A stretch of 64,000 nucleotides of DNA. Source: Acidobacteriota bacterium (GTDB lineage: Bacteria > Acidobacteriota > Thermoanaerobaculia > Gp7-AA8). How positions within the stretch are numbered: position 1 is the stretch's first letter; every line of letters begins with the position of its first letter. Location of the stretch: contig JAJPHC010000035.1 of the NCBI GenBank assembly GCA_021325515.1, positions 1 to 64,000 on the forward strand. Direction: 5' to 3'. The notes beneath the pieces were generated by a model, which saw nothing but the letters and a program-made list of their open reading frames with translations, made no database searches and was not told where the DNA came from. The translations under genes were made by a program, and so were the position numbers. Below are positions 1-64,000 of the stretch, in pieces.

Positions 1-9
1 AGCGCCACA

Positions 10-131
10 TCAATTCTCAATTCTCAATTCTGCGTTCTGCGTTCTGCGTTCTGCTTTTTCGTAGCTCGAGCGGCACCCGACGAGAGATTGAATGAAGAAG
101 GCAGAAGACAGAATAGAGAATGAAGAATCCC
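10..131. repeat. Inverted pair of heptamer arrays
   Basis: Bases 10-51 are three copies of TCAATTC followed by three of TGCGTTC. Bases 90-131 hold six heptads of the form GAAnnnA (GAATGAA, GAAGGCA, GAAGACA, GAATAGA, GAATGAA, GAATCCC). Read on the minus strand the first array is also GAAnnnA (GAATTGA, GAACGCA), so the two arrays are inverted copies of one degenerate heptamer pattern about 40 bases apart. It resembles the short tandem heptanucleotide repeats known from cyanobacteria, although no relation is shown. No gene is visible in bases 1-263. Confidence 0.75.
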
Positions 132-223
132 TTCCACCAATGGCGACGAAAGGGGCGCTTCACCGAGCACGGATAGCCAAAGCAGCTACCCACTGAAAAC
201 CACCATGCCCCAAAGTAATAGAC

Positions 224-266
224 TCCCATCGGTCCCATCCGTCCCATCGGTCCCATCGGTCCTATG
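224..266. repeat. 9-bp intergenic repeat array (copy 1)
   Basis: About four to five units of the form TCCCATCGG/TCCCATCCG run up to and into the start codon of the following gene. The same 9-bp family, with TATAGG and TATGGG variants, recurs near 5.9, 13.8, 25.6 and 35.0 kb. This copy has one arm only and no inverted partner. Confidence 0.8.
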
Positions 267-1349
267 GTGATGATCACCAAAGAACGCGCTCGCAAGCTGC
301 TCGTCGCACACCTCGCTCTCAACCGGCCGTTGCACTCGGTGCGCGAGGTGCTCACGCGCCTTCGCTGCATTCAGCTCGATCCGCTCGATGTGATCGGAAC
401 GAACGCCGATCTCGTCGTCATGGCGCGCGTCGACGGTGTGAAGCGCGGCGATGTCTGGAGAAAGCTCTTTCCCCGCCACGCGTTCGAGCACTTCTTCAAG
501 GAGCGCTGCATTCTCCCTTCGTCATCGTTCGCGCAGTACCGCGCGCAGGGGCATCGCGCGCAGACGCCGTGGTGGCGGCATGCGGAACGCGAAGAGAAAG
601 TGCCGCCGCGCGTCGTGAGCGCGGTGCTCCATGAGATCCGCGAGCGCGGCCCGATCACCGCGCGCGAGCTCACCGATCACGGCTCCGTCGCACCGATCGA
701 CTGGGCCGGCTGGAAGGGGACGGCGAAGACCACGACGATGGCGCTGGAGATTCTCTGGACGCGCTGCGACATCGTCGTGGCCGGCCGCACTGCGAACGGT
801 TCGAAGCTGTACGACATCCCGGAGCGCGCCTTCGGCCCCATCGGCAGCGCCAGCGGGGATTTCGATGTCTGGTCGCTGCGTGAACGCGTGCTCGCTTCAG
901 GACTCTACGCACCCGGAAAGAAGTCCGTGCGCCACACCGGCCTCGTCGACGTGCAGATCGAAGGCTCGTCGCGGCGCTATCTCGCAGCGCCGGAGTTTCT
1001 CGCGCGCAGGAACATCCGCTTCGACGATCGCGTCCGCATCCTCGCCCCTCTCGATCCGCTGCTCTGGGATCGCAGCCTCGTCTCGCACGTCTTCGGCTTC
1101 GACTACGTGTGGGAGGTCTACAAGCCCGCGCCGCAGCGGAAGTGGGGCTGGTACGTCTGCCCTCTTCTCCATCGCGACCGCTTCATCGGCCGGATCGATG
1201 CGCGCGTCGACGGTTCCCGTCTCGTCGTTCGCAACTTGTGGCGCGAGCCGGAGGATCCCGGTCTCGCGCCGATCGTTGCTGCGCTCGAGCGCCACGCGGA
1301 CGCGTGCGGCTGCACATCCGTCGTCATGCCGAAACGGATGAAGAGTTAG
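264..1349 (+). CDS. AlkZ/YcaQ-like winged-helix DNA glycosylase
   Basis: The 361-residue protein matches the winged-helix family of AlkZ and YcaQ (HTH_42), DNA glycosylases that remove bulky or crosslinked N-alkylated bases and unhook interstrand crosslinks. The catalytic Q-x-(Q/D) motif is visible as Q37-L38-D39, the QxD form found in the YcaQ subfamily. Length fits the family. The start is uncertain: ATG 264 lies inside the 9-bp repeat and ATG 270 is a close alternative, with no Shine-Dalgarno sequence before either. The gene stands alone and the next gene starts 17 bases downstream. The family call is firm, whereas the substrate is inferred. Confidence 0.82.
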   Translation: MVMITKERARKLLVAHLALNRPLHSVREVLTRLRCIQLDPLDVIGTNADLVVMARVDGVKRGDVWRKLFPRHAFEHFFKERCILPSSSFAQYRAQGHRAQTPWWRHAEREEKVPPRVVSAVLHEIRERGPITARELTDHGSVAPIDWAGWKGTAKTTTMALEILWTRCDIVVAGRTANGSKLYDIPERAFGPIGSASGDFDVWSLRERVLASGLYAPGKKSVRHTGLVDVQIEGSSRRYLAAPEFLARRNIRFDDRVRILAPLDPLLWDRSLVSHVFGFDYVWEVYKPAPQRKWGWYVCPLLHRDRFIGRIDARVDGSRLVVRNLWREPEDPGLAPIVAALERHADACGCTSVVMPKRMKS

Positions 1350-1366
1350 AATCGTCGAACACCGTC

Positions 1367-2269
1367 ATGTCTCCCGATTCGACTCGCGTGCTGGTAGTCG
1401 AGGACAACGTCTTCGATCAGCAGCTCCTGCAGGAGCTTCTTTCCCGCGTCGGCTATCACGTCGAGTTTGCCTCGGACGGTGTCGAAGGGCTGGAGAAGCT
1501 CGAAGCGGATCCGCTTCGCTACGACATCGTCCTGCTCGACCGCACGATGCCGCGCATGGGCGGGCTGCAGCTCATGGCGCGGATGAAAGAGAATCCGCGC
1601 CTCCGCACGATTCCCGTCATCCTGCAGACCGCATCCGCGGAACGCGAAGAAATGATGGAAGGCATTCGCGCCGGCGCGTACTACTACCTCACGAAACCGT
1701 ACGACGTGGAGATGCTGCTCACGGCGGTCGACACCGCGGCGCGCGACTTCGCCGATTACCGGCATCTGCAGGAGCGGCTCGAGCGCGGCATCCGCTGTCT
1801 CACGCTCATCCGCGATGCCTCCTTCGCCATTCAAACCGTCGAGGAAGCGCGCGATCTCGGCATGGTGCTGGCCAACGCATGTCCCGATCCGATGGCGACG
1901 GTCATCGGTCTCACCGAGATCCTCGTCAACGCCGTCGAGCATGGGAACCTCGGCATCACCTACGAAGAGAAGTCGAAGCTGAATGCCGAGGGGCAGTGGG
2001 AGCTCGAGGTGGCGCGGAGGTTGTCGCTGCCGGAAAACGCCGGGAAGTTCGTCGAGGTGTCGATGGTGCGCGCGAACGGCTGCGTGCGATTCACGATCCG
2101 CGATCAGGGCTGCGGCTTCGACTGGCAGCGCTTCATCGAGATCGATCCGCAGCGCGCCTTCGACAATCACGGCCGCGGCATCGTGATCGCCCGTACGCTG
2201 TCGTTCGACAAGCTGGAGTACCGCGGCTGCGGAAACGAAGTCGTGGCGCAGGTCGCGACGATGCCCTGA
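1367..2269 (+). CDS. Response regulator with RsbW-like ATPase output domain
   Basis: The 300-residue protein starts with a receiver domain (about 1-125; acidic pocket VVEDN, phospho-acceptor in DIVLLDRTMPRMGG, conserved Lys in LTKPYD). Its C-terminal half is a GHKL ATPase of the anti-sigma/RsbW kind: N box EILVNAVEHGN, G1-like DQGCGFDW, and G2-like NHGRGIVIA. There is no dimerisation-histidine domain, so it is probably an output kinase or anti-sigma-like switch controlled by phosphorylation. ATG 1367 was chosen because the receiver begins right after it. TAGAAT at 1346-1351 overlaps the previous stop and could be its -10 box. No partner histidine kinase is adjacent. Confidence 0.8.
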   Translation: MSPDSTRVLVVEDNVFDQQLLQELLSRVGYHVEFASDGVEGLEKLEADPLRYDIVLLDRTMPRMGGLQLMARMKENPRLRTIPVILQTASAEREEMMEGIRAGAYYYLTKPYDVEMLLTAVDTAARDFADYRHLQERLERGIRCLTLIRDASFAIQTVEEARDLGMVLANACPDPMATVIGLTEILVNAVEHGNLGITYEEKSKLNAEGQWELEVARRLSLPENAGKFVEVSMVRANGCVRFTIRDQGCGFDWQRFIEIDPQRAFDNHGRGIVIARTLSFDKLEYRGCGNEVVAQVATMP

Positions 2270-2362
2270 AGAGCGCCCGACGCCGGGCCGCGAGATTCAC
2301 GCACTTCTTACGCCGGCCTTGACGGCCTCTTATACACGACGTCGCGATAATCAGCATCCGAC

Positions 2363-2878
2363 ATGAGTGTTGCTGAAGTTCTGCCGACTGCCACGACCGG
2401 ACACGCCACCGTTGGACGCACTTGCGCGGGCCCTCTCGAGTTTCTTCGCGCAATCGTGCATCGCACACCGCTCAACCCCAGCATCAAGTTCGAGGTCATG
2501 CAGACCATCGAGACTCTGCGCGATTACCTCGAAGTGCGCGAGCAGCCGGGCCTCGAATATCTCTTCGCGGCCGCGCTGATGGAAGGATGTTTTGCACCGA
2601 TGAAGAACGCTGAAGGTGTCTACTCCGTCCTCCTCTCGAAGTTCCACGGCTTCGATCGCCGCCGGCAGGACATGGCGATCACGACGACGTCGTTTCCGAT
2701 CGAGGCCCGCGCAGCGCAGTTGCAGCGCGTGGTCCTCCTCCGTCATCAGCGCGTCAATCTGATCCGCGCATTCCACATCGCACAGGCCATCGACTGCGAC
2801 GGCCCCTGGACGAGAAGCGCGGAGAAGGACGATCTCTTCACGATGCTGATGAAGGTACTCACCGGATACTCGAAGTAA
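2363..2878 (+). CDS. Hypothetical protein, 171 aa
   Basis: I do not recognise this family. It is a soluble, mostly helical sequence without a signal peptide or membrane segment. The stretch around residues 50-70 (IETLRDYLEVREQPGLEY) and the Arg-rich middle look folded and protein-like, and codon use matches the neighbours. GATAAT at 2346-2351 lies 11 bases before the ATG without a Shine-Dalgarno sequence, suggesting a very short leader. The 3' end overlaps the convergent NUDIX gene by 20 bases. Confidence 0.65.
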   Translation: MSVAEVLPTATTGHATVGRTCAGPLEFLRAIVHRTPLNPSIKFEVMQTIETLRDYLEVREQPGLEYLFAAALMEGCFAPMKNAEGVYSVLLSKFHGFDRRRQDMAITTTSFPIEARAAQLQRVVLLRHQRVNLIRAFHIAQAIDCDGPWTRSAEKDDLFTMLMKVLTGYSK

Positions 2879-3374
2879 GGTACTGCCGCACGAGCCGGTA
2901 CTCCTCCTCGTGTGGAACGAGCGGCGTCACCCGCTCGAGCTCGGCGAGCGGAACGAGCATGACGTCGTCGACCTCTTCGGCCTGCAGCGTCAGCGCGGCG
3001 AGATCGACGTCACGGCGCACGATGTAGATCTCGTGGACTTCGTTGTCGAGATACGTGCCCTCGCGCAGCACGTGCTGCTCGCGCACGGTGCCGATGTGCA
3101 CGAGCTCACCTTCCTCGACGCGTAATCCGATCTCCTCGAACGTCTCCCGCACCGCGGCCTCGGCCGCGCTCTCGCCTGCCGAGACGTGGCCCGCGGCCGA
3201 GACATCCCAGTACCCCGGCCAGTTCTCCTTCACCGCGGCGCGATGCTGCAGGAGCACGCGCAGGTCGTGCGCAACGACCCACACATGCGACGCAACATGC
3301 CAGTCGCCGCAGCGATGAACCTCGCGTTTCGTTCGACGGCCGCCGCCTATGACATCGATCCACTCCTCGCGCAT
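2859..3374 (-). CDS. NUDIX hydrolase
   Basis: The protein (171 residues from ATG 3374) has a complete Nudix box (G-x5-E-x7-REU-x-EE-x-GU), seen as [14 protein letters not shown] followed by RETFEEIGL near residues 75-97. Nudix enzymes hydrolyse nucleoside-diphosphate-linked substrates or, in the isopentenyl-diphosphate isomerase-like branch, act on related compounds. The flanking residues ([28 protein letters not shown]) fit that YfcD/IDI-like branch. An upstream in-frame start at 3410 would run into the divergent receptor gene, so 3374 is preferred. The substrate is not predictable from the sequence. Confidence 0.85.
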
Positions 3375-3392
3375 GCGATAATTCTCACTCTC

Positions 3393-5864
3393 TTGAGCTT
3401 TTCGAAACATTACTTCCGCTGGCTGCTGCTGCCGCCGGTCATCGCGGTGATCCTGGCATTGCTGTTTCTCGCGCAGGTCGTGCAGTTTACCGGCACGAGC
3501 GCGGCGATCACGATCGCACTGCTGGCCATCCTCTACGCGAGCGGCGCCGGGCTGATCTATCTCCTCCTCGCGCCCAACCTCGCATCCGTCGAGAAGGCGT
3601 TGAAGGATGGCGACGATCTCTCGCAGCAGCTCTCCGATCTGCAGGTGCGCACGACGCGTCTCTCCGTCGCGCTCTGGAGCGCGGGGACGATCGTCTTCGC
3701 GATCTTCGGCACGGTCTTCGTGCTGCGCAGCGCGCTCGGCTTCAGCTACTTCCTCGTCGGCGGCTTGATCGCCTCGTTCCCTGCGGTCGCGTGGGGCTAC
3801 GCCGCCTCGAAGCGGATGCTGATCGCCGTCATCCCGCCGGGGATGAGCGTGCGGTACGACGGCCCGCAGCTCACGGTCGGAATGAAGATCGCGATCGTCT
3901 TCATCGGCTCACTCCTCGTCGCCGCTGCCGCACTCATCGAACTGATCTCGTCGAAAGTGTCGGCCACGCTCGAGGAGCTCGCCGTCAATTCCGCCGCGCA
4001 CTCCTTTCAGAGCCTGACCAGCGCGGCCGACGCGATTCCGAACCTTCAGGATGCGCAATCGCTCGCGGCGCTCGCACCGCAGGGCTACACGGTTCACCTC
4101 CTCACTCGCGACGGAAAGACTTCGGATACCGGCGATCCTCTGACCGAAGACGAAGTCGCGCGCATTCGCCACCTGCGCAGCGGCGACAGCACGTCGTTCA
4201 TCTCGCCGCACGTCTGCCGCTTCGCCGAGTTGAAGAGCGGCTCGATTCTCGTGCTATCGATTCCATGGGCGCCCTACAGCCGCATCCCGCAGCAGATCGC
4301 CACCTATGCGGGGATGATCGTGGCGCTGACGATGATCGTCTTCATGCTCGCGGCGTGGACGCTCGCGCGCGACGTCGGCGATCCGATCCGCGAGCTGCGC
4401 GAGCTCACCGCGCAGATGGCGAACGGGAACTTCGAAACGACGAGCCGAATCTTCTCCGACGACGAAGTCGGCAGGCTCGCCGATTCGCTGGGCGAGACCG
4501 GCACGACACTTCGCCGCGTCATCAGCCGCCTCAGCGGCAGCGGTTCGACCATCACCGACGGCGTCCGCGTCATCACCGACGGCACAGAGGCGCTGCTGGA
4601 ACGCTCGCGCGAACAGTCGGAGCTCATCGAGAACGCGTCGCTCGCCGTGGAGAACGTTCGCGGAGGCATCAGCAGCGTGCTCATGGCCGCTGACGGCGTC
4701 ACCGATCTCACCCAGGATGGCTCGAGCCGCGCGCTCGAGATGCAGGCCTCGTCCGAAGAAGTCGCGCGCTCCATGGACTACCTCTTCCAGTCGGTGGAGA
4801 AGACTTCGTCATCGACCACGCAGATGAATGCCTCGATGAACGAGATGTCGTCGCGGACGGATGTGCTGGCGGGCGCCGGCGACGAAGTTCTCTCGTTCGT
4901 CGCGCAGATGGATTCGACGATCGCCGAGCTGCGCTCCAGCGCGATGGCCACCGCGGAGATCTCGCGCAAGGTGCGCGAAGACGCAGAGGCGGGCGGCTCG
5001 GCCGTCGGCGCCACCGTCAAAGGCATCACGCAGACCTGGGATCTCACGACGAGCACCGCGCGCGTGCTCGATGAACTGCAGGCCAGCGTCGGATCGATCA
5101 CCCAGATCCTCAGCGTCATCGAAGAGATCACCAACCGCACGAACCTGCTCGCGCTCAATGCGGCGATCATCGCGGCGCAGGCGGGAGAACATGGCGCCGG
5201 ATTCACGGTCGTCGCCGATGAGATCCGCGAGCTCGCGGAACGGACGCGCGGCTCGACGAAGGAAATCAGCGAGATCATCAAGGCGGTGCAGTCCGGCTCG
5301 CGCCAGGCCGTCGCGAAAATGCGCGAAGGCGTGCAGCGCGTCGAAGAAAACGTCGAGCTCGCGGACGTCGCCGCGGCCTCGCTGCAGAAGATCGTCGGCA
5401 GCGCGTCGAATTCCTACGAGATGGCCACGAAAATCGCCGGCGCGCTCGACGAGCAGGCGAAGGCTTCCCGCCATCTTCATCAGGTGACCTCTCGCATGTC
5501 GGATCACATCGCGGAGATCAACAAGGCGACGCGCGAGCAGGCGCGGGGCACACAACTGATGGCGCAGGAGTCGGAGCGCGTACGCGAGATTGCCGCCCAG
5601 GTGCGGAAGGCCACCGACGAGCAGTCGCAGACCGGCCGCGGCATCACCTCCGCGATGGAGAAAATCGCCGAGGATGCACGCGCGATGCGCGACATGCTCG
5701 AGAAACAACTGCACGAGACCGATCGCATCGCCGACGCCTCACGCACGATGCTCGACATCGCACAGGAAAATGACGCGATCGCCCGCGAGTTCACGAAGAC
5801 CGTGCAGAACCTGGTGCAAAGCGGAAGAGACTTCGAGAACGAGGTGGGAAGGTTCAAGGTGTGA
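3393..5864 (+). CDS. Methyl-accepting chemotaxis protein
   Basis: From TTG 3393 the protein has about 823 residues. It carries several N-terminal membrane segments (about 8-28, 33-55, 85-150), an extracytoplasmic region, another membrane segment near 300, a HAMP domain (about 320-370, [13 protein letters not shown]) and a long helical signalling domain. The receptor hairpin tip is clear ([12 protein letters not shown], then [16 protein letters not shown]), with unusual I and Q where E and R are common. It should relay a ligand signal to CheA/CheW. No che genes are present here. TTG 3393 was chosen because it opens directly into the first membrane helix and follows ATAATT (3378-3383); longer in-frame starts overlap the divergent NUDIX gene. 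It is longer than typical receptors because of the multi-pass N-terminus. Confidence 0.88.
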
Positions 5865-6097
5865 TGGGACTATGGGACCTATGGGACCTATGGGACCTAT
5901 AGGCGGAATCGTCCATCATGATCACTTCCTATAGGTCCCATAGCTCCCATGCCGATAGGCAGAATGGTCCGCTTGTCGGTTGCTCCCCATAGGTCCTATA
6001 GGTCCCATAGGTCCCATGCCGATAGGCAGAATGGTCCGCTTATCGGTTGCTCCCCATAGGTCCTATAGGTCCCATAGGTCCCATCCGTCCCATCCCA
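5862..6097. repeat. 9-bp repeat hairpin plus 67-bp tandem duplication
   Basis: Bases 5865-5950 hold TATGGGACC-type units on one arm and TATAGGTCCCA-type units on the other, able to pair as a hairpin. Bases 5946-6012 are then repeated in tandem at 6013-6079 (offset 67, one visible mismatch, GCTTGTCGG versus GCTTATCGG). The duplicated unit ends in more 9-bp repeats, which continue to about 6097. It fills most of the 285-base gap between the receptor and the channel gene, and no other feature is visible there. Confidence 0.8.
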
Positions 6098-6149
6098 CCA
6101 GTAGTGATTTTCTTTCTTGAAGAACATCATCGCGATCAGACGACGGCGC

Positions 6150-7745
6150 TTAAACCATCGTGTGCCGCTCGGTGGAACAGACCCACAGCGAGTCGCCCTG
6201 CTCGATCTGAAATTCCGAGGAAAGGCGATGGATCGTCTGGCCATCGCGCTCGACGGCGAGCACCGAGCCGCCATCGCGCGTGCGGAAATCGAGCTCCGCG
6301 ATCTTCTGCCCCGCATACGGATCGCCGGCGAGGCGAAAGGCGCGGCGATGCTCGTCGCGCGGCCGCTTCGTCTTCCCCAGCAGCCGCGCGGAGAGCATCT
6401 CGCCGCTGATGTCGGAGATCGACAGCGCGTAGTCCGCACCGGCGCGGTGGATGTTCTCGACATTGCGCGCATGATTCACACGCGCGATGACCGTGACATC
6501 GGGAACGGCATCGCGCGCAATCACCGTCGCGAACAGCGTGGCGTCATCGCTGTTGAGCGCGAGAATCACCGCGCGCGAATCGGAGAGGCCGGCGCGCTCC
6601 AGCACCCACGGATCGAGCACGTCGCCGACGAAGACATCCGGACCTTCCACGCGATCGATGACGCGCACTTCTTCGCCGGCGTCCGTCAGCAGTTGATGCA
6701 CCTTCCGTCCGACTTCGCCGAAGCCGGCCATCAGATACGGCCCCGTGTTGCGCAGATACGTTCCGCCGATCAGTTTCGCCGCCTGCTCCAGCGCATCGGC
6801 ATCGCCTGCGATCTCCAGCACCGATCCCGCTTCGATCCGCGTCGATGCAAGACAGTTCGACAGGAGATGGCTGCGGCTCCAGACGCCGACGACGATCGCG
6901 CCGCTCTCCGCGCCGATGCGCGATTCGCCGAGCGTCTTTCCCGCGATGGGACTGGAACCGGGCACGCGAATCTCGCGGCGGAGGATGCCGTCGATCGCGT
7001 CGATGCCCGGCACGCGCGGGCTGATGAGATCGCTCGCATGCGCCGCGAGTGCCGCGGCGACGATGTGCCGCGGCGTGTAGGCCGCCGTCGCGCCGGCGAG
7101 CTCCATCGCCCGCCGGTGATTCGGATCCTCGACGAACGAGTAGATCTCCTTCGTGAATCCGCTCTGCCGCGCACGCAGCACGAGCGCTGCGTTCTCCTCG
7201 TCGCGGCCGTTGGCGACGATCGCGCGCGCCGCCTTCGCCCGGCACGCGTCGAGAACGTCTTCTTCCGTCCGCGTGAAAACGGCGCGCATGCCGCGCTCCA
7301 TCACCGCGCGCGCCGAATTCTCGTCGGTGTCGACGACGACGGTGGGGACATTCGCCGCGGCGAGCCGCTGCAGCAGCGTCTCGACCGCAGGACCGGTGCG
7401 ATAGACGATCACATGATCCGCCAGCTTGCGATCCGCTTCGCGCGGCACGCGCTGCTCGAATCGCTCCGCGAGATACGGCAGGATGAAGCCCGCGAGGATC
7501 AGCGGAATGAGCACCATGCCGGCGACCTGCACGCCGATCACGAGCATCACCATCGCCGGATGCGACCACCGGTTGTCCGCGCCGTAGCCGGTAGTGCTCA
7601 GCGTCTCCGTCGCCCACTCGAAGCTCTGCAGAAACGTTCGCGGCTTGTGCTCGAGCTTCGCCATCCCGATCTCGTACAGCAACGCGACGCCGAAGAGAAA
7701 CGCGATCAGCGATGCAACCAGCAGTGCCAGACGTCGGCGGCGCAT
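6150..7745 (-). CDS. Potassium channel with tandem RCK (TrkA-N/TrkA-C) domains
   Basis: The protein has about 531 residues from ATG 7745 (a GTG at 7763 is an alternative). It has TM1 (about 5-25), a pore helix with selectivity filter TTGYGA near residue 50, and TM2 (about 65-90), followed by a long cytoplasmic part. That part contains two Rossmann-like RCK_N regions (DHVIVYRTGPAVE, then YLMAGFGEVGRKV) and two RCK_C regions (IPGSSPIAGKTLGE-type and AGDPYAGQKIAELDF). It should be a two-TM K+ channel gated by nucleotide or ion binding to the RCK ring. Having both RCK repeats in one chain is known for some prokaryotic channels. It is divergent from the methyltransferase gene. Confidence 0.88.
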   Translation of the reverse strand: MRRRRLALLVASLIAFLFGVALLYEIGMAKLEHKPRTFLQSFEWATETLSTTGYGADNRWSHPAMVMLVIGVQVAGMVLIPLILAGFILPYLAERFEQRVPREADRKLADHVIVYRTGPAVETLLQRLAAANVPTVVVDTDENSARAVMERGMRAVFTRTEEDVLDACRAKAARAIVANGRDEENAALVLRARQSGFTKEIYSFVEDPNHRRAMELAGATAAYTPRHIVAAALAAHASDLISPRVPGIDAIDGILRREIRVPGSSPIAGKTLGESRIGAESGAIVVGVWSRSHLLSNCLASTRIEAGSVLEIAGDADALEQAAKLIGGTYLRNTGPYLMAGFGEVGRKVHQLLTDAGEEVRVIDRVEGPDVFVGDVLDPWVLERAGLSDSRAVILALNSDDATLFATVIARDAVPDVTVIARVNHARNVENIHRAGADYALSISDISGEMLSARLLGKTKRPRDEHRRAFRLAGDPYAGQKIAELDFRTRDGGSVLAVERDGQTIHRLSSEFQIEQGDSLWVCSTERHTMV

Positions 7746-7790
7746 GAATGCAGTTTCGCACACGTCATCGCCGGTAGACTCTTCGCCACG

Positions 7791-8600
7791 ATGATCCTGC
7801 TCTGCACCGTTCGCGACTGCCGCGCGCCGCTCGCGGTCGAATCACGCCGCGCGCTCTGCAGCCGCGGGCATTCGTTCGACGCCGCGCGCAGCGGCTACCT
7901 CAATCTGCTGCAGCCGCAGGACCGGCGCGCGAAAGTGCCGGGCGACTCGGCGGAGGCAGTCGCCGCGCGGCGCCGCTTCCTCGACCGCGGCTTCGCGAAG
8001 CCGCTGCTCGATGCGATCCTCGCGTTTCTCGATCCGGCCGACGGACCCGTTCTCGATGCCGGATGCGGCGAGGGCTATCACCTCGGCGCGATCGCAGCGG
8101 AGGAGCGATACGGCGTCGACATCTCGACCGCGGCGGTCGATGCGGCAGCGAGGCGCTATCCCGCCTGCCGCTGGATCGTGGCCAATGCCGATCGCTTCCT
8201 GCCGTTCGCCGATCGCAGCTTCCGGACCGTTCTCTCCATTACCGCGCGCCTGAACCCGCAGGAGTTCGCGCGGGTGCTGGACGATGACGGCCGGCTGCTC
8301 ATCGCGATTCCCGGCGCCGACGATCTCGTCGAACTGCGCGGCATGACGCGCGACCGGGTGCAGCGAACGGTTGAGATGTTCGCGCCGCACTTCACACTCG
8401 CGAAGCAGGAGCACGTGCGGCACGTCGCGGAACTGGATGAACGAGCGGCGGCAGATCTGCTGCAATCGACCTACCGGCGCGTGAAGCCACGCGCCGGCGC
8501 CGTGACGATGAGCAGAGACCTCCTGCTCTTTACTTCTTCTTCTCGAACAGATGCTTGTACTGACCGTACCCCTCCGCCTCCAGCTTCTCCGCCGGGATGA
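7791..8600 (+). CDS. RlmA-type 23S rRNA guanine-N1 methyltransferase
   Basis: The 269-residue protein begins with a zinc-finger-like set C5, C10, C23, H27 ([18 protein letters not shown]), which marks the RlmA family (m1G745/748 of 23S rRNA). A class I SAM-binding domain follows, with motif [14 protein letters not shown] near residue 85. ATG 7791 follows TAGACT (7775-7780) by 10 bases without a Shine-Dalgarno sequence. The last ~23 residues are Ser/Pro-rich and read into the end of convergent msrB (70-base overlap), so the C-terminal tail is probably not conserved. The exact target base is inferred from the family. Confidence 0.8.
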
Positions 8601-9072
8601 AGCGCAGCGACGCGGAGTTCATGCAGTAGCGCTGGCCGGTCGGCAGCGGACCATCGTCGAAGACATGGCCGAGGTGAGAGTCGGCGTGCCTGGAGCGAAC
8701 TTCGGTGCGGACCATGAAGAGACGGCGATCGCTCTTCGTCACCACATTCGCAGGCTCCAGCGGCTTCGTGAAGCTCGGCCAGCCTGTGCCGCTGTCGTAC
8801 TTGTCGAGCGAGCTGAAGAGCGGCTCGCCGGAAACGACATCGACATAGATGCCGGGCGCGTGATTGTTCCAGTACTCATTGCGGAACGGCGGCTCGGTGG
8901 CCTCGTTCTGCGTGACCTCGTACTGAAGCGGCGTGAGGCGCTTCTTCAGCTCCTCCGCATTGGGGCGTGCGCTGTTCATCGATCCTCCTTTGGGTGATTG
9001 AGCAAAACAGCAGACCACGAACGCCAGCACGGCGAACGCGGCGATCGTGGCGATCAGCATCTTCGTTTTCAT
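8530..9072 (-). CDS. msrB: Peptide-methionine (R)-S-oxide reductase, exported
   Basis: The 180-residue protein from ATG 9072 has GGAGG 11 bases upstream. A hydrophobic N-terminal segment (about 4-22) indicates export or anchoring. The MsrB fold is clear: [21 protein letters not shown] and the catalytic Cys in [11 protein letters not shown]. MsrB reduces methionine-R-sulfoxide in damaged envelope proteins. The two CxxC zinc pairs of many MsrBs are absent, and the usual recycling Cys in DSGCGWPSF is Thr here, so recycling must use another cysteine or a direct reductant. It is convergent with the methyltransferase gene. Confidence 0.93.
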
Positions 9073-9195
9073 GACCTGAGAAACCTCCAGCAGCATTACG
9101 AATAGTCCGCAGGATCGGCCTGAAAGATCACGAGAAAATCACAATTCAATAGGAAAAAGGATCAGCGCCGTCCAACAAATTCTCCCCCGATTCGT

Positions 9196-10296
9196 ATGCA
9201 ACAACAGATGGCAAACGCTCGTTCGATCCCTCTCCTCGCCGCCCCGGCCGCGCTCTGGTTCTCGCTCTTCGTCTACGCCGGGCGTCCTCTGCTGACGGCG
9301 GCGCACTTCGCGGGGATCGCTCCTGCGGCAGCGTGGGGAGGCCTCGCGTTTCTCTCGCTCCTCCCGATGCTCCCGTTTCTGCACCGGACCAGGGCCAGCC
9401 ATTGGATCGGCTATCTCACCCTCGGTCTCTTCTCTGCGCTGCTCGTCTCGGTTCTCTTCAGCGATCTCATCCGGCTCGTCTGGTGGATCGCACGCGCATC
9501 CCTCGATGGGCGCACGCTGACCTACGCGTCGCTCGGCGCCGCAGGACTGATGACGGCGGCCGGACTGCTGCAGGCGCGCTGTCCGGCGGTGAAGCGCGTG
9601 CGGATCGAGATCGAGAATCTGCCGCCTCATCTCGATGGCTACACCATCGCGCAATGGAGTGATGTGCACATCGGCCCGACGATCCAGCGCCGCTTCCTCG
9701 CGGAGCTCGTGCGGCGGACCAACGAGCTGCATGCCGACGCGATCGCGATCACGGGCGATCTCGTCGACGGGCCGCTCGCCGATCTCGAGCCGCACATCGC
9801 GCCGCTCGCCGAACTGCGGGCGCGCGACGGCGTCTGGTATGTCACGGGAAACCACGAGTACTACTGGCGCGCGAACGAATGGATCCCGGCGCTGGCGAGC
9901 CGCGGGCTCACCGTTCTCGAGAATCGTCACGAGGTCGTGCGCGACGGCCTCGTGATCGCGGGCGTCACCGATCCCGCATCGCGCAAGCAGGATCCGCACG
10001 CGGCGCTCGCCGGCGCGCCGCGCGATGCCGTGAAGATCCTGCTGTCGCACCGGCCGCAGACCGCGGAGATCGCGAGCACGCTCGGCGTCGACCTCCAGCT
10101 GTCGGGCCACACGCACGGCGGACAATTCTTCCCGTTCAATCTGCTGATCCACGCGTTCCAGCCCGTCGTCGCCGGATTGCATCGCGTCGGACGGACATGG
10201 CTCTACGTGAGCCGCGGCACCGGCTACTGGGGTCCGCCCTCGAGGCTGGGCGTGCGAGGCGAGATCACTTTGATCGAGTTGGCGCAGGCTGTCTAA
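9196..10296 (+). CDS. Membrane-anchored metallophosphoesterase
   Basis: The 366-residue protein has four or five N-terminal membrane segments (about 8-140), then a calcineurin-like phosphoesterase domain with all metal-binding blocks: WSDVHIG (about 154), GDLVDG, GNHEYY, LSHRP and GHTHGGQ. This layout matches the YkuE/YaeI group, whose members act at the membrane and in some cases on lipid-linked phosphates such as UDP-diacylglucosamine. The substrate here is unknown. It lies 7 bases before the STT3-like gene and 15 bases beyond that is an L,D-transpeptidase, so a role in envelope assembly is plausible. Confidence 0.88.
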   Translation: MQQQMANARSIPLLAAPAALWFSLFVYAGRPLLTAAHFAGIAPAAAWGGLAFLSLLPMLPFLHRTRASHWIGYLTLGLFSALLVSVLFSDLIRLVWWIARASLDGRTLTYASLGAAGLMTAAGLLQARCPAVKRVRIEIENLPPHLDGYTIAQWSDVHIGPTIQRRFLAELVRRTNELHADAIAITGDLVDGPLADLEPHIAPLAELRARDGVWYVTGNHEYYWRANEWIPALASRGLTVLENRHEVVRDGLVIAGVTDPASRKQDPHAALAGAPRDAVKILLSHRPQTAEIASTLGVDLQLSGHTHGGQFFPFNLLIHAFQPVVAGLHRVGRTWLYVSRGTGYWGPPSRLGVRGEITLIELAQAV

Positions 10297-10303
10297 TACC
10301 GGC

Positions 10304-12127
10304 GTGCGCCGATCACTTCCGATCATCCTTCTCGCCGCCGCGGTGGCGCGGCTCAGTGTCTGGACGAAGGTGTTCGCGAGCGGCCGCACGTGGATCGACG
10401 GGCCTGACGGCTATTACCACCTGCGCCGCGCGTTTCTCACGCTGCAGCGCTGGCCGCGTGTTCCGCTGACCGATTCGTTCATGAGTGTTCCCAGCGGCAG
10501 CCGCATCAGCTGGCCGCCGCTGTTCGATGGACTCCTCGCGACGCTGGCGCTGCCGTGGCGAGCTTCGGCGCCGATCGCCTCACTCGAACGAATCGGAGCG
10601 CTGCTGCCGGCGATTCTCGGAGTACTGCAGGTCGCGCTCATCGTGATTCTCACGCGATTGCTCGCTTCGCATCGCGCCGCGCTGATCGCCGGAGCGTGCG
10701 CTGCGTTCTTTCCGACGCTCGTTCGTTACACGCTTCTCGGCACGCTCGACCACGATCCATTCTTCGAATGCACCTTGCTGCTCGCGTTGATCGGCATCGC
10801 CGCGGCGCCGCGGCGCGGTTCGATCGCGGCGGTCACAGCCGGCATCACACTCGCGATCCTCGGCTGGGCCGGCTCGATCGTCGGCGTCGCCATCGTCGCC
10901 GCGTTCGCGCTTGCGCGCGCCTTCACAAGCAGCTCGGAAACGCGCATCGAGATCGGCCGCGCGCTGTTTCTCGCGAACGTCATCGCCGCCGGCATCGCGC
11001 TGCCATTCGTCATGGCATCGCCGTGGGAAGGCGCGACCTTCGAAGGATTGTCGTGGTTCCACGAAACGGCGCTCCTCGGCGCTGCTGCGGCCGGAGCAGC
11101 GATCGCCTGGCGCGATCGCCGCGTCGCGATCGGCGGCGCCATCGCCCTCCTCGGCGCGATCGCGCTTCTCCCGATCTCGCTGCTCCCCGCGCTGCGGGGA
11201 CTCCTCTATGCCGGCGGCCACGCTCCGATCTTCGCCGGCGTCGCGGAAACGCAACCGCTGCTCTTCCTCTTCGGGCGATTCGACCTCTGGCCGGCACTGA
11301 TCCGGTTCGGATTCCTTCCGCTGCTCGCCGTGGTCGCGCTCCGCCGGAAGGCGCAGCTCCCGCTCGCCACCTGGTGCATCGTTGCGTTAGGACTCGCGCT
11401 GCTGCATTCGCGCTTCTCGTACACCGCGGCGACGCCGCTCTGCATCGCCGCAGGAATCGCGGTCGACGAGCTGCTCGCGGCGCACAGCCGCATTCGCGTC
11501 GCGATCATGAGCGCCCTCATGATCGCGCCAACTCTGATTGCCTATCTGCCGATCCCCGGCTTCGCCGCGTTCAACTTCTACGAGCGCACGACGCCGATCC
11601 TCTCGAGCGCGGCGCCGGGCGCGTGCGACTTTCTCCGCAGCGTCGCGGCCGAAGACCCGGCCCTGCGCAATCCCTACGTGCAACCCGCATGGTCCGTGCT
11701 CGCACCCTGGTACCACGGCCACTGGATCATGTGGATCGGCCAGCGCGCCACGGTCATCAATCCGATGCTCTCCGTCGGCCAGCCTGCGTTCGACGACGGC
11801 ATGCGCTTCTTCGTGCGCGCAGGTGAGAGCAACGCGATGGAGATCGTGCAACGCCATCACGTCCGCTACGTCGTCGTCACTCCCGATCTCGCGTCACTGC
11901 CAACGCAGGCGGCGATGATCGGCAGTGAGCCGCCGCAGGATCTGCGCGAAGCGATGCACGTGCTGCCCATGCACCTCGCCTATTGGGGCGCATCCGAAGT
12001 GCGCGCATTCGGCGACACCTATCCCGCGCTCCCCTTCGACGAAGTCTGGCGATCGCGCGAAGTCAGGCCGGGGCCCTTCGGCCTCGTGCCGTTGATGCGG
12101 GTGTATCGGGTCAGGTCTGCTGTCTAA
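10304..12127 (+). CDS. STT3-like multi-pass glycosyltransferase
   Basis: The 607-residue protein starts at GTG 10304. It has about 11-13 hydrophobic segments in the first two-thirds and a soluble C-terminal part. Features recalling the STT3/PglB oligosaccharyltransferase and GT-C families are the early loop DGPDGYYHLRRA (about residue 34), the TLLGTLDHDPFF loop (about 146) and a C-terminal WYHGHWIMWIGQRA stretch. It would transfer lipid-linked sugar onto protein or another acceptor on the outer face of the inner membrane. Only 7 bases separate it from the phosphoesterase gene. A strict WWDYG motif is not seen, so the exact acceptor and class remain open. Confidence 0.7.
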   Translation: MRRSLPIILLAAAVARLSVWTKVFASGRTWIDGPDGYYHLRRAFLTLQRWPRVPLTDSFMSVPSGSRISWPPLFDGLLATLALPWRASAPIASLERIGALLPAILGVLQVALIVILTRLLASHRAALIAGACAAFFPTLVRYTLLGTLDHDPFFECTLLLALIGIAAAPRRGSIAAVTAGITLAILGWAGSIVGVAIVAAFALARAFTSSSETRIEIGRALFLANVIAAGIALPFVMASPWEGATFEGLSWFHETALLGAAAAGAAIAWRDRRVAIGGAIALLGAIALLPISLLPALRGLLYAGGHAPIFAGVAETQPLLFLFGRFDLWPALIRFGFLPLLAVVALRRKAQLPLATWCIVALGLALLHSRFSYTAATPLCIAAGIAVDELLAAHSRIRVAIMSALMIAPTLIAYLPIPGFAAFNFYERTTPILSSAAPGACDFLRSVAAEDPALRNPYVQPAWSVLAPWYHGHWIMWIGQRATVINPMLSVGQPAFDDGMRFFVRAGESNAMEIVQRHHVRYVVVTPDLASLPTQAAMIGSEPPQDLREAMHVLPMHLAYWGASEVRAFGDTYPALPFDEVWRSREVRPGPFGLVPLMRVYRVRSAV

Positions 12128-12134
12128 TACACGC

Positions 12135-13778
12135 ATGCGCCGCCTTCTCCCCTTTCTCGTTCTTCTTGCGACCTTCGCCTCGGCTCAAACCGTCGAAGTG
12201 CCGATCACGTCGGAGAGCGGAACGCTCATCAAGTCGCTCGTCGAAGAGGCGCGCATGGAGGAATTGCGCTGGCCCGACTTCAACGACTATCGCCGCCATC
12301 TGCGCAACCTCTACGCGCCGGCCGGCTACGCGTTGCTCTGGACGAAGGACGGACAGCCCTCGCCGCAGACGCTCGCTGTCATCGCTCTCTTCGAGAAGGC
12401 CGACGAGAAAGGGATCAACAGCGTCGACTACGACGGGTCGCGCTGGAAGCAGCGGCTCACGATCTTTCCGACGCACGATCAGACCGCGCTCGCCCGCTTC
12501 GATCTCGCCGTCAGCATCACGCTGATGCGCTACATCTCCGACCTGCACATCGGCCGCATCAATCCGCGCAACGTCCGCTTTGATCTCGACATCGAGACGA
12601 AGAAGTACTACCTGCCGAAGCTGCTCACGGACATCGCCGAGGCGAATGATCCGAATGCGATTCTGGGGACGATCGAGCCGCCGTATGCGGAGTACAAGCG
12701 CCTGCAGACCGCGCTCGCGAACTACCGGCGAATCGCCGTGGAAGCGAAGGGGGAGGCGAAGCTGCCGGTGGCGAACGTGAAGCCCGGCGATCCGTACGAA
12801 GCGATCGCGCGGCTCGCGAAGATGCTGCATCGCACAGGCGATCTCCCCGCCGCGGCCCAACCGCGCAACCTCACGATTTACGAAGAGCCGCTGGTAGCGG
12901 CGGTGAAGCATTTCCAGCGGCGGCACAACCTCGAGCCGGATGGAATCCTCAGCGATCGCACCTTCCGCGCGCTCAACGTGCCGCTCACGCGGCGCGTGCG
13001 CCAGATCCAGCTGGCGCTCGAGCGCTGGCGCTGGGCCCCGACCGAATTTGCGCATCCGCCGATCGTCGTCAACATCCCCGAGTTCCGCCTCAACGCCTGG
13101 GACGACACCATCGGCCACGCCGGCCTCACGATGCGCGTCGTCGTCGGGCAGACGGTGTCGCATCAGACGCCCGTCTTCGCCGGCGATCTGCAGCACGTCG
13201 TCTTCCGCCCGTACTGGAACGTGCCGCCCACGATTCAGGCCGCGGAGCTCGTGCCGAAGATCGCGAAAGACCCCGGCTATCTCGCGCGCAACAACTACGA
13301 GATCGTCGACGAAGAAGGAAAGCCCGCGGGCGCGAAAGCCGGCAGGGAGACGCTGGCGAAACTGCGCAGCGGCGACATGCGCATCCGCCAGAAGCCCGGC
13401 CCATCGAACGCGCTCGGACTCGTGAAGTTCGTCTTCCCGAATCAGAACAACATCTACCTCCATTCGACGCCGTCGCAGGAGCTCTTCTCACGCACGCGCC
13501 GCGACTTCAGCCACGGCTGCATTCGCGTCGAGGAGCCGGCACGACTCGCCGCATGGGTCCTGCGCGATCAGCCCGAGTGGACCCCCGATCGCATCCGGGA
13601 AGCGATGCAGACCGGCGATTCGAAGAGCGTCGCCGTGAAGACGCCCGTTCCGATCATGATCATCTACACGACCGCCGTCGTCCACGACGACGGCTCAGTG
13701 TTCTTCTACGACGACATCTACGGGCATGACGCGACACTGGAGAATGCCCTGGCGCAGGGGTATCCCTATCCGATTTAG
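12135..13778 (+). CDS. L,D-transpeptidase (YcbB/LdtD type)
   Basis: The 547-residue protein has a signal peptide (about 1-18, ending FASAQ), an N-terminal scaffold domain (LLWTKDGQP), a peptidoglycan-binding domain near 255-290 (AVKHFQRRHNLEPDGILSD) and the YkuD catalytic domain with the active Cys in SHGCIRVEEP near residue 460. This order is that of YcbB/LdtD, which makes 3-3 peptidoglycan crosslinks or attaches lipoproteins in the periplasm. The sequence GTCTAATAC sits four bases before the start, exactly as before the upstream STT3-like gene. It is the third gene of a likely envelope operon (9196-13778). Confidence 0.92.
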   Translation: MRRLLPFLVLLATFASAQTVEVPITSESGTLIKSLVEEARMEELRWPDFNDYRRHLRNLYAPAGYALLWTKDGQPSPQTLAVIALFEKADEKGINSVDYDGSRWKQRLTIFPTHDQTALARFDLAVSITLMRYISDLHIGRINPRNVRFDLDIETKKYYLPKLLTDIAEANDPNAILGTIEPPYAEYKRLQTALANYRRIAVEAKGEAKLPVANVKPGDPYEAIARLAKMLHRTGDLPAAAQPRNLTIYEEPLVAAVKHFQRRHNLEPDGILSDRTFRALNVPLTRRVRQIQLALERWRWAPTEFAHPPIVVNIPEFRLNAWDDTIGHAGLTMRVVVGQTVSHQTPVFAGDLQHVVFRPYWNVPPTIQAAELVPKIAKDPGYLARNNYEIVDEEGKPAGAKAGRETLAKLRSGDMRIRQKPGPSNALGLVKFVFPNQNNIYLHSTPSQELFSRTRRDFSHGCIRVEEPARLAAWVLRDQPEWTPDRIREAMQTGDSKSVAVKTPVPIMIIYTTAVVHDDGSVFFYDDIYGHDATLENALAQGYPYPI

Positions 13779-13791
13779 GATGGTGGGATGG

Positions 13792-13885
13792 ATGGGACTA
13801 TGGGACCTATAGGACCTATAGGACCTATGGGCGGACAACGTTCTCCCTATAGGTCCCATAGGTCCTATAGGTCCCATAGTCCCAT
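13792..13885. repeat. 9-bp repeat array folding as a large hairpin (copy 3)
   Basis: The left arm begins ATGGGACTATGGGACC and continues with TATAGGACC units. The right arm is nearly its reverse complement and ends ATAGTCCCAT at 13885. The arms are about 40 bases with two visible mismatches and a loop around 13834-13843. It lies between the convergent ends of the transpeptidase and cupin genes, where it could act as a two-way transcription barrier. Confidence 0.85.
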
Positions 13886-13890
13886 CCCTC

Positions 13891-14271
13891 TCATCCTGCC
13901 GTAATCAACACCCTTCTAACCGTCACCGGCACCACATCCGCCATCGACACAATCTGCAGCTCTTTCTCCCCATCGTTCACGATCGCGTGAGCGCAGCCGG
14001 GGTCGATCTCGATCTGGACGCCGCCTTGTCCCTCGAACACGCGCGACTGCACGGCGCTCCCTTCGCCGGTGTCCCAGTAGAGCGTCCAGCGCGACGCATA
14101 GAGCACGACGAGCAGCTCGCGGCCGCCGGGATGAAAGTGGTTGCCGCGCACGTGGCCGGGCTCGAGGTTGCCGGCGTGCGTTTCTGCGACCTCGCGAAAC
14201 GGAAGCTCGATCGGATACATCGTTCCGCGCGCGTCGGTGCGCTCCGGCAGTGGAATGATCCTCACGCTCAT
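13891..14271 (-). CDS. Cupin-fold protein (sugar epimerase/isomerase-like)
   Basis: The 126-residue single-domain protein looks like a cupin of the FdtA/dTDP-4-dehydrorhamnose-epimerase-like type: GNHFHPGGRELLVVLY (metal-binding His pair), then IEIDPGCAHAIVNDG. Such proteins isomerise or bind sugar nucleotides, or store metal-bound ligands. Its start overlaps the stop of the M28 peptidase gene by four bases (ATGA), so the two are translationally coupled. No signal peptide is present, and the substrate cannot be told from the sequence. Confidence 0.7.
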   Translation of the reverse strand: MSVRIIPLPERTDARGTMYPIELPFREVAETHAGNLEPGHVRGNHFHPGGRELLVVLYASRWTLYWDTGEGSAVQSRVFEGQGGVQIEIDPGCAHAIVNDGEKELQIVSMADVVPVTVRRVLITAG

Positions 14272-15230
14272 CGCGCGGCTAGCTCCCCTGCGACCCTAAC
14301 CAGCCCCTGCACCACGCGCGACATCCGGTCGTAGTCGAGCGTCTCCGGCGTATCGCCCGGCGTGTGGTAGTTCGGATTGCGAAACGGTGCGGTGTCCGTG
14401 ACCATCAGCGCCGGCCAGCCGAACTGCCAGAACGACCACTGATCGGACCAGCCGATCTCCGGCACGAGCTCCGGCACCGCCGCTCCCTCGCTCGGAAACT
14501 GCGCGTGCCTGCGAAATGCGGCGATGCTGCGGCGCACCAGCGCGCGCGATCGCATGTTGCCCGCGAACGCGATGAAGTCACCCGTCGACGGAAAGAAGGG
14601 GCGAAGTGCGGGCGGATAACGCTGCGACTCCGGCCGCGTGTCGTAGTAGCCGATCGACTCGATGCTCAGCATCGCGCGCACGGCTTCTCCCCGTTCGCGG
14701 CAGCGCTTCGCATACTGATAACTGCCCATCGTCGTGCGGTTCTTGAAATTCGGCGGCTCTTCCGCCGCGAAGAAAACGAAGCGCATCGTGTACTTCGGCT
14801 GCTCACGCGCCAGACGCCGCGCGATCGCGAGCGTCCCGGCCACGCCGCTCGCGTTGTCGTCCGCGCCGGGAGCTTCGTCGACCGTGTCGTAGTGCGCGCC
14901 GATGATCACCAGCTCCTTCGACGCGCCTCTCACTTCTGCTTCGATGTTGTCCCCTTCGGACGTCTGCTGGCGCTGCGGTGCGTAGCCGGCCGCGATCAGC
15001 GCGCGCTCGAGATACTCGGCCGCCGGCGCGAGCGATTCGGGTACGGTGCGCGGCCCGTGCGCCGTGATCGCGGCGACATCGCGGCGCAGTTCGTCCGCGA
15101 GTGCACGCTGATCCTCGGCTGCACGCGGCAGCGCACCGCGCCACGAACTGCCCGGCATCGAGAGCACGATCCGCCACGCGGCCGCGGCGGCGAGAACGAT
15201 GAGGAGCGCGAGTGCGAGCGCGATCTTCAA
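14268..15230 (-). CDS. M28-family zinc aminopeptidase, membrane-anchored
   Basis: The 320-residue protein has a hydrophobic N-terminal segment (about 3-22) and an M28 peptidase domain. Metal ligands appear in order: GAHYDTVDEAPGADDNASG (His, Asp), FFAAEEPP (catalytic Glu-Glu), an Asp in the following strand region, and a late His in NYHTPGDTPETLDY. It probably trims peptides in the periplasm. The start is TTG 15230. TACACT on the minus strand (plus 15239-15244) lies eight bases before it with no Shine-Dalgarno sequence, suggesting a leaderless mRNA. It is coupled to the cupin gene downstream. Confidence 0.85.
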   Translation of the reverse strand: MKIALALALLIVLAAAAAWRIVLSMPGSSWRGALPRAAEDQRALADELRRDVAAITAHGPRTVPESLAPAAEYLERALIAAGYAPQRQQTSEGDNIEAEVRGASKELVIIGAHYDTVDEAPGADDNASGVAGTLAIARRLAREQPKYTMRFVFFAAEEPPNFKNRTTMGSYQYAKRCRERGEAVRAMLSIESIGYYDTRPESQRYPPALRPFFPSTGDFIAFAGNMRSRALVRRSIAAFRRHAQFPSEGAAVPELVPEIGWSDQWSFWQFGWPALMVTDTAPFRNPNYHTPGDTPETLDYDRMSRVVQGLVRVAGELAAR

Positions 15231-15248
15231 GCGCGCTCAGTGTAGCCC

Positions 15249-15503
15249 CTAACGCTTCGTTGCCGCCGCCATCAGACCGAGCCCGATCGCCACGGCGGCG
15301 GCTCCGGCGGTCAGCAGCCCCTTGTTCCTCGCTGCATTCCGCGCCGCTGTCCGCTTCGTCCTGTGGAAATTCTGATCGAGATCCTTCAGACCCTTCTGCA
15401 CCGGAGGCGTGTCGAGCACTTTCCCGACCGCCCACATGGCAATCGGCGGAATCATTCGCTTGATCAACGCGTGGCTGCGCAGTTTCATCGCTTGCGGTTT
15501 CAT
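15249..15503 (-). CDS. Small basic membrane-associated hypothetical protein, 84 aa
   Basis: Starting at ATG 15503, after GAGGAGG with a 5-base spacer, the gene encodes 84 residues rich in Lys/Arg. It has one hydrophobic C-terminal segment (GLLTAGAAAVAIGLGLMAAA) and a weaker one near residues 16-28. I do not recognise the family. It lies 10 bases downstream of the secreted-protein gene on the same strand and could be cotranscribed with it. Confidence 0.7.
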   Translation of the reverse strand: MKPQAMKLRSHALIKRMIPPIAMWAVGKVLDTPPVQKGLKDLDQNFHRTKRTAARNAARNKGLLTAGAAAVAIGLGLMAAATKR

Positions 15504-15513
15504 CGCATCCTCC

Positions 15514-16326
15514 TCATGGCACCAGCGGCGTGTAGCCGATCTCACTCCACGAGTCGCCCGTCGTGTTGTCGACGGACGATCCGTACGCCGTCCACGTGTT
15601 CGTCCGTACTGACGGAGAGACGTTCTGGACGGCCACCTGCACATTCGGCAGCGCGCCTCCAACGATCGACGCCTGCACCATCGAGAGCGGCGGCACGGTG
15701 ACGATGGTGTTCTCCACCGCAGTATTCGTACCCGACGCCACGATCTGGAACGTCTGCTCGTTCACCGGATCGAGATTGATCACGCCGACATTCAGCCGGT
15801 AGCGATCATCACGCTTCAATCCGATGAGCGCGAGGCGCGTGCTGTTGAGCGCGGCGGCAGGAATCGTCGGGAACGTCTGCGAGACCGTGCCGCTCGACAG
15901 GCCCGGCTGATTCGACCAGATGCGCGACGTCGCATACAACGCCGCCGACGAGTCGGGCGAGCCATCCGCGTTGATGCCGGTGATGAGAATCGCACCAAGG
16001 CCCGATTTCTGGAGAACCGAGGTGACGAAATCTTCGGAGGTCATCCCCGTGAGCGCACGGATGGTGACGTCGACCGGCGCGACGGTATTGCCCGAGGCGC
16101 CCTGCGGCAGCCAGCGCAACCGTACGAGCTGATCGTGCGTCGCGTAATTGATCAGCGTGACGTCGCTGCGAAAGAACGTCCCGTTGGCGCCCTGCACGGA
16201 GCCGGCAGCAGGGATGAGAATTTGCGGAGCGCTGCCGAGGGGAGTGATGAGGTTCTGCACTTCGATCTCGGCGGCGAATAGCGGAGCGGAAAGAACGAAC
16301 AGCGCAACAGCGAGGATATTTTTCAT
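15514..16326 (-). CDS. Secreted hypothetical protein, 270 aa
   Basis: The signal peptide (about 1-18, ALFVLSAPLFAAE) is clear and GGAGGA precedes the ATG by six bases. The mature part is beta-rich and has the block ILIPAAGSVQGANGTFFRSD followed by VTLINYATHDQ. The same block type (IPG-x-GxxFxSDxRLxN) recurs in the large secreted protein at 35933-38440, so both share a surface or adhesion-like beta domain. The function is unknown. A perfect 14-base palindrome (16347-16360) lies in the divergent promoter region. Confidence 0.75.
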   Translation of the reverse strand: MKNILAVALFVLSAPLFAAEIEVQNLITPLGSAPQILIPAAGSVQGANGTFFRSDVTLINYATHDQLVRLRWLPQGASGNTVAPVDVTIRALTGMTSEDFVTSVLQKSGLGAILITGINADGSPDSSAALYATSRIWSNQPGLSSGTVSQTFPTIPAAALNSTRLALIGLKRDDRYRLNVGVINLDPVNEQTFQIVASGTNTAVENTIVTVPPLSMVQASIVGGALPNVQVAVQNVSPSVRTNTWTAYGSSVDNTTGDSWSEIGYTPLVP

Positions 16327-16346
16327 GTCGGTTCCTCCCTATGCGA

Positions 16347-16360
16347 ATCGTGTACACGAT
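16347..16360. promoter_or_regulatory. Palindrome between divergent genes
   Basis: ATCGTGTACACGAT is a perfect 14-base palindrome centred in the 54-base gap between the divergent secreted-protein and reductase-like genes. TACACT (16365-16370) follows it, 10 bases before ATG 16381, and could be a -10 box. A dimeric regulator could bind here. No regulator gene is adjacent. Confidence 0.5.
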
Positions 16361-16380
16361 CCGCTACACTTCGCCCCGCT

Positions 16381-17025
16381 ATGGAAATCGCACGCGTTGG
16401 AGTTCTCGGTTCAGGCGATGTCGGCCGTGTCCTCGGCGGCGGATTCATCAAGCTCGGCCATGAAGTGAAGATCGGCACCCGCAATCCCGAGAAGCTCGAG
16501 GAATGGGTTCAGTCCCAGGGTGAGCGCGCCTCCGCCGGCTCGTTCGAAGACGCTGCGGCCTTCGGCGACGTGCTCGTGCTCGCCACGCTCGGCAGCGGCA
16601 CGGAGAGCGCGTTGCGCATGGCCGGCCTCGACAACTTCGCGGGCAAGGTCGTCATCGACGCCACGAACCCTCTCGATTTCTCGAAGGGAAAGCCCGAGCT
16701 CTACATCGGCTGGAACGACTCGCTCGGCGAACAGATCCAGCGCTGGATCCCGAACGCGCGCGTCGTGAAAGCGTTCAACACCGTCGGCAATGCGCACATG
16801 ATCCAGCCCGACTTTCCGGGCGGACCTCCTGACATGTTCATCTGCGGCAACGACGAAAATGCGAAGAAGCTCGTCTCGCAGGTCTGCACCCACTGGGGCT
16901 GGGGCGTCATCGACCTCGGCGGCATCGAGTCCTCACGCTACCTCGAGCCGATGTGCATGGCGTGGGTGATTCACGGCCTGCGCACGAATTCGTGGAATCA
17001 CGCGTTCAAGATGCTGAAGAAATAG
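16381..17025 (+). CDS. NADPH-dependent F420 reductase-like oxidoreductase
   Basis: The 214-residue protein has an N-terminal Rossmann motif (VGVLGSGDVGRVLGGGF, residues ~6-22) and the ATNPLDF and AFNTVGNAHM blocks typical of the NADP oxidoreductase family that includes F420:NADP oxidoreductase and its many uncharacterised relatives. It likely moves hydride between NADP(H) and a partner, which need not be F420. No F420 genes are in the window. ATG 16381 follows TACACT by 10 bases with no Shine-Dalgarno sequence. Confidence 0.8.
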   Translation: MEIARVGVLGSGDVGRVLGGGFIKLGHEVKIGTRNPEKLEEWVQSQGERASAGSFEDAAAFGDVLVLATLGSGTESALRMAGLDNFAGKVVIDATNPLDFSKGKPELYIGWNDSLGEQIQRWIPNARVVKAFNTVGNAHMIQPDFPGGPPDMFICGNDENAKKLVSQVCTHWGWGVIDLGGIESSRYLEPMCMAWVIHGLRTNSWNHAFKMLKK

Positions 17026-17434
17026 GGTCGTTGGTTTCGCGGATACGCGGGCCCGGCAAGGTAGAAGACTCCACCGCGAGCCCGCGAGCCCCAGTGCCAG
17101 CAAGCCCAAACAACGGCACCGCCGACAGGAGCGTGAACGCCGCCACACTGCCGAGGATCACGTACATGCGCGTGACCGGCGCGCCGCTCGCGGCTCGCTC
17201 CTCCGCGATCTGCATCGCCGTCCGCAGCCACTCCACCGCGGCAACGGCCAGCATCACCTGAATGCCGATCGTCACTGCGCGCTTCCGCAGCAGCAGAAGA
17301 AGCGGCGCCGCGACGCAGAGCAGCATGATGAAGAGATGGCCGCCGCGTAGAAAATGCGCGCCGATCAGCAGCGCACTCAGGATGAGCGGAACGATTCGAA
17401 GCACCTTCATGCGATCCATCATCGGCTCGTGCAA
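17006..17434 (-). CDS. Small inner-membrane hypothetical protein
   Basis: This 142-residue protein has four predicted membrane segments (about 11-25, 31-48, 51-70, 88-110). The family is not recognised. The start could be ATG 17434 or the later ATG 17410 (MKVLRIVPLIL). The C-terminal ~27 residues are charged and are encoded by a GC-rich intergenic-type element (17030-17090) also found near 24.0 kb, so the original gene may have ended earlier. The 3' end overlaps the convergent reductase gene by 20 bases. Confidence 0.6.
   Translation of the reverse strand: MHEPMMDRMKVLRIVPLILSALLIGAHFLRGGHLFIMLLCVAAPLLLLLRKRAVTIGIQVMLAVAAVEWLRTAMQIAEERAASGAPVTRMYVILGSVAAFTLLSAVPLFGLAGTGARGLAVESSTLPGPRIRETNDPISSAS
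17030..17090. repeat. GC-rich inverted element (copy A)
   Basis: The stretch contains CGCGGGC-type sequence followed about 25 bases later by TCCACCGCGAGCCCGCGAGCCC. The same order, GCGGGCTCGCGGG then TCCACCGCGAGCCCGC, occurs at 24020-24090. It appears to be a dispersed palindromic element, here overlapping the 3' end of a gene. Confidence 0.5.
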
Positions 17435-17511
17435 CGCCGTGGTGTATGACGGATGTCATCGCTTCGTCACATGCTCGAGATCCGGCTGTATTTGGTTACG
17501 CGTGAGCCCGG

Positions 17512-17517
17512 TATACT
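17512..17517 (+). promoter_or_regulatory. Candidate -10 box
   Basis: TATACT (five of six to TATAAT) with a preceding GG lies 41 bases before the 33-codon ORF and 139 bases before the large surface-protein gene. No convincing -35 at 16-18 bases is visible; TTGGTT is only 14 bases upstream. Confidence 0.4.
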
Positions 17518-17557
17518 TTTCGCCGGCCCGGAAGAGACGACTGCGGAAGGAGTTGCG

Positions 17558-17659
17558 ATGCAGAAACGAGATCCGGTTCACGTCCTCACTCGCGGCAAGC
17601 GACTTGCAGCCGCTGCCATTCCGGCGCTGATCCACACTCGCATTCGAGGTAACCGATGA
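17558..17659 (+). CDS. Short leader ORF, 33 aa
   Basis: ATG 17558 follows GGAAGGAG with a 5-base spacer and opens a 33-codon, basic reading frame whose stop overlaps the next start (ATGA at 17656-17659). The product has no recognised domain. The strong Shine-Dalgarno sequence and the four-base overlap suggest a leader peptide that couples translation to the surface-protein gene. It is short enough that chance cannot be excluded. Confidence 0.45.
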   Translation: MQKRDPVHVLTRGKRLAAAAIPALIHTRIRGNR

Positions 17660-20600
17660 CCAAACGTCTACTCCTTGCAGGTGCGCTTCTCTCCCTTCTC
17701 ATCGTCACCCCCGCCAACGCGCAGTACTTCGGCCGCAACAAGGTGCAGTGGGAGAACTTCAAGTTCAAGACGCTGCAGACACCGCATTTCGACATCTACT
17801 ACTACGATCAGGAAGCAGATGTCGTGAACGACGTCGGCCGCATGGCCGAGCGCTGGTATGACCGGCTCTCACGAACGTTCAATCACACGTTCAACCGCAA
17901 GCCGATCGTCCTCTACGCCAACAGCGCCGACTTCCAGCAGACCACGACGACCGGCGGTCTGATCGGCGAAGGCACCGGTGGCTTCACCGACGAGTTCATG
18001 AATCGCGTCGTGCTGCCGCTGACCGGCAACTACGCCGACAACGATCACGTCCTCGGCCACGAGCTGGTGCACGTGTTCCAGTACGACATCGCCGCGACGC
18101 AGGTCGCGAGCCGCCGCCGCTTCTCGCTCGAGCAGCTCCCGCTCTGGCTCGTCGAAGGAATGGCGGAGTACTTCTCGAAGGGCCGCGTCGATCCGCTCAC
18201 CGCGATGTGGATCCGCGATGCGACGATTCACGATCGCCTTCCGAATCTCCGGAAGCTGAGCGACCCGCGCTACTTCCCCTATCGCTACGGCGAGGCGCTG
18301 CTCGCGTACATCGGCGGACGCTTCGGCGACGAGGCAGTCATCCGCTACTTCCTCGCCGCGGGACAGGTCGGCATCGACGCAGCGTTCGAACATGCGACGG
18401 GCATCTCGTCGAAGCAGCTCTTCGCCGACTGGCAGGCCGCGTCGCACGAGCTCTACGATCCCGTCGTCAACGATCGCCCCAAGCTCCTCGGCACTCCGAT
18501 CCTCGGGACGAAGAGAACGAAGGGCGATCTGAACGTCGGACCGGCGCTCAGTCCCGACGGCCGCTACATCGCCTTCCTCTCCACGCGCGACATCTTCGAC
18601 ATCGACCTCTTCCTCGCGGATGCGAAGACGGGGCGCATCATCCGCAAGCTCGTCTCCGCCGATCGCGATCCGCACATGGACGCGCTGCGCTTCATCGACA
18701 GCGCCGGAAGCTGGTCCCCCGATTCCACCCGGCTCGCGTTCGTCGTCTTCGAGAAGGGCGACAACTATCTGGCCATCGTCGACGCGAGCTCGGGACGCAT
18801 CGAGCACATCCGCATTCCGGGGATCGACGCGCTCACCGCTCCGGCGTGGTCGCCGGACGGGCACACGATCGCGATCTCCGGCCAGGCGACCGGCGTCACC
18901 GATCTCTATCTCTACGACCTCAACACGAAGAGCGTGCGGCAACTGACGAACGATCGCTTTGCCGATCTGCAGCCGGCATGGTCGCCGGACGGAAAGACGA
19001 TCGCGTTCATGACCGATCGCGGCAGCAACACGAATCTCGCAGAGCTGCGCTTCAGCGACTTCGGCATCTCCACGATCGACGTCGCGACCGCGCGCATCAC
19101 GAACCTGCCGCTCTTCCCGCACGCGAAGCACATCGATCCGCAATACGCGCCCGACGGTTCGATCTACTTCGTCGCGAATCCGGAAGGCGTGCCCGATGTC
19201 TATCGCTACACGCCGGCAACCGACAAGATCGAGCGGATCACGCACGTGCAGACGGGCGTCTCCGGAATCACGGAGACGTCGCCGGCACTCTCCGTCGCGA
19301 TGGGCAGCGGCGATCTCGCCTTCTCGCTGTATGAAGAGGACGACTACAACATCTACACGCTGCCGCCGTCGCCGGGCGGCATCGCGGTCGCGCGCAATGC
19401 GGTGACGGAGATGGCGCGCGGCGCGGTGCTGCCGCCCTTCCGCGCCACAGGATCGGAGATCACTTCGTACCTCATGAATCCGACGGCGGGCCTGCCTGCC
19501 GATTCGACGACGTATCGCACGCGCCCCTACAACTCTTCGCTGCACCTCGCCTACCTCGGTCCTCCGTCGGTCGGCGTCGCGGCGGATCAATACGGCTACG
19601 GCGTCGGCGGCAGTGTCGCTGCCGAGTTCACCGACATCCTCGGCCGTCATGATGTCGGCGTCTCCATCCAGAGCGGCGGCTACGGCAGCGGCGGCGGCAG
19701 CTTCGGCGATCAGATCGGCGGCGAGGCCTACTACCTGAATCAGACGCACCGCTTCAACTGGGGGGCGGATGTCGTCCATCTTCCGTATGTCAGCATCTAC
19801 CCCGCGCAGGGGCAGACCGTCATCAACCTCAACGGACAGCAGGTCGTTGCCGACGTGCTGCAGCAGATCCGCGAGGTGCAGACGATCAACGACGTGTCGG
19901 GCGTCGCGCAGTATCCGTTCAACACCACGCAGCGCGTCGAAGTGACGGCCGGCCTGCAGCGCTACAGCTACAAGGCCGATGTCGAGACGCTGCTCATCGT
20001 CGGCAATCAGGTGATCAGCGATGAGCTGTCGAAGCTGCCCGGCGCATTCGCGGTGACGACGCGCAAAGTCGGCGCGGCCTACGTCGGCGACAGCTCGGTG
20101 TTCGGCTTCATCTCGCCCGTGCGCGGCAGCCGCTATCGCTACGAGGTCGACTCGCTGACCGGCGATCTCAAGTTCACGACCGCACTCGCCGACTACCGCA
20201 AGTACTTCTTCATGCGTCCGGTCACGTTTGCCATTCGCGGACTTCACTACGGGCGGTACGGACATGACTCGGAAAGCGGCGTGCTGTCTCCGCTGTACGT
20301 CGGAGAGCCGGGACTGGTGCGCGGCTACGATCCCTATTCGATCGGGCCGGATGAGTGCACGAACGCAACGGCATCCGATCCCTGCCCCGTGCTCAGCCGC
20401 CTCATCGGATCGCGCATCGCGATCGCGAGCGCGGAAGTGCGCTTCCCGCTGCTCGGCACGAAAGAGTATGGGCTGTTCAGCACCTCGTTCCTGCCGACGG
20501 AGTTCGCCGCGTTCGTCGACGCCGGCGAGGCGTGGCACAGCGGACAACATCCGAAGTTCGCGTTCAAGACGAACACCACGGAGCTCGAGCCGGTGTACAG

Positions 20601-20721
20601 CGTCGGCGCGAGCCTGCGGATGCTGCTCGCCTACATCCCACTCGAGTTCTACGCAGCCAAGCCGTTCCAGCGACCCGGCCAGGGCATCGTGTACGGCTTC
20701 AACATCATTCCCGGCTGGTAG
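17656..20721 (+). CDS. Secreted protease-like / WD40-PD40 propeller / beta-barrel protein
   Basis: The 1021-residue protein has a signal peptide (about 1-22, PANAQ). Next is a peptidase-MA-like region with a complete HExxH (HVLGHELVHVFQ, residue ~135) and a later Glu candidate in LVEGMAEYFS. A TolB/PD40-type beta-propeller follows from about 285 to 560, with repeated LSPDGRYIAF, WSPDG-x-TIA blocks. The last ~400 residues are Gly- and Tyr-rich beta strands resembling an Omp85/surface-antigen barrel (YRYEVDSLTGDLKF, late GLFSTSFLPTEFAAFVDAGEAW). Known relatives in Acidobacteria-like genomes are uncharacterised. It may be an outer-membrane protease or insertion factor. AGGT lies 6 bases before ATG 17656. 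Confidence 0.8.
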   Translation: MTKRLLLAGALLSLLIVTPANAQYFGRNKVQWENFKFKTLQTPHFDIYYYDQEADVVNDVGRMAERWYDRLSRTFNHTFNRKPIVLYANSADFQQTTTTGGLIGEGTGGFTDEFMNRVVLPLTGNYADNDHVLGHELVHVFQYDIAATQVASRRRFSLEQLPLWLVEGMAEYFSKGRVDPLTAMWIRDATIHDRLPNLRKLSDPRYFPYRYGEALLAYIGGRFGDEAVIRYFLAAGQVGIDAAFEHATGISSKQLFADWQAASHELYDPVVNDRPKLLGTPILGTKRTKGDLNVGPALSPDGRYIAFLSTRDIFDIDLFLADAKTGRIIRKLVSADRDPHMDALRFIDSAGSWSPDSTRLAFVVFEKGDNYLAIVDASSGRIEHIRIPGIDALTAPAWSPDGHTIAISGQATGVTDLYLYDLNTKSVRQLTNDRFADLQPAWSPDGKTIAFMTDRGSNTNLAELRFSDFGISTIDVATARITNLPLFPHAKHIDPQYAPDGSIYFVANPEGVPDVYRYTPATDKIERITHVQTGVSGITETSPALSVAMGSGDLAFSLYEEDDYNIYTLPPSPGGIAVARNAVTEMARGAVLPPFRATGSEITSYLMNPTAGLPADSTTYRTRPYNSSLHLAYLGPPSVGVAADQYGYGVGGSVAAEFTDILGRHDVGVSIQSGGYGSGGGSFGDQIGGEAYYLNQTHRFNWGADVVHLPYVSIYPAQGQTVINLNGQQVVADVLQQIREVQTINDVSGVAQYPFNTTQRVEVTAGLQRYSYKADVETLLIVGNQVISDELSKLPGAFAVTTRKVGAAYVGDSSVFGFISPVRGSRYRYEVDSLTGDLKFTTALADYRKYFFMRPVTFAIRGLHYGRYGHDSESGVLSPLYVGEPGLVRGYDPYSIGPDECTNATASDPCPVLSRLIGSRIAIASAEVRFPLLGTKEYGLFSTSFLPTEFAAFVDAGEAWHSGQHPKFAFKTNTTELEPVYSVGASLRMLLAYIPLEFYAAKPFQRPGQGIVYGFNIIPGW

Positions 20722-20727
20722 CTTCGT

Positions 20728-20759
20728 CCCCCTCTCCCCGCCTGGGCGGGGAGAGGGGG
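20728..20759. terminator. Long GC-rich hairpin between convergent genes
   Basis: Perfect 15-base arms (20728-20742 and 20745-20759, CCCCCTCTCCCCGCC and its complement) surround a 2-base loop. It lies seven bases after the surface-protein stop and just before the end of the convergent gene. There is no U-tract, so it may be a dispersed palindromic repeat acting as an RNA stabiliser or a two-way barrier. Confidence 0.6.
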
Positions 20760-20772
20760 TAGAGGTGAAGAG

Positions 20773-21309
20773 CTACTTTCCTTCGGTCGCCTTCAATCCC
20801 TGCGCGCCGAGCTCCGACAGCGCGCGCACGTGAGCCGCGATCAACTCCTGCACGCGCAGCCAGGCGAGGGTTTCTTCTTCGAGGCGTGTCGCATCGCGGA
20901 CGACGACACGCGATGCGGAATTGAGTGCGTGCTCGCGCAACTGCGAACGAAGCCGGCCGAAGTCCGCACTCATCGGACTGCGGCGCGCCGCTTCGAGCTC
21001 CTGGCGAACCTTGATCACTCCCTGCTTCACGTAGAAATCGGGACAGACGCGTTCCGCCGCCTGCACTTCTTCGAACGCCTTCTGAATCGCGCTCTCCGGC
21101 TGCATCGCATCGGCCAGTGCATCATCGGCCGTCCGAAGATGCCGCAGGACTTCGATATTTTTCTCGATGGTCTCCCGCAACGCGGCAAGCTGCTCGGACG
21201 CCTGCTTGATCGACATCTCCGCGTTCATCGGATGCGCCGCAGGAAAACTGCGAGGCACAGGTTGCGCGGCAACGCCGGCGCAGAAGAAAAAAAGGAAGAG
21301 TGTGCGCAT
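20773..21309 (-). CDS. Secreted coiled-coil hypothetical protein, 178 aa
   Basis: An N-terminal signal peptide (about 1-15, FFFCAGVAAQ) is followed by an all-helical, charge-rich sequence with coiled-coil heptads around residues 33-65 and 85-150. Family unknown. The protein contains one Cys in the mature part (VCPDFY). It is the gene downstream of the membrane protein at 21359-21910 on the same strand (49-base gap), so cotranscription is possible. Confidence 0.6.
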   Translation of the reverse strand: MRTLFLFFFCAGVAAQPVPRSFPAAHPMNAEMSIKQASEQLAALRETIEKNIEVLRHLRTADDALADAMQPESAIQKAFEEVQAAERVCPDFYVKQGVIKVRQELEAARRSPMSADFGRLRSQLREHALNSASRVVVRDATRLEEETLAWLRVQELIAAHVRALSELGAQGLKATEGK

Positions 21310-21358
21310 GCCGGTCAGACGTCCGCCAGGCCGGCAAGGTTCCCGTTAAAGCTTCTGC

Positions 21359-21910
21359 TCATCGCGGCCACAGCCAGCCGAACGTTCCCGCCATCAGCAG
21401 CGCGTACACCAGCCCGTCGATCATCTCCTTGAACGTGACGAGCCACGGCTTCGAGTACCAGCACGAGTCGCTCACATGCGCGAAGCCGAATGCGAGGAAC
21501 GCGGCGGTGCCGGCGACGCGGAAGATCGCGCGATAGTGAGTGCCGGCGGCCATCGTGTGGCCGGTGAGGTACGCGACGAACGTTCCCACCACGAGGAGAA
21601 AGACGAACCACAACGCGAGACTCTTTCCGAGCTCGAACCGCCCCGGATTGCGCACGAGGAGAAACGCGGCGGGCTTCTGCTGCATCGCTTCGCGCTCTTC
21701 CTTCGACAGCTTCCCCCAGTCGACGCACGGCACGATGTACTGCCCGCTCTTCGCGGAGACGAGCGCGTCCTGCACCGTCTTCTCCTGTTCGAGGCGGCCG
21801 TAGTCGGGCCGGTGCCAGAAGGGCAGCGCCATCCAGAGAATGTTGCTGGCGATGAAAACGAAGACAGCCGACAGCACGATCGGCAGCCAGAGCATCGAAA
21901 GTGTGACCAT
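21359..21910 (-). CDS. Inner-membrane hypothetical protein, 183 aa
   Basis: Four membrane segments are visible (about 6-28, 96-116, 128-148, 160-178), with a cytoplasmic or periplasmic loop of about 65 residues between the first and second (WGKLSKEEREAMQQKPAAF). Conserved-looking aromatic residues (ILWMALPFWHRPDYGRL) follow TM1. I do not recognise a named family. It is divergent from the zincin gene, with only 21 bases between the start codons, so they share a promoter region. Confidence 0.65.
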   Translation of the reverse strand: MVTLSMLWLPIVLSAVFVFIASNILWMALPFWHRPDYGRLEQEKTVQDALVSAKSGQYIVPCVDWGKLSKEEREAMQQKPAAFLLVRNPGRFELGKSLALWFVFLLVVGTFVAYLTGHTMAAGTHYRAIFRVAGTAAFLAFGFAHVSDSCWYSKPWLVTFKEMIDGLVYALLMAGTFGWLWPR

Positions 21911-21931
21911 CGTGACCTCCCTGAGACGACA

Positions 21932-22297
21932 ATGATGCCCGTGAGTGTCACGGAACGCGAGTTCGAGCAGTTCGTCGAAGAGGCGATCGAAGCATTGCCG
22001 CAGCAGTTCGCGAAACTACTCCACAACATCGCCGTCGTCGTCGAGGAGGAACCGTCCGCCGATGATCTCGATGTTCTCGACGACGGCGACGACGAGCTCC
22101 TCGGCATCTATCGCGGAACACCGATGACGCAGCGCACGCACGACATGGTGCTGATGCCTGATCAGATCGCGATCTTCCGCGGCCCGATCCTCCGCGTCAC
22201 GCGCAACCGCCGCGATGCCGTGCGCCAGATCCGCGAGACCGTCATCCACGAGCTCGGCCACTATTTCGGCCTCGACGACGACGATATGGTTTTCTGA
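21932..22297 (+). CDS. Minimal zincin metallopeptidase
   Basis: The 121-residue protein ends in HELGHYFGLDDDDM, the HExxHxxGxxD signature of the small zincin family (Zincin_1/PF06262 type). The rest is a short acidic helical domain. The family is widespread, cytoplasmic and of unknown substrate. ATG 21932 and ATG 21935 are both possible starts. Its length is typical for the family. Confidence 0.88.
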   Translation: MMPVSVTEREFEQFVEEAIEALPQQFAKLLHNIAVVVEEEPSADDLDVLDDGDDELLGIYRGTPMTQRTHDMVLMPDQIAIFRGPILRVTRNRRDAVRQIRETVIHELGHYFGLDDDDMVF

Positions 22298-22335
22298 TCG
22301 CCTGCTCGTGCATCCAACTCGACGTTGGAGGCACC

Positions 22336-24015
22336 ATGAAACGCGCAATCGCCGCTCTCATCCTCATCGCTCTCGTCCCCTTCTCCTGCAGAAAAGAAGA
22401 AGCGAGCCTCGCACCCATCGCTGCAACTCACCGCCACCGCGCAGTCGCCGACCGGAAGGACATCACCGTCACGTCGACGGTGTCTCCGCAGGCGGCACCG
22501 CCGCCTCCGCCGCCGCGATACGAGTACGCCAATGCTCCGAAGAGCGGCGTCGAGGGAGGCGTCGTGGGTGGTGTCGCAGGCGGTGTCATGGGCGGCGTGG
22601 TGGGCGGATCGCCTGCGGACCTGCCGCATCCCACGTACGCGGCGATCGCCGAGCATGACTTCTTCAACACGAGCGAGGAAGCGATGACGACGTTCTCGAT
22701 CGACGTCGACCGCGCGTCGTATGCGAACATCCGCCGCTTTCTCGCGCACAACCAGCTTCCGCCGGCGGATGCCGTCCGCATCGAGGAGATGGTCAACTAC
22801 TTTACTTATGCGCTTCCCCAGCCGAAGGGCGAAGATCCCTTCTCCATCACCACGGAAGTCTCAGGATGTCCGTGGAATCCCCAGCACCGGCTGATGCGCG
22901 TCGCCATTCAGGGCCGCAATCTCGACGAGTGGAAGATGGCGCCGAACAATCTCGTCTTCCTGCTCGATGTCTCCGGCTCGATGTCGCCGCCCGAACGTCT
23001 GCCGCTGATCAAGTCCGCGTTCCGGCTGCTCGTCGATCGCCTGCGGCCGCAGGACAAAGTCTCCATCGTCGTCTACGCCGGCGCAGCAGGCGTCGTGCTG
23101 CCGCCGACTTCCGGCGCCGACAAACCGGCGATCCTCGCCGCACTCAACCGGCTCGAGGCCGGCGGCTCCACGGCAGGGGCGCAGGGCATCGAGCTCGCCT
23201 ACCGGATGGCGGAAGAATCCTTCGATCCCGACGCGAACAATCGCGTGATCCTCGCGACCGACGGCGACTTCAACGTCGGCATCTCCTCGATCGACGATCT
23301 GCAGAAGCTCATCGAAGCGAAGCGCGAGAAGAAGATCTTCCTCACCACGATCGGCGTCGGCGACGACAACTATCGCGATGACATGCTCGAGATGCTCGCC
23401 GACAAGGGGAACGGCAACTACGCCTATCTCGACTCGATGAAAGAGGCCGAGAAGGTTTTCCGGAGCGAGTTGACCGGCACGCTGGTGACGATCGCGAAGG
23501 ATGTGAAGGTGCAGATCCAGTTCGATCCGTCACGCGTCGAGTCGTACCGACAGATCGGCTACGAGAACCGCGCGCTCGAGAACAAGGACTTCGAAGACGA
23601 CACGAAGGATGCCGGCGAGCTCGGCGCGGGCCACTCCGTCACCGCGCTGTACGAGCTCGTGATGAAGGGCAACGCGAAGGGATCCGTCGCCGCCGTACGC
23701 CTCCGCTACAAGCAACCCACCGGAGACACGAGCAAGCTGATCACCTCCTCGGTCGTCGACGAAGGAGTGAGCGAATACGCAGCGTCGGGCGACATGAAGT
23801 TCGCAGCGGCCGTGGCCGAATTCGGCATGCTGCTCCGCAACTCGCCTCACAAGGCGAAAGCGTCGTACGAAGATGTCGCCTCACTCGCGCGCAGCGCCCG
23901 CGGCGCAGACATCGACGGCTACCGCGATGAGCTCCTCCGAATGGTCGACACGTCGCAATCGCTGACCAGGCAACTGGCAGCAGGCAGCCGGCAGTTGGAG
24001 GATCACGCTCGTTGA
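22336..24015 (+). CDS. VWA-domain lipoprotein (YfbK-like)
   Basis: The 559-residue protein has a signal sequence with a lipobox-like LVPFSC (Cys ~18), followed by a Pro-rich stretch and a Gly/Val-rich repeat (residues ~75-92). A von Willebrand-associated N-terminal domain (FSIDVDRASYANIRR) comes next, then the VWA domain with MIDAS motif DVSGSMSPPE near 218, and a YfbK-type C-terminal domain ending about residue 545. It likely binds a partner through a metal ion at the cell surface. AGGC sits four bases before ATG 22336. The last ~15 residues (QLAAGSRQLEDHAR) look like run-on sequence before the GC-rich repeat. Confidence 0.88.
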   Translation: MKRAIAALILIALVPFSCRKEEASLAPIAATHRHRAVADRKDITVTSTVSPQAAPPPPPPRYEYANAPKSGVEGGVVGGVAGGVMGGVVGGSPADLPHPTYAAIAEHDFFNTSEEAMTTFSIDVDRASYANIRRFLAHNQLPPADAVRIEEMVNYFTYALPQPKGEDPFSITTEVSGCPWNPQHRLMRVAIQGRNLDEWKMAPNNLVFLLDVSGSMSPPERLPLIKSAFRLLVDRLRPQDKVSIVVYAGAAGVVLPPTSGADKPAILAALNRLEAGGSTAGAQGIELAYRMAEESFDPDANNRVILATDGDFNVGISSIDDLQKLIEAKREKKIFLTTIGVGDDNYRDDMLEMLADKGNGNYAYLDSMKEAEKVFRSELTGTLVTIAKDVKVQIQFDPSRVESYRQIGYENRALENKDFEDDTKDAGELGAGHSVTALYELVMKGNAKGSVAAVRLRYKQPTGDTSKLITSSVVDEGVSEYAASGDMKFAAAVAEFGMLLRNSPHKAKASYEDVASLARSARGADIDGYRDELLRMVDTSQSLTRQLAAGSRQLEDHAR

Positions 24016-24019
24016 GGTC

Positions 24020-24090
24020 GCGCGGGCTCGCGGGTTTGGTAGCGACGCGCGGAATCCACCGCGAGCCCGCAAGCCCGCGAGCCCCCGAAC
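24020..24090. repeat. GC-rich inverted element (copy B)
   Basis: GCGCGGGCTCGCGGGTTTGG is followed by TCCACCGCGAGCCCGC and CCGCGAGCCCC, allowing a hairpin. It shares both arms and their order with 17030-17090. It lies between the convergent ends of the VWA and FKBP genes. Confidence 0.5.
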
Positions 24091-24092
24091 CC

Positions 24093-24791
24093 CTAAAACG
24101 AAATCAGTTCCACATCGAACACCAGCATCCCCTGCGGCTTCGACTTGTCATCCGCGTAGGCGAGGCGCGCCGGGATCCAGAATCTCACGACCTCCCCTTC
24201 CGTCATCAACTGCAGCCCCTCGGACCATCCCGGAATCACGGCGTCGACGGGGAACTCCGCAGGCTGTTCGCGCACGACGGAGCTGTCGAACATCTTCCCG
24301 TCGGTCGTCCAGCCGCTGTAGTGCACGCGAACCTTTCCGCGTCGCGACGGATGTCTCTCGCCCGTGCCCGGCTTGAGGATCTTGTACGCGAGACCTGATC
24401 TCGTCTTCACCGCATCCGCCGGCGGCGCAGCCACATCTTCCGGCACCGCGGGAGGATGAATGATGCGCACCAGCTCCGTGTCGATGATCAGCTTGTCTGC
24501 GGGAAGCCACGCGCGGCGCTGCTCGCCCTCAACCATGCGCTGCACCACATCGCGCCAGCCGCCTTTCAGCTTCTCCACGGCGACGATGCCAGCCCGCGGA
24601 TCTTCGACGGAGTCGACCTGCTTCCCCTCGAGATTCCAGAGCGTGTAGTGCAGCTTGACGTAGTCAGTCGCCGCGGCATGCGCGGTTCCCTTCCCCTCAA
24701 CCAGCACCTGCATCGAGACGCCGGACGGAGTGACCTCCGCGTTCGCGGGTGGCTGCAACGAGAGAGCGACGGCAGCAAGAATTCCGATCAT
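24093..24791 (-). CDS. Exported double-FKBP-domain peptidyl-prolyl isomerase (2)
   Basis: The 232-residue protein has an N-terminal hydrophobic signal (about 1-18, ANAE) and two FKBP-like domains. The first (about 30-110) is divergent; the second (about 128-232) has the canonical core VRVHYSGWTTDGKMFDSS, VIPGWSEGLQLMTEGE and LVFDVELISF. It should speed proline cis-trans isomerisation of periplasmic proteins. Its start overlaps the stop of the upstream paralogue by four bases. The pair probably arose by tandem duplication. Confidence 0.88.
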   Translation of the reverse strand: MIGILAAVALSLQPPANAEVTPSGVSMQVLVEGKGTAHAAATDYVKLHYTLWNLEGKQVDSVEDPRAGIVAVEKLKGGWRDVVQRMVEGEQRRAWLPADKLIIDTELVRIIHPPAVPEDVAAPPADAVKTRSGLAYKILKPGTGERHPSRRGKVRVHYSGWTTDGKMFDSSVVREQPAEFPVDAVIPGWSEGLQLMTEGEVVRFWIPARLAYADDKSKPQGMLVFDVELISF

Positions 24792-25582
24792 GGATGTGGT
24801 GGCCTCTGAATCTGATAGTGACCCTGCCCGCGCTTCGGCGGAATCTCACTGCTGACGGTGTAGACCTCGATGTCGAACACCAGCATCCCCTGCGGCTTGT
24901 CGGGCATGCCGCCGTAAGCCAGCTTCTCCGGCATCCAGAAGCGCGCCTTCGTGCCGCTAGTCAGCAACTGAATCGCTTCCGTCCATCCCGGAATCCCGCC
25001 GCTCACCGGAAGGCTCATCGCATCGCCGCGCACGACGGAGCTGTCGAAGAGTTTTCCATCCGCCGTCCATCCGCTGTAGTGCACGAGCACGTGATCGCCC
25101 GGTTTCGGATGCACTTGACCCGGACCCTGACGGAGGATCCTGTAGGCGAGACCGGTGGGCGTGGTGATCGCGTTGGATGGCGGCGCTGCGACATCGGCAG
25201 GAGTCTCCGGCTTCGAGATCACCTGCAGAATCCGCGTGTCGATGACGGTCTGCTGCTCCGGAATCCACGTCATCCGCTCTTCGCCCGCGACCATCTTCAT
25301 GACGTCGCGCTTCCACTCCGGACTCATCTGCGCGACATCGACGATGAGGAACTTGTTGCTGTAGTCGTCGACGAGCTGGCCGTCGTAGTGCCAGAGCACG
25401 TATTGCAGCTTGACGAAATCATTCTCCGTCGGATGATTCGTCCCCGATCCCTTTTCCACCACGCGCGTGTTGCCGAGCGGTGGCTTCGTCAGATCAGGCG
25501 GCCGTGTGAGGGTAATCGCAAGGAAGAGAGCAAGCATGGCAGCGGGCGTGAGAACGCCCACTGCCGCCGCCAGTAATCCCAA
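24788..25582 (-). CDS. Exported double-FKBP-domain peptidyl-prolyl isomerase (1)
   Basis: The 264-residue protein is a paralogue of the following gene with the same plan: hydrophobic N-terminus, a degenerate first FKBP domain (about 45-130) and a canonical second one (VLVHYSGWTADGKLFDSS, GIPGWTEAIQLL, MLVFDIEVYTV). The annotated start is TTG 25582, abutting the 9-bp repeat. ATG 25537 (MLALFLAITLTRPP) is an equally likely start and would still leave a signal segment. The C-terminal ~20 residues extend past the FKBP fold. Confidence 0.85.
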   Translation of the reverse strand: MGLLAAAVGVLTPAAMLALFLAITLTRPPDLTKPPLGNTRVVEKGSGTNHPTENDFVKLQYVLWHYDGQLVDDYSNKFLIVDVAQMSPEWKRDVMKMVAGEERMTWIPEQQTVIDTRILQVISKPETPADVAAPPSNAITTPTGLAYRILRQGPGQVHPKPGDHVLVHYSGWTADGKLFDSSVVRGDAMSLPVSGGIPGWTEAIQLLTSGTKARFWMPEKLAYGGMPDKPQGMLVFDIEVYTVSSEIPPKRGQGHYQIQRPPHP

Positions 25583-25682
25583 TGGGAGGAATGGGACGAA
25601 TGGGACCTATGGGACCTATAGGACCTATGGGTGGATTACGCCCGACCGCCTATAGGTCCGATAGGTCCCATAGGTCCTATGG
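25582..25682. repeat. 9-bp repeat array folding as a hairpin (copy 4)
   Basis: ATGGGACCTATGGGACC and TATAGGACC units on the left pair with CCTATAGGTCC, GATAGGTCCCA and TAGGTCCTAT units on the right around a loop near 25635-25650. It separates the FKBP pair from the glyoxylate-shunt genes, all transcribed leftward. Confidence 0.85.
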
Positions 25683-25686
25683 AAGC

Positions 25687-25797
25687 CTAGTCGCGCGGAA
25701 TGTGAAACGGCACTTCGTCATTCGGTGCCACGATGTACTCCCGTTCGTCATCGGGAATCCACCACATGTCGTCGTCCTGGATCTTGATCTCGTCCAT
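25687..25797 (-). CDS. Small acidic protein downstream of aceA, 36 aa
   Basis: ATG 25797 follows AAGGAGAG with a 5-base spacer, and that Shine-Dalgarno sequence overlaps the aceA stop codon, so translation is probably coupled. The 36-residue product is strongly acidic, with a central DDDMWWIPDDERE segment and end PFHIPRD, and no membrane segment. It is not recognised. It could modulate the glyoxylate-shunt enzymes, but that is a guess from position. The stop at 25687 lies next to the 9-bp repeat hairpin. Confidence 0.7.
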   Translation of the reverse strand: MDEIKIQDDDMWWIPDDEREYIVAPNDEVPFHIPRD

Positions 25798-25808
25798 TTC
25801 ATCTCTCC

Positions 25809-27095
25809 TTAAAACTGCGCTGCCTCGGTCGAGTTCTCGAGTGCGATCGTCGACGACTGTCCGGCGCTGACGATCTTCGCCACCTCACCGAAGTAACCCG
25901 TGCCCACTTCGCGCTGATGCTTGGTTGCGGTGTAGCCGTTCTTCTCGGATGCGAACTCCGCCTGCTGCAGCGCCGAGTACGCCGTCATGCCCTCGTCGCG
26001 ATACGCGCGCGCGAGCTCGTACATCGAGTGGTTGAGTGCGTGGAAGCCCGCCAGCGTGACGAACTGGAACTTGTATCCGAGCTCGCCGAGCTGCTTCTGG
26101 AACGTCGCGATCGTTTCCGCGTCGAGCTTCTTCGCCCAGTTGAACGACGGCGAGCAGTTGTACGCCAGCATCTTCCCCGGGAACTTCGCGTGCACCGCCT
26201 CGGCGAACTGCCGCGCCTCTTCGATGTCGGGAGTCGACGTCTCCATCCAGAGCAGATCGGCGTACGGTGCGTAGGCGAGCGCCCGGGCGATCGCCATCTG
26301 CAGGCCGCCGGTGATTCCGTAGAAGCCTTCGCTCGTCCGCTCGCCGGTGAGGAACGCTGCATCGCGCTCGTCGACGTCACTCGTCATCAGCGTGGCGGAG
26401 CCGGCGTCGGTGCGCGCCACGATGAGCGCCGGAACGCCGCTGACATCGGCGGCGAGGCGCGCTGCGGTGAGCGTGCGGATGAACTGCGACGTCGGCACCA
26501 GCACCTTGCCGCCGAGGTGGCCGCATTTCTTTTCGGATGCGAGCTGATCTTCGAAGTGAACCGCGGCGGCTCCCGCTTCGATCATCAGCTTCATCAACTC
26601 GAATGCGTTCAGCGTTCCGCCGAAGCCTGCTTCCGCATCGGCGACGATCGGCGCGAACCAGTGGGTCGTCGGAGTCTTTCCTTCCGCGCACTCGATCTGA
26701 TCGGCGCGCTGCAACGCCTGGTTAATCCGCTTCACGACCTGCGGCACCGAGTTCGACGGATAGAGACTCTGGTCGGGATACATGTGCCCGGCGAGATTGG
26801 CGTCCGCGGCGACCTGCCATCCGGAGAGGTAGATGGCTTTGAGGCCGGCGCGCACCTGCTGAATGGCCTGATTGCCGGTCAGCGCGCCGAGGGCCGCGAC
26901 GTAAGGCTCTTCGTGAAGAAGGCGCCAGAGACGATCCGCACCCAGCTCGGCGAGCGTGTACTCGATGTCGATCGAGCCGCGAAGACGCAGCACGTCTTCG
27001 GCCGAGTAGGTACGGGTGATGCCGTCCCAGCGCGGGTTGGTTTCCCAGTCACGTTCGATCTGCTTCGGGTCGCGAACTGCCTTGAGCTTTGCCAT
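25809..27095 (-). CDS. aceA: Isocitrate lyase
   Basis: The 428-residue enzyme cleaves isocitrate to glyoxylate and succinate, the first step of the glyoxylate shunt, in the cytoplasm. The catalytic loop KKCGHLGGK is present near residue 188, as are [10 protein letters not shown] and WMETSTPD blocks. Length is typical of bacterial class I isocitrate lyases. It lies 47 bases downstream of aceB in the same direction, with a hairpin between them, and is followed by the 36-codon ORF. Shunt genes are usually induced on acetate or fatty acids. Confidence 0.97.
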
Positions 27096-27121
27096 TCCTT
27101 CTCTCCTTCTGTTGCCTTTCG

Positions 27122-27143
27122 GGGCAGGCGAGGGCGCCTGTCC
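27122..27143. repeat. Hairpin between aceB and aceA
   Basis: GGGCAGGCG (27122-27130) and CGCCTGTCC (27135-27143) pair, with one G-U wobble on one strand, around the loop AGGG, directly at the aceB stop codon. There is no U-tract. It could be a dispersed palindrome or could set the aceB:aceA mRNA ratio. Confidence 0.55.
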
Positions 27144-28726
27144 TACATGTCTTTGATCAATTCCTGGTATGCGGGGATCGTCAAAAAATCAGCGAGCTCT
27201 TCGCTGACGATGAGTTGATGAAAGATGCGCGCTGCGCGATCGACGTTCTTCTGATCCGCGATCTTCGCCAGCTCTTCGTCGCGGATCTGCTCGTAGAGCT
27301 CGCGCGTGAACGCGCGGCCGTCGGCGAGCGTCGCGTGGTGATGAAGCCACTGCCAGAGTTGCGTGCGCGAGATCTCCGCGGTCGCCGCGTCTTCCATCAG
27401 GTTGTAGAGCGGCACCGCGCCGTGACCATCGAGCCACGCCGCGAGATAGAGAATCCCGACGTTGATGTTCTGGCGCACGCCCTGCTCGGTGATCGCCCCG
27501 GAAGGAATCTCGAGCAGGCCGCTGTGACGAGCGGACGAGACGTCCGCTCCCCTCTTCTTGCTGATCTGGTTCTTCGAAGGCATGTGCTCATCGAACACTT
27601 CCTTCGCAACCTGCACGAGTCCGGGATGCGCGACCCAGGTACCGTCGTGTCCCGCCTTCACTTCGCGCAGCTTGTCGGCGCGCACTTTCGCGATCGCGGC
27701 ATCATTCGCGGCAGGATCGTTCTTGATCGGAATGAACGCGGCCATGCCGCCCATCGCGTGGATGCCGCGGCGATGGCACGTCTCGATCAGCAGATCGACA
27801 TACGCGGCGAGGAACGCCTTGTCCATCGTGATCGACGCGCGATCCGGCGTCAGGAAGTTCGGATGCGCTCTGAACTTCTTGATGAACGAGAAGATGTAAT
27901 CCCAGCGCCCGCAGTTGAGGCCCGCGGAGTGATCGCGCAGTTCCCAAAGGATCTCGTTCATCTCGAACGCGGCGAGGATCGTCTCGATGAGCACCGTGGC
28001 GCGGATCGAGCCGTGCGGAATGCCGAGCGCTTTCTGCGCGTGCGTGAAGACGTCGTTCCAGAGGCGCGCCTCGAGGTGCGACTCCATCTTCGGCAGATAG
28101 AAGTACGGTCCCGTGCCGCGCGCGAGCAGCTCCTTCGCGTTGTGGAAGAAGTAGAGCCCGAAGTCGAAGAGCGAGGCGCTCACCGGCTTCCCGTCGACGA
28201 GCAGATGCTGCTCGACGAGATGCCAGCCGCGCGGGCGGACGAGCAGCGTCGCCGTCCGGTCGTTCAACCGGTACTGCTTCCCGTTCGCTTCGAACGTGAT
28301 CGTGCGGCGCACCGCATCGATGAGGTTGATCTGCCCTTCGATGTTGTTGGCCCACACCGGCGAGTTCGCGTCTTCGAAGTCGGCCATGAAGACGTTCGCG
28401 CCGGAGTTCAGCGCGTTGATGATCATCTTGCGGTCGACGGGACCGGTGATCTCCACGCGCCGGTCTTCGAGATCGGCAGGAATCGGAGCGACGGTCCATT
28501 CGGATTCGCGGATCTCACGCGTCTCCGGGAGGAAGTCCGGGAGCTCTCCCGCATCGATTCGCAGCTTGCGCGCTTCGCGCTTCGCGAGCAGCTCTTCGCG
28601 GCGCGCATTGAACGTTCTCTGCAGTTCCGCAACGAACGCCAGCGCCTCGGGCGTCAGGATCCGCTCGTACTCCGAGCGCTGCTCCCCTTTCACATCGACG
28701 CCGTCGATCTCTGTCATAGCAACCAT
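27143..28726 (-). CDS. aceB: Malate synthase A
   Basis: The 527-residue enzyme condenses glyoxylate with acetyl-CoA to malate, the second step of the shunt. Family blocks are evident: [50 protein letters not shown] and [14 protein letters not shown]. Length matches the A isoform. ATG 28726 or 28717 may be the start; neither has a good Shine-Dalgarno sequence. Inside the gene, 27529-27549 form a perfect 9-bp-arm hairpin encoding [11 protein letters not shown], about two residues longer than the usual sequence at that point, so a small palindromic element may have been absorbed. Confidence 0.97.
27529..27549. repeat. Palindrome inside aceB
   Basis: GAGCGGACG and CGTCCGCTC flank the 3-base loop AGA within the coding sequence, in frame and without a stop. 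It looks like an intergenic palindromic repeat that has inserted in a tolerated loop of the enzyme. Confidence 0.5.
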
Positions 28727-28773
28727 GTAACAATGATGAGCAGCACTCGCGCCAAGGTCAATAAGTTTAGCTA

Positions 28774-28839
28774 TTACAACGTGTTAGCGTGTCTACACTT
28801 GTAAAATCACGGTTGTAAATTTGCAAAGCGTTGTAAAAT
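28774..28839. promoter_or_regulatory. Candidate operator/promoter region between aceB and its regulator
   Basis: TTGTAAA occurs three times on the plus strand (28799, 28813, 28831) and GTTGTAA once on the minus strand (28774-28780). In the middle is TTTGCAAAG (28820-28828), whose reverse complement CTTTGCAAA matches the core of the RamB site known from Corynebacterium glyoxylate genes. TAAAAT at 28834-28839 could be a -10 box for the regulator gene. The region is strikingly AT-rich for this genome. Binding by the adjacent regulator is inference. Confidence 0.6.
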
Positions 28840-28861
28840 GCGCAACGTGTAGAGCCGCACC

Positions 28862-30349
28862 ATGTCCAGCAATCTCAAGCTCGGTGCCAAAGTCCGCGCG
28901 CTGCGCCGCAAGGAAGGTCTCTCCCAGACGGATCTCGCCGGACGGCTCGACATCTCGCCGAGCTACCTCAACCTCATCGAGCACAATCAGCGGCCGCTGC
29001 CGGCGCATCTGCTGCTCAAGGTCGCGCAGACGTTCAACGTCGACTTCGCCACATTCGCCGACGACACACAGTCACGGCTCGCGGGCGATCTGCAGGAGAT
29101 CTTCGGCGATCCGCTCTTCGAAGAGCATCCGGTGACGACGAACGATGTGCGTGAGCTCGCCGAGAACGGCCAGGCTTCGCGCGCGATCATCGCGCTCTAT
29201 CACGCGTATCGCGCGCAGATGGAGTCGGCGCGCGCACTTGCGGCGAAGGTGTACGACGGCCGCGATTTTCACGGCGTCAATCCGGCGCACCTGCCGTCGG
29301 AAGAAGTCAACGACGTGATCCAGCACAACATGAATTACTTCCCGGAGCTGGAGGCCGCGGCGGAGGATGTCGCGCGCAAGGCGAAGCTCGACCGGACGGA
29401 TCTCTACAGCTCGATGCTCGGCTACCTTCGCCACGAGCACGGCATCACCGTCGTGCTGACGCCGGTGGGCCGCAACGGGAGCACGGTGCGCCGCTACGAT
29501 CCCGACCGCAAACTGCTCGAGCTCTCCGAGGTGCTGCCGCCGTGGAGCAGACACTTCCAGCTCGCGCACCAGATCGGACTGCTCGCGGCGCAACCTGTGA
29601 TCGACGCGATCATCGCCCGCTCGCAGTCGCATCTCACGACACCCGATTCGATCAAGCTCTGCCGCATCGCGCTGGCGAACTGTTTCGCCGCCGCGTTTCT
29701 GATGCCGTACGACGAGTTCCTCCGCTTCGCGGAAGAAGTGCGCTACGACATCGAGTTGCTGCAGCATCACTACACGGCGAGCTGGGAGCAGGTCTGCCAT
29801 CGCCTCACGACGCTGCGCAAACCGAGCGCGCCGGGAGTGCCGTTTCACTTCGTGCGGGTCGACATCGCAGGCAACATCTCGAAGCGCTTCAGCGGCACCG
29901 GCATCCGCTTCGCGCGCTTCTCGGGCTCCTGTCCGCGCTGGGACGTGCACGCCGCGTTTCTCACGCCGGGCCGCGTCCGGACGCAGCTCTCGAAGATGCC
30001 CGACGGCACCGCCTACTTCTGCATCGCACGGACGATCCGCAAGAGCTTCGGCTATCAGTCGGGCGACGCGCTGATGGCGGTCGGCATCGGCTGTCCCGTC
30101 AACGACGCGCGCAACATCGTCTACGCCGACGGCTACGACCTCGACAACCTCGACGCCGCCGTGCCGATCGGCACCACCTGCCGCCTCTGCGAGCGGACCG
30201 ATTGCGATCAGCGCGCGTTCCCCGCGCTGCAGTCGAACATCACGGTCGACGAGAATGTGCGCGGGCGTTCGTTCTACGCACCCAGCGGCGCGGACATTCC
30301 GCTTCCCCAACCATCCGCTGCACCCGCCAGGAAATCGCGAAAGCGATAA
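28862..30349 (+). CDS. RamB/ScfR-type XRE-family transcriptional regulator
   Basis: The 495-residue protein has an N-terminal XRE helix-turn-helix (residues ~8-62, LSQTDLAGRLDISPSYLNLIE), a middle IrrE/ImmA-like region (about 190-300, HFQLAHQIGLLA and CFAAAFLMP; the usual HExxH is replaced by HQIGL) and a C-terminal short-chain fatty-acid-sensing-type domain with four Cys (CRLCERTDC) near 450. This is the RamB/PrpR/ScfR class that controls acetate, propionate and glyoxylate genes through acyl-CoA signals. It is divergent from aceB and probably regulates it and itself. Confidence 0.88.
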   Translation: MSSNLKLGAKVRALRRKEGLSQTDLAGRLDISPSYLNLIEHNQRPLPAHLLLKVAQTFNVDFATFADDTQSRLAGDLQEIFGDPLFEEHPVTTNDVRELAENGQASRAIIALYHAYRAQMESARALAAKVYDGRDFHGVNPAHLPSEEVNDVIQHNMNYFPELEAAAEDVARKAKLDRTDLYSSMLGYLRHEHGITVVLTPVGRNGSTVRRYDPDRKLLELSEVLPPWSRHFQLAHQIGLLAAQPVIDAIIARSQSHLTTPDSIKLCRIALANCFAAAFLMPYDEFLRFAEEVRYDIELLQHHYTASWEQVCHRLTTLRKPSAPGVPFHFVRVDIAGNISKRFSGTGIRFARFSGSCPRWDVHAAFLTPGRVRTQLSKMPDGTAYFCIARTIRKSFGYQSGDALMAVGIGCPVNDARNIVYADGYDLDNLDAAVPIGTTCRLCERTDCDQRAFPALQSNITVDENVRGRSFYAPSGADIPLPQPSAAPARKSRKR

Positions 30350-30387
30350 CGGGAAACCTTTTCCGCGGGCCGCCGTCACATCGGGCA

Positions 30388-31626
30388 ATGAGACGCACCG
30401 CCTTTCTTCTCCTCACGCTCATCCCCTTCTTCGCCTCGGCACAGGAGCTCGAATCGCTGAGCGGAATCCGGCTGAACTTCTCCGCGCCATCGGCGCGCGC
30501 CGCGGGAATGGGTGGTGCGACGGCCGCGATCTTCGACGCCGCTTCCGTTTCCGAGAATCCCGCAGCGATCGCCGAGGCCCGGCGCAGCGTGACGGTCGAA
30601 GCGCGCCATCAGAGCGTCGAACGCAACTTCATCGATGGAGTCGATGACGGCCTCTCGACGACGAGCCGGCGCGATGCGCGCCAGCAGCTCAGCCGCCTGA
30701 CGCTGACGCAGCCTCTCGCACACGGCACGGTCTCTCTGATGTACGACGAGCCGCTGAACGCGCACAGCGATACGCGCTCGCTCTTCACCAGCATGATTCC
30801 GGTGCCGGTGCTCGTCGATGGCGGCAAGATCGTCGGCGGCCCGCACAACGCAGCGAAGCACGTCTGCCAGCAGTGCTGGGGGACTCAGATTCCCGTCCCC
30901 GTCGCGCTCAACGCCAACGCGAATCTTCGCCTGCGGAAGTACGGCGTTGCCTCCGCCTGGACCCGCGGCGCACTCGCTTATGGCGCGTCCGTCCAGTACC
31001 ACCGGCTCGATCAGGACACGAAAACGACTTCGGTCACGATCGAGAATCCCATCGAGACCTCGCACGATCATTCGTTCACGTACGCGCTCGGTGCGATCTG
31101 GACGATCACCGAGCACACGCGCCTCGCCGCGAGCTACGACTCCGCGGCCGCATTTACGAGCCGCCGGTCGGGGACGCTGGTCATCCTTCCCGCGGAGAGA
31201 ACGTTCCGCACGCCCGCCACGCTGCGAACCGGCGTCGCCGTCGATCTCACGCCGAACATCACGTTCGCAGCAGACGTCGTGCATGTCGGCTACAAGGCGA
31301 TGGCGAATCGCGATCATGAAGAGCGCTCGCCATATCACTCCGCGTCGTATCACGATGCCGTGGAGCTCCATGCGGGAACGGAGTGGCGCGTATCGCCGAA
31401 GCTGGCGGTGCGTGCCGGCTTCTGGCGCGATCCCGCGCATCACCTCGAGTCGCGCCACTGGACGGCCTACTTCGAGTGGCCCGAAATGCTCGGCATCATC
31501 GACACCAACGAGAAGCACGTCACCGCCGGCGCGACGATCGGAAGCGGACGCGCACGCCTCAACGCGGCATTCGATCGAGGATCGAAGAGCACGACATCCT
31601 CGATCGGGATCGAAAGCTCGTTCTAG
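30388..31626 (+). CDS. Outer-membrane beta-barrel protein (OmpP1/FadL-like)
   Basis: The 412-residue protein has a signal peptide (about 1-18, FFASAQ), then a start typical of FadL/PorV-like barrels: NFSAPSARAAGMGGATAAIFD and SENPAAIAEA. The rest is amphipathic beta strands ending in an aromatic C-terminal residue (IGIESSF), as outer-membrane barrels do. Such proteins carry hydrophobic substrates or assist export. It follows the regulator gene by 38 bases in the same direction. A fatty-acid uptake role would fit the neighbouring glyoxylate shunt but is unproven. Confidence 0.75.
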   Translation: MRRTAFLLLTLIPFFASAQELESLSGIRLNFSAPSARAAGMGGATAAIFDAASVSENPAAIAEARRSVTVEARHQSVERNFIDGVDDGLSTTSRRDARQQLSRLTLTQPLAHGTVSLMYDEPLNAHSDTRSLFTSMIPVPVLVDGGKIVGGPHNAAKHVCQQCWGTQIPVPVALNANANLRLRKYGVASAWTRGALAYGASVQYHRLDQDTKTTSVTIENPIETSHDHSFTYALGAIWTITEHTRLAASYDSAAAFTSRRSGTLVILPAERTFRTPATLRTGVAVDLTPNITFAADVVHVGYKAMANRDHEERSPYHSASYHDAVELHAGTEWRVSPKLAVRAGFWRDPAHHLESRHWTAYFEWPEMLGIIDTNEKHVTAGATIGSGRARLNAAFDRGSKSTTSSIGIESSF

Positions 31627-31644
31627 TGCTCTGTCCTCGGAGCA

Positions 31645-31878
31645 CTACGTTCCGAAGCGGTACTGCAGCGCTCTCCGGATCTCGTCGAGCTCCTGCGATT
31701 CGCCGGCGCCGAGCGGCTTGGCGATCTCGATCGGCTTCACGTCGTCGTTCACGAACGTGATCACCGCGTAGTCGGCGCCGGGAGGCTCGATCACATCCGC
31801 GATCTCCGACGCATCGCGTCCGATCTCACCCATTGCTTCACGAGCCATCCGCCGGACGCGATCCTCGAAGTCAGTCAT
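31645..31878 (-). CDS. Small acidic hypothetical protein, 77 aa
   Basis: The product is soluble, acidic and predicted alpha/beta, with segments EAMGEIGRDASEIADV and ELDEIRRALQYRFGT. The family is not recognised. It is probably its own unit. The Rho-independent terminator of the gene to the right (31894-31919) lies just upstream of its start. Confidence 0.55.
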   Translation of the reverse strand: MTDFEDRVRRMAREAMGEIGRDASEIADVIEPPGADYAVITFVNDDVKPIEIAKPLGAGESQELDEIRRALQYRFGT

Positions 31879-31893
31879 GCGGAGCCTATAAAC

Positions 31894-31919
31894 AAAAAGC
31901 CCGCCATTCCTGGCGGGCT
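31894..31919 (-). terminator. Rho-independent terminator of the bacilliredoxin gene
   Basis: AGCCCGCCA and TGGCGGGCT (31898-31919) form a perfect 9-bp stem with loop TTCC. Read on the minus strand it is followed by TTTTTGTTT. It lies 29 bases downstream of the bacilliredoxin stop. Confidence 0.88.
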
Positions 31920-31947
31920 CAATCCCGTTGGCTGTTGCCTGTTGCCG

Positions 31948-32376
31948 TTATGCGGTCGCTTTCGCGCAGTACTGATCGAACGCGGCCGTAAGTTCCGCGG
32001 CGATATCCTCGGGGCCGCGGCCTTCGATGTTCCAGCGCTCCAGCATCTTCACCACCTGGCCGTCGCGCAGGAGCGCGATCGACGGCGAGGAGGGGCGGTA
32101 GCCGACGAAGTACTCGCGCGCACGCGCGGTCGCTTCGCGGTCGTTGCCGGCGAACACCGTGATCATCTTGTCCGGCCGCACGCTGTGGCGAAGGGCCATC
32201 GCCACACCGGGACGCGCCATGCCGGCCGCGCATCCGCAGACCGAGTTCACGACTACGAGCACGGTCCCCTTCTTCTCGCCGAGGACGGCATCCACTTCCG
32301 CCGCGGTCTTCGTCTCCTGAATCCCGAGCCGCGTCAGCTCCTGCCGCATCGGCGTAACGATCATCTCGTCATACAT
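31948..32376 (-). CDS. BrxA/BrxB-family bacilliredoxin
   Basis: The 142-residue protein has the CGC motif in NSVCGCAAGMARPG near residue 47 and the family blocks MYDEMIVTPMRQELT and ERWNIEGRGPEDIA. Bacilliredoxins (YphP/YqiW) remove bacillithiol from mixed disulfides in the cytoplasm, or act as general disulfide reductases in species lacking bacillithiol. GGAGG precedes ATG 32376 by nine bases, and a terminator follows the gene, so it is probably monocistronic. Confidence 0.92.
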   Translation of the reverse strand: MYDEMIVTPMRQELTRLGIQETKTAAEVDAVLGEKKGTVLVVVNSVCGCAAGMARPGVAMALRHSVRPDKMITVFAGNDREATARAREYFVGYRPSSPSIALLRDGQVVKMLERWNIEGRGPEDIAAELTAAFDQYCAKATA

Positions 32377-32488
32377 TCGAGTAATCCTCCGTTCGAAGGG
32401 TCAGTAACACGGATCGCAGCCGATGTCATCCCAGGGGCGGGCGGCCCAGGCAACAGGAGAGGGTTCTCCTGCTGCCTGTTGCTCTGCC

Positions 32489-33922
32489 TCAGTGTCTTCC
32501 CGTCTCGTTCACCTCGATCGAGTTCACCATCGAGTTGAGGACTCCGCGGTAGCGGCCGGCCTCCTGCTCGGGTGTGACGAAGAGCATGTAGATCAGATGA
32601 TCATCCGCAAGCTGCCGCGTCACGACCGTGACTCGCTCGTTGATGCCGGTGTTGGGATTCCGGCCGTGCAGACTCACCGCGAGCGCCTGCCCGCCATTCA
32701 CGTTCAGCCTCTGGCTCGTGCCGCTGATGACGGACAGATGCGGGCTGTCGTGCACGATCTGGTTGAGCAGATCGTTCGTCGCGGTCGTCAGCGTCACATT
32801 CCCGCCGTTGTTGTCGAAGGGGGCGTAGTGATTGATGATCGCGCCGTAGACGACTTCGTTCCGGCCGTTCACATCGCCGACTCCGCCCTGCGGCGCGATC
32901 ATCGCGCCCGTCGAGCCGCTCTCATACACCTGCCAGTTCGATGGATACGCGATCCGGTAGAGGCCGCTGCGATTCGTGTAGCTGCGCAGCGAAGCGGATG
33001 GCGCGGGGACATTGACATCCATCGAGCTGTTGCTCGTCATCGACGGCTGCCGGCGTCCCGACTGCGGCCCCGAGCGCGCGATCTGCTCCGTCGTCGGAGC
33101 GGAACCGTATCCGCGCAGACGCGCCTGCACGTTGCGCAGCTCGGCGACGTTCGTCGTCGGCGTCGCGCTGACGCGCAGCATCTGCTGTTCGCGCTGAATG
33201 CGCGCGATGCGGTCGGGCGGCGCGGGGTGATCCGACAGCCAGTTCGTCTTCTTCGATTGATCGACCGACTCCAGCGTCTTGAAGAAACTCACCATGTCCG
33301 CCGGTGAATAGCCCGAGGCGGCGAGGATCTGCGAGCCGCGCACGTCGGCCTGCGTCTCGAGTTCGCGGCTGTACTTGAGGAACAGCACGTTGAGACCGAA
33401 GCCGCCCACTTCGTTGATGATGTTCGCCGCTCCGGCGCCGACGTGACCGCCGAGCAGCCCGCCGAGAATCGAGAGTCCGGCCTGCGCGGCATACGCCTTC
33501 GACGCCTGATGCGTTCCATGCCGCAGCGCGACGTGCGAGATCTCATGCGCCAGCACGCCGGCCACTTCCCCTTCATTGCGCGCCTGATCGAGCACGCCGC
33601 GATTCACGTAGACGAAACCGCCCGGCAGCGCGAACGCATTGATGTCGGACGCGTTCACCACGCGAAACTGATACTGGAAATTCGGACCGCCGGCATTCGC
33701 CGCCAGCCTCTGGCCGATTCGATTGACGTAGTTCTGGACCGCGCTGTCGCGAAGAATCGGCAATTGCTGCTCCGCCTGCGCAGCCGACTGCTGTCCGACT
33801 TCCACATCCTGTTCGGCGGAAAAAAGGTTGAAGCCCGGTTTGACTTTGGTCTGCGCCAGGGCAATGCCCGGCATCAGCATCACAGTCACGAGCACCGCAC
33901 TGAGTGTTCGTCTTGCAATCAT
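32489..33922 (-). CDS. M48-family periplasmic metalloprotease
   Basis: The 477-residue protein has a signal peptide (about 1-23, GIALAQ), an M48 domain with HEISHVALRHG near residue 127, the third Glu ligand in RELETQADVRG near 187, and conserved PADM/WLSDHP-PP-RI blocks. The C-terminal ~190 residues form an extra domain without a clear name (residues ~290-470). It resembles BepA/LoiP-like proteases that check outer-membrane protein assembly. It lies three bases downstream of the PQQ-dehydrogenase-like gene stop and is probably cotranscribed with it. Confidence 0.9.
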   Translation of the reverse strand: MIARRTLSAVLVTVMLMPGIALAQTKVKPGFNLFSAEQDVEVGQQSAAQAEQQLPILRDSAVQNYVNRIGQRLAANAGGPNFQYQFRVVNASDINAFALPGGFVYVNRGVLDQARNEGEVAGVLAHEISHVALRHGTHQASKAYAAQAGLSILGGLLGGHVGAGAANIINEVGGFGLNVLFLKYSRELETQADVRGSQILAASGYSPADMVSFFKTLESVDQSKKTNWLSDHPAPPDRIARIQREQQMLRVSATPTTNVAELRNVQARLRGYGSAPTTEQIARSGPQSGRRQPSMTSNSSMDVNVPAPSASLRSYTNRSGLYRIAYPSNWQVYESGSTGAMIAPQGGVGDVNGRNEVVYGAIINHYAPFDNNGGNVTLTTATNDLLNQIVHDSPHLSVISGTSQRLNVNGGQALAVSLHGRNPNTGINERVTVVTRQLADDHLIYMLFVTPEQEAGRYRGVLNSMVNSIEVNETGRH

Positions 33923-33925
33923 TAC

Positions 33926-34939
33926 CTAGTGACCTCCCACCTTCACCACTCGCAATCTTGGGGCCGGAGTTGCGAGGTGATAGATGGAAGTGCCGGTCGT
34001 GAAGTACAGCTCGCCATCGGAGCGCTCGGCAAGATCAATGATGAAGCCGGTCTCATGATCAATGACTGCAATTGGATCGGGCAGCGGCCGGGCGTCCTCA
34101 TCAGGAACCCAGAAGATCGCCTTCGCGACGAAGCTGCCGATGAGGTAGCCGTGGCTGAGCAGCCGGTTGCGCCCGCTGAGATGAACGACTCCTGTAGGTG
34201 CCACGATGCGCGGAAAAACGTACACCGGCGGCGTCGCGCCATCGATGGGCGGCTCGTTGCCCGCGGTGAAGGGCCAGCCGAGGTAAGCGCCTGATGCGAC
34301 GATGTTGATCTCGTCGTCGATCGCGTCGCCGTTGTCCGGCACGAACAACAATCCCTTCTCCGCATCGAATGCGAGATCGAACGGATTGCGAAGGCCGCGC
34401 GCGAACTGCTCGACTCGTCCGTCGGGATAGATCCGCCAGATCTTCCCGCCGTTCCACTCCGGCAGCGAGGCGATGAGACCTCCGCCGTAATCGCCGATCC
34501 CGACGAAGATCGAGCCATCCGCGGCGACACTCGGATTGCCTCCATGATGCTCCGCCGGCGTCTCCCTCCCCGGCAGCGTCACATCCCCAACAAAACGATG
34601 CACCTCGGTTTCCCGGCCCGTGGTGAGATCGATTTTCGAGATGACGTCATACGTCTGGCGCGGCGTCGTGTAGTGCACGACCGCAGTGTCGTCGTCGATG
34701 AGCGCCATGCCGAGGAGCCCGGAATTGCCGATGCTCACGGTGTTCACGTGCGAGACGAGCGTGCTCGCGCCGGTCGCCTCATCGAACCGGAACAGATCCC
34801 CCTGCGTGGTCGTGTAATAGATCGTGTTCCGCGAATTGATCGCAATGGAGCTCGCGAAACCGGAAGTGGTCCCGAGAAACTCGGGCCGCACACCCTGCAT
34901 CGTCGAGGCGAGAAGAAAAGGAAAAAGGAGATTCAGCAT
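33926..34939 (-). CDS. PQQ-dependent sugar dehydrogenase-like beta-propeller
   Basis: The 337-residue protein has a short signal (about 1-14, LLFPFLLAST). Its beta-propeller blocks are of the glucose/sorbosone dehydrogenase family: GIGDYGGG, RGLRNPFDLAFD, FVPDNGDAIDDEIN, YLGWPF and a C-terminal DLAERSDGELYFTTG. Family members oxidise sugars with PQQ in the periplasm. Key PQQ-binding residues cannot be confirmed by eye, and many homologues are non-enzymatic. It is upstream of the M48 protease gene by three bases. Confidence 0.78.
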   Translation of the reverse strand: MLNLLFPFLLASTMQGVRPEFLGTTSGFASSIAINSRNTIYYTTTQGDLFRFDEATGASTLVSHVNTVSIGNSGLLGMALIDDDTAVVHYTTPRQTYDVISKIDLTTGRETEVHRFVGDVTLPGRETPAEHHGGNPSVAADGSIFVGIGDYGGGLIASLPEWNGGKIWRIYPDGRVEQFARGLRNPFDLAFDAEKGLLFVPDNGDAIDDEINIVASGAYLGWPFTAGNEPPIDGATPPVYVFPRIVAPTGVVHLSGRNRLLSHGYLIGSFVAKAIFWVPDEDARPLPDPIAVIDHETGFIIDLAERSDGELYFTTGTSIYHLATPAPRLRVVKVGGH

Positions 34940-34971
34940 CCAAAACGCCGAGGCAAGAACAAATCATGCCA

Positions 34972-35016
34972 CGTCCCATCCGTCCCATCCGTCCCATCGG
35001 TCCCATCGTCCCATCG
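34972..35016. repeat. 9-bp repeat array (copy 5)
   Basis: CGTCCCATC-type units are repeated about five times. There is one arm only, without an inverted partner. It lies between the divergent dehydrogenase-like and EamA genes and ends 28 bases before the EamA start. Confidence 0.75.
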
Positions 35017-35044
35017 CGAACGGCGAAGCCACTTCGCGTGTTTC

Positions 35045-36157
35045 ATGAGCATGAAGCACGATCGCTCCCTCGCCCTCTTCGCCTTTCTCATCGTCTGCAC
35101 CGTGTGGGGCACGACCTATCTCGCGATCCGCATCGCGGTGGAGACGATGCCGCCGGTGCTGCTCACCGGCATCCGCTACTCGGTCGCGGGCCTCGTCATG
35201 CTCGCGATCCTCGTTGCGAAAGGCGAGCGCATTCCGCGCCACCGCACGACGCTCGCCAACATCGCGATCGTCGGCACGCTGCTGATCGCCGGCGGCAATC
35301 TCGCTCTCGTATGGGCGGAGCAATACGTACCGAGCGGATTCGCAGCGCTGCTCGTCGCCGTCGGCCCCTTCTGGGCGACGACGCTGGAAGCGTTTCGCAG
35401 GGATGGGGAGCGCATCTCGCTTCGCAAGGCGATCGGAATGGTCATCGGATTCAGCGGCGTGGCGCTGCTCGTGACACCGCGCGGTGCCGGGCACGCATTC
35501 GACGCGCACTTTCTGGCCGGAGTGCTCGTCATCCAGTGCGGCGCCCTGGCGTGGCAGGCCGGCTCTGTGCACGGCCATCACACACTGGGCAGCGTCTCGC
35601 CGCTGATGTCTGCCGCGGTGCAGTCGCTGGTTGGGGGAATCCTGCTCGATGTCGCAGGCCTCGCCATCGGCGACGCATCGCGCTTTCATCCCAGCGCGCG
35701 CTCCGTCTACGCGCTCGCCTACCTCACCGTCTTCGGCTCGATCATCGCCTACAGCGCGTACACCTATGCGCTGTCGAAGCTGCCGGTGACGACGATGTCG
35801 CTCTACGCCTACGTCAATCCCGTCGTTGCCGTCCTCCTCGGATGGCTCGTGATGCACGAGCCGCTGACGAGGACCTCGATCATGGCCATGATCGTGATCC
35901 TCGCCGGGCTTGCGGTCGTGCAGACGAAGGGATCATTTCTGCGCGGGCACGTACGTCGGATCCTTCGAGTTGTTGTCGACGACGGAACCGTACGCGGTGA
36001 CGCGGCCCGTGCCGGCGATCACCTTCACGGTGATGCGCGCGTTGTACACATTGCCCGGAAGCATCTGGCTGAGGACGGAGCCGAGCTGCTTGAACTCGTT
36101 CCCCTGCAGCTCGACGGGAGCGGAGAGCGTCACCTTCGAGCCGGGAACGATCGCTGA
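35045..36157 (+). CDS. EamA/DMT-family transporter
   Basis: Residues 1-298 form a ten-helix drug/metabolite transporter with two EamA repeats (VWGTTYLAIRIAVETMPP at the start; SKLPVTTMSLYAYVNPVVAVLLGWL near 250). The predicted frame then continues about 72 more residues, rich in Arg and His, through DNA that is antisense to the end of the next gene (225-base overlap). Normal members end near 300 residues, so the extra tail is probably a run-on after loss of the original stop. It is likely an inner-membrane exporter or importer of unknown substrate. Confidence 0.85.
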   Translation: MSMKHDRSLALFAFLIVCTVWGTTYLAIRIAVETMPPVLLTGIRYSVAGLVMLAILVAKGERIPRHRTTLANIAIVGTLLIAGGNLALVWAEQYVPSGFAALLVAVGPFWATTLEAFRRDGERISLRKAIGMVIGFSGVALLVTPRGAGHAFDAHFLAGVLVIQCGALAWQAGSVHGHHTLGSVSPLMSAAVQSLVGGILLDVAGLAIGDASRFHPSARSVYALAYLTVFGSIIAYSAYTYALSKLPVTTMSLYAYVNPVVAVLLGWLVMHEPLTRTSIMAMIVILAGLAVVQTKGSFLRGHVRRILRVVVDDGTVRGDAARAGDHLHGDARVVHIARKHLAEDGAELLELVPLQLDGSGERHLRAGNDR

Positions 36158-38440
36158 GATCTCGACGGTCGCAGGATTGCCGGTCAGCTCGGCGAGGCCG
36201 AGGTTCGAGCGGAAGTCCTTCGACTGCTCGAGCTGCAGAACCTGCAGTGGCGGATCGCCGAGACCGATGCCATCCGCCGGCGTGATCGCAGGGATGAACT
36301 GACCGAACGTTCCCTTCGGATCGTTGCTGTACGTGCGGCCCGTGACGATGAGCTTCGCACCGCCGGCCGGTGCGATGACGATCGAGCCGCCCGCACCTGT
36401 CACATTGAAGAGCGTCCGGAGCACGTTGTCGTACGTCCTGATCTCGTTCGCGGCAAGCGTGATCGGCTGCGTGACGGCGCCCGCGACGTTGCCCTGCGGA
36501 TAGAACGTCGCGTTCGCGGACACGGTGAACGACTGGTCGTTGTAGATGCGGATCTCGGAGTGGAAGTTGGAGACGCCGGTGTCGAGCTCCGCCATCCCCG
36601 GCAGCACGTAGCGCGCCGATGCAGTCGATGTCGATGCGGCCGGCGTCGCGAGCAGCGGATCGTTCGTGCCGTTGTCCAGCACCGACGCGTACGCCGTGAC
36701 GCCGCCATTCTGCGAGCTGTTCACGATCTCCACGCGCGCGACATCGAGCGTGATGCCGTTGGCCGCGAGATACGAACCGACCTGCTTGAACTCGAAGGGC
36801 TGGAGCGAATACGGCAGCGTCGCGACATTGACGCCCGCGCTGTTGTAGACGGCGATCAGTCCGCTGGCCGCGAAGCCGAGACCTTCGAGCAGACCGAGGT
36901 TGGTGCGGAAAGCCGGCGACTGCGAGACGTGCGTCAGCTTGAGCGATCCTCCTCCATTCTTCAGCAGCTTCGAGGAAGGCACACCCGGAATGAACTGGCC
37001 GAAGGTGCCGAGGTCGGCGACGGCGTACGTGCGGCTCGAGACATACGTCTTCGCCAGCGCACCCGCGGTGCTGGTGCGCACTTCGATCACGCCGCCGGAA
37101 TTGTCGGAAGGAAGTGCGAAGCCGAAGAAATCGCGCAGCACATCATTGAGCGCCACACTCTGATCGGCTTGCACTGTGATCGACGTCTGGCGTCCAGTCG
37201 TGGTGCCGTCCGTACTGCTCGGCGTGAAGGTGAGTTGATAGGTGATCGCAGTCGGATTCGCATTCACGAGTCGCAGGTCGCTTTGATACGACACGCCCGA
37301 GCCCGCGAGATGCGCGACGCCGGGAATGAGCAGCACATCGCTCGCCGAGCCGCTGGCCTTGCCCGACGGCAGCACCGGAGTGACGACGCTGACGGAGAGC
37401 GGCACGGACGACGTCTTCGCATCGTTCGCAGCGGCGTTGCCTTTCCCGCTGCCGGTGCTGATCGAGATCGTCGCGGTGTTCGCGCCGATCGCGAGGCCTT
37501 GCGTCTGCGCGGTCGCCGTCACCGTGACGCTGCCATCGCTCTTCACCTGTCCCTGCGCCGGAGAGACCGTGACGTACGGCTGATCCGATGATGCAGTGAA
37601 CGGCGCGCCGGGAGGGAGTCCATCGAAGCGCACGTCCTGCGAGACAGGACGATTGTTGTCGCTCGGCACGATGAGATCGAACGACTTCGACACCGGCGCC
37701 TGCTTCGGCAGAACGATGGTCTGCGCCGTTGGTCCGAACGTGCCCGACTGGCAGCTCACGACGCGAACGCGATAGTAGTAAGTCGTCGCGGTGTCGACGA
37801 TGTGATTTCGCGTGGAGACCGGCGCCTGCGATGTGATCGACGTCGCATCGCTGAAATCAGGCTTCGTCGCTTCCTGCAATTCGTAAAGTCCCGACGCGCC
37901 GAACCAGGAGACGGCGTAGTCGGCACCCGATGCGACCGCGCCGGGCGCGCGCAGGGTGACCGCGCACGATGAGAGTGGAATCGGGAAATCGCCCGACCAG
38001 CTGTATCCGAGGTTGCCGTCGAAGCTCGTGTAGTAATTCTCGTAGAGCGCGCGAAAGGAATCGGGCGACTGCGGCGCGACGTGCGGCGTGATGCGAACGG
38101 AGAGAAGAGCGTTTTCGCCCGCGTGCAGCAAGCCATCGCCCGAGCACTTCACACCCGCGACGATCGGGACTCCGCCCGGCGTCGTGGACGCGGTGACCGA
38201 GGCGCAACTGATCGCCGGATTCACGCTGATCAGCGTGACGTCGCCGGAGTGATCGACGCCCCATGTGAAGCTGTACTTGCCGGGACAGTCGGCGAGCGCG
38301 GAACGCGAGACGGTGCAGACGCCTCCCACTTCGAGCGCGATCGTCTTCTCGCACGACACCTGAATCGTGTCGAACACGCAGCCGAAGGCGGAAGCAGAAA
38401 ACAGGAGAAATGAGAACAGAAACCACAGGCGGTGGCGCAT
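35933..38440 (-). CDS. Large secreted multi-domain beta protein
   Basis: The 835-residue protein starts at ATG 38440, after GAGGAGAG. It has a signal peptide (about 1-20, SASAFG), a Cys-rich N-terminal part, a fibronectin-III-like segment (APVSTRNHIVDTATTYYYRVRVV, about 185-230), a BACON-like segment (PFTASSDQPYVTVSPAQGQV, ~280-300), then repeated beta modules. Two or three modules carry the block LIPGVAHLAGSGVSYQSDLRL / VLPGMAELDTGVSNFHSEIRI, also seen in the secreted protein at 15514-16326. It is probably exposed at the surface or released. There is no enzymatic motif. Confidence 0.75.
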   Translation of the reverse strand: MRHRLWFLFSFLLFSASAFGCVFDTIQVSCEKTIALEVGGVCTVSRSALADCPGKYSFTWGVDHSGDVTLISVNPAISCASVTASTTPGGVPIVAGVKCSGDGLLHAGENALLSVRITPHVAPQSPDSFRALYENYYTSFDGNLGYSWSGDFPIPLSSCAVTLRAPGAVASGADYAVSWFGASGLYELQEATKPDFSDATSITSQAPVSTRNHIVDTATTYYYRVRVVSCQSGTFGPTAQTIVLPKQAPVSKSFDLIVPSDNNRPVSQDVRFDGLPPGAPFTASSDQPYVTVSPAQGQVKSDGSVTVTATAQTQGLAIGANTATISISTGSGKGNAAANDAKTSSVPLSVSVVTPVLPSGKASGSASDVLLIPGVAHLAGSGVSYQSDLRLVNANPTAITYQLTFTPSSTDGTTTGRQTSITVQADQSVALNDVLRDFFGFALPSDNSGGVIEVRTSTAGALAKTYVSSRTYAVADLGTFGQFIPGVPSSKLLKNGGGSLKLTHVSQSPAFRTNLGLLEGLGFAASGLIAVYNSAGVNVATLPYSLQPFEFKQVGSYLAANGITLDVARVEIVNSSQNGGVTAYASVLDNGTNDPLLATPAASTSTASARYVLPGMAELDTGVSNFHSEIRIYNDQSFTVSANATFYPQGNVAGAVTQPITLAANEIRTYDNVLRTLFNVTGAGGSIVIAPAGGAKLIVTGRTYSNDPKGTFGQFIPAITPADGIGLGDPPLQVLQLEQSKDFRSNLGLAELTGNPATVEISAIVPGSKVTLSAPVELQGNEFKQLGSVLSQMLPGNVYNARITVKVIAGTGRVTAYGSVVDNNSKDPTYVPAQK

Positions 38441-38472
38441 GGGACTCTCCTCTCTCTTGTCTCGGACGCTGC

Positions 38473-39168
38473 TTACTGTAGCGCATGAAAGCGCCACGAG
38501 CGGACGCCCTCACTGCCGAGCTCGAGCGTGACGCAGCCCTTCCGCTCTCCCCACTCCGCGCTGCTCGTCGGCTCCGTCGCTCCCGGATAAAAGACCGGCG
38601 CATTCGCATCGAGCACCTGATGCCGATGAATGTGTCCGGCGAGCACTGCGTGGAAGTGGCGTGGGATCGCGCGGCGGGGAAGCACGTCGGGGCCATCGCG
38701 GAACGTGAAGTTCACCGGACCGACCGTCGCTCCTTCGACCGATTGATGAAGCGTGAGCAGGCGAATGTCGCCGCGAGGCTCGAGCTGCGGAAAGAGATCG
38801 CGGATCCCGTTCCTCACGCACGGAAATCCGCTGATCGCCACCTCGGCGCCCTTCACGTTGAGATGGAAGGTGCGAGGGTGATCGAAGATGTGAATGCGCG
38901 GATGCATGGCGAGAAGCGGGAACGGAATCGCCGAGCGCTCGTGATTGCCGGGAACGACGAACACCGGCACGCCGCCGTCTGCGATCCGCTTCAGCGGATC
39001 GAATGCGCGGAAGACGAGTCCCGGCTTCACGCGCGAGCGGTAGAAGACATCGCCTGCATGCACGACGAGATCGGCGTCGCGTGCGAAGGCGAGCGCGCGC
39101 TCGTAGGCGGCGAAGTGATGCTCGCCGAGCCCGAGGTGGGTGTCGGAGAGAAGGAGGAGACGGAGCAT
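38473..39168 (-). CDS. SbcD-like metallophosphoesterase, 231 aa
   Basis: From ATG 39168 the protein has all metallophosphoesterase blocks: LLLSDTHLG, VVHAGDVFYRS, VPGNHERS, LTLHQS and LAGHIHRHQ. It resembles the nuclease domain of SbcD/Mre11 and uncharacterised relatives. At 231 residues it lacks an SbcC-binding C-terminal extension, and no sbcC gene is adjacent. The substrate could be nucleic acid or a small phosphoester. It lies 32 bases upstream of the large secreted-protein gene on the same strand. Confidence 0.85.
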   Translation of the reverse strand: MLRLLLLSDTHLGLGEHHFAAYERALAFARDADLVVHAGDVFYRSRVKPGLVFRAFDPLKRIADGGVPVFVVPGNHERSAIPFPLLAMHPRIHIFDHPRTFHLNVKGAEVAISGFPCVRNGIRDLFPQLEPRGDIRLLTLHQSVEGATVGPVNFTFRDGPDVLPRRAIPRHFHAVLAGHIHRHQVLDANAPVFYPGATEPTSSAEWGERKGCVTLELGSEGVRSWRFHALQ

Positions 39169-39256
39169 CGATTCATGGTGGAGCGCGGACATCGCGTCCG
39201 CAAGAATCGGCCTTCGACGCCCTCTGCCGGAGCCGCGCGATTCCACTCCGCGTAGA

Positions 39257-39940
39257 TCACCAGGCGATTCGTTTTCGATCGTGAAAGAAGCCGCCGGTCG
39301 GACCGTTGCCGGGAAGCGTCGCGAGCCAGACGATGCCGTCCGCTCCTTCTTCGACCGAGCGCGGAGCCGACGAGCCTCCCATGTCGGTGCGCACCCAGCC
39401 GGGATCGACGCAGTTGACGCGCGCGTTGCGGAGATCGCTCGCGAAGAGAATCGTGATCGCGTTGAGCGCGGCCTTCGATGCGGAGTAGGACGGCGCATAC
39501 GAAGTCATCGATGAGAGCTGGCCGGCGCCGGAGGAGACGTTGACGACGCGCGCCTGCGCGCTCTTGCGGAGAAGAGGCGCGAGGCGCTTCGTGACGAGGA
39601 ATGGGCCGAAGACATTCGCGCGAAACGTCGCCTCGAAGTCGCTCGCGGGAACGCTGCTCAATGGGCGCCCTTCGTCGAGGAGGATGGCGGCGTTGTTGAC
39701 TAGCACGTCGAGCTGCCGCAGCTCGCGCTCGATGAACGAGCCGAGGGCATCGATGGAGTCTTCGCGCGAGACGTCGAGCTCGTGAGGAATCGAGTCGTGT
39801 CCGATGCGCTTCGCGGCCTTCTCCGCCGACTCGCGGCGGCGCGAGGTAACGATCACGCGATCGCCCCGCGCAGCGAGCTGCCGGGCAACTTCGAACCCGA
39901 TACCGCGGGAGGATCCGGTGACGAGCGCAACGCGTTGCAT
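39257..39940 (-). CDS. Short-chain dehydrogenase/reductase
   Basis: The 227-residue protein is a classical SDR: TGSSRGIG (NAD(P) binding, residue ~8), VNNAAIL, and the catalytic Ser-Tyr-Lys in NVSSGAGQ and YSASKAAL. Arg-rich RR after the second strand suggests NADP preference. It likely reduces a carbonyl group on an unknown small substrate. It is divergent from the alpha/beta hydrolase gene, with 68 bases between them. Confidence 0.92.
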   Translation of the reverse strand: MQRVALVTGSSRGIGFEVARQLAARGDRVIVTSRRRESAEKAAKRIGHDSIPHELDVSREDSIDALGSFIERELRQLDVLVNNAAILLDEGRPLSSVPASDFEATFRANVFGPFLVTKRLAPLLRKSAQARVVNVSSGAGQLSSMTSYAPSYSASKAALNAITILFASDLRNARVNCVDPGWVRTDMGGSSAPRSVEEGADGIVWLATLPGNGPTGGFFHDRKRIAW

Positions 39941-39964
39941 GGTTTTATCCTCTCATTCGCTGTG

Positions 39965-39994
39965 TTGACGCCTCGAGCGCAGCGCTACTACGAT
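39965..39994 (+). promoter_or_regulatory. Sigma-70-type promoter for the alpha/beta hydrolase
   Basis: TTGACG (39965-39970) and TACGAT (39989-39994) are separated by 18 bases. The start codon lies 14 bases after the -10, so the leader would be about seven bases. Confidence 0.6.
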
Positions 39995-40008
39995 CGCGCA
40001 TCCCGCAC

Positions 40009-40974
40009 ATGATCCGCCGCCTGCTCGTCGCTTCGTTCCTTTCTTTGTCAGCCGGCGCCGCAACTGTTGACGTCGTCCTCAACACGCCCACCGGAGCCCT
40101 GCACGGAACGCTCCTCACTCCTGATGCGGGCAACGAGCCAGTGCCGGTGGCGTTGATCATCGCCGGCTCGGGCCCGACGGATCGAGACGGCAACTCGACT
40201 CTGCTGCCGGGAGCGAATGATTCTCTCCTCATGCTGGCCGAGGCGCTGGAGAGAAATGGCGTGGCATCGGTGAGGTATGACAAGCGAGGCGTCGGGGAGA
40301 GCCGCGACGCCGCACCTTCCGAGAGCGAGCTGCGCTTCGACACGTATGTCGATGATGCGGTGGCATGGCTCGCCCAGCTGCGCGCCGGCGGGCGCTTTTC
40401 GTCCGTGCATGTCGTCGGGCACAGCGAAGGGTCGTTGATCGCGATCCTCGCCGCGCAACGCGCTGGTGTCGCGCGCGTCGTCTCCATCGCGGGCGCAGGC
40501 TATCCGGCAGGCGATGTGATCCTGAGGCAGCTCGAGGGCAAAGTGTCGCCGGAGTTGTTGAGCGCGGCGAGGAACATCGTGACGGAGTTGAAGGCAGGCC
40601 GCACGGTGGCCAATCCGCCCGCGGCGCTCAACGCTCTCTTCCGCCCGTCCATCCAGCCGTATCTGATCTCGTGGTTTCGGTACGATCCGGCCGCAGAGAT
40701 CGCCCGGCTCGAGGTCCCGGTGCTGATCGCACAAGGGACCACGGACATCCAGATGTCGCCCGACGATGCAGCACGTCTGGCCGGAGGAGCGCGCAACGGC
40801 ACGCTGCTCGTGATCGAAGGGATGAATCATGTGATGAAGGATGTGCCGCAAGATCCGGCGATGCAGGAGCGCTCGTACAGCGATCCATCGTTCCCGCTCG
40901 ATCCAACGCTCGCGAGCGCAGCAGGAACGTTCATCAACGCCCGGCCGAAGCGGCGCGCGGCACGGCACGAGTGA
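40009..40974 (+). CDS. Exported alpha/beta hydrolase
   Basis: The 321-residue protein has a signal peptide (about 1-18, SLSAGA) and an alpha/beta-hydrolase fold: oxyanion region IIAGSGPTDRDG, RYDKRGVGES, nucleophile elbow VVGHSEGS (Ser ~143), Asp in IAQGTTDIQM and the catalytic His in GMNHVMKD. It belongs to the group of secreted acyl-peptidase/esterase-like hydrolases. The substrate is unknown. It lies just upstream of the initiator tRNA, 96 bases away. Confidence 0.88.
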   Translation: MIRRLLVASFLSLSAGAATVDVVLNTPTGALHGTLLTPDAGNEPVPVALIIAGSGPTDRDGNSTLLPGANDSLLMLAEALERNGVASVRYDKRGVGESRDAAPSESELRFDTYVDDAVAWLAQLRAGGRFSSVHVVGHSEGSLIAILAAQRAGVARVVSIAGAGYPAGDVILRQLEGKVSPELLSAARNIVTELKAGRTVANPPAALNALFRPSIQPYLISWFRYDPAAEIARLEVPVLIAQGTTDIQMSPDDAARLAGGARNGTLLVIEGMNHVMKDVPQDPAMQERSYSDPSFPLDPTLASAAGTFINARPKRRAARHE

Positions 40975-41013
40975 GCGGAATAAGGTCCGCAGGCGGAGAG
41001 TTTGAGAAGGTCC

Positions 41014-41042
41014 TTGACGCACATGCGTCGCATCGCGATAAT
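41014..41042 (+). promoter_or_regulatory. Sigma-70 promoter of the initiator tRNA gene
   Basis: TTGACG (41014-41019) and GATAAT (41037-41042) are separated by 17 bases. The tRNA 5' end lies 28 bases after the -10. This is a near-consensus arrangement. Confidence 0.75.
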
Positions 41043-41070
41043 CGCGGTCCCTTCAGTAACACCACAGTGT

Positions 41071-41147
<77 letters not shown>

Positions 41148-41161
41148 ATGAAAGCCAACGG

Positions 41162-41193
41162 AACCCACTGGAAACAGTGGGTTTCTCGTTTTT
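41162..41193 (+). terminator. Rho-independent terminator of the tRNA gene
   Basis: AACCCACTG (41162-41170) and CAGTGGGTT (41175-41183) form a perfect 9-bp stem with tetraloop GAAA, followed by TCTCGTTTTT. It lies 14 bases after the tRNA. Confidence 0.85.
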
Positions 41194-41251
41194 GTGGCGA
41201 GACATCGTTCAACCGCGCCCAACCGCAAATAGCCCGACCAAACGGTACGTC

Positions 41252-41274
41252 CGCGCAGGATTTCCGCGGGATTT
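41252..41274. repeat. Sub-terminal island repeat, left copy
   Basis: CGCGCAGGATTTCCG and the bases after it match 54457-54479 near the right end of the island at about 20 of 23 positions, in direct orientation. It may be a recombinase arm site or a trace of an earlier insertion. The rest of 41194-41372 shows no gene. Confidence 0.5.
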
Positions 41275-41372
41275 TGGGGCCGCGAAGCAGTCATGAGGCC
41301 GAGCATCACGCCGCAACCTGAGCGCCGCTACCGCGATCCGCGCACTCGAGTATGCGGCTATCACGTGAGCAT

Positions 41373-41401
41373 TTTAGCGTTGATATAGCGTTTGCTATAC
41401 T
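41373..41401 (+). promoter_or_regulatory. Promoter and palindromic operator of the defence operon
   Basis: TTTAGC (41373-41378) and TATACT (41396-41401), 17 bases apart, form a plausible promoter. The perfect inverted repeat TATAGC-GTTT-GCTATA (41384-41399) overlaps the -10. TAGCGTT is also directly repeated at 41375 and 41386, 11 bases apart. The ATG is nine bases after the -10, so the mRNA would have almost no leader. The HTH domain of the first protein is the obvious candidate to bind here. Confidence 0.65.
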
Positions 41402-41410
41402 GGGGGCGCG

Positions 41411-44400
41411 ATGACGGACGACGCGCTCTGGATTCGAAGTTTACGAGACCGGCTGAAGTTGAGCCAGGTGGCAATGGCGGAGGCGTTGGGAGTGTCCTTT
41501 CCCACTGTCAATCGGTGGGAAAACGGGAAATCACGCCCTTCGCCTGTCTTGCGCGAAAAGCTGCGCGAGCTGGCCGCAACTGCCCACGTTGACCGCATCG
41601 CCGAACCAGAGCCGCCCCCTTTCGTGGGTCCGGCGCTCCTTGACTTCACGGCGGACCCGGAGCGCGTCAGAGCGCTTGTCGAGGGAGAGCGGCTCTCGTT
41701 CGGGCACCTCGCGAATCCGGTCTTCGCTACGGAAGTCGCGCGCATCGACGCGCTGCCGCACCAACGGATCGCTGTCTACGACGTCATGCTGCAGCAGCCT
41801 CGGCTTCGATTCCTGCTGGCTGATGACGCTGGCGCCGGGAAGACGATCATGGCCGGCCTCTACATCAGAGAGATGCTGTCGCGCCGGCTGCTGACTCGAA
41901 TCCTGATCGTCCCGCCGGCGGGCCTCGTGGGCAACTGGCAGCAGGAGCTCGCGACCCTTTTTGGCCTCGAATTCCACATCGTGTCCGGGGCGGATGCGCG
42001 CGGCGAGAATCCGTTCGTCGGGCCAAAGAGTACTCGGCTGATCATCAGCGTTGACACGCTCGCGGGCGATCGGATGTTCGCCTGTCTCCGGCGTGAAGAC
42101 ATCCAGCCTTACGACCTCGTCATCTTCGACGAAGCGCACAAGCTCTCTTATGATCGCGGCGCCGACTTTCGCGATCGGAAGACAGAGCGATACAAGCTCG
42201 CCGAATCACTGGCCGGGGTGTCGAACGCTCAACGAAAACTCGGCTGGTCTGCCCACCACCTGCTACTCCTTACCGCCACCCCGCACATGGGGAAAGACTT
42301 CCCTTACTACGCGCTCTGGCGGCTTCTCGAACCGGAAATGGCCGGCACTCCGCAGGCACTGCAGGAGCTGCCGCCCGAAGTGAAAAGGCGTCATTTCATT
42401 CGCCGCACGAAGGAAGAGATGGTCAAGCTCAGCGGCGAACCGCTCTATCCGCGGCGGATGGCCGACACGCTGACCTATGAGCTGACCCGCGGCGAGATCA
42501 GCGAGCAGGCTCTCTACGACCGGATGACGGACTACCTCGTCAACGTCTACAACCGCGCGAAGCTTCTAAACCGCTCCGCGGCCCGACTGGCGATGAGCGT
42601 GTTCCAGCGTCGCCTCGCCAGCTCCACGTGGGCCACTCTGCGTTCACTCGAGCGGCGCGTCGAGAAACTCGACGGCATCATCGAAGACATTCAAAGCGGA
42701 CGGATCACGATCGAAGACATTCTTGCGCGGCAGCGCGACTTCGATGACGCGGATGATGTGCTCGACGCAAAGACGGCCGACGAGGAAATCTCGACGGATG
42801 GCCGCGAAGAGAATGAGGTGTCCGATGAGAAGCTGCTGGGGACGATCATCGCAACGTCCATCGCGGACCTTCTCGCCGAGCGGGAGATCGTCGTCAAGCT
42901 TCGCGATCTCGCTCGCGCTGTGCACGCCGACGGCCGCGAAGCGAAGTTTGAGAGGCTGCGCGAGATCATCACCGACCCGCGCTACATCAACGAGAAGCTG
43001 ATCGTCTTCACCGAGCATCGCGACACGCTCGATTTTCTCGTGCGACGCCTCCACGGCCTCGGCTACACAGGGCAGACGGCCACGATCCACGGAGGCATGA
43101 ACTACCTCGAGCGGCAGCAGCAGGTCGAACAGTTCCGCCTGCCTGCTGCGAGCGGTGGAGCGCGTTTCATGGTCTGCACCGATGCGGCAGCGGAGGGGAT
43201 CAACCTTCAGTTCTGCTGGAACATGATCAACTATGACGTGCCGTGGAATCCGGCGCGGCTGGAGCAGCGGATGGGGCGTATCCACCGCTACGGCCAGGCC
43301 CATGATCCCGTAGTGATTCTCAACCTCGTCGCGCCCGCCACTCGCGAAGGACGCGTGCTGCACGTACTCCTCGAGAAACTCGAGAAAATTCGCAAGCAAC
43401 TCCGCGCGGACAAGGTGTACGACAGCATCGGGCGCATCTTTGCGGGAGTGTCGATCAAGCAATACATGGAGCGCGCCCTTCACGGAGACGTCGCTGGCGT
43501 AGCCCACGAGATCGACGGACTCCTGACGAAGGAACAGGTTCGCGCCCTGTCGGAACAGGAGAAACGGATCTACGGCGAGGGCGGCGATGTGAAGAAGGAG
43601 TTGCCACGGCTTCGCGAGAGCATCGAACAGGAAACCTACTTCCGCCTGCTCCCAGGGTATGTACGGCGCTACCTCGAAACGGCGGCTCCGCTCGCCGGCA
43701 TCCGTCTCGACGGCGACAGTGGCGAATCCTTCACGTTTGCTCCGGCGGAGCCGGCTGCCGCCGATGCAGTTTTAGCCGCTATCGAAACCTATCCGCCGTC
43801 GCAGCGCGCGCGACTCACGGTCATTCGTCCTTCCGACCCGCGCTGGGGAATCTGGGTGCATCCCGGCGAGCCGGTGTTCGACGCTTTCCGCGAGATCGTC
43901 CGCGCGCGCCTCGGCCGCGACGCCCGTACCGGCGCGGTGTTCGCCGATCCTACGGCCGCGGCTCCGTACCTCTTTCATCTGCTGCGCGTGACCATTACGC
44001 GCCGGGCCGACCCGAGTCTCGACGAGCTTCGCAACGATGAGACGATCGAGTGCAGGCTGATCGGCCTGCGTCAGACCGAGAGCTCCGAAATGACGCTCTG
44101 CCCTGTGGAACATCTTCTTCTGCTTCATGGCGGCGCGGGACTTCCGGCCGAGGCGCAGAAACTCGCAGCGATGGCTGAGGAACATCGGGCGCGCGCCGCT
44201 GCGTACGTAACCGAACGGGTCGCGCGGGAGATGGCTGCCGAGCGGCGCTCACGGCTGCTGGCGACGATGGCGGAACGCGAGAACTTTCTGCGGCGTGGCC
44301 TCGACTTCCGGGAAGCCGAGCTCGCGGCAGCACGGGCCAAGCTCGCGCCGAAGGCGCGCGATGGGAACAAGGCGGCGGCTCAACATCTCGCGGAGATCCG

Positions 44401-44980
44401 CGAAGAGCAGAGGCTCCTCGACCGCCGGCGGGAGACCGCGATCGCGGTGCTCCGCCGGGAACCTGAGTTGATCGTGCCGGGCGACGTGGAGTTCATTGCC
44501 CACGCGCTCGTTGTCCCGACATCAGACGCCGAGGCCCGCAAGCGGCACGAACTGAATGTAGAGCAGACGGCGATGGATCTGGTCCGCGCCTACGAAGAAG
44601 CAGCAGGAGCCTCGGTCCGGCTCGTTCATCTTCCCCGTCTCGCTCGCGAGGCGGGGCTGCCCGACAATCCGGGATTCGACATTCTCTCGCTCCGCCCGAA
44701 TGGCGAACGCCGCTGCATCGAGGTGAAAGGCTGCAGCGCCAGCGCGGACATCGAGGTCACCGACAACGAGTGGGCCCGAGCCTGCAATCTCCGCGCGGAA
44801 TACTGGCTCTACGCGGTCTATCACTGTGCGACGCCGGCTCCGCAGATGGTGCGAGTTCAGGATCCATTCGAGAAGCTTCTGGTCCGTCCGTTTACAAAGA
44901 CGCAGCTCATCGAGAGCGTCCGTCAGGTCGGCGGAGTGCGAGTGGCGCACAGGCAGGTGATGGAAGCGGGGGAGATCTAG
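41411..44980 (+). CDS. HTH-SNF2 helicase-DUF3883 fusion protein
   Basis: The 1189-residue protein begins with an XRE helix-turn-helix (about 8-55, LSQVAMAEALGVSFPTVNRW). It continues as an SNF2/SF2 helicase: motif I DDAGAGKTIMA (~140), DEAH box IFDEAHKLS (~238), motif III LLTATPH (~288), C-terminal motor IVFTEHRDTLDFLV (~535) and motif VI RMGRIHRYGQ (~621). A C-terminal DUF3883/PD-(D/E)xK-like domain has GFDILSL...IEVKGC (~1090-1107). It is similar in plan to DrmD-type helicases of DISARM-like systems. The fused N-terminal HTH is unusual and suggests autoregulation at the palindromic operator upstream. The next start is three bases after its stop. Confidence 0.88.
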   Translation: MTDDALWIRSLRDRLKLSQVAMAEALGVSFPTVNRWENGKSRPSPVLREKLRELAATAHVDRIAEPEPPPFVGPALLDFTADPERVRALVEGERLSFGHLANPVFATEVARIDALPHQRIAVYDVMLQQPRLRFLLADDAGAGKTIMAGLYIREMLSRRLLTRILIVPPAGLVGNWQQELATLFGLEFHIVSGADARGENPFVGPKSTRLIISVDTLAGDRMFACLRREDIQPYDLVIFDEAHKLSYDRGADFRDRKTERYKLAESLAGVSNAQRKLGWSAHHLLLLTATPHMGKDFPYYALWRLLEPEMAGTPQALQELPPEVKRRHFIRRTKEEMVKLSGEPLYPRRMADTLTYELTRGEISEQALYDRMTDYLVNVYNRAKLLNRSAARLAMSVFQRRLASSTWATLRSLERRVEKLDGIIEDIQSGRITIEDILARQRDFDDADDVLDAKTADEEISTDGREENEVSDEKLLGTIIATSIADLLAEREIVVKLRDLARAVHADGREAKFERLREIITDPRYINEKLIVFTEHRDTLDFLVRRLHGLGYTGQTATIHGGMNYLERQQQVEQFRLPAASGGARFMVCTDAAAEGINLQFCWNMINYDVPWNPARLEQRMGRIHRYGQAHDPVVILNLVAPATREGRVLHVLLEKLEKIRKQLRADKVYDSIGRIFAGVSIKQYMERALHGDVAGVAHEIDGLLTKEQVRALSEQEKRIYGEGGDVKKELPRLRESIEQETYFRLLPGYVRRYLETAAPLAGIRLDGDSGESFTFAPAEPAAADAVLAAIETYPPSQRARLTVIRPSDPRWGIWVHPGEPVFDAFREIVRARLGRDARTGAVFADPTAAAPYLFHLLRVTITRRADPSLDELRNDETIECRLIGLRQTESSEMTLCPVEHLLLLHGGAGLPAEAQKLAAMAEEHRARAAAYVTERVAREMAAERRSRLLATMAERENFLRRGLDFREAELAAARAKLAPKARDGNKAAAQHLAEIREEQRLLDRRRETAIAVLRREPELIVPGDVEFIAHALVVPTSDAEARKRHELNVEQTAMDLVRAYEEAAGASVRLVHLPRLAREAGLPDNPGFDILSLRPNGERRCIEVKGCSASADIEVTDNEWARACNLRAEYWLYAVYHCATPAPQMVRVQDPFEKLLVRPFTKTQLIESVRQVGGVRVAHRQVMEAGEI

Positions 44981-44982
44981 GC

Positions 44983-46578
44983 ATGAGAGTAGTCTTTTCG
45001 GTCCAGTACGACATTGTCGGCGAGCAGTCAGGCGCGGAGTTGCTGAACGCGATTGTTGGCGAGCTGAAAACGTGGATATCAACCAAGTACGTACGTACGT
45101 GGTCGAGATCATTCGATGTTCCTGACGGCGATTTCTCTGAAGCTCCGTTGACGGGTCACACGATCACCGCCCGATCTGTCTCACTCGCGGACCACGACTT
45201 GTACGAGGTCGAGTGGAAGCATCCACACGATTCTGACCTGTCAGCAAGCTGGGTCACCGGCTGTACGATCGCTCGATCCGGTGATCGCGTCTCGTTTGGG
45301 ATTACCGTTAGGCTCACGTCGGAGGCGATCGTCCTGCGGCCTCTCGGTTTCACCTTCGGAACTCCAGGGATCGTGCGCGAGTTGCTCACCCGCTACCAGG
45401 TGTTCGTCGGATCCTCGTTGGTGCGGAGCGATGTTTTCACGATCGGTGCGGCAGGCGTTCCGGAATTCGTCCACGAGGTCTTACTGGATACAGAACGCGC
45501 TTTGCCAGTGGTCGTGGTTTCAAGCGATCCTTGGTCTGACCAACCGCTTATCGATCCTCGTGTGCTGCAGCGACAGATCGCTGGCTTGGCGAACGTGGTT
45601 TATCTCGAAAACAAGTGGGCCGGCTTTAAGCTCAGCGAAATGCTCGGCAAGCAGCGGTCCGCGTACAACGGTGCTGTCAGAGTCTATTGGCCCGGCTTCT
45701 CGATCGAGTCGAGCCCTTTCGATCATCATCTTTATCTGCCCGATCAGATTCAAAGCGAAACGCCGCGGGTGTTTGCACGGAACCTCTTTCACTTCCTTAC
45801 AGGTATTGCCATCTTGCGATTCCGAGACGGCCAAGTGGTGTCGGAAACACGCAGAGAAATCGAGCGTCTGGAGGAACAGCGCATCGCCGAATTGCGCAAC
45901 CAGGTGGAGCGCGGCACAGCTACTGAGCAGGAGCTCACGACCGAAATCGAGACAGCTTGGCATCGTGCGGAGCGCGCCGAGAAAGAGCGTGACGGCCTCC
46001 TTGATGACCTAGCAGCTCTCAAAAAACAACTCGAGACAACGCAGAAGGACCTTGAGGCACAGCGTGCAAGTTGGCGGCAGGTCCAGGAATTCAAGCAGAC
46101 GGTCCCGGTGGCGGCCACCGAAACAGAACCTGAAGGTGAGTTTCGGTCAGTTGAAGCAGCATTCCTTGCCGCGAAACAGCGGTTCAGCGGTCCACTACTC
46201 TTCCTCGAATCTGCGCTTAGATCGGCGAAGGACTCGCCGTTCAAGCAGCCTGATCGCGTCTTCGAGTTGTTTGAGGCTATGTATGAAATCGCTACCCAGT
46301 GGAAGAAGCATGACGGGGCACTTGGTCAGCGCTGGGAAACTGCCTTCGAGACATTCGGGTTCGATTACCGGCCCACGATCTCCCAGACCTCAGAAGGAAA
46401 GTGGGCTAAGGATTACACATTCGTCTACGACGGCGTCCCCCGTCTGTTCGAGTCACACGTAACGATAGGTAAGAAGGGACCTGACTCCTGCCTATCTGTG
46501 CACTTCTACCGCGACGATGACAATCTCGTGCTCGTCATCGGCCATTGCGGCAGACACCTGACAAATACAAGCACATGA
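44983..46578 (+). CDS. Unknown coiled-coil protein of the defence operon, 531 aa
   Basis: ATG 44983 is preceded by GGGGGAGA in the end of the helicase gene. I do not recognise the family. The N-terminal ~270 residues look alpha/beta, with VVYLENKWAGFKLSEMLGKQ and YNGAVRVYWPGF. Residues ~285-375 are a long coiled coil (RREIERLEEQRIAELRNQVE and following heptads). The last ~150 are helical plus a small beta part ending FYRDDDNLVLVIGHCGRH. No nuclease or ATPase motif is visible. Codon use is more AT-rich than in the helicase gene. Its position between helicase and methyltransferase suggests a subunit or sensor of the system. Confidence 0.75.
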   Translation: MRVVFSVQYDIVGEQSGAELLNAIVGELKTWISTKYVRTWSRSFDVPDGDFSEAPLTGHTITARSVSLADHDLYEVEWKHPHDSDLSASWVTGCTIARSGDRVSFGITVRLTSEAIVLRPLGFTFGTPGIVRELLTRYQVFVGSSLVRSDVFTIGAAGVPEFVHEVLLDTERALPVVVVSSDPWSDQPLIDPRVLQRQIAGLANVVYLENKWAGFKLSEMLGKQRSAYNGAVRVYWPGFSIESSPFDHHLYLPDQIQSETPRVFARNLFHFLTGIAILRFRDGQVVSETRREIERLEEQRIAELRNQVERGTATEQELTTEIETAWHRAERAEKERDGLLDDLAALKKQLETTQKDLEAQRASWRQVQEFKQTVPVAATETEPEGEFRSVEAAFLAAKQRFSGPLLFLESALRSAKDSPFKQPDRVFELFEAMYEIATQWKKHDGALGQRWETAFETFGFDYRPTISQTSEGKWAKDYTFVYDGVPRLFESHVTIGKKGPDSCLSVHFYRDDDNLVLVIGHCGRHLTNTST

Positions 46579-46591
46579 GGCATACGCGTCC

Positions 46592-49500
46592 ATGACCGAC
46601 ACCCCTCGTCTCATCGAATTCGCCTTTCCGCTCGAACAGGCTTCGATCGACTCTGTACACGAGAAGAACGTGCGGCATGGGCACATCTCCACGCTGCACA
46701 TCTGGCCGGCGCGGCGGCCCCTGGCGGCGTGCCGCGCGGCGCTGATCGCCACGCTGCTTCCCGATCCCGGGAACGAGCCGAAGCCGGACGGGATGTCTGA
46801 GGCGGAGTGGGAGAAGGAAGTGCAGGCACGGCGGCGGAAGCTGTCCGAGCGGATCGGTGGGACGCTCGTGAAAACCATCGAACGGAAGAAGATGCCGAAC
46901 GGCAGCATCGTCGACCGGGAGAAGAAGGAGACGAAGGGCGGCATTCTGCACTGGATCGGCACCGAGCCGGCCTCGGGCGGACGGAAAAAACTCGAGCAGT
47001 ACCGGCGCGACGTCGAAGATCGCGAGAAGGAGCTGGAGTGGTTCCGCCAGGAAATCCGCAAGGCGTACGGCGGCCGCGCGCCGCGGGTGCTCGACCCCTT
47101 CGCCGGCGGTGGAGCGATTCCGCTAGAGGCGATGCGCCTTGGATGCGAGGCCACGGCGGCCGACATCAACCCTGTCGCCTGGTTCATCCTCAAATGCACG
47201 CTCGAGTATCCGCAGAAGCTCGCCGGAAAGACGCATCCGCTGCCGGACTTCATCCTCGAGGACGACGAGTTCATGACGTCTTTCTACAAGGCGCATCCCC
47301 ACCTCGCCGGACGAACGAAACGGACGAAGGCGCAGGCCGACAAGCCCGGCCTCTTCGATGCGCCGGAGACCGGACGCGCGCCGCGTGCCGATCTCGCCTG
47401 GCACGTGCGCGCCTGGGGGTGCTGGGTCCTGGCCCGCGCGCGGCGGGAGCTCGCGCCGTATTACCCGACGTACGCTGACTTCGAGCCGCTGCAGACCGCC
47501 GGGCCGCGTCCGTACGAGCGGCAGCCGATGCGTCTCGTGCCGTTGCGTGAAGACGGGACCGCGGACATCGGCGCGCTCAATCGCGACTTCGGCGCCGAAT
47601 ACCTGGCCGACCCGCGCAATCCGCGCTGGGTGGCGAAGCCCGCGGTGGCCTATCTGTGGGCCCGCACCGCGACGTGCAGGAACTGTCGTGCAACGATGCC
47701 TCTGCTCAAGACGCGCTGGCTGGCGAAGAAGGAGAACAAGCGCGTGCTCCTGACAATGGAGCCGAACGCGGAGAAGACGGGCGTCATCTTCGGCATCGAG
47801 AAGAATGCGCCCGCGCGTGGTGGCAATGCCGCACAGAAGCGGGAGCACGATCGCCGGCTCGGTGCCGGAACGATGTCGCGTGCAGGCGCCAAATGTCCGT
47901 GCTGCGACGCCATTATGACGATGGACGATCTCCGCGCGGAGGGGAAGGCTGGGCGGCTCGGTGCGTTAGCCACCGCTGTAATCGTTGATGTGCAGGGAGG
48001 CAAAGACTATCGTCTTCCCACCGATGAGGAAACTGCCTCGTCGGCAATTCCGTCGGGCACGATCGACAGGATTTACTCACAGGTTCCGTACGGTGTTCCG
48101 GAAGAGCCCACACCAGCTGGCGGCGGCAGTGGCGCCGGCCGCGCATTCTCGGTTCAGAAGTACGGTCTGATGAGGTGGCGCGATCTCTTTACGCCACGGC
48201 AGCTGGCTGCAGCCGGCGTTATTGCTCGCGATATCCGATTGATATCTAACGAAGCATCTCTACCCGCGGATTGGACCGGGGCCATACACGCGATGCTGCT
48301 ACTAGCATTCGATCGGTTTATTAACTACACAAGCACTATTTGCATCTGGGAACCAAATGCTGGTGAGATCAAGCAGACGTTCCTCCGGTTCGCACTGCCA
48401 ATCACCTGGGATTTCGCCGAAGCCAACCCTCTAGCGCCGATAGACCGTTACTTCGCGGGCGCCGTTTCCAATGTCGCCCGGGTTCTGGATGGGCTCAAAC
48501 CAAACTCTTTTTCCGCGCCATCATGTCGCGTCGAAAACCGGTCCGCTATCGTTCCTTTAGCTCGACAGTTCGACGCTATCATCACTGATCCTCCGTATTA
48601 CGACGCGATTCCGTATTCGGATCTCATGGACTTTTTTTATGTTTGGTTAAAGAGACTGGCTGTGGGAACCCCTCTCGAAGCCGCTTTCGCTTCCGAGCTG
48701 TCACCTAAGTGGAGCTCCGAGAGCCATGATGGCGAGTTGATTGACGATGCTAGTCGGCACGGAGGAGATGAGGAACAATCCAAGAGGACATACGAAGACG
48801 GCATGTCGCGGGCGTTTGATGCGTGCAAGGCATCGTTGGCAGAGAATGGGACTTTGGTTGTCGTCTTTGCGCACAAACAACCCGATGCTTGGGAAACACT
48901 TGCTGCAGCGCTGATCCGAGCGGGTTTTGTTGTGGATGCATCTTGGCCGATCGTCACGGAGATGCGCGGCGGCGTTCGGAACTTTGGTCGCGCCTCTCTT
49001 GCGTCCTCCGTCTGGCTGGTCTGCCGCAAACGCCCGCTCGACGCGCGCACGGGCTGGGATGAATCAGTTCTTGCCGAGATGCGCTCAACGATCTCTCGTC
49101 GCCTGCGCGAATTCTGGGATGCCGGAGTGCAGGGACCGAACTTCGTCTGGGCGGCCACTGGACCCGGACTCGAGGCCTACAGCAAGCATCCGGTCGTGAA
49201 GAAGGCCAACGATCCGGGTGCGACACTGTCGGTCGGCGAGTTCCTCATCCATGTGCGTCGCATGGTGGTCGACTTCGTGATCGGCCGCGTCCTCATGGGC
49301 GACTCCGCCGACTCCTCCGATCTCGCCGCCGCCGACCGGCTGGACAGCATCACCTCGTACTACCTGCTGCACCGTCACGACTTCGGTCTCGACGAAGCGC
49401 CGTCCGGTGCATGCATCCTCTATGCGACCGCCTGCGGCCTCTCCGATCGAGACCTCGAGTCGACCTGGGATCTCGTCACTCACAGCGGCAACACCTCGAC

Positions 49501-49918
49501 TGCTTCGATCGAGATGGACATTGACGCTGAAGACGCAGAAGAGGACGAGGACGAAGGAACGTCCGGTGATTCAGGAAGCAAGATCCGGCTCAAGTCGTGG
49601 GCGCAGCGCAAGCAGAAGAGCCTCGGCTTTGAAGCACCGGGCGGCCACGCGGTTCCGCTCATCGACCGCATCCACCGTCTCATGCATCTCTGGCGCGCCG
49701 GCGATGAATCGCGCGTCAATCAGTACCTCGACGAACACGGCCTCCGCCGTCATGAGCTGTTCCGCCGCGTGCTGCAGTCGCTCATCGAGCTGTCGGCCGC
49801 GGGCAGTGAGGAACGGTCCCTCCTCGAATCGATCAGCAACCACATTCTGGCGCGCGGCGTGGCGCCCGACACCCGTCAGTTGACGCTGGTCACTGCAGGC
49901 GGAGAGCCCGGAGCATGA
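46592..49918 (+). CDS. DUF1156-type DNA adenine methyltransferase
   Basis: The 1108-residue protein has the DUF1156-like N-terminus (FAFPLEQASIDSVHEKNVRHGHISTLHIWPARRP). SAM motif I DPFAGGGAIPLEA lies near residue 170, ADINPVAWFI follows, two CxxC pairs (TCRNC ~360, CPCC ~433) form an inserted zinc-ribbon, and the catalytic motif IV is DPPYYDAIPYSDLMDFFY near 668. It probably methylates adenine in DNA to mark self. Bases about 48000-48980 use clearly more A/T-ending codons than the rest of the gene, as if that segment had been exchanged. It overlaps the Fic gene by four bases. Confidence 0.85.
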   Translation: MTDTPRLIEFAFPLEQASIDSVHEKNVRHGHISTLHIWPARRPLAACRAALIATLLPDPGNEPKPDGMSEAEWEKEVQARRRKLSERIGGTLVKTIERKKMPNGSIVDREKKETKGGILHWIGTEPASGGRKKLEQYRRDVEDREKELEWFRQEIRKAYGGRAPRVLDPFAGGGAIPLEAMRLGCEATAADINPVAWFILKCTLEYPQKLAGKTHPLPDFILEDDEFMTSFYKAHPHLAGRTKRTKAQADKPGLFDAPETGRAPRADLAWHVRAWGCWVLARARRELAPYYPTYADFEPLQTAGPRPYERQPMRLVPLREDGTADIGALNRDFGAEYLADPRNPRWVAKPAVAYLWARTATCRNCRATMPLLKTRWLAKKENKRVLLTMEPNAEKTGVIFGIEKNAPARGGNAAQKREHDRRLGAGTMSRAGAKCPCCDAIMTMDDLRAEGKAGRLGALATAVIVDVQGGKDYRLPTDEETASSAIPSGTIDRIYSQVPYGVPEEPTPAGGGSGAGRAFSVQKYGLMRWRDLFTPRQLAAAGVIARDIRLISNEASLPADWTGAIHAMLLLAFDRFINYTSTICIWEPNAGEIKQTFLRFALPITWDFAEANPLAPIDRYFAGAVSNVARVLDGLKPNSFSAPSCRVENRSAIVPLARQFDAIITDPPYYDAIPYSDLMDFFYVWLKRLAVGTPLEAAFASELSPKWSSESHDGELIDDASRHGGDEEQSKRTYEDGMSRAFDACKASLAENGTLVVVFAHKQPDAWETLAAALIRAGFVVDASWPIVTEMRGGVRNFGRASLASSVWLVCRKRPLDARTGWDESVLAEMRSTISRRLREFWDAGVQGPNFVWAATGPGLEAYSKHPVVKKANDPGATLSVGEFLIHVRRMVVDFVIGRVLMGDSADSSDLAAADRLDSITSYYLLHRHDFGLDEAPSGACILYATACGLSDRDLESTWDLVTHSGNTSTASIEMDIDAEDAEEDEDEGTSGDSGSKIRLKSWAQRKQKSLGFEAPGGHAVPLIDRIHRLMHLWRAGDESRVNQYLDEHGLRRHELFRRVLQSLIELSAAGSEERSLLESISNHILARGVAPDTRQLTLVTAGGEPGA

Positions 49919-50976
49919 CCACCCACTCCTTCGACGAACGCTTCGAAAGGCGTCTCCTGTACACCCACAGTCTGGTCCGGACGATCCGAGTCCTCGGCGA
50001 GTACCGCGGCAAAGAGGAGCTCTATGCGCAGCAGATCCCTCAGGCGCTGGAGACGCTCCGCCAGACGGCGGTCATCCAGAGCACTGAGTCGTCGAATCGC
50101 ATCGAGGGAGTAACCGCGCCGCAGCAGCGCATCCGCGACCTGGTGGCGGAGAAGACGACGCCGCGCGACCGGTCGGAGCAGGAGATCGCCGGCTACCGCG
50201 ACGTGCTGGCGACGATTCACGCCAACCATGCCTCGATGGATCTCTCCGCGAATCTCGTGCTGCAGCTTCATCGCGATCTGTTCCGCTACACCGCCGAGGG
50301 GGGCGGCGTATGGAAGAACGTCTCGAACACGATCACCGAAAAGCATGCGAACGGATCCGAGCGCATCCGGTTCGAGCCGGTTGCGCCGCATCTCGTCGAG
50401 CCGGCGATGCGCGATCTGCACGTTCACTTTTCGGCGCTTCGCGAGCGCGAGACGATCGACCCGCTGCTGCTGATCCCCGCGTATGTGCTCGACTTCCTCT
50501 GCATTCACCCGTTTCGTGATGGAAACGGGAGAATGGCCAGACTGCTGACGCTCCTGCTTCTGTATCAGGCCGGCTATGCCGTCGGCAGGTACATCAGTCT
50601 GGAGAAACTCGTGGAAGAGTCGAAGGAAACGTATTACGACACTCTGAAGCAGTGTTCGGCGGGGTGGCACGAAGGGGATCACACGCTTCTGCCGTGGACC
50701 GAATACCTCCTCGGAGTGGTCGTGGCGGCCTACCGCGCATTCGAAGAGCGGGTCGGCTCGCTGACGACGGCGCGAGGCGCGAAGACGCAGACGGTCCTCG
50801 ATACGATCGGTGCCTTTGCGGGGGACTTCTCCACGTCTGAGATTCAGGAACGTTGCCCGAACGTCAGCCTCGATCTGATTCGTCGTATCCTTCAGGAGCA
50901 GAAGAAGTTGGGGGCGGTCGAACCGCTCGGACGAGGACCTCAGGCGCGATGGCGCAGAGTGAGGCCAGCGGAATAG
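49915..50976 (+). CDS. Fic-family protein with C-terminal winged helix
   Basis: The 353-residue protein has an N-terminal inhibitory-helix motif SSNRIEGV (the S/TxxxE-G form, residue ~62), a Fic core HPFRDGNGRMARLL near residue 198 that is complete for AMP transfer, and a C-terminal winged helix (about 285-345, STSEIQERCPNVSLDLIRRIL). Fic enzymes transfer AMP or a similar group onto a target protein. The motif class implies auto-inhibition. It overlaps the methyltransferase gene by four bases (ATGA), so it belongs to the same operon. Its target may be another system component, which is inference. Confidence 0.93.
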   Translation: MTTHSFDERFERRLLYTHSLVRTIRVLGEYRGKEELYAQQIPQALETLRQTAVIQSTESSNRIEGVTAPQQRIRDLVAEKTTPRDRSEQEIAGYRDVLATIHANHASMDLSANLVLQLHRDLFRYTAEGGGVWKNVSNTITEKHANGSERIRFEPVAPHLVEPAMRDLHVHFSALRERETIDPLLLIPAYVLDFLCIHPFRDGNGRMARLLTLLLLYQAGYAVGRYISLEKLVEESKETYYDTLKQCSAGWHEGDHTLLPWTEYLLGVVVAAYRAFEERVGSLTTARGAKTQTVLDTIGAFAGDFSTSEIQERCPNVSLDLIRRILQEQKKLGAVEPLGRGPQARWRRVRPAE

Positions 50977-51021
50977 GTACTGTACCTAGTAATTAGGTAC
51001 TCGATGCCAGTTGATACCTAA
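50974..51021. promoter_or_regulatory. TAGGTAC palindromes before the ATPase gene
   Basis: TAGGTAC-T-GTACCTA (50974-50988) is a perfect palindrome that includes the Fic stop codon. A second inverted pair TTAGGTA (50993-50999) and TACCTAA (51015-51021) follows. Four half-sites of one sequence in 48 bases indicate an operator for a dimeric regulator and a separately controlled promoter for the last gene. The winged helix of the Fic protein is one candidate binder. Confidence 0.6.
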
Positions 51022-51044
51022 TCACGACGGAGAGAGGAACACGG

Positions 51045-54000
51045 ATGCCGAAGAATCCCTGGAAGGCATGGCATGAGGTCGTTTCGCTGCGGGACGATCT
51101 GCGCAGCGGGGAGCTGCCGCTGCAGATGTTCGCGGCCGATCTGTACGAAGTCGTGATGCAGCGGGGGAAGCAGCCGGTCTACGAGGATCCAGCGAGTTTT
51201 TTTGCACTCACCTATCCGACGTACAACCTCCGCCAGCTCGTCCGCGACGTGATCCATCGAATCGCTGGGAAGAACGACAAGGCCGTCCGCCAACTCGAGC
51301 TGACCTACGGCGGCGGCAAGACGCACACACTCATCACGCTCTATCACCTCGCCATGAACCCTGCGGCGCTGCCGAATCTGCCGGCGGTCGAGGAGTTCAG
51401 GGAAGCGGTCGATGGGAAGCTCACGCAGGCTCGCGTTGCAGCGCTGAGCTTCGACAAGCTCGACGTCGAGAAGGGAATGGAGATCGTCGCGCCGGATGGC
51501 ACGCCCCGCTGGCTGCGTGAGCCGTGGAGCGTGCTGGCCTGGCAGCTCGCAGGTGACGAGGGACTACGCCTGCTGCACGCGGACAGCAAGTCCGAGGAAC
51601 GCGAGAGCGCGCCCGCCGAAAATCTCCTCACGGCGTTGCTGGAGATCCCCACGCAGAAGGGTCTCGGGGTTCTCGTTCTCATCGACGAGGTGTTGATGTA
51701 CGCACGCGAGAAAGCGGGTGCTGATCCTGCCGCGCGCTCGCGACTGGTCAACTTCTTCCAATACCTGACGCAGGCGGCGACGAAGGTTCCGCGTTGTTGC
51801 ATCGTGGCCTCGCTTCTTGCCAGCGATCCGGCGAAAGAGGACTCGTTCGGAAAGCAGCTGCAGAGCGAGTTGTATGCGATCTTCCAAAGGCAGCGCGAGG
51901 AAGCCGTCGAACCTGTGGTCAAAGCCGATGTCGCCGAGTTGCTGCGCCGCCGGTTTTTCACTCCTGACTCGATTCGGGACATCAACATCTTTCGACCTCA
52001 CGTCCAGGCGGCGCTGAAAGGCATCGCGGAGCTCGACGAACAAACGCGGCGTGAAGGGCCCGATGCCGAAAAGCGCTACCTCGCGAGCTTTCCCTTCCAC
52101 CCCGATCTGACCGAGGTTTTCTATACGAAGTGGACGAGCCTGAAGGGATTCCAGCGAGCCCGCGGTGTTCTGCGTACGTTCGCTCTTGCTCTCCGGGCGG
52201 CAGAACGCTGGGATCCATCGCCGCTCGTGACGACCGCAGCACTTCTGCATGAGCCGGGCTCCGACGATCTCTCCGAAGCGATGCGCGAGCTGATCACCGT
52301 GGCGGATCAGGAGGAGCACGAAGGGAAGAAGCAGTCGTGGAGTGCCATCGTCCAGGGAGAGCTATCGCGCGCGAGGGAGATTCAGCGCGATTCCGCGCGC
52401 GTCAACTTCCGCGAGATCGAACAGTCCGTCATCGCGACGTTTCTGCATTCGCAGCCGGCAGGACGGACGGCGCAAACGCGCGACCTGAAAGTGCTCGCTG
52501 GCACGACCCGTCCTGATCCAATCGAGTTGGACAAGGGCCTGAAGCGGTGGTTCCAGGTCAGCTACTGGCTCGAGGATCAATACGCAGCCCAGGACCCGCA
52601 GCAGCTTCCATCGGAATGGAAGCTCGGCCACCGGCCGAACCTGAACCAGATGCATGCGGTATCGGTGGCGCGGTTCTCTGATGACGTAGTCCGTGCGCGC
52701 CTCCTCGAGGAAATCGGGAAAGCGAAGCAGCTCGTGACGGGAGCATCGGCCTCCGGTGTGCGTGTGCACGTGCTGCCCCAGCGGCCGCGCGACATCGAGG
52801 ACGATGGACAGTTTCACTACGCCGTGGTCGGTCCCGCAGCGGCATCCGACTCGGGGAAGCCGAGTGCCGAGGCGCGGAGATTCCTGGACGAGACTTCAAG
52901 TCCGGACAAGCCGCGCGTCCATCGGAACGCGGTGATTCTTCTCGCTCCATCGAATGACGGACTTGCTCTGGCGATGGCGCGCGTCCGGGACCATCTTGGC
53001 TGGCTCGACGTACAGAACGAGCTGAAAAAGGACAGCGGCCTCGATCCGGCCCGGATGGCGACACTCGCCCTCAATGTCGATACGTCGCGCAATCGAATTG
53101 TGGACGCAATTCGCCAGGCATATTCGACGGTCGTCACGGTGTCGCGCGAAAACGAAGTCCACGCCTTCAAGATCAACGTGACGGACGAAGCGCATTTCAT
53201 CACGCTGAAGAATGACTCTCGCTCGCGGATCCAGGAAACCGCGGTAACAGCGGACGCGCTGTTGCCCGGCGGTCCGTATGACCTGTGGAAGTCGGGTGAA
53301 ACCAGCCGCCGCGTGAAAGATCTCACCAGCGCGTTCGCCTCGCACCCGCATCTCCCTAAAATGCTCAAAGCACAGGCCATCCACCAGACGCTCATGGATG
53401 GGTGTGAGCAGGGGATGTTCGTCCTGAAGCTGGCGCGACCCGACAAGAGCGTCCGGACATGGTGGCGCTCGCGCGTCGATGACGTCGCCATCAACGACCC
53501 GGCGATCGAGCTCGTCCTCAGTGAGGCCGCGGAGCTCGCGGAAGTGCCGCACCAACTCCTCGTCCCGGGCGTCTTGCCGGAACTGTGGAGCGGGAGCTCA
53601 ATCAACGTTCAGGCGGTACGTGATTACTTCGCGGGCAAGACAGTCGTGCGCAATGCGTACGGCGAGACTGCCGCCGTGCCCAAGGCGAATCCGGATGTCG
53701 TGGACAGCGCCATCAAAAGTGCGGTGGAAGCCGGGAATCTATGGCTGGTGAGTGGGCCAACCAGTCTTCTTGCCGAACCGGTGCCACACGGCGTGATTGC
53801 ACCCAGTGCGACCTTACAGGCGCCCCCACCTCCGATTGGAGGACACGAGATCCTTTCTCAAACCCTTCCTGGTGCCTGGGAGTCGGGAACGGCCACGGCC
53901 TTGTCGATCGCGACATCTCTTTCGCACAGGTTCGGCCAGACACTCCCATGGAAAAACGTTCGCGACGTCATCGACAATGCCATCCGTGCCCGCTTCCTCG

Positions 54001-54341
54001 ATCTGGATCCTACTTCCGGCTCGTGGCCATGCGATTTTTCATCCGCGCGATCCATTCGGTTGAAGGAGTCGTCGGCACAACCGCTCCCTTCTGAACCGTC
54101 TCACCCGAAACCACGAAAAGCAAACACCCTGGTTGCGGAGGCGGAACTCGCACCACGCGAGCTCCAGGACCTTGGGGATGTCGTGTCGAAGTTGCTCGAT
54201 ATCAAGGCGAAGCACAATTTCGAGATGAGGATTCGAGTTCAGATCGAAGTCGATGGCGCTTCCGCAGGTTCGTCTCCTGAGCTGAAGAACCTGCTGAATC
54301 AGATTCTCAAGGATGTAAACACCGATCTCGAGATGTCGTGA
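51045..54341 (+). CDS. DUF499-type P-loop ATPase
   Basis: The 1098-residue protein has a Walker A near residue 88 (ELTYGGGKTHTLITLYHL), a Walker B near 215 (GVLVLIDEVLMYAREKA) and an arginine-finger-like region in the following helices, typical of large DUF499 proteins. GGAGAGAGGAA precedes ATG 51045. The C-terminal ~130 residues include a Pro-rich linker and a small domain (FEMRIRVQIEVDGASAG). DUF499 ATPases co-occur with DUF1156 methyltransferases and SNF2 helicases in predicted defence islands. The likely role is DNA sensing or effector activation by ATP use. It is the last gene of the block. Confidence 0.82.
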   Translation: MPKNPWKAWHEVVSLRDDLRSGELPLQMFAADLYEVVMQRGKQPVYEDPASFFALTYPTYNLRQLVRDVIHRIAGKNDKAVRQLELTYGGGKTHTLITLYHLAMNPAALPNLPAVEEFREAVDGKLTQARVAALSFDKLDVEKGMEIVAPDGTPRWLREPWSVLAWQLAGDEGLRLLHADSKSEERESAPAENLLTALLEIPTQKGLGVLVLIDEVLMYAREKAGADPAARSRLVNFFQYLTQAATKVPRCCIVASLLASDPAKEDSFGKQLQSELYAIFQRQREEAVEPVVKADVAELLRRRFFTPDSIRDINIFRPHVQAALKGIAELDEQTRREGPDAEKRYLASFPFHPDLTEVFYTKWTSLKGFQRARGVLRTFALALRAAERWDPSPLVTTAALLHEPGSDDLSEAMRELITVADQEEHEGKKQSWSAIVQGELSRAREIQRDSARVNFREIEQSVIATFLHSQPAGRTAQTRDLKVLAGTTRPDPIELDKGLKRWFQVSYWLEDQYAAQDPQQLPSEWKLGHRPNLNQMHAVSVARFSDDVVRARLLEEIGKAKQLVTGASASGVRVHVLPQRPRDIEDDGQFHYAVVGPAAASDSGKPSAEARRFLDETSSPDKPRVHRNAVILLAPSNDGLALAMARVRDHLGWLDVQNELKKDSGLDPARMATLALNVDTSRNRIVDAIRQAYSTVVTVSRENEVHAFKINVTDEAHFITLKNDSRSRIQETAVTADALLPGGPYDLWKSGETSRRVKDLTSAFASHPHLPKMLKAQAIHQTLMDGCEQGMFVLKLARPDKSVRTWWRSRVDDVAINDPAIELVLSEAAELAEVPHQLLVPGVLPELWSGSSINVQAVRDYFAGKTVVRNAYGETAAVPKANPDVVDSAIKSAVEAGNLWLVSGPTSLLAEPVPHGVIAPSATLQAPPPPIGGHEILSQTLPGAWESGTATALSIATSLSHRFGQTLPWKNVRDVIDNAIRARFLDLDPTSGSWPCDFSSARSIRLKESSAQPLPSEPSHPKPRKANTLVAEAELAPRELQDLGDVVSKLLDIKAKHNFEMRIRVQIEVDGASAGSSPELKNLLNQILKDVNTDLEMS

Positions 54342-54456
54342 CGGCCAACTCTCGGGCCTGTTTGCTTTTCCGACAACTCCGTTTCGTTTGGACGTTCGGC
54401 GTCGCGAGCGAGATCGGTCAGAGCAGCGGTGCGAACTCGCGGTGCCCAAAAGTCAG

Positions 54457-54479
54457 CGCGCAGGATTCCCGTAGGATTT
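54457..54479. repeat. Sub-terminal island repeat, right copy
   Basis: CGCGCAGGATTCCCG and following bases match 41252-41274 at about 20 of 23 positions, in the same orientation, at the other end of the island. Confidence 0.5.
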
Positions 54480-54503
54480 GAGCCAGGGCGGCGTCTCGCC
54501 GAA

Positions 54504-54539
54504 TGCCCAAAATGGGCATTTAAATGCCCGAAATGGGCA
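54504..54539. promoter_or_regulatory. Tandem TGCCC-GGGCA palindromes
   Basis: TGCCCAAAATGGGCA (54504-54518) and TGCCCGAAATGGGCA (54525-54539) are separated by TTTAAA. The centre GGGCATTTAAATGCCC is itself a perfect 16-base palindrome. The array runs into the start codon of the following winged-helix gene remnant and is probably its operator. Confidence 0.65.
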
Positions 54540-54868
54540 GAAGCACGAGAACGACAACCGGCCTGGCGAGTGCGCCCTTCACCAGCACCCAGCAAAAGGT
54601 CCTGGCTCTGCTCTTTGGTCAGCCGGAGCGCATGTTCATCCATCAGGAGTTGATCGAAGAAGCGGGAGGTGGCTCCGGCGCCGTGCGGCGCGAGCTCACG
54701 AGCCTCGTCGAGAGTGGCCTCGTCGTCGCCACCACGGCCGCGAGGCAGAGGCAGTTCTGCGCGAACCGCGAAAAGTCCAATCTTCGAAGATTCGCGCTCA
54801 CGGATCCGGCATGCGGTACAGGCGATTCCTTCTCTCCGCGCACGCCTATCCGAAGAACCACTACGAGC
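54524..54868 (+). pseudogene. Frameshifted winged-helix regulator/nucleotidyltransferase remnant
   Basis: The first ~85 residues (STQQKVLALLFGQPERMFI, GGGSGAVRRELTSLVESGLV) match the winged-helix domain that in many bacteria is followed by a nucleotidyltransferase. After CANREK the frame breaks: the expected continuation KSPIFED lies in another frame, at about 54775-54800. The nucleotidyltransferase part is missing and the remnant runs into the attR sequence. Tandem palindromes precede it. It may be the end of a gene cut by integration. Confidence 0.6.
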
Positions 54869-54886
54869 TCCCTCCCCCGCAACCAA
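54869..54886. other. attR: second copy of the tRNA 3' end
   Basis: TCCCTCCCCCGCAACCAA repeats 41131-41148 exactly, in the same orientation. It lies 36 bases before the end of the convergent kinase gene. It marks the right boundary of the island. Confidence 0.75.
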
Positions 54887-54921
54887 CTCAAGACGACGAT
54901 TGATCGGCGCATCCGCGCGCA

Positions 54922-57192
54922 TCACACCGGGATCTCGAGTCTTCGCAGCAGAGCCGTGAATCGCCGGTCCGCGCGGAGCGAATCGAAGCCGGGCACTCCT
55001 GTGTAGCAGAGAAGGCCCTGATGCTCCTCGTCCGCTCGATCCAGTACGGCGAACGCCGCATCCACTTCTCCGAGAGCGCCCAGTACATACGCCTCGGACA
55101 CGGGCGTCGGCGCGCCCGAGGGCCTGGCTCGCAACTCGTCGACGATGACGCGAGCCTCTGCCTTCCGTCCGGCAACCGCAAGCGCCCAGCCGAGGATGCC
55201 GACGAAGAAGCCGGAACGGTGCGAAAGAAGAACACCGGTCTCGCCCGCCGCGATCCCTTCCTCGAATCGACCCAGCGCGATATACGCCATCGCTGCAGCA
55301 CCAATCGCAGATGCATCCTTCTCCAGCGAGAGCGCGTCTTCGATGAAGCGAATCGCCTCCTGCGGCTTCCCGCACTCCAGCAATCCCCATCCATAGAGAT
55401 TGTAGGGAAACGATGCGATCGGATCGGCATCGATGGCTCGCTCGAATAGCGGGATTGCTTCCCCGAGCCGTCTGCGCGAACAGAGAGTCAGCGCGAACGA
55501 CGCGAGCGAAAGAACGTGATCCGGCTGCAACTGGAGCGCGCGCCGCCAGGCACTTTCCATCGGTCCCCAACGACGCTCGAGGAATGACGCGAACGCTTCG
55601 GTGTGCAACGCATCCGCGGATTCGCCCTGCAGTTCATTCGCAGTCGCCAGCATCGTTCGCGCAGCGACGCATGCCTCGCGAGGCAGGATCATTCCCATGT
55701 GCGCCGAGAGAATCGTGATTTCGGCGAGAGCGGTCCATGAGGGCGCATGTGTCGGATCGAGACGCACCGCCTCCTCGAACGCACCGAGCGCACCGGCAAA
55801 AAATCCGACGCCGCGAAGATGACGGCCTTTCAGGTAGCTTCGATAGGCCTCGAGGTTGCGGATCTGCGGGCGGGCCGGCACGATCCGATCCGCGGGCCTG
55901 GTCACCGGCGCGAGACGCGCCTTCACCACATCGACGACGCCGGCTGCAATCTCATCCTGGATCGCGAAGACATCGATCGCGTCCCGGTCGAATCGCTGCG
56001 ACCACAACTGGTAGCCCGTCGTCGCATCCGTCAACTGCGCCGTCACGCGAAGCCGCGCTCCGGCAGTGCGCACACTTCCTTCGAGCACGTGCCGCACGGA
56101 CAGCACACGAGCGATGGCCGGCAGATCGTCTCCACTCTTCCCCGCTCGAAATGCCGAGGTGCGCGAAGCGACACGGATTCCGTCGATCGGGACGAGCGCG
56201 TTCATGATCTCCTCCGCCATTCCTTCGCAGAGGTATTCCTGATCCTTCGCCGCGCTCATGTCGGCAAAGGGCAGAACCGCAATCGATACTTCAGCAGGAT
56301 TCGTTTCGATCGCGCCATGCTGTTCGGTCACGGCGTCCGAAGTGCGATTGCTCCTGACTTCCGCGATTGCATTTGCCAACTCTCGGGCGGATTGGAATCG
56401 ATCTGCCGCGTTCTTCTCCAGACAACGATTGACGATCAAGCTCAACGCCGCCGGCAGATCCGCGCGGCGCTCGAGCAGCGGTCGCGGCACGTCGCGCAGG
56501 ATCGAAGATGCCAGCGCGATGGACGAGCTCCCGCGAAACGGTCTCTCACCAACTGCCATCTCGTACAGCATGACGCCAAGAGAAAAAATGTCCGTGCGAT
56601 GATCGAGCTCCTGTCCCTGCAACTGCTCCGGCGACATGTACGGCATCGTTCCCATCACGACGCCTTTGCTCGTGTGAACCTCGGTCGGCATGTCGTGCTG
56701 TGGCTCCGCGGGAATCGAACGAGCGATCTTGGCCAGACCGAAGTCGAGAACTTTGACCTGCCCGTCCTTCGTCACCATTGCGTTCGCCGGCTTGAGATCG
56801 CGATGCACGATTCCCTTGTCGTGAGCGACGGTGAGCGCGCTGGCCAGACTTCCTGCGATTGCCAGCCACTGATCGAGCGGCATCCCGCCACGCGGAATGA
56901 TCCGATCGAGAGTCTCACCATCCAGAAGCTCCATCGTCAGGAAGTGAATCCCTTCGGCCTCTTCGACCGAATAGATCGTCACGACGAGCGGATGATTGAG
57001 AGCTGCCACTGCTCGCGCTTCGCGCCGGAAACGCTCGAGCAATTCGGTGTTGGCCGCCATCTCCGGCGGAAGCACTTTGAGCGCAACATCACGCTGAAGT
57101 CTGGTGTCGGTGGCGCAGTAAACCTGCCCCATGCCTCCTGAGCCGATCGCGGAGACGATCTTGTAGTGCGCAAGTTTCTGACCGATCACCAT
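54922..57192 (-). CDS. Ser/Thr protein kinase with TolB-like and TPR regions
   Basis: The 756-residue protein has an Hanks-type kinase domain (about 9-270): Gly loop IGSGGMGQVY, catalytic HRDLKPAN, DFGLAK and the APE-region equivalent MSPEQLQG. A TolB-N-like region follows (about 300-430, IAVLPFADMSAAKDQEYLCEGMAEEI and TTGYQLWSQRFDRDAIDVFAIQDEI), then TPR-type helices to the end (WTALAEITILSAHMG, GWGLLECGKPQEAIRF). No membrane helix is seen between kinase and C-terminal part. This domain order is common in Acidobacteria. It should phosphorylate proteins in response to a partner bound by the TPRs. Confidence 0.93.
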   Translation of the reverse strand: MVIGQKLAHYKIVSAIGSGGMGQVYCATDTRLQRDVALKVLPPEMAANTELLERFRREARAVAALNHPLVVTIYSVEEAEGIHFLTMELLDGETLDRIIPRGGMPLDQWLAIAGSLASALTVAHDKGIVHRDLKPANAMVTKDGQVKVLDFGLAKIARSIPAEPQHDMPTEVHTSKGVVMGTMPYMSPEQLQGQELDHRTDIFSLGVMLYEMAVGERPFRGSSSIALASSILRDVPRPLLERRADLPAALSLIVNRCLEKNAADRFQSARELANAIAEVRSNRTSDAVTEQHGAIETNPAEVSIAVLPFADMSAAKDQEYLCEGMAEEIMNALVPIDGIRVASRTSAFRAGKSGDDLPAIARVLSVRHVLEGSVRTAGARLRVTAQLTDATTGYQLWSQRFDRDAIDVFAIQDEIAAGVVDVVKARLAPVTRPADRIVPARPQIRNLEAYRSYLKGRHLRGVGFFAGALGAFEEAVRLDPTHAPSWTALAEITILSAHMGMILPREACVAARTMLATANELQGESADALHTEAFASFLERRWGPMESAWRRALQLQPDHVLSLASFALTLCSRRRLGEAIPLFERAIDADPIASFPYNLYGWGLLECGKPQEAIRFIEDALSLEKDASAIGAAAMAYIALGRFEEGIAAGETGVLLSHRSGFFVGILGWALAVAGRKAEARVIVDELRARPSGAPTPVSEAYVLGALGEVDAAFAVLDRADEEHQGLLCYTGVPGFDSLRADRRFTALLRRLEIPV

Positions 57193-57248
57193 GACCTGTC
57201 TCGACCGGGTTTCGTGATGTCGTGAAGGGAAGTCGAAGGGAATGGTAG

Positions 57249-57808
57249 CGCATCCGAATCGCGAGTCGTCGCAGCAAGCCTCTACTAACTCACGAAGCGG
57301 AAACTGCCGATCGCTTTTTCGAGGACAGTCGCGGGGGCTCTCTGCGGACGGAAGGTTCCGACGGCGTGGTCGTCGAGTATTTGTATGACTCTGCGCCGGC
57401 GGAGAAAGAGTCGGGCGTGACGATCAAAATCCGCAATGGTCCGACTCTCACCGTGCACTATGACTCGCTGGGAAGCATTTCCACACCGGGAATGCCGAAG
57501 CTGCAAGTGATCAACGACGGCGACGAGCGCGCACGCTGTCGTATCAGCAGAGTCCGGGGCACTACCTCACCACCTGCCGTGATGCGCACGGTCGCGTTGC
57601 GCTGTACATCATCGAAACGGGGCGTGCCTCGGTCGCGTTCACTCCGGACGGCGTGCCGCGCTATTACGACGTAGTGGCCGATATCTTCGACAGCGACATT
57701 GCGCCGGGCAGCGACACCGGAGTCTCGGGTTCACTCGGGGTTGAGAGCGACGGACACGGCGGTACGGTGACGAAGTACGCACGCGCCACGAAGATCGACG
57801 CGCACTAG
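57249..57808 (+). pseudogene. Frameshifted gene remnant, unknown product
   Basis: A reading frame open from 57249, without an ATG, runs through VVVEYLYDSAPAEKESGVTI and GSISTPGMPKLQVINDG, then loses coherence near 57525-57545. A second frame continues with YQQSPGHYLTTCRDAHGRVA, YIIETGRASVAFTPDGVPRY and ends at TAG 57806. Joined, they would form one protein of about 185 residues, so there is a single frameshift and no start. Homology is not recognised. It accounts for most of the 734-base gap between kinase and sensor genes. Confidence 0.5.
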
Positions 57809-57926
57809 TGTTTCATCCGTGAAGTGAGCGCAACGAAGCGCTCTTCGGCGTGAAGTAAGCGACTCGAAAGCAACGAGCTCCCCTGCAAACAGCGAGGCTT
57901 TTGCTTCCAACGCCGGCTCTGTAGTC

Positions 57927-59315
57927 GTGACGTGGCACGCCATGCGCTTCGGAATGTGCGCAATGCCTCCCGACGAAGACATCCACCTCGTCTTTCCCGC
58001 GAATCCCGCACGCGATCAGCTGAGCGCGCTCGCCGCTGATCTCCGAGCTCGGCGGGAGGCAATGCTCGACGCATGGCGCGCATACGGCGATGCAGTGCCG
58101 GGTCGGAACATCGCCGCGACCCTCTCGCGCGTCCAGTTCAACGACCACATTCCCGACGTGCTCGACGCGCTCTCCAACAGCCTCGAAGCGTGGCCGGAGG
58201 AGACGAATCCCATCAGTGAGGAGATCGAGGATGACGAGATCTCGGAGCACGGTCTTCAGCGCTGGCAGCAGGGCTATTCCTTGAGCGAGGTGCTCCGCGA
58301 ATGGGGCTACCTGCAGATGTGCGTTGCAGCCGAACTGGAACGCTACGCGATCGACCATCCGGCGCTGGAGCCGAACGTCATGCCGACGGCGCGGCGCGTC
58401 TGGGCGCAACTCTGCGCCGATGGGGTGACAGGAAGCGCTGCGCAGTACGGCCGCCTCCAGCAGACGGAATCGACGGGCCACGTGAACGCGCTCGAACGCG
58501 CGCTGAGCGCCCTCCACACGATCGAGAACTCCCGCGCCGAGGCGTGGCGGTCGGCGGCGCACGATCTCCGCGGCAGTGTCACTGTCGTCAAGGGAGCCGC
58601 GAACCTCAACGCGAGCGGCGCGCTGCCCGAGGTAGTCCGCGCGGAGGTCGCGGAGATGCTCAACAAGGGCGTGTCCTCGCTCAACGAAATGCTGAACGAC
58701 CTCCTCAGTCTCGCGCGCCTCGAGGCGGGGCATGAGCAGCGGACAGTGGCACCGTTTGACGCCGCGGTCCTCCTCCGCGATTTCTGCGCCGCATCACAGG
58801 CGGCCGCGACGGATCGCGGGCTGTTCCTGAAGATGGACGGTCCGAGCACGCTGCCCGTCGAAGGCGACAAGCCGAAGGTCCTGCGCATCGTACAAAACCT
58901 GCTCCTGAACGCCGTGAAGTACACCGAGCGTGGAGGCGTTTCCGTGAGCTGGGGAGTCGATACGACGCGCGACACCGATCGGTGGACCTTCTCCGTCCAG
59001 GACACGGGATCCGGCATTGACGCCGATCGTGCAGGGACGATCGCTCAGGAACTTGGCGAGGCGACGAAGGTGTCCGACGAAGTGCGCGACGCGAGTCTCG
59101 ACCGAAGGCGTGAGATGCCGGCCGCCCCGACTGTGCCCTCGGCTTCCCCGGGCGGGCCGCGGAATGTGCATCACGGAGAAGGCGTCGGCCTCTCCATCGT
59201 GAAGCGGCTGTGCGAGCTGCTCGATGCAAGCCTCGAACTGGCAACGAAGCCCGGACAGGGATCAACCTTCCGCATCATCCTGCCCTGCCGGTACAACGTC
59301 ACACCGGACGCGTAA
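57927..59315 (+). CDS. Sensor histidine kinase with RsbRD-like N-terminal domain
   Basis: The protein has up to 462 residues. Its N-terminal ~170 residues are helical and resemble the RsbRD/H-T-x sensor family. A HisKA-type helix with SAAHDLRGSVTVVKGAANLN (His ~213) and a HATPase domain follow: N box NLLLNAVKYTERG, G1 DTGSGIDADRAG and G2 GEGVGLSIVKRL. No membrane segment is visible, so it senses a cytoplasmic signal. No response regulator is adjacent. Start is uncertain between GTG 57927 and ATG 57942, 57954 or 57963. Confidence 0.85.
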   Translation: MTWHAMRFGMCAMPPDEDIHLVFPANPARDQLSALAADLRARREAMLDAWRAYGDAVPGRNIAATLSRVQFNDHIPDVLDALSNSLEAWPEETNPISEEIEDDEISEHGLQRWQQGYSLSEVLREWGYLQMCVAAELERYAIDHPALEPNVMPTARRVWAQLCADGVTGSAAQYGRLQQTESTGHVNALERALSALHTIENSRAEAWRSAAHDLRGSVTVVKGAANLNASGALPEVVRAEVAEMLNKGVSSLNEMLNDLLSLARLEAGHEQRTVAPFDAAVLLRDFCAASQAAATDRGLFLKMDGPSTLPVEGDKPKVLRIVQNLLLNAVKYTERGGVSVSWGVDTTRDTDRWTFSVQDTGSGIDADRAGTIAQELGEATKVSDEVRDASLDRRREMPAAPTVPSASPGGPRNVHHGEGVGLSIVKRLCELLDASLELATKPGQGSTFRIILPCRYNVTPDA

Positions 59316-59387
59316 GGCCGCAGGTTCCAATCGTGTCCTCGCAGCCTTTCGTGTTTTACTCCTCGTGACGCGCAAGTGTTCTCTTCA

Positions 59388-60221
59388 ATGAAGAACCTTT
59401 CCGACATCGATGCTCTCTTCACGCTCCCTCTCTCCGAATTCACGGCGGCGCGAAACGCGCTGGCTGCACGGCTGAAGAAAGCGGGACGAGGCGGCGAGGC
59501 GCAAGAAGTGAAGGCGCTGACCAGGCCTTCGGCAACCGCGTGGGCAGTCAATCAACTGTACTGGCGGCATCGCCGCGACTTCGATCGGCTGGTCGCGGTC
59601 AGCGAGAAGCTGCGTCATGCTCAGAGCGGACGTGGAGGCGATCCTCGCTCGCTCCTCGACGAGAGGCGCAAGCTGATCTCCGCGCTCGCCTCAATCGCGA
59701 CAGAGCTGATGACTGAAGCGGGACATGCAGCGTCCATCGATGCGCAACGTCGAGTGATCACCACGCTCGAGTCGCTGGCGGCACGCGACCGCTCGAGTAT
59801 CGAACATCAGGCCGGCCGTCTGACTGCCGATCTCGAACCGCTCGGCTTCGACACCTTTGCAGAGCTGCTGGGAAGCGCGCCGCAGCAAAAGGCGAAAGTC
59901 CTCCACTTCGCGCAGGGGGCGAAAGAGAAACAGCGCACGAAGGAAACGGAGAACACGGCCGCGGAGCGCGCACGCGCCAAAGCGCTCGAGCAGGCGGAAG
60001 CAGCCCTGGCCAACGCACGCCGGGAAGCCTCACGCGCCGAGGCGGCTGCAGCGAAGGCTGAAACGCAGCGCGACGCTCTCAAGAAGGAGAAAGAAGAAAT
60101 CGACGCGCGCTACACGGCAGCGATTGAGGAAGCGCGCGCAGCGGCCGCCGAGGTAAGGAAAACTGCGCGCGCGCTCGCCGGCGCGGAGCGCGCACTGGAA
60201 CGCGCGAGGACAGAACACTAG
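59388..60221 (+). CDS. Coiled-coil hypothetical protein, 277 aa
   Basis: The first ~165 residues form a helical domain (LSDIDALFTLPLSEFTAARN, TRPSATAWAVNQLYW). The last ~100 are an Ala/Glu/Lys/Arg-rich continuous coiled coil. The N-terminal block with AWAVNQLYW is known from uncharacterised actinobacterial and acidobacterial proteins. Function unknown. ATG 59388 is preferred to GTG 59376 because the conserved start MKNLSDIDALF follows it. Confidence 0.7.
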   Translation: MKNLSDIDALFTLPLSEFTAARNALAARLKKAGRGGEAQEVKALTRPSATAWAVNQLYWRHRRDFDRLVAVSEKLRHAQSGRGGDPRSLLDERRKLISALASIATELMTEAGHAASIDAQRRVITTLESLAARDRSSIEHQAGRLTADLEPLGFDTFAELLGSAPQQKAKVLHFAQGAKEKQRTKETENTAAERARAKALEQAEAALANARREASRAEAAAAKAETQRDALKKEKEEIDARYTAAIEEARAAAAEVRKTARALAGAERALERARTEH

Positions 60222-60327
60222 TAATCCATCGAGGCCTGACCGGATGCGCCGTTCATGGAGGCTGCTGATTTGTTCGCGCGCCGTGGTCCCGCCGATGCTC
60301 TTCCCGGTCGGGAGACGACTGACTCGC

Positions 60328-61308
60328 TCAGCCCTGCCGGGTCGTCTTGCCTGCGCCGAAGAAGAACTGGAAAGGGATGTGGCTGCGGACGGCCCATGAG
60401 CGCTCGTTGTGCAGTGCGTTCGGAAACGCGAAATAGAGGAGGTCCTCGCCAAAGCGGTAGCCTCGGCGCACGAGCAGGTCGCGCATTCCGCGCGTCACTT
60501 CGTAGTTGTCGCGCGGCCATCCGCTGTCGAGATAGAACCGCACGTCGCGTTTCGCCTCGCCAGCGACGCGTTCCATGAGATCGTCGTTGTATGTGAACGT
60601 GCTCGACATGCACGCTGCGTTGCCGAAGACATCGGGCCATTGCCATCCGAGGTAGAACGACACGACGCCGCCGAGCGATGAGCCCATCACGGCGGTGGTT
60701 TTCGGACCGGGCAGTGTTCGATAGTTCGTATCGATGAACGGCTTCAGCTCCTCGACGATGAACCGGCCGTAGTCGTGATAACCGTCGCGCGTGTACTCGT
60801 GCATCCGATCGCGGGAGAAGATGCCGACGACGATCACTTTGTCGATGATGTTCATCGCATCGAGTGTGTTCATCGTCTCGTCCACCTGCCAGTCGCTTCC
60901 GCCGAATGCCTCTTCAGGAAAGAACAGGTTCTGTCCATCGTGCATGTAGAGCACGGGATAACGCTTGACGAGATTCTCGTCGTAGCCGGGGGGATGGAAG
61001 ACCCGAAAACGATGGCCGGAAATTTCGTTGATGCTGCACGCGCCACAATGCTCTTCGGCTTTGAAGTGCGGATAGATCTCTCTCGAGGCTTCGGCCGTGA
61101 TCGCGAGATAGTTGTCCCCCTGCGCCCAGACGACATCCCCGTCATTACGCAAGAGCGGCTTGAAGTAGAAATAAGGCTTCTCCGTGGCGACTTCGAAATC
61201 GAAGCGATGACCTTCGACTGTCGCGGGCGCGATGTCGGCATCCCAGTCGATATCGGTGCGCAGCAGAATCTCGCCGCGTTGGAGCGGATAGTGAACCGAG
61301 ATTTTCAT
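60328..61308 (-). CDS. Esterase D/enterochelin-esterase-like hydrolase
   Basis: The 326-residue protein has an N-terminal sugar- or starch-binding-like beta domain (about 1-95) and an alpha/beta-hydrolase domain of the Esterase (PF00756) type: YPVLYMHDGQNLFFPEEAFGG, catalytic Ser in AVMGSSLGG near residue 198, and a late His in FPNALHNERSWAVR. It would cleave an ester bond, and no signal peptide is present. Its start overlaps the VOC-protein stop by four bases. The substrate is not known. Confidence 0.88.
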   Translation of the reverse strand: MKISVHYPLQRGEILLRTDIDWDADIAPATVEGHRFDFEVATEKPYFYFKPLLRNDGDVVWAQGDNYLAITAEASREIYPHFKAEEHCGACSINEISGHRFRVFHPPGYDENLVKRYPVLYMHDGQNLFFPEEAFGGSDWQVDETMNTLDAMNIIDKVIVVGIFSRDRMHEYTRDGYHDYGRFIVEELKPFIDTNYRTLPGPKTTAVMGSSLGGVVSFYLGWQWPDVFGNAACMSSTFTYNDDLMERVAGEAKRDVRFYLDSGWPRDNYEVTRGMRDLLVRRGYRFGEDLLYFAFPNALHNERSWAVRSHIPFQFFFGAGKTTRQG

Positions 61309-62237
61309 TGCTGCATCAATCGAATCGCGTGTCCATCAGGATCGCGTACGACATTCTCTGCGATGAACGCGACGCGTGCCTCATGCAGGCGCCGCATCAT
61401 CGCGTTGAGATCATCCACTCTCAGCGTCGTCTGCCAATACACGACGTCATTGGGTGACTCGCTGTCCAGCGCCCTGCCGTCGCGCGGCGAGAGGTAGTCG
61501 AGAAATTCGACACCGGGTCCCGCTTGTGCCCGCAAGCCGGAGATGTGCAGATGAGCTCCGGAGACGAGGTTCAGGTGCTCTTGCTCAGTCCCGAAATTTT
61601 CACTCTCGCCTGCGACGCGAAGGCCGAGGAGGTCGCGATAGAAGCGGAGGCTCGCGTCGGTGTTGGAAACGACTAGCGCGGTGTGATCGATACCGAGAAA
61701 GAGCCGGCCGTTTGCGGCCTGCCAGCGAGGATCGCCCTTCCCGTTTGGGAAAAAGATGACCTCGAGATTGTGCTCATCGGGATCGCGAAAGTAGAACGCG
61801 CGGATTCCCGCCGCGGCTTTGTTCGTCCCCGGAATGCGTTGCGGTGCGGTCGATACGTGCTCGACCTTCGCTGCGCGCAACTGCGCATAGGCGCGATCCA
61901 TGTCGCTCACGACGATCGCGATGTGCTGGAACCACCGGTCGTTGCTGCGTGAGCCGGCCGGAATCGGACGACCCTTCGGCGTCAGGTATTCCGTGAGCTC
62001 GATCGACTCGTTTCCGAGACGCATCGTGACCACGCGAACCCGCGCCCCGAAGACGCCGGTCGCACGCTCGATATCCTCGCCGAGCTTTTCTTCATCGGAG
62101 ACCTTCTCGAACGAAAGCACATCGCGATAGAACGCGATCGAACGATCGGCATTCGAGACGGTCATTCCGACCGAGGAAACATTGGTGACTCGCTGCGCGA
62201 ATACTGGGAGCGATAGAAGGAGGAGAAGAAGCGGCAT
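61305..62237 (-). CDS. Secreted two-domain VOC (glyoxalase-like) protein
   Basis: From ATG 62237 the protein has 310 residues, a signal peptide (about 1-15, LLSLPVFAQ) and two vicinal-oxygen-chelate domains: the first (about 20-165, VGMTVSNADRSIAFYRDVLSF, EHNLEVIFFP) and the second (about 175-310, GIDHTALVVSNTDASLRFYRD, RDPDGHAIRLMQQ). VOC proteins bind metal and act as glyoxalases, dioxygenases or resistance proteins. An exported one is unusual. It is coupled by ATGA overlap to the esterase gene. Confidence 0.85.
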   Translation of the reverse strand: MPLLLLLLSLPVFAQRVTNVSSVGMTVSNADRSIAFYRDVLSFEKVSDEEKLGEDIERATGVFGARVRVVTMRLGNESIELTEYLTPKGRPIPAGSRSNDRWFQHIAIVVSDMDRAYAQLRAAKVEHVSTAPQRIPGTNKAAAGIRAFYFRDPDEHNLEVIFFPNGKGDPRWQAANGRLFLGIDHTALVVSNTDASLRFYRDLLGLRVAGESENFGTEQEHLNLVSGAHLHISGLRAQAGPGVEFLDYLSPRDGRALDSESPNDVVYWQTTLRVDDLNAMMRRLHEARVAFIAENVVRDPDGHAIRLMQQ

Positions 62238-62249
62238 CGTCGAGGACCC

Positions 62250-62311
62250 GCCGCCTGGAGAGGCGGCGCCACGTTCGACCGCGAAGCGCGTAGAGCCGCC
62301 TCTCAGGCGGC
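62250..62311. repeat. Two GCCGCCT hairpins
   Basis: GCCGCCT-GGAG-AGGCGGC (62250-62267) and GCCGCCT-CTC-AGGCGGC (62295-62311) lie in the 98-base gap between the VOC gene and the GMC oxidoreductase gene. The second recurs near the right edge of the window together with the same preceding bases CGTAGA. Confidence 0.75.
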
Positions 62312-62335
62312 GGCAACTTCGTATGACAGCCCTAA

Positions 62336-63904
62336 TCATTGGAGCCTCTCCAGCAGATGATCGCCGACGCGCAGCGCATTCGCCATGATCGTCAGCGCCG
62401 GATTCACCGCGGCGCTCGACGGGAAGAAGCTGCCATCGACGACATAGAGATTGTCGAGATCGTGCGCCTTGCAATTGCGATCGAGCGCGCTCGTGCGCGA
62501 ATCGTCTCCAAAGCGAATGGTTCCGTTCTGATGCGCAACGCCGGCTAGCGGGATGCGCTGGCCGACGAACAGATTGCGCGAGAAGAGACCCTGATGGCAG
62601 TCATGGCCATGCATTGCGCACTTGCCGGTCTTCTGCATGACGTCCTTCAGCTTCGCGAGCAACCGCTTGTGGCCCTCTTCGTTGTTCGGCTTGTAGTCGA
62701 GCACGATCTCGCCATCTTTGTTGAGCTTCACGCGATTCTTCGGATCCGGCAGATCCTCGGACGTAAGCCAGAAATCGATCGAGTGCTTCGCCATGAGATC
62801 GAGCGTCCATCCCGGCGCAATGGCGGGAGCTCCTGCTTTCAAGGTCACGCCATCGAGCTTGCCGACGAAGGAGATGTGCCCCATCGGGTAATCCCAATCC
62901 TTCGATCCGAAATAGAAGTCGTTCACCGCGAGTGTCTTCTGGAAAATCGTCTCGTTGGGGCACTTCGACAGCGCCATCAGCACCGAGTTGACGTGGCCCA
63001 TGTAGTGCCGGCCGATGACATCGGAACTGTTCGCGAGACCATTCGGATGCTTGTCATTCGCGGAGCGCAGCAACAGCGCGGCGGAGTTGATCGCGCCGCA
63101 GGACGAAACGACGATGTCCGCGGTCAGCTCGATCGTTTCGCCCCCTCTCGACGCAATGACTTTCTCCACGCGCCGGCCGCTGGCATCGGTGGCGAGCTTC
63201 TCGACTTTCGTGTTCGTCATCAGCGCAACGTTGCGATGCTCCAGCGCAGGATCGACGGCGCAGACATGTGCGTCCGCCTTCCCATTGATGAGGCAGGGAA
63301 ATCCGTCGCACGTGTTGCAGCGGATACACGCGCTCGCGCGCCGGTTCGATTCATTGAGGCGAACCCCGAGGGGAACGTGAAATGGCTTGAGCCCGATCGC
63401 GGCGAAGTCATCGCTGAGCTGCTGCATGCGCGGCTCGTGCGACATCGCAGGATGCGGATATGGCGCGCTGGCCCACGGGTCGGTCGGATCTTCCCCGCGT
63501 TCGCCGTGGACTTCGTACAGATTCTCGGCGGCTGTGTAGTAGGGCTCGAGCTCGTCGTAGGAGATCGGCCACGACGGCGAGATGCCGCCATGATGGCGAA
63601 TCTCGCCGAAGTCCTCTTTGCGCAGACGGAACAATGCTGCGCCGTAGAACTTCGTGTTGCCGCCAACCCAATAGTTCGTATGCGGATGCAGAGGCTTGCC
63701 GTCTGCGTCGCGCCACACTTCTTTTGTGTTGTAGCGCGCCTTCACGTTGACGGATTCCGGATCCCAGTTCTCTTTCTCGCGCGGAACGAAGTCACCACGC
63801 TCGATGAGCAGGATCCGCTTTCCGCTGGGCGCAAGTTTCCACGCGAGCGTGCCGCCACCCGCACCAGTACCGATGATGATCACGTCGTAATGGTTGTCGC
63901 TCAT
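62336..63904 (-). CDS. GMC-family FAD oxidoreductase
   Basis: The 522-residue protein has an FAD-binding Rossmann motif at the N-terminus (VIIIGTGAGGGTLAWKL, residues ~8-24) and the GMC blocks TNYWVGGNTKFYGAALFR and CGAINSAALLLRSA, with catalytic His/Asn candidates in the C-terminal VDGSFFPSSAAVNPALTIMANALR. It contains a Cys-rich insert CIRCNTCDGFPC near residue 195 that may hold an iron-sulphur cluster or disulfides. Such enzymes oxidise alcohols or sugars and pass electrons to a carrier. No partner cytochrome is visible in the window. Confidence 0.92.
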   Translation of the reverse strand: MSDNHYDVIIIGTGAGGGTLAWKLAPSGKRILLIERGDFVPREKENWDPESVNVKARYNTKEVWRDADGKPLHPHTNYWVGGNTKFYGAALFRLRKEDFGEIRHHGGISPSWPISYDELEPYYTAAENLYEVHGERGEDPTDPWASAPYPHPAMSHEPRMQQLSDDFAAIGLKPFHVPLGVRLNESNRRASACIRCNTCDGFPCLINGKADAHVCAVDPALEHRNVALMTNTKVEKLATDASGRRVEKVIASRGGETIELTADIVVSSCGAINSAALLLRSANDKHPNGLANSSDVIGRHYMGHVNSVLMALSKCPNETIFQKTLAVNDFYFGSKDWDYPMGHISFVGKLDGVTLKAGAPAIAPGWTLDLMAKHSIDFWLTSEDLPDPKNRVKLNKDGEIVLDYKPNNEEGHKRLLAKLKDVMQKTGKCAMHGHDCHQGLFSRNLFVGQRIPLAGVAHQNGTIRFGDDSRTSALDRNCKAHDLDNLYVVDGSFFPSSAAVNPALTIMANALRVGDHLLERLQ

Positions 63905-63942
63905 GAACGAATGAGATGCCGGTGGTCGATGAAGGTTTCAAC

Positions 63943-64000
63943 GTAGAGCCGCCTCTCAGGCGGCTCTTTCAAAGCCGGGGGATGACAGCCGCCTCTCAGG
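63943..64000. repeat. GCCGCCT hairpins at the window edge
   Basis: GCCGCCTCTCAGGCGGC lies at 63948-63964, preceded by CGTAGA as at 62295. A further copy starts at 63988 and is cut by the window end. They are probably members of a dispersed palindromic repeat family. Confidence 0.75.

What the first reader, a model, noticed from the sequence alone, without database searches (positions are those of the whole stretch)
44983..46578. Unknown coiled-coil protein between helicase and methyltransferase
The 531-residue product has an alpha/beta N-terminal domain, a ~90-residue coiled coil and a small C-terminal domain, and I recognise no family. Its codon use differs from the helicase gene. In defence operons such a gene is often the specificity or effector subunit.
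Basis: inference. Interest (0 to 1): 0.6.

Follow-up and report, generated by a model that had tools for sequence, protein, structure and literature searches.

The report
Stand-alone defence gene inside Hma operon
The unknown gene between the helicase and methyltransferase is a member of a catalogued but unexplained phage-defence candidate family (HEC-07) that usually lives outside such operons, and its tail end is predicted to fold like the RNA-cutting RelE/YafQ toxins, so it is probably a self-contained emergency switch carried as cargo rather than a part of the surrounding system.

Summary
The ORF is real (44983-46578, 531 aa, operonic). The operon is an Hma system: HmaA helicase, HmaB DUF1156 methyltransferase, HmaC DUF499 ATPase (a 'Type-1 BR' system in BREX terms), plus a Fic gene. 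The 'unknown' protein has no Pfam match but belongs to PADLOC family HEC-07 (E=3e-53), an 'Hma-embedded candidate' for which I found no described mechanism. New here: (1) it is not an Hma subunit. Of 69 GTDB loci with a HEC-07 ORF only 4 adjoin Hma genes; the closest relatives stand alone, others are prophage cargo or adjoin R-M genes. The five Hma-associated copies need five separate changes on the tree, and the same slot in related Hma operons holds other defence genes (Pycsar, AbiEii, NYN+SIR2, PDC-S01). (2) Confident AF2 models give an N-terminal START-like plus thioredoxin-like module, a ~90-residue coiled coil and a C-terminal domain that matches almost only RelE/YafQ/YoeB/HigB/ParE toxins. 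That domain is homologous to the NsnC/PtuZ BECR domain (hhalign 97%). Its two conserved histidines sit in motifs like YafQ H63 and H87. Best explanation: an autonomous, antitoxin-less sensor-effector whose RelE-like domain stops translation on infection. Autonomy is well supported; the fold is probable; RNase activity and trigger are inferred.

The parts
41411..44980 (+). HmaA-type SNF2/DEAD helicase, 1189 aa, N-terminal Xre-type HTH, C-terminal NOV_C PD-(D/E)XK-like domain (motif GFD...IEVKG)
   Evidence: PADLOC HmaA E=3.9e-144; Pfam Helicase_C, NOV_C, HTH_3
44983..46578 (+). HEC-07 protein, 531 aa: the finding
   Evidence: PADLOC PDLC04161 E=2.9e-53, residues 62-530; Pfam none; 42-sequence alignment
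44983..45399 (+). N-terminal module, residues 1-139, helix-grip/START-like fold
   Evidence: AF2 model pLDDT 92.5; 5yqj Z 9.0, rmsd 3.6, 130 aligned
45424..45807 (+). second module, residues 148-275, thioredoxin-like alpha/beta fold without CxxC; holds R172, GAVRVYWPG (230-238), H248
   Evidence: 3apo Z 11.1, rmsd 2.4, 107 aligned; conservation; no cysteine in this stretch of the window protein
45832..46101 (+). coiled-coil-like helices, residues 284-373
   Evidence: DSSP on AF2 model; coiled-coil-type matches only
46150..46575 (+). C-terminal RelE/BECR-like domain, residues 390-531
   Evidence: AF2 alone pLDDT 95.7, pTM 0.90; 48 of the 50 listed VIA rows are RelE/ParE-superfamily toxins, best YafQ 4q2u Z 7.6, rmsd 2.9, 86 of 90 aligned; hhalign to NsnC C-terminus 97%, E=8e-11
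46456..46458 (+). codon of invariant His492 (motif E-x-H, compare YafQ D61-x-H63)
   Evidence: invariant in 42 full-length and 52 C-domain sequences; YafQ motif read from E. coli K-12
46555..46557 (+). codon of nearly invariant His525 (motif G-x-H, compare YafQ H87)
   Evidence: 91% His, 9% Lys by weight; pairs with YafQ H87 in the best profile alignment (score not significant)
46592..49918 (+). HmaB-type DUF1156 methyltransferase, 1108 aa
   Evidence: PADLOC HmaB E=3.8e-107; Pfam DUF1156
49915..50976 (+). Fic-domain protein, 353 aa, cargo in the HmaB-HmaC slot
   Evidence: PADLOC SoFic E=1.6e-35; Pfam Fic
51045..54341 (+). HmaC-type DUF499 ATPase, 1098 aa
   Evidence: PADLOC HmaC E=2.8e-71; Pfam DUF499

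Best explanation
The gene is HEC-07, an autonomous single-gene anti-phage module carried as cargo between hmaA and hmaB of an Hma operon. Shown: family, autonomy of distribution, recurrent and independent association with Hma, and a three-part architecture. Probable (predicted structure): the C-terminal domain has the RelE/YafQ-type BECR fold, shared with NsnC/PtuZ. Inferred: the N-terminal START-like plus thioredoxin-like module keeps the C-domain silent and senses an infection cue; the coiled coil makes the protein dimerise; on sensing, the C-domain (H492, H525) cleaves mRNA, most likely on the ribosome as YafQ and Cami1 do, stopping translation and aborting phage production as a second layer behind Hma. 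No antitoxin is needed because the silencer is in cis.
For: Family: PADLOC HEC-07 E=2.9e-53, operon neighbours HmaA/HmaB/HmaC. Autonomy: 4 of 69 GTDB loci adjoin Hma genes; the closest relatives (36-40% identity, L049-L052) have none nearby; other copies adjoin phage portal, capsid or terminase genes, type I and III R-M genes and an OLD-type ATPase. The five Hma-associated copies need five changes on the tree, forced by starred branches; the window's copy groups with stand-alone L049/L050 (99/84), while its HmaA is 53% identical to that of L062, whose HEC-07 is only 32% identical. In related Hma operons the same slot holds Pycsar PycC+PycTM, HEC-09 NYN + SIR2-like, AbiEii or PDC-S01. C-domain; the NsnABC gene content equals ptuXYZ, whose PtuZ C-terminus was modelled as BECR fold (PMC11980606). 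Histidines: with YafQ H63 and H87 essential (PMC6529426). Precedent: Cami1, a CARF-RelE protein that cuts mRNA at the A site (PMC11229360).
Against: Sequence profiles of the C-domain against YafQ, YoeB and Gp49 are not significant, and Z 7.6 alone lies in the range that unrelated folds can reach; the case rests on nearly all ranked rows being one superfamily and on the PtuZ link. YafQ's H50, D67 and F91 have no clear counterpart. No toxicity or phage data. Some HEC-07-like proteins sit in non-defence places (N-module-only proteins beside pyridoxal decarboxylase; C-domain proteins beside SMC), so not every relative need be a defence gene.
Confidence: 0.55

Rival explanations
1. Autonomous cargo as above, but the BECR-like domain is not a nuclease: it acts as a ParE-like inhibitor or only binds RNA, ribosome or a protein partner.
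For: The fold list includes ParE gyrase inhibitors; sequence similarity to known RNase families is absent; YafQ H50/D67/F91 have no clear equivalents.
Against: Two histidines kept across many phyla in motifs like YafQ H63/H87 fit catalysis; ParE toxins are described as lacking the catalytic residues of BECR RNases (PMC11980606).
Confidence: 0.2
2. It is a true Hma subunit (specificity or effector component of helicase-methyltransferase-ATPase).
For: 2 bp and 13 bp spacing in one operon; five Hma loci have it directly after hmaA.
Against: Most homologues have no Hma; most HmaB-bearing genomes of the phylum lack HEC-07; the slot holds unrelated cargo in close Hma relatives; HEC-07 and HmaA relationships disagree.
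Confidence: 0.1
3. Roles reversed: the conserved N-terminal module (R172, GAVRVYWPG, H248) is the enzyme or effector and the C-domain is the sensor.
For: The N-module holds the strongest motif of the family and exists alone in Dormibacterota; one relative (L038) keeps it with a different C-terminus.
Against: The C-domain is re-used behind other N-termini, as in NsnC, L029, L035, L042 and L044, typical of an effector; the N-module fold matches no known toxin.
Confidence: 0.12

Closest known systems
HEC-07 (PADLOC-DB Hma-embedded candidate)
   Same: Profile match over nearly the full length, E=2.9e-53, and same genomic setting in an Hma operon.
   Different: Catalogued as a candidate only; I found no described domains or mechanism in the held library. 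This report adds the domain assignment, the mostly stand-alone distribution and the tree evidence.
NsnC / PtuZ (third gene of DUF262 + DUF3696-ATPase + NsnC operons, ptuXYZ of Gerdes 2025)
   Same: Homologous C-terminal domain with both histidines (hhalign 97%), described as BECR fold related to YoeB/HigB (PMC11980606).
   Different: PtuZ has an inactive PIN-like N-domain and a three-gene operon; HEC-07 has a START-like plus thioredoxin-like N-module and no DUF262/ATPase partners.
YafQ / RelE / YoeB ribosome-dependent mRNA interferases
   Same: Predicted fold (YafQ Z 7.6, 86 of 90 residues) and two histidine motifs.
   Different: No significant sequence similarity, no antitoxin gene, a large N-terminal regulator in cis, and an insertion of about 35 residues after the second helix of the toxin fold.
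Cami1 (CARF-RelE effector of type III CRISPR)
   Same: Same logic: N-terminal sensor fused to a C-terminal RelE nuclease (PMC11229360).
   Different: No CARF domain recognised, no CRISPR locus in the operon; the trigger is unknown.
Hma / Type-1 BREX-related (BR) systems
   Same: Host operon: helicase-nuclease, DUF1156 methyltransferase, DUF499 ATPase (PMC8565338, PMC12839542).
   Different: HEC-07 is not one of the three core components; this HmaA has an N-terminal Xre-type HTH where the BR review describes a TUDOR domain.

Membership tests
HEC-07 | full-length match to the PADLOC HEC-07 profiles | tested here: met
   four HEC-07 models hit, best 2.9e-53 over residues 62-530
HEC-07 | found embedded in an Hma operon | tested here: met
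   HmaA, HmaB, HmaC profiles hit on both sides
HEC-07 | anti-phage activity of the single gene | not testable with these tools
   needs a plaque assay
[quoted passage not shown]
   on a predicted model: order of elements and 48 of the 50 listed VIA rows; Z below 8, so probable rather than proven
RelE/ParE (BECR) superfamily | sequence-detectable kinship with a BECR family | tested here: inconclusive
   not significant for YafQ, YoeB, Gp49; strong for NsnC/PtuZ C-terminus, itself assigned by AF2 modelling (PMC11980606)
RelE/ParE (BECR) superfamily | catalytic residues of a ribosome-dependent RNase | tested here: inconclusive
   H492 and H525 parallel YafQ H63 and H87; no clear H50, D67, F91
RelE/ParE (BECR) superfamily | mRNA cleavage at the ribosomal A site | not testable with these tools
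   needs biochemistry
type II toxin-antitoxin module | cognate antitoxin gene adjacent | tested here: not met
   neighbours are HmaA (2 bp upstream) and HmaB (13 bp downstream); so it is not filed as a TA module
Nsn / ptuXYZ | operon with DUF262 protein and DUF3696-type ATPase | tested here: not met
   absent around the window gene; present at L130 (both genes), ATPase also at L127-L129
Hma core subunit | conserved presence in Hma systems | tested here: not met
   57 of 396 genomes have an HmaB-like gene, 14 have HEC-07, adjacent in two; close Hma operons lack it
Cami1 | CARF sensor domain | tested here: inconclusive
   no Pfam hit; N-module ranks START-like and thioredoxin-like, but absence from the list does not exclude others

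The most novel reading that the evidence does not exclude
HEC-07 is a widespread, antitoxin-independent immune protein in which a new type of infection sensor (START-like plus thioredoxin-like module with the conserved R172 / GAVRVYWPG / H248 signature) directly gates a divergent YafQ-like RNase through a coiled coil, and it moves as an interchangeable cassette among Hma operons, R-M operons and prophages.
Probability: 0.4. Interest if true: 0.7.

Novelty: new member of a known kind. Interest (0 to 1): 0.5.

Why it matters
HEC-07 is one of many 'embedded' defence candidates without a published mechanism that I could find. A concrete domain assignment with two testable histidines turns it from a name into a hypothesis, links three unconnected annotations (HEC-07, NsnC, PtuZ) through one shared effector domain, and shows that the two gene junctions of Hma operons act as cargo slots, a practical way to find further defence genes.

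Tried and rejected
Sequence searches that gave nothing useful: Pfam, NCBIfam coiled-coil hits only, PHROGs coiled-coil only, PDB sequences, phage records, a first viral-contig scan with the single protein. Full-length fold search alone is not informative for the C-domain: Foldseek E not below 5e-3, rows dominated by START-like and thioredoxin-like parts. I tested whether the RelE kinship shows in sequence profiles: it does not (one search was a faulty first attempt with wrong strands). Considered and rejected: phage structural protein (no such match; it is merely next to structural genes in prophages), housekeeping family, thioredoxin activity (no cysteine in residues 148-275 of the window protein), SMC-type protein (only the coiled coil matches). 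No literature was found under the Nsn names; the identity of Nsn with ptuXYZ is my inference from matching gene content. The original HEC paper (Payne and colleagues) is not in the held library; I rely on citing papers (PMC12988326, PMC11411939).

Full report
What is there. The ORF at 44983-46578 (+) encodes 531 residues. It is the second of five co-directional, tightly spaced genes. PADLOC profiles name the others: HmaA helicase (E=3.9e-144), HmaB methyltransferase (3.8e-107), a SoFic-type Fic protein (1.6e-35) and HmaC ATPase (2.8e-71), so the operon is an Hma system, called Type-1 BREX-related in PMC12839542. The protein itself has no Pfam match but matches PADLOC HEC-07 at 2.9e-53 over residues 62-530, and NsnC over its C-terminal part at 5e-8. 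HEC stands for Hma-embedded candidate (PMC12988326); I found no described mechanism for HEC-07 in the held papers.

Host and composition. One HEC-07 locus from a genome of the same phylum (G299, L030) is the same contig as the GTDB record L085, titled Acidobacteriota bacterium, so the window is inferred to be from an acidobacteriote. HEC-07 has GC 56.2% and GC3 0.644; the other four operon genes have GC 61.6-63.8% and GC3 0.735-0.785. This fits a recent arrival.

Does it belong to the operon's machine? A scan of GTDB genomes gave 74 loci; 69 have a HEC-07 ORF recognised by phmmer and only four of these adjoin Hma genes (L062, L085, L091, L094; a fifth, L090, has a different SNF2 helicase two genes away). 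Some loci lie near contig ends, so the count is approximate. The nearest relatives at 36-40% identity (L049-L052) lack Hma nearby. Other settings: beside phage portal, capsid or terminase genes (L045, L058, L060, L078), beside a D12 adenine methylase (L073), after type III R-M genes (L092), after a GmrSD_N-methylase pair (L081), after HsdR (L099), after an OLD-type ATPase (L089), after a Z1-domain protein (L051). In 396 same-phylum genomes, 57 have an HmaB-like gene and 14 have HEC-07, adjacent in two.

Tree. On a 46-sequence tree the five Hma-associated copies need five changes, and starred branches force five. The window's copy forms a supported group with stand-alone L049 and L050 (99/84). 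Its HmaA is 52.8% identical to that of L062, while the two HEC-07 proteins share 31.6%. HEC-07 evolves faster than HmaA in other pairs too (L085-L094: 59.8% against 37.6%), so the identity gap alone is not proof; the grouping with stand-alone copies is the stronger point.

The slot. In Hma operons whose HmaB is 53-62% identical to the window's, HEC-07 is absent and the hmaA-hmaB junction holds other genes: PycC plus PycTM, a known Pycsar pair (L233), HEC-09 NYN plus a SIR2-like protein (L227), AbiEii (L228), a PDC-S01 ATPase (L225). The hmaB-hmaC junction is also used: an OLD-type ATPase of PDC-M07A in L233, similar ATPase ORFs in L231 and L234, Fic in the window. So HEC-07 occupies a cargo slot.

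Structure. AF2 on 42 sequences gives mean pLDDT 92.5. Residues 1-139 resemble START/helix-grip domains (5yqj Z 9.0), 148-275 resemble thioredoxin (3apo Z 11.1, rmsd 2.4, 107 residues) without CxxC, 284-373 are coiled-coil-like helices. The C-domain modelled alone on 52 sequences gives pLDDT 95.7, pTM 0.90. Of the 50 rows VIA-align lists, 48 are RelE/ParE-superfamily structures by their titles (YafQ, RelE, YoeB, HigB, ParE and entries titled toxin or TA complex), one is the insecticidal toxin Txp40 and one is unrelated; best is YafQ with 86 of its 90 residues, Z 7.6, rmsd 2.9. Foldseek's top rows are also mostly RelE-type toxins, with weak E-values (0.1 upwards). Z below 8 can arise by chance, but a list filled by one superfamily with full-domain coverage is hard to get by chance.

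Independent support. NsnC loci L127-L130 hold a RecF/DUF3696-type ATPase gene just upstream and, where tested (L130), a GmrSD_N/DUF262 gene before it, the content of ptuXYZ described by Gerdes (PMC11980606). That paper models the PtuZ C-terminus as a BECR fold similar to HigB/YoeB. The HEC-07 C-domain profile aligns to NsnC C-termini at 97% probability, E=8e-11, over the whole domain with both histidines aligned. Equating Nsn with ptuXYZ is my inference.

Active site. H492 is invariant and H525 is His in 91% by weight, Lys in the rest. E. coli YafQ reads ...YRDAHVEPDW...RTGTH...; H63 and H87 are among the residues whose change abolishes YafQ activity and H87 is the proposed general acid (PMC6529426). 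HEC-07 reads ...FESHVTIG...GHCGRHL.... This motif parallel is suggestive; profile alignment pairs H525 with H87 but its score is not significant (18 of 200 shuffles as high).

Mechanism proposed. An autoinhibited sensor-effector: the N-module senses infection, the coiled coil dimerises, the RelE-like domain cuts mRNA, probably on ribosomes, and translation stops. Cami1, a CARF-RelE protein, is the working precedent (PMC11229360). Trigger, dimerisation and cleavage are inferred, not shown.

Verdict. An ordinary member of a named candidate family in a known kind of operon, but with a new and testable account of what it is: about 0.85 likely to be autonomous cargo, about 0.7 that the C-domain is a BECR-type fold, about 0.55 for the full RNase effector model.

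Noticed in passing
window 49915-50976: A Fic-domain gene (SoFic-type, E=1.6e-35) sits between hmaB and hmaC, overlapping the hmaB stop by 4 bp; in other Hma operons this junction holds OLD-type ATPase genes.
   Followed up: partly
L225, L227, L228, L233 (hmaA-hmaB junction): The junction is a cargo slot for known or candidate abortive-infection genes: Pycsar, HEC-09 NYN + SIR2-like, AbiEii, PDC-S01.
   Followed up: partly
window 41411-44980; L062 6420-9989: The HmaA helicase of the window has an N-terminal Xre-type HTH (E=1.5e-10), with a similar N-terminus in L062, where the BR review describes a TUDOR domain; possibly autoregulatory.
   Followed up: no
L087, L093, L096, L098, L102, L103, L105, L113: In Dormibacterota and a related Chloroflexi MAG a protein of about 380 aa with only the HEC-07 N-module lies directly downstream of a gene family that is a pyridoxal-dependent decarboxylase in the member tested (L113), 6-15 bp apart; a conserved non-defence-looking setting.
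   Followed up: partly
L111, L112, L114: Solirubrobacterales-type genomes carry a protein with the HEC-07 C-domain next to or just downstream of an SMC gene.
   Followed up: partly
L029, L035, L042, L044: The HEC-07 C-domain occurs behind unrelated N-terminal regions (252-724 aa proteins), and L038 has the N-module with a different C-terminus: the two halves are shuffled modules.
   Followed up: partly
L041 (Klebsiella pneumoniae plasmid NZ_CP097699.1): A 529-aa HEC-07 relative is carried on IncFIB plasmids of about 110 kb in Klebsiella, near a phage-type 5'-3' exonuclease gene.
   Followed up: partly
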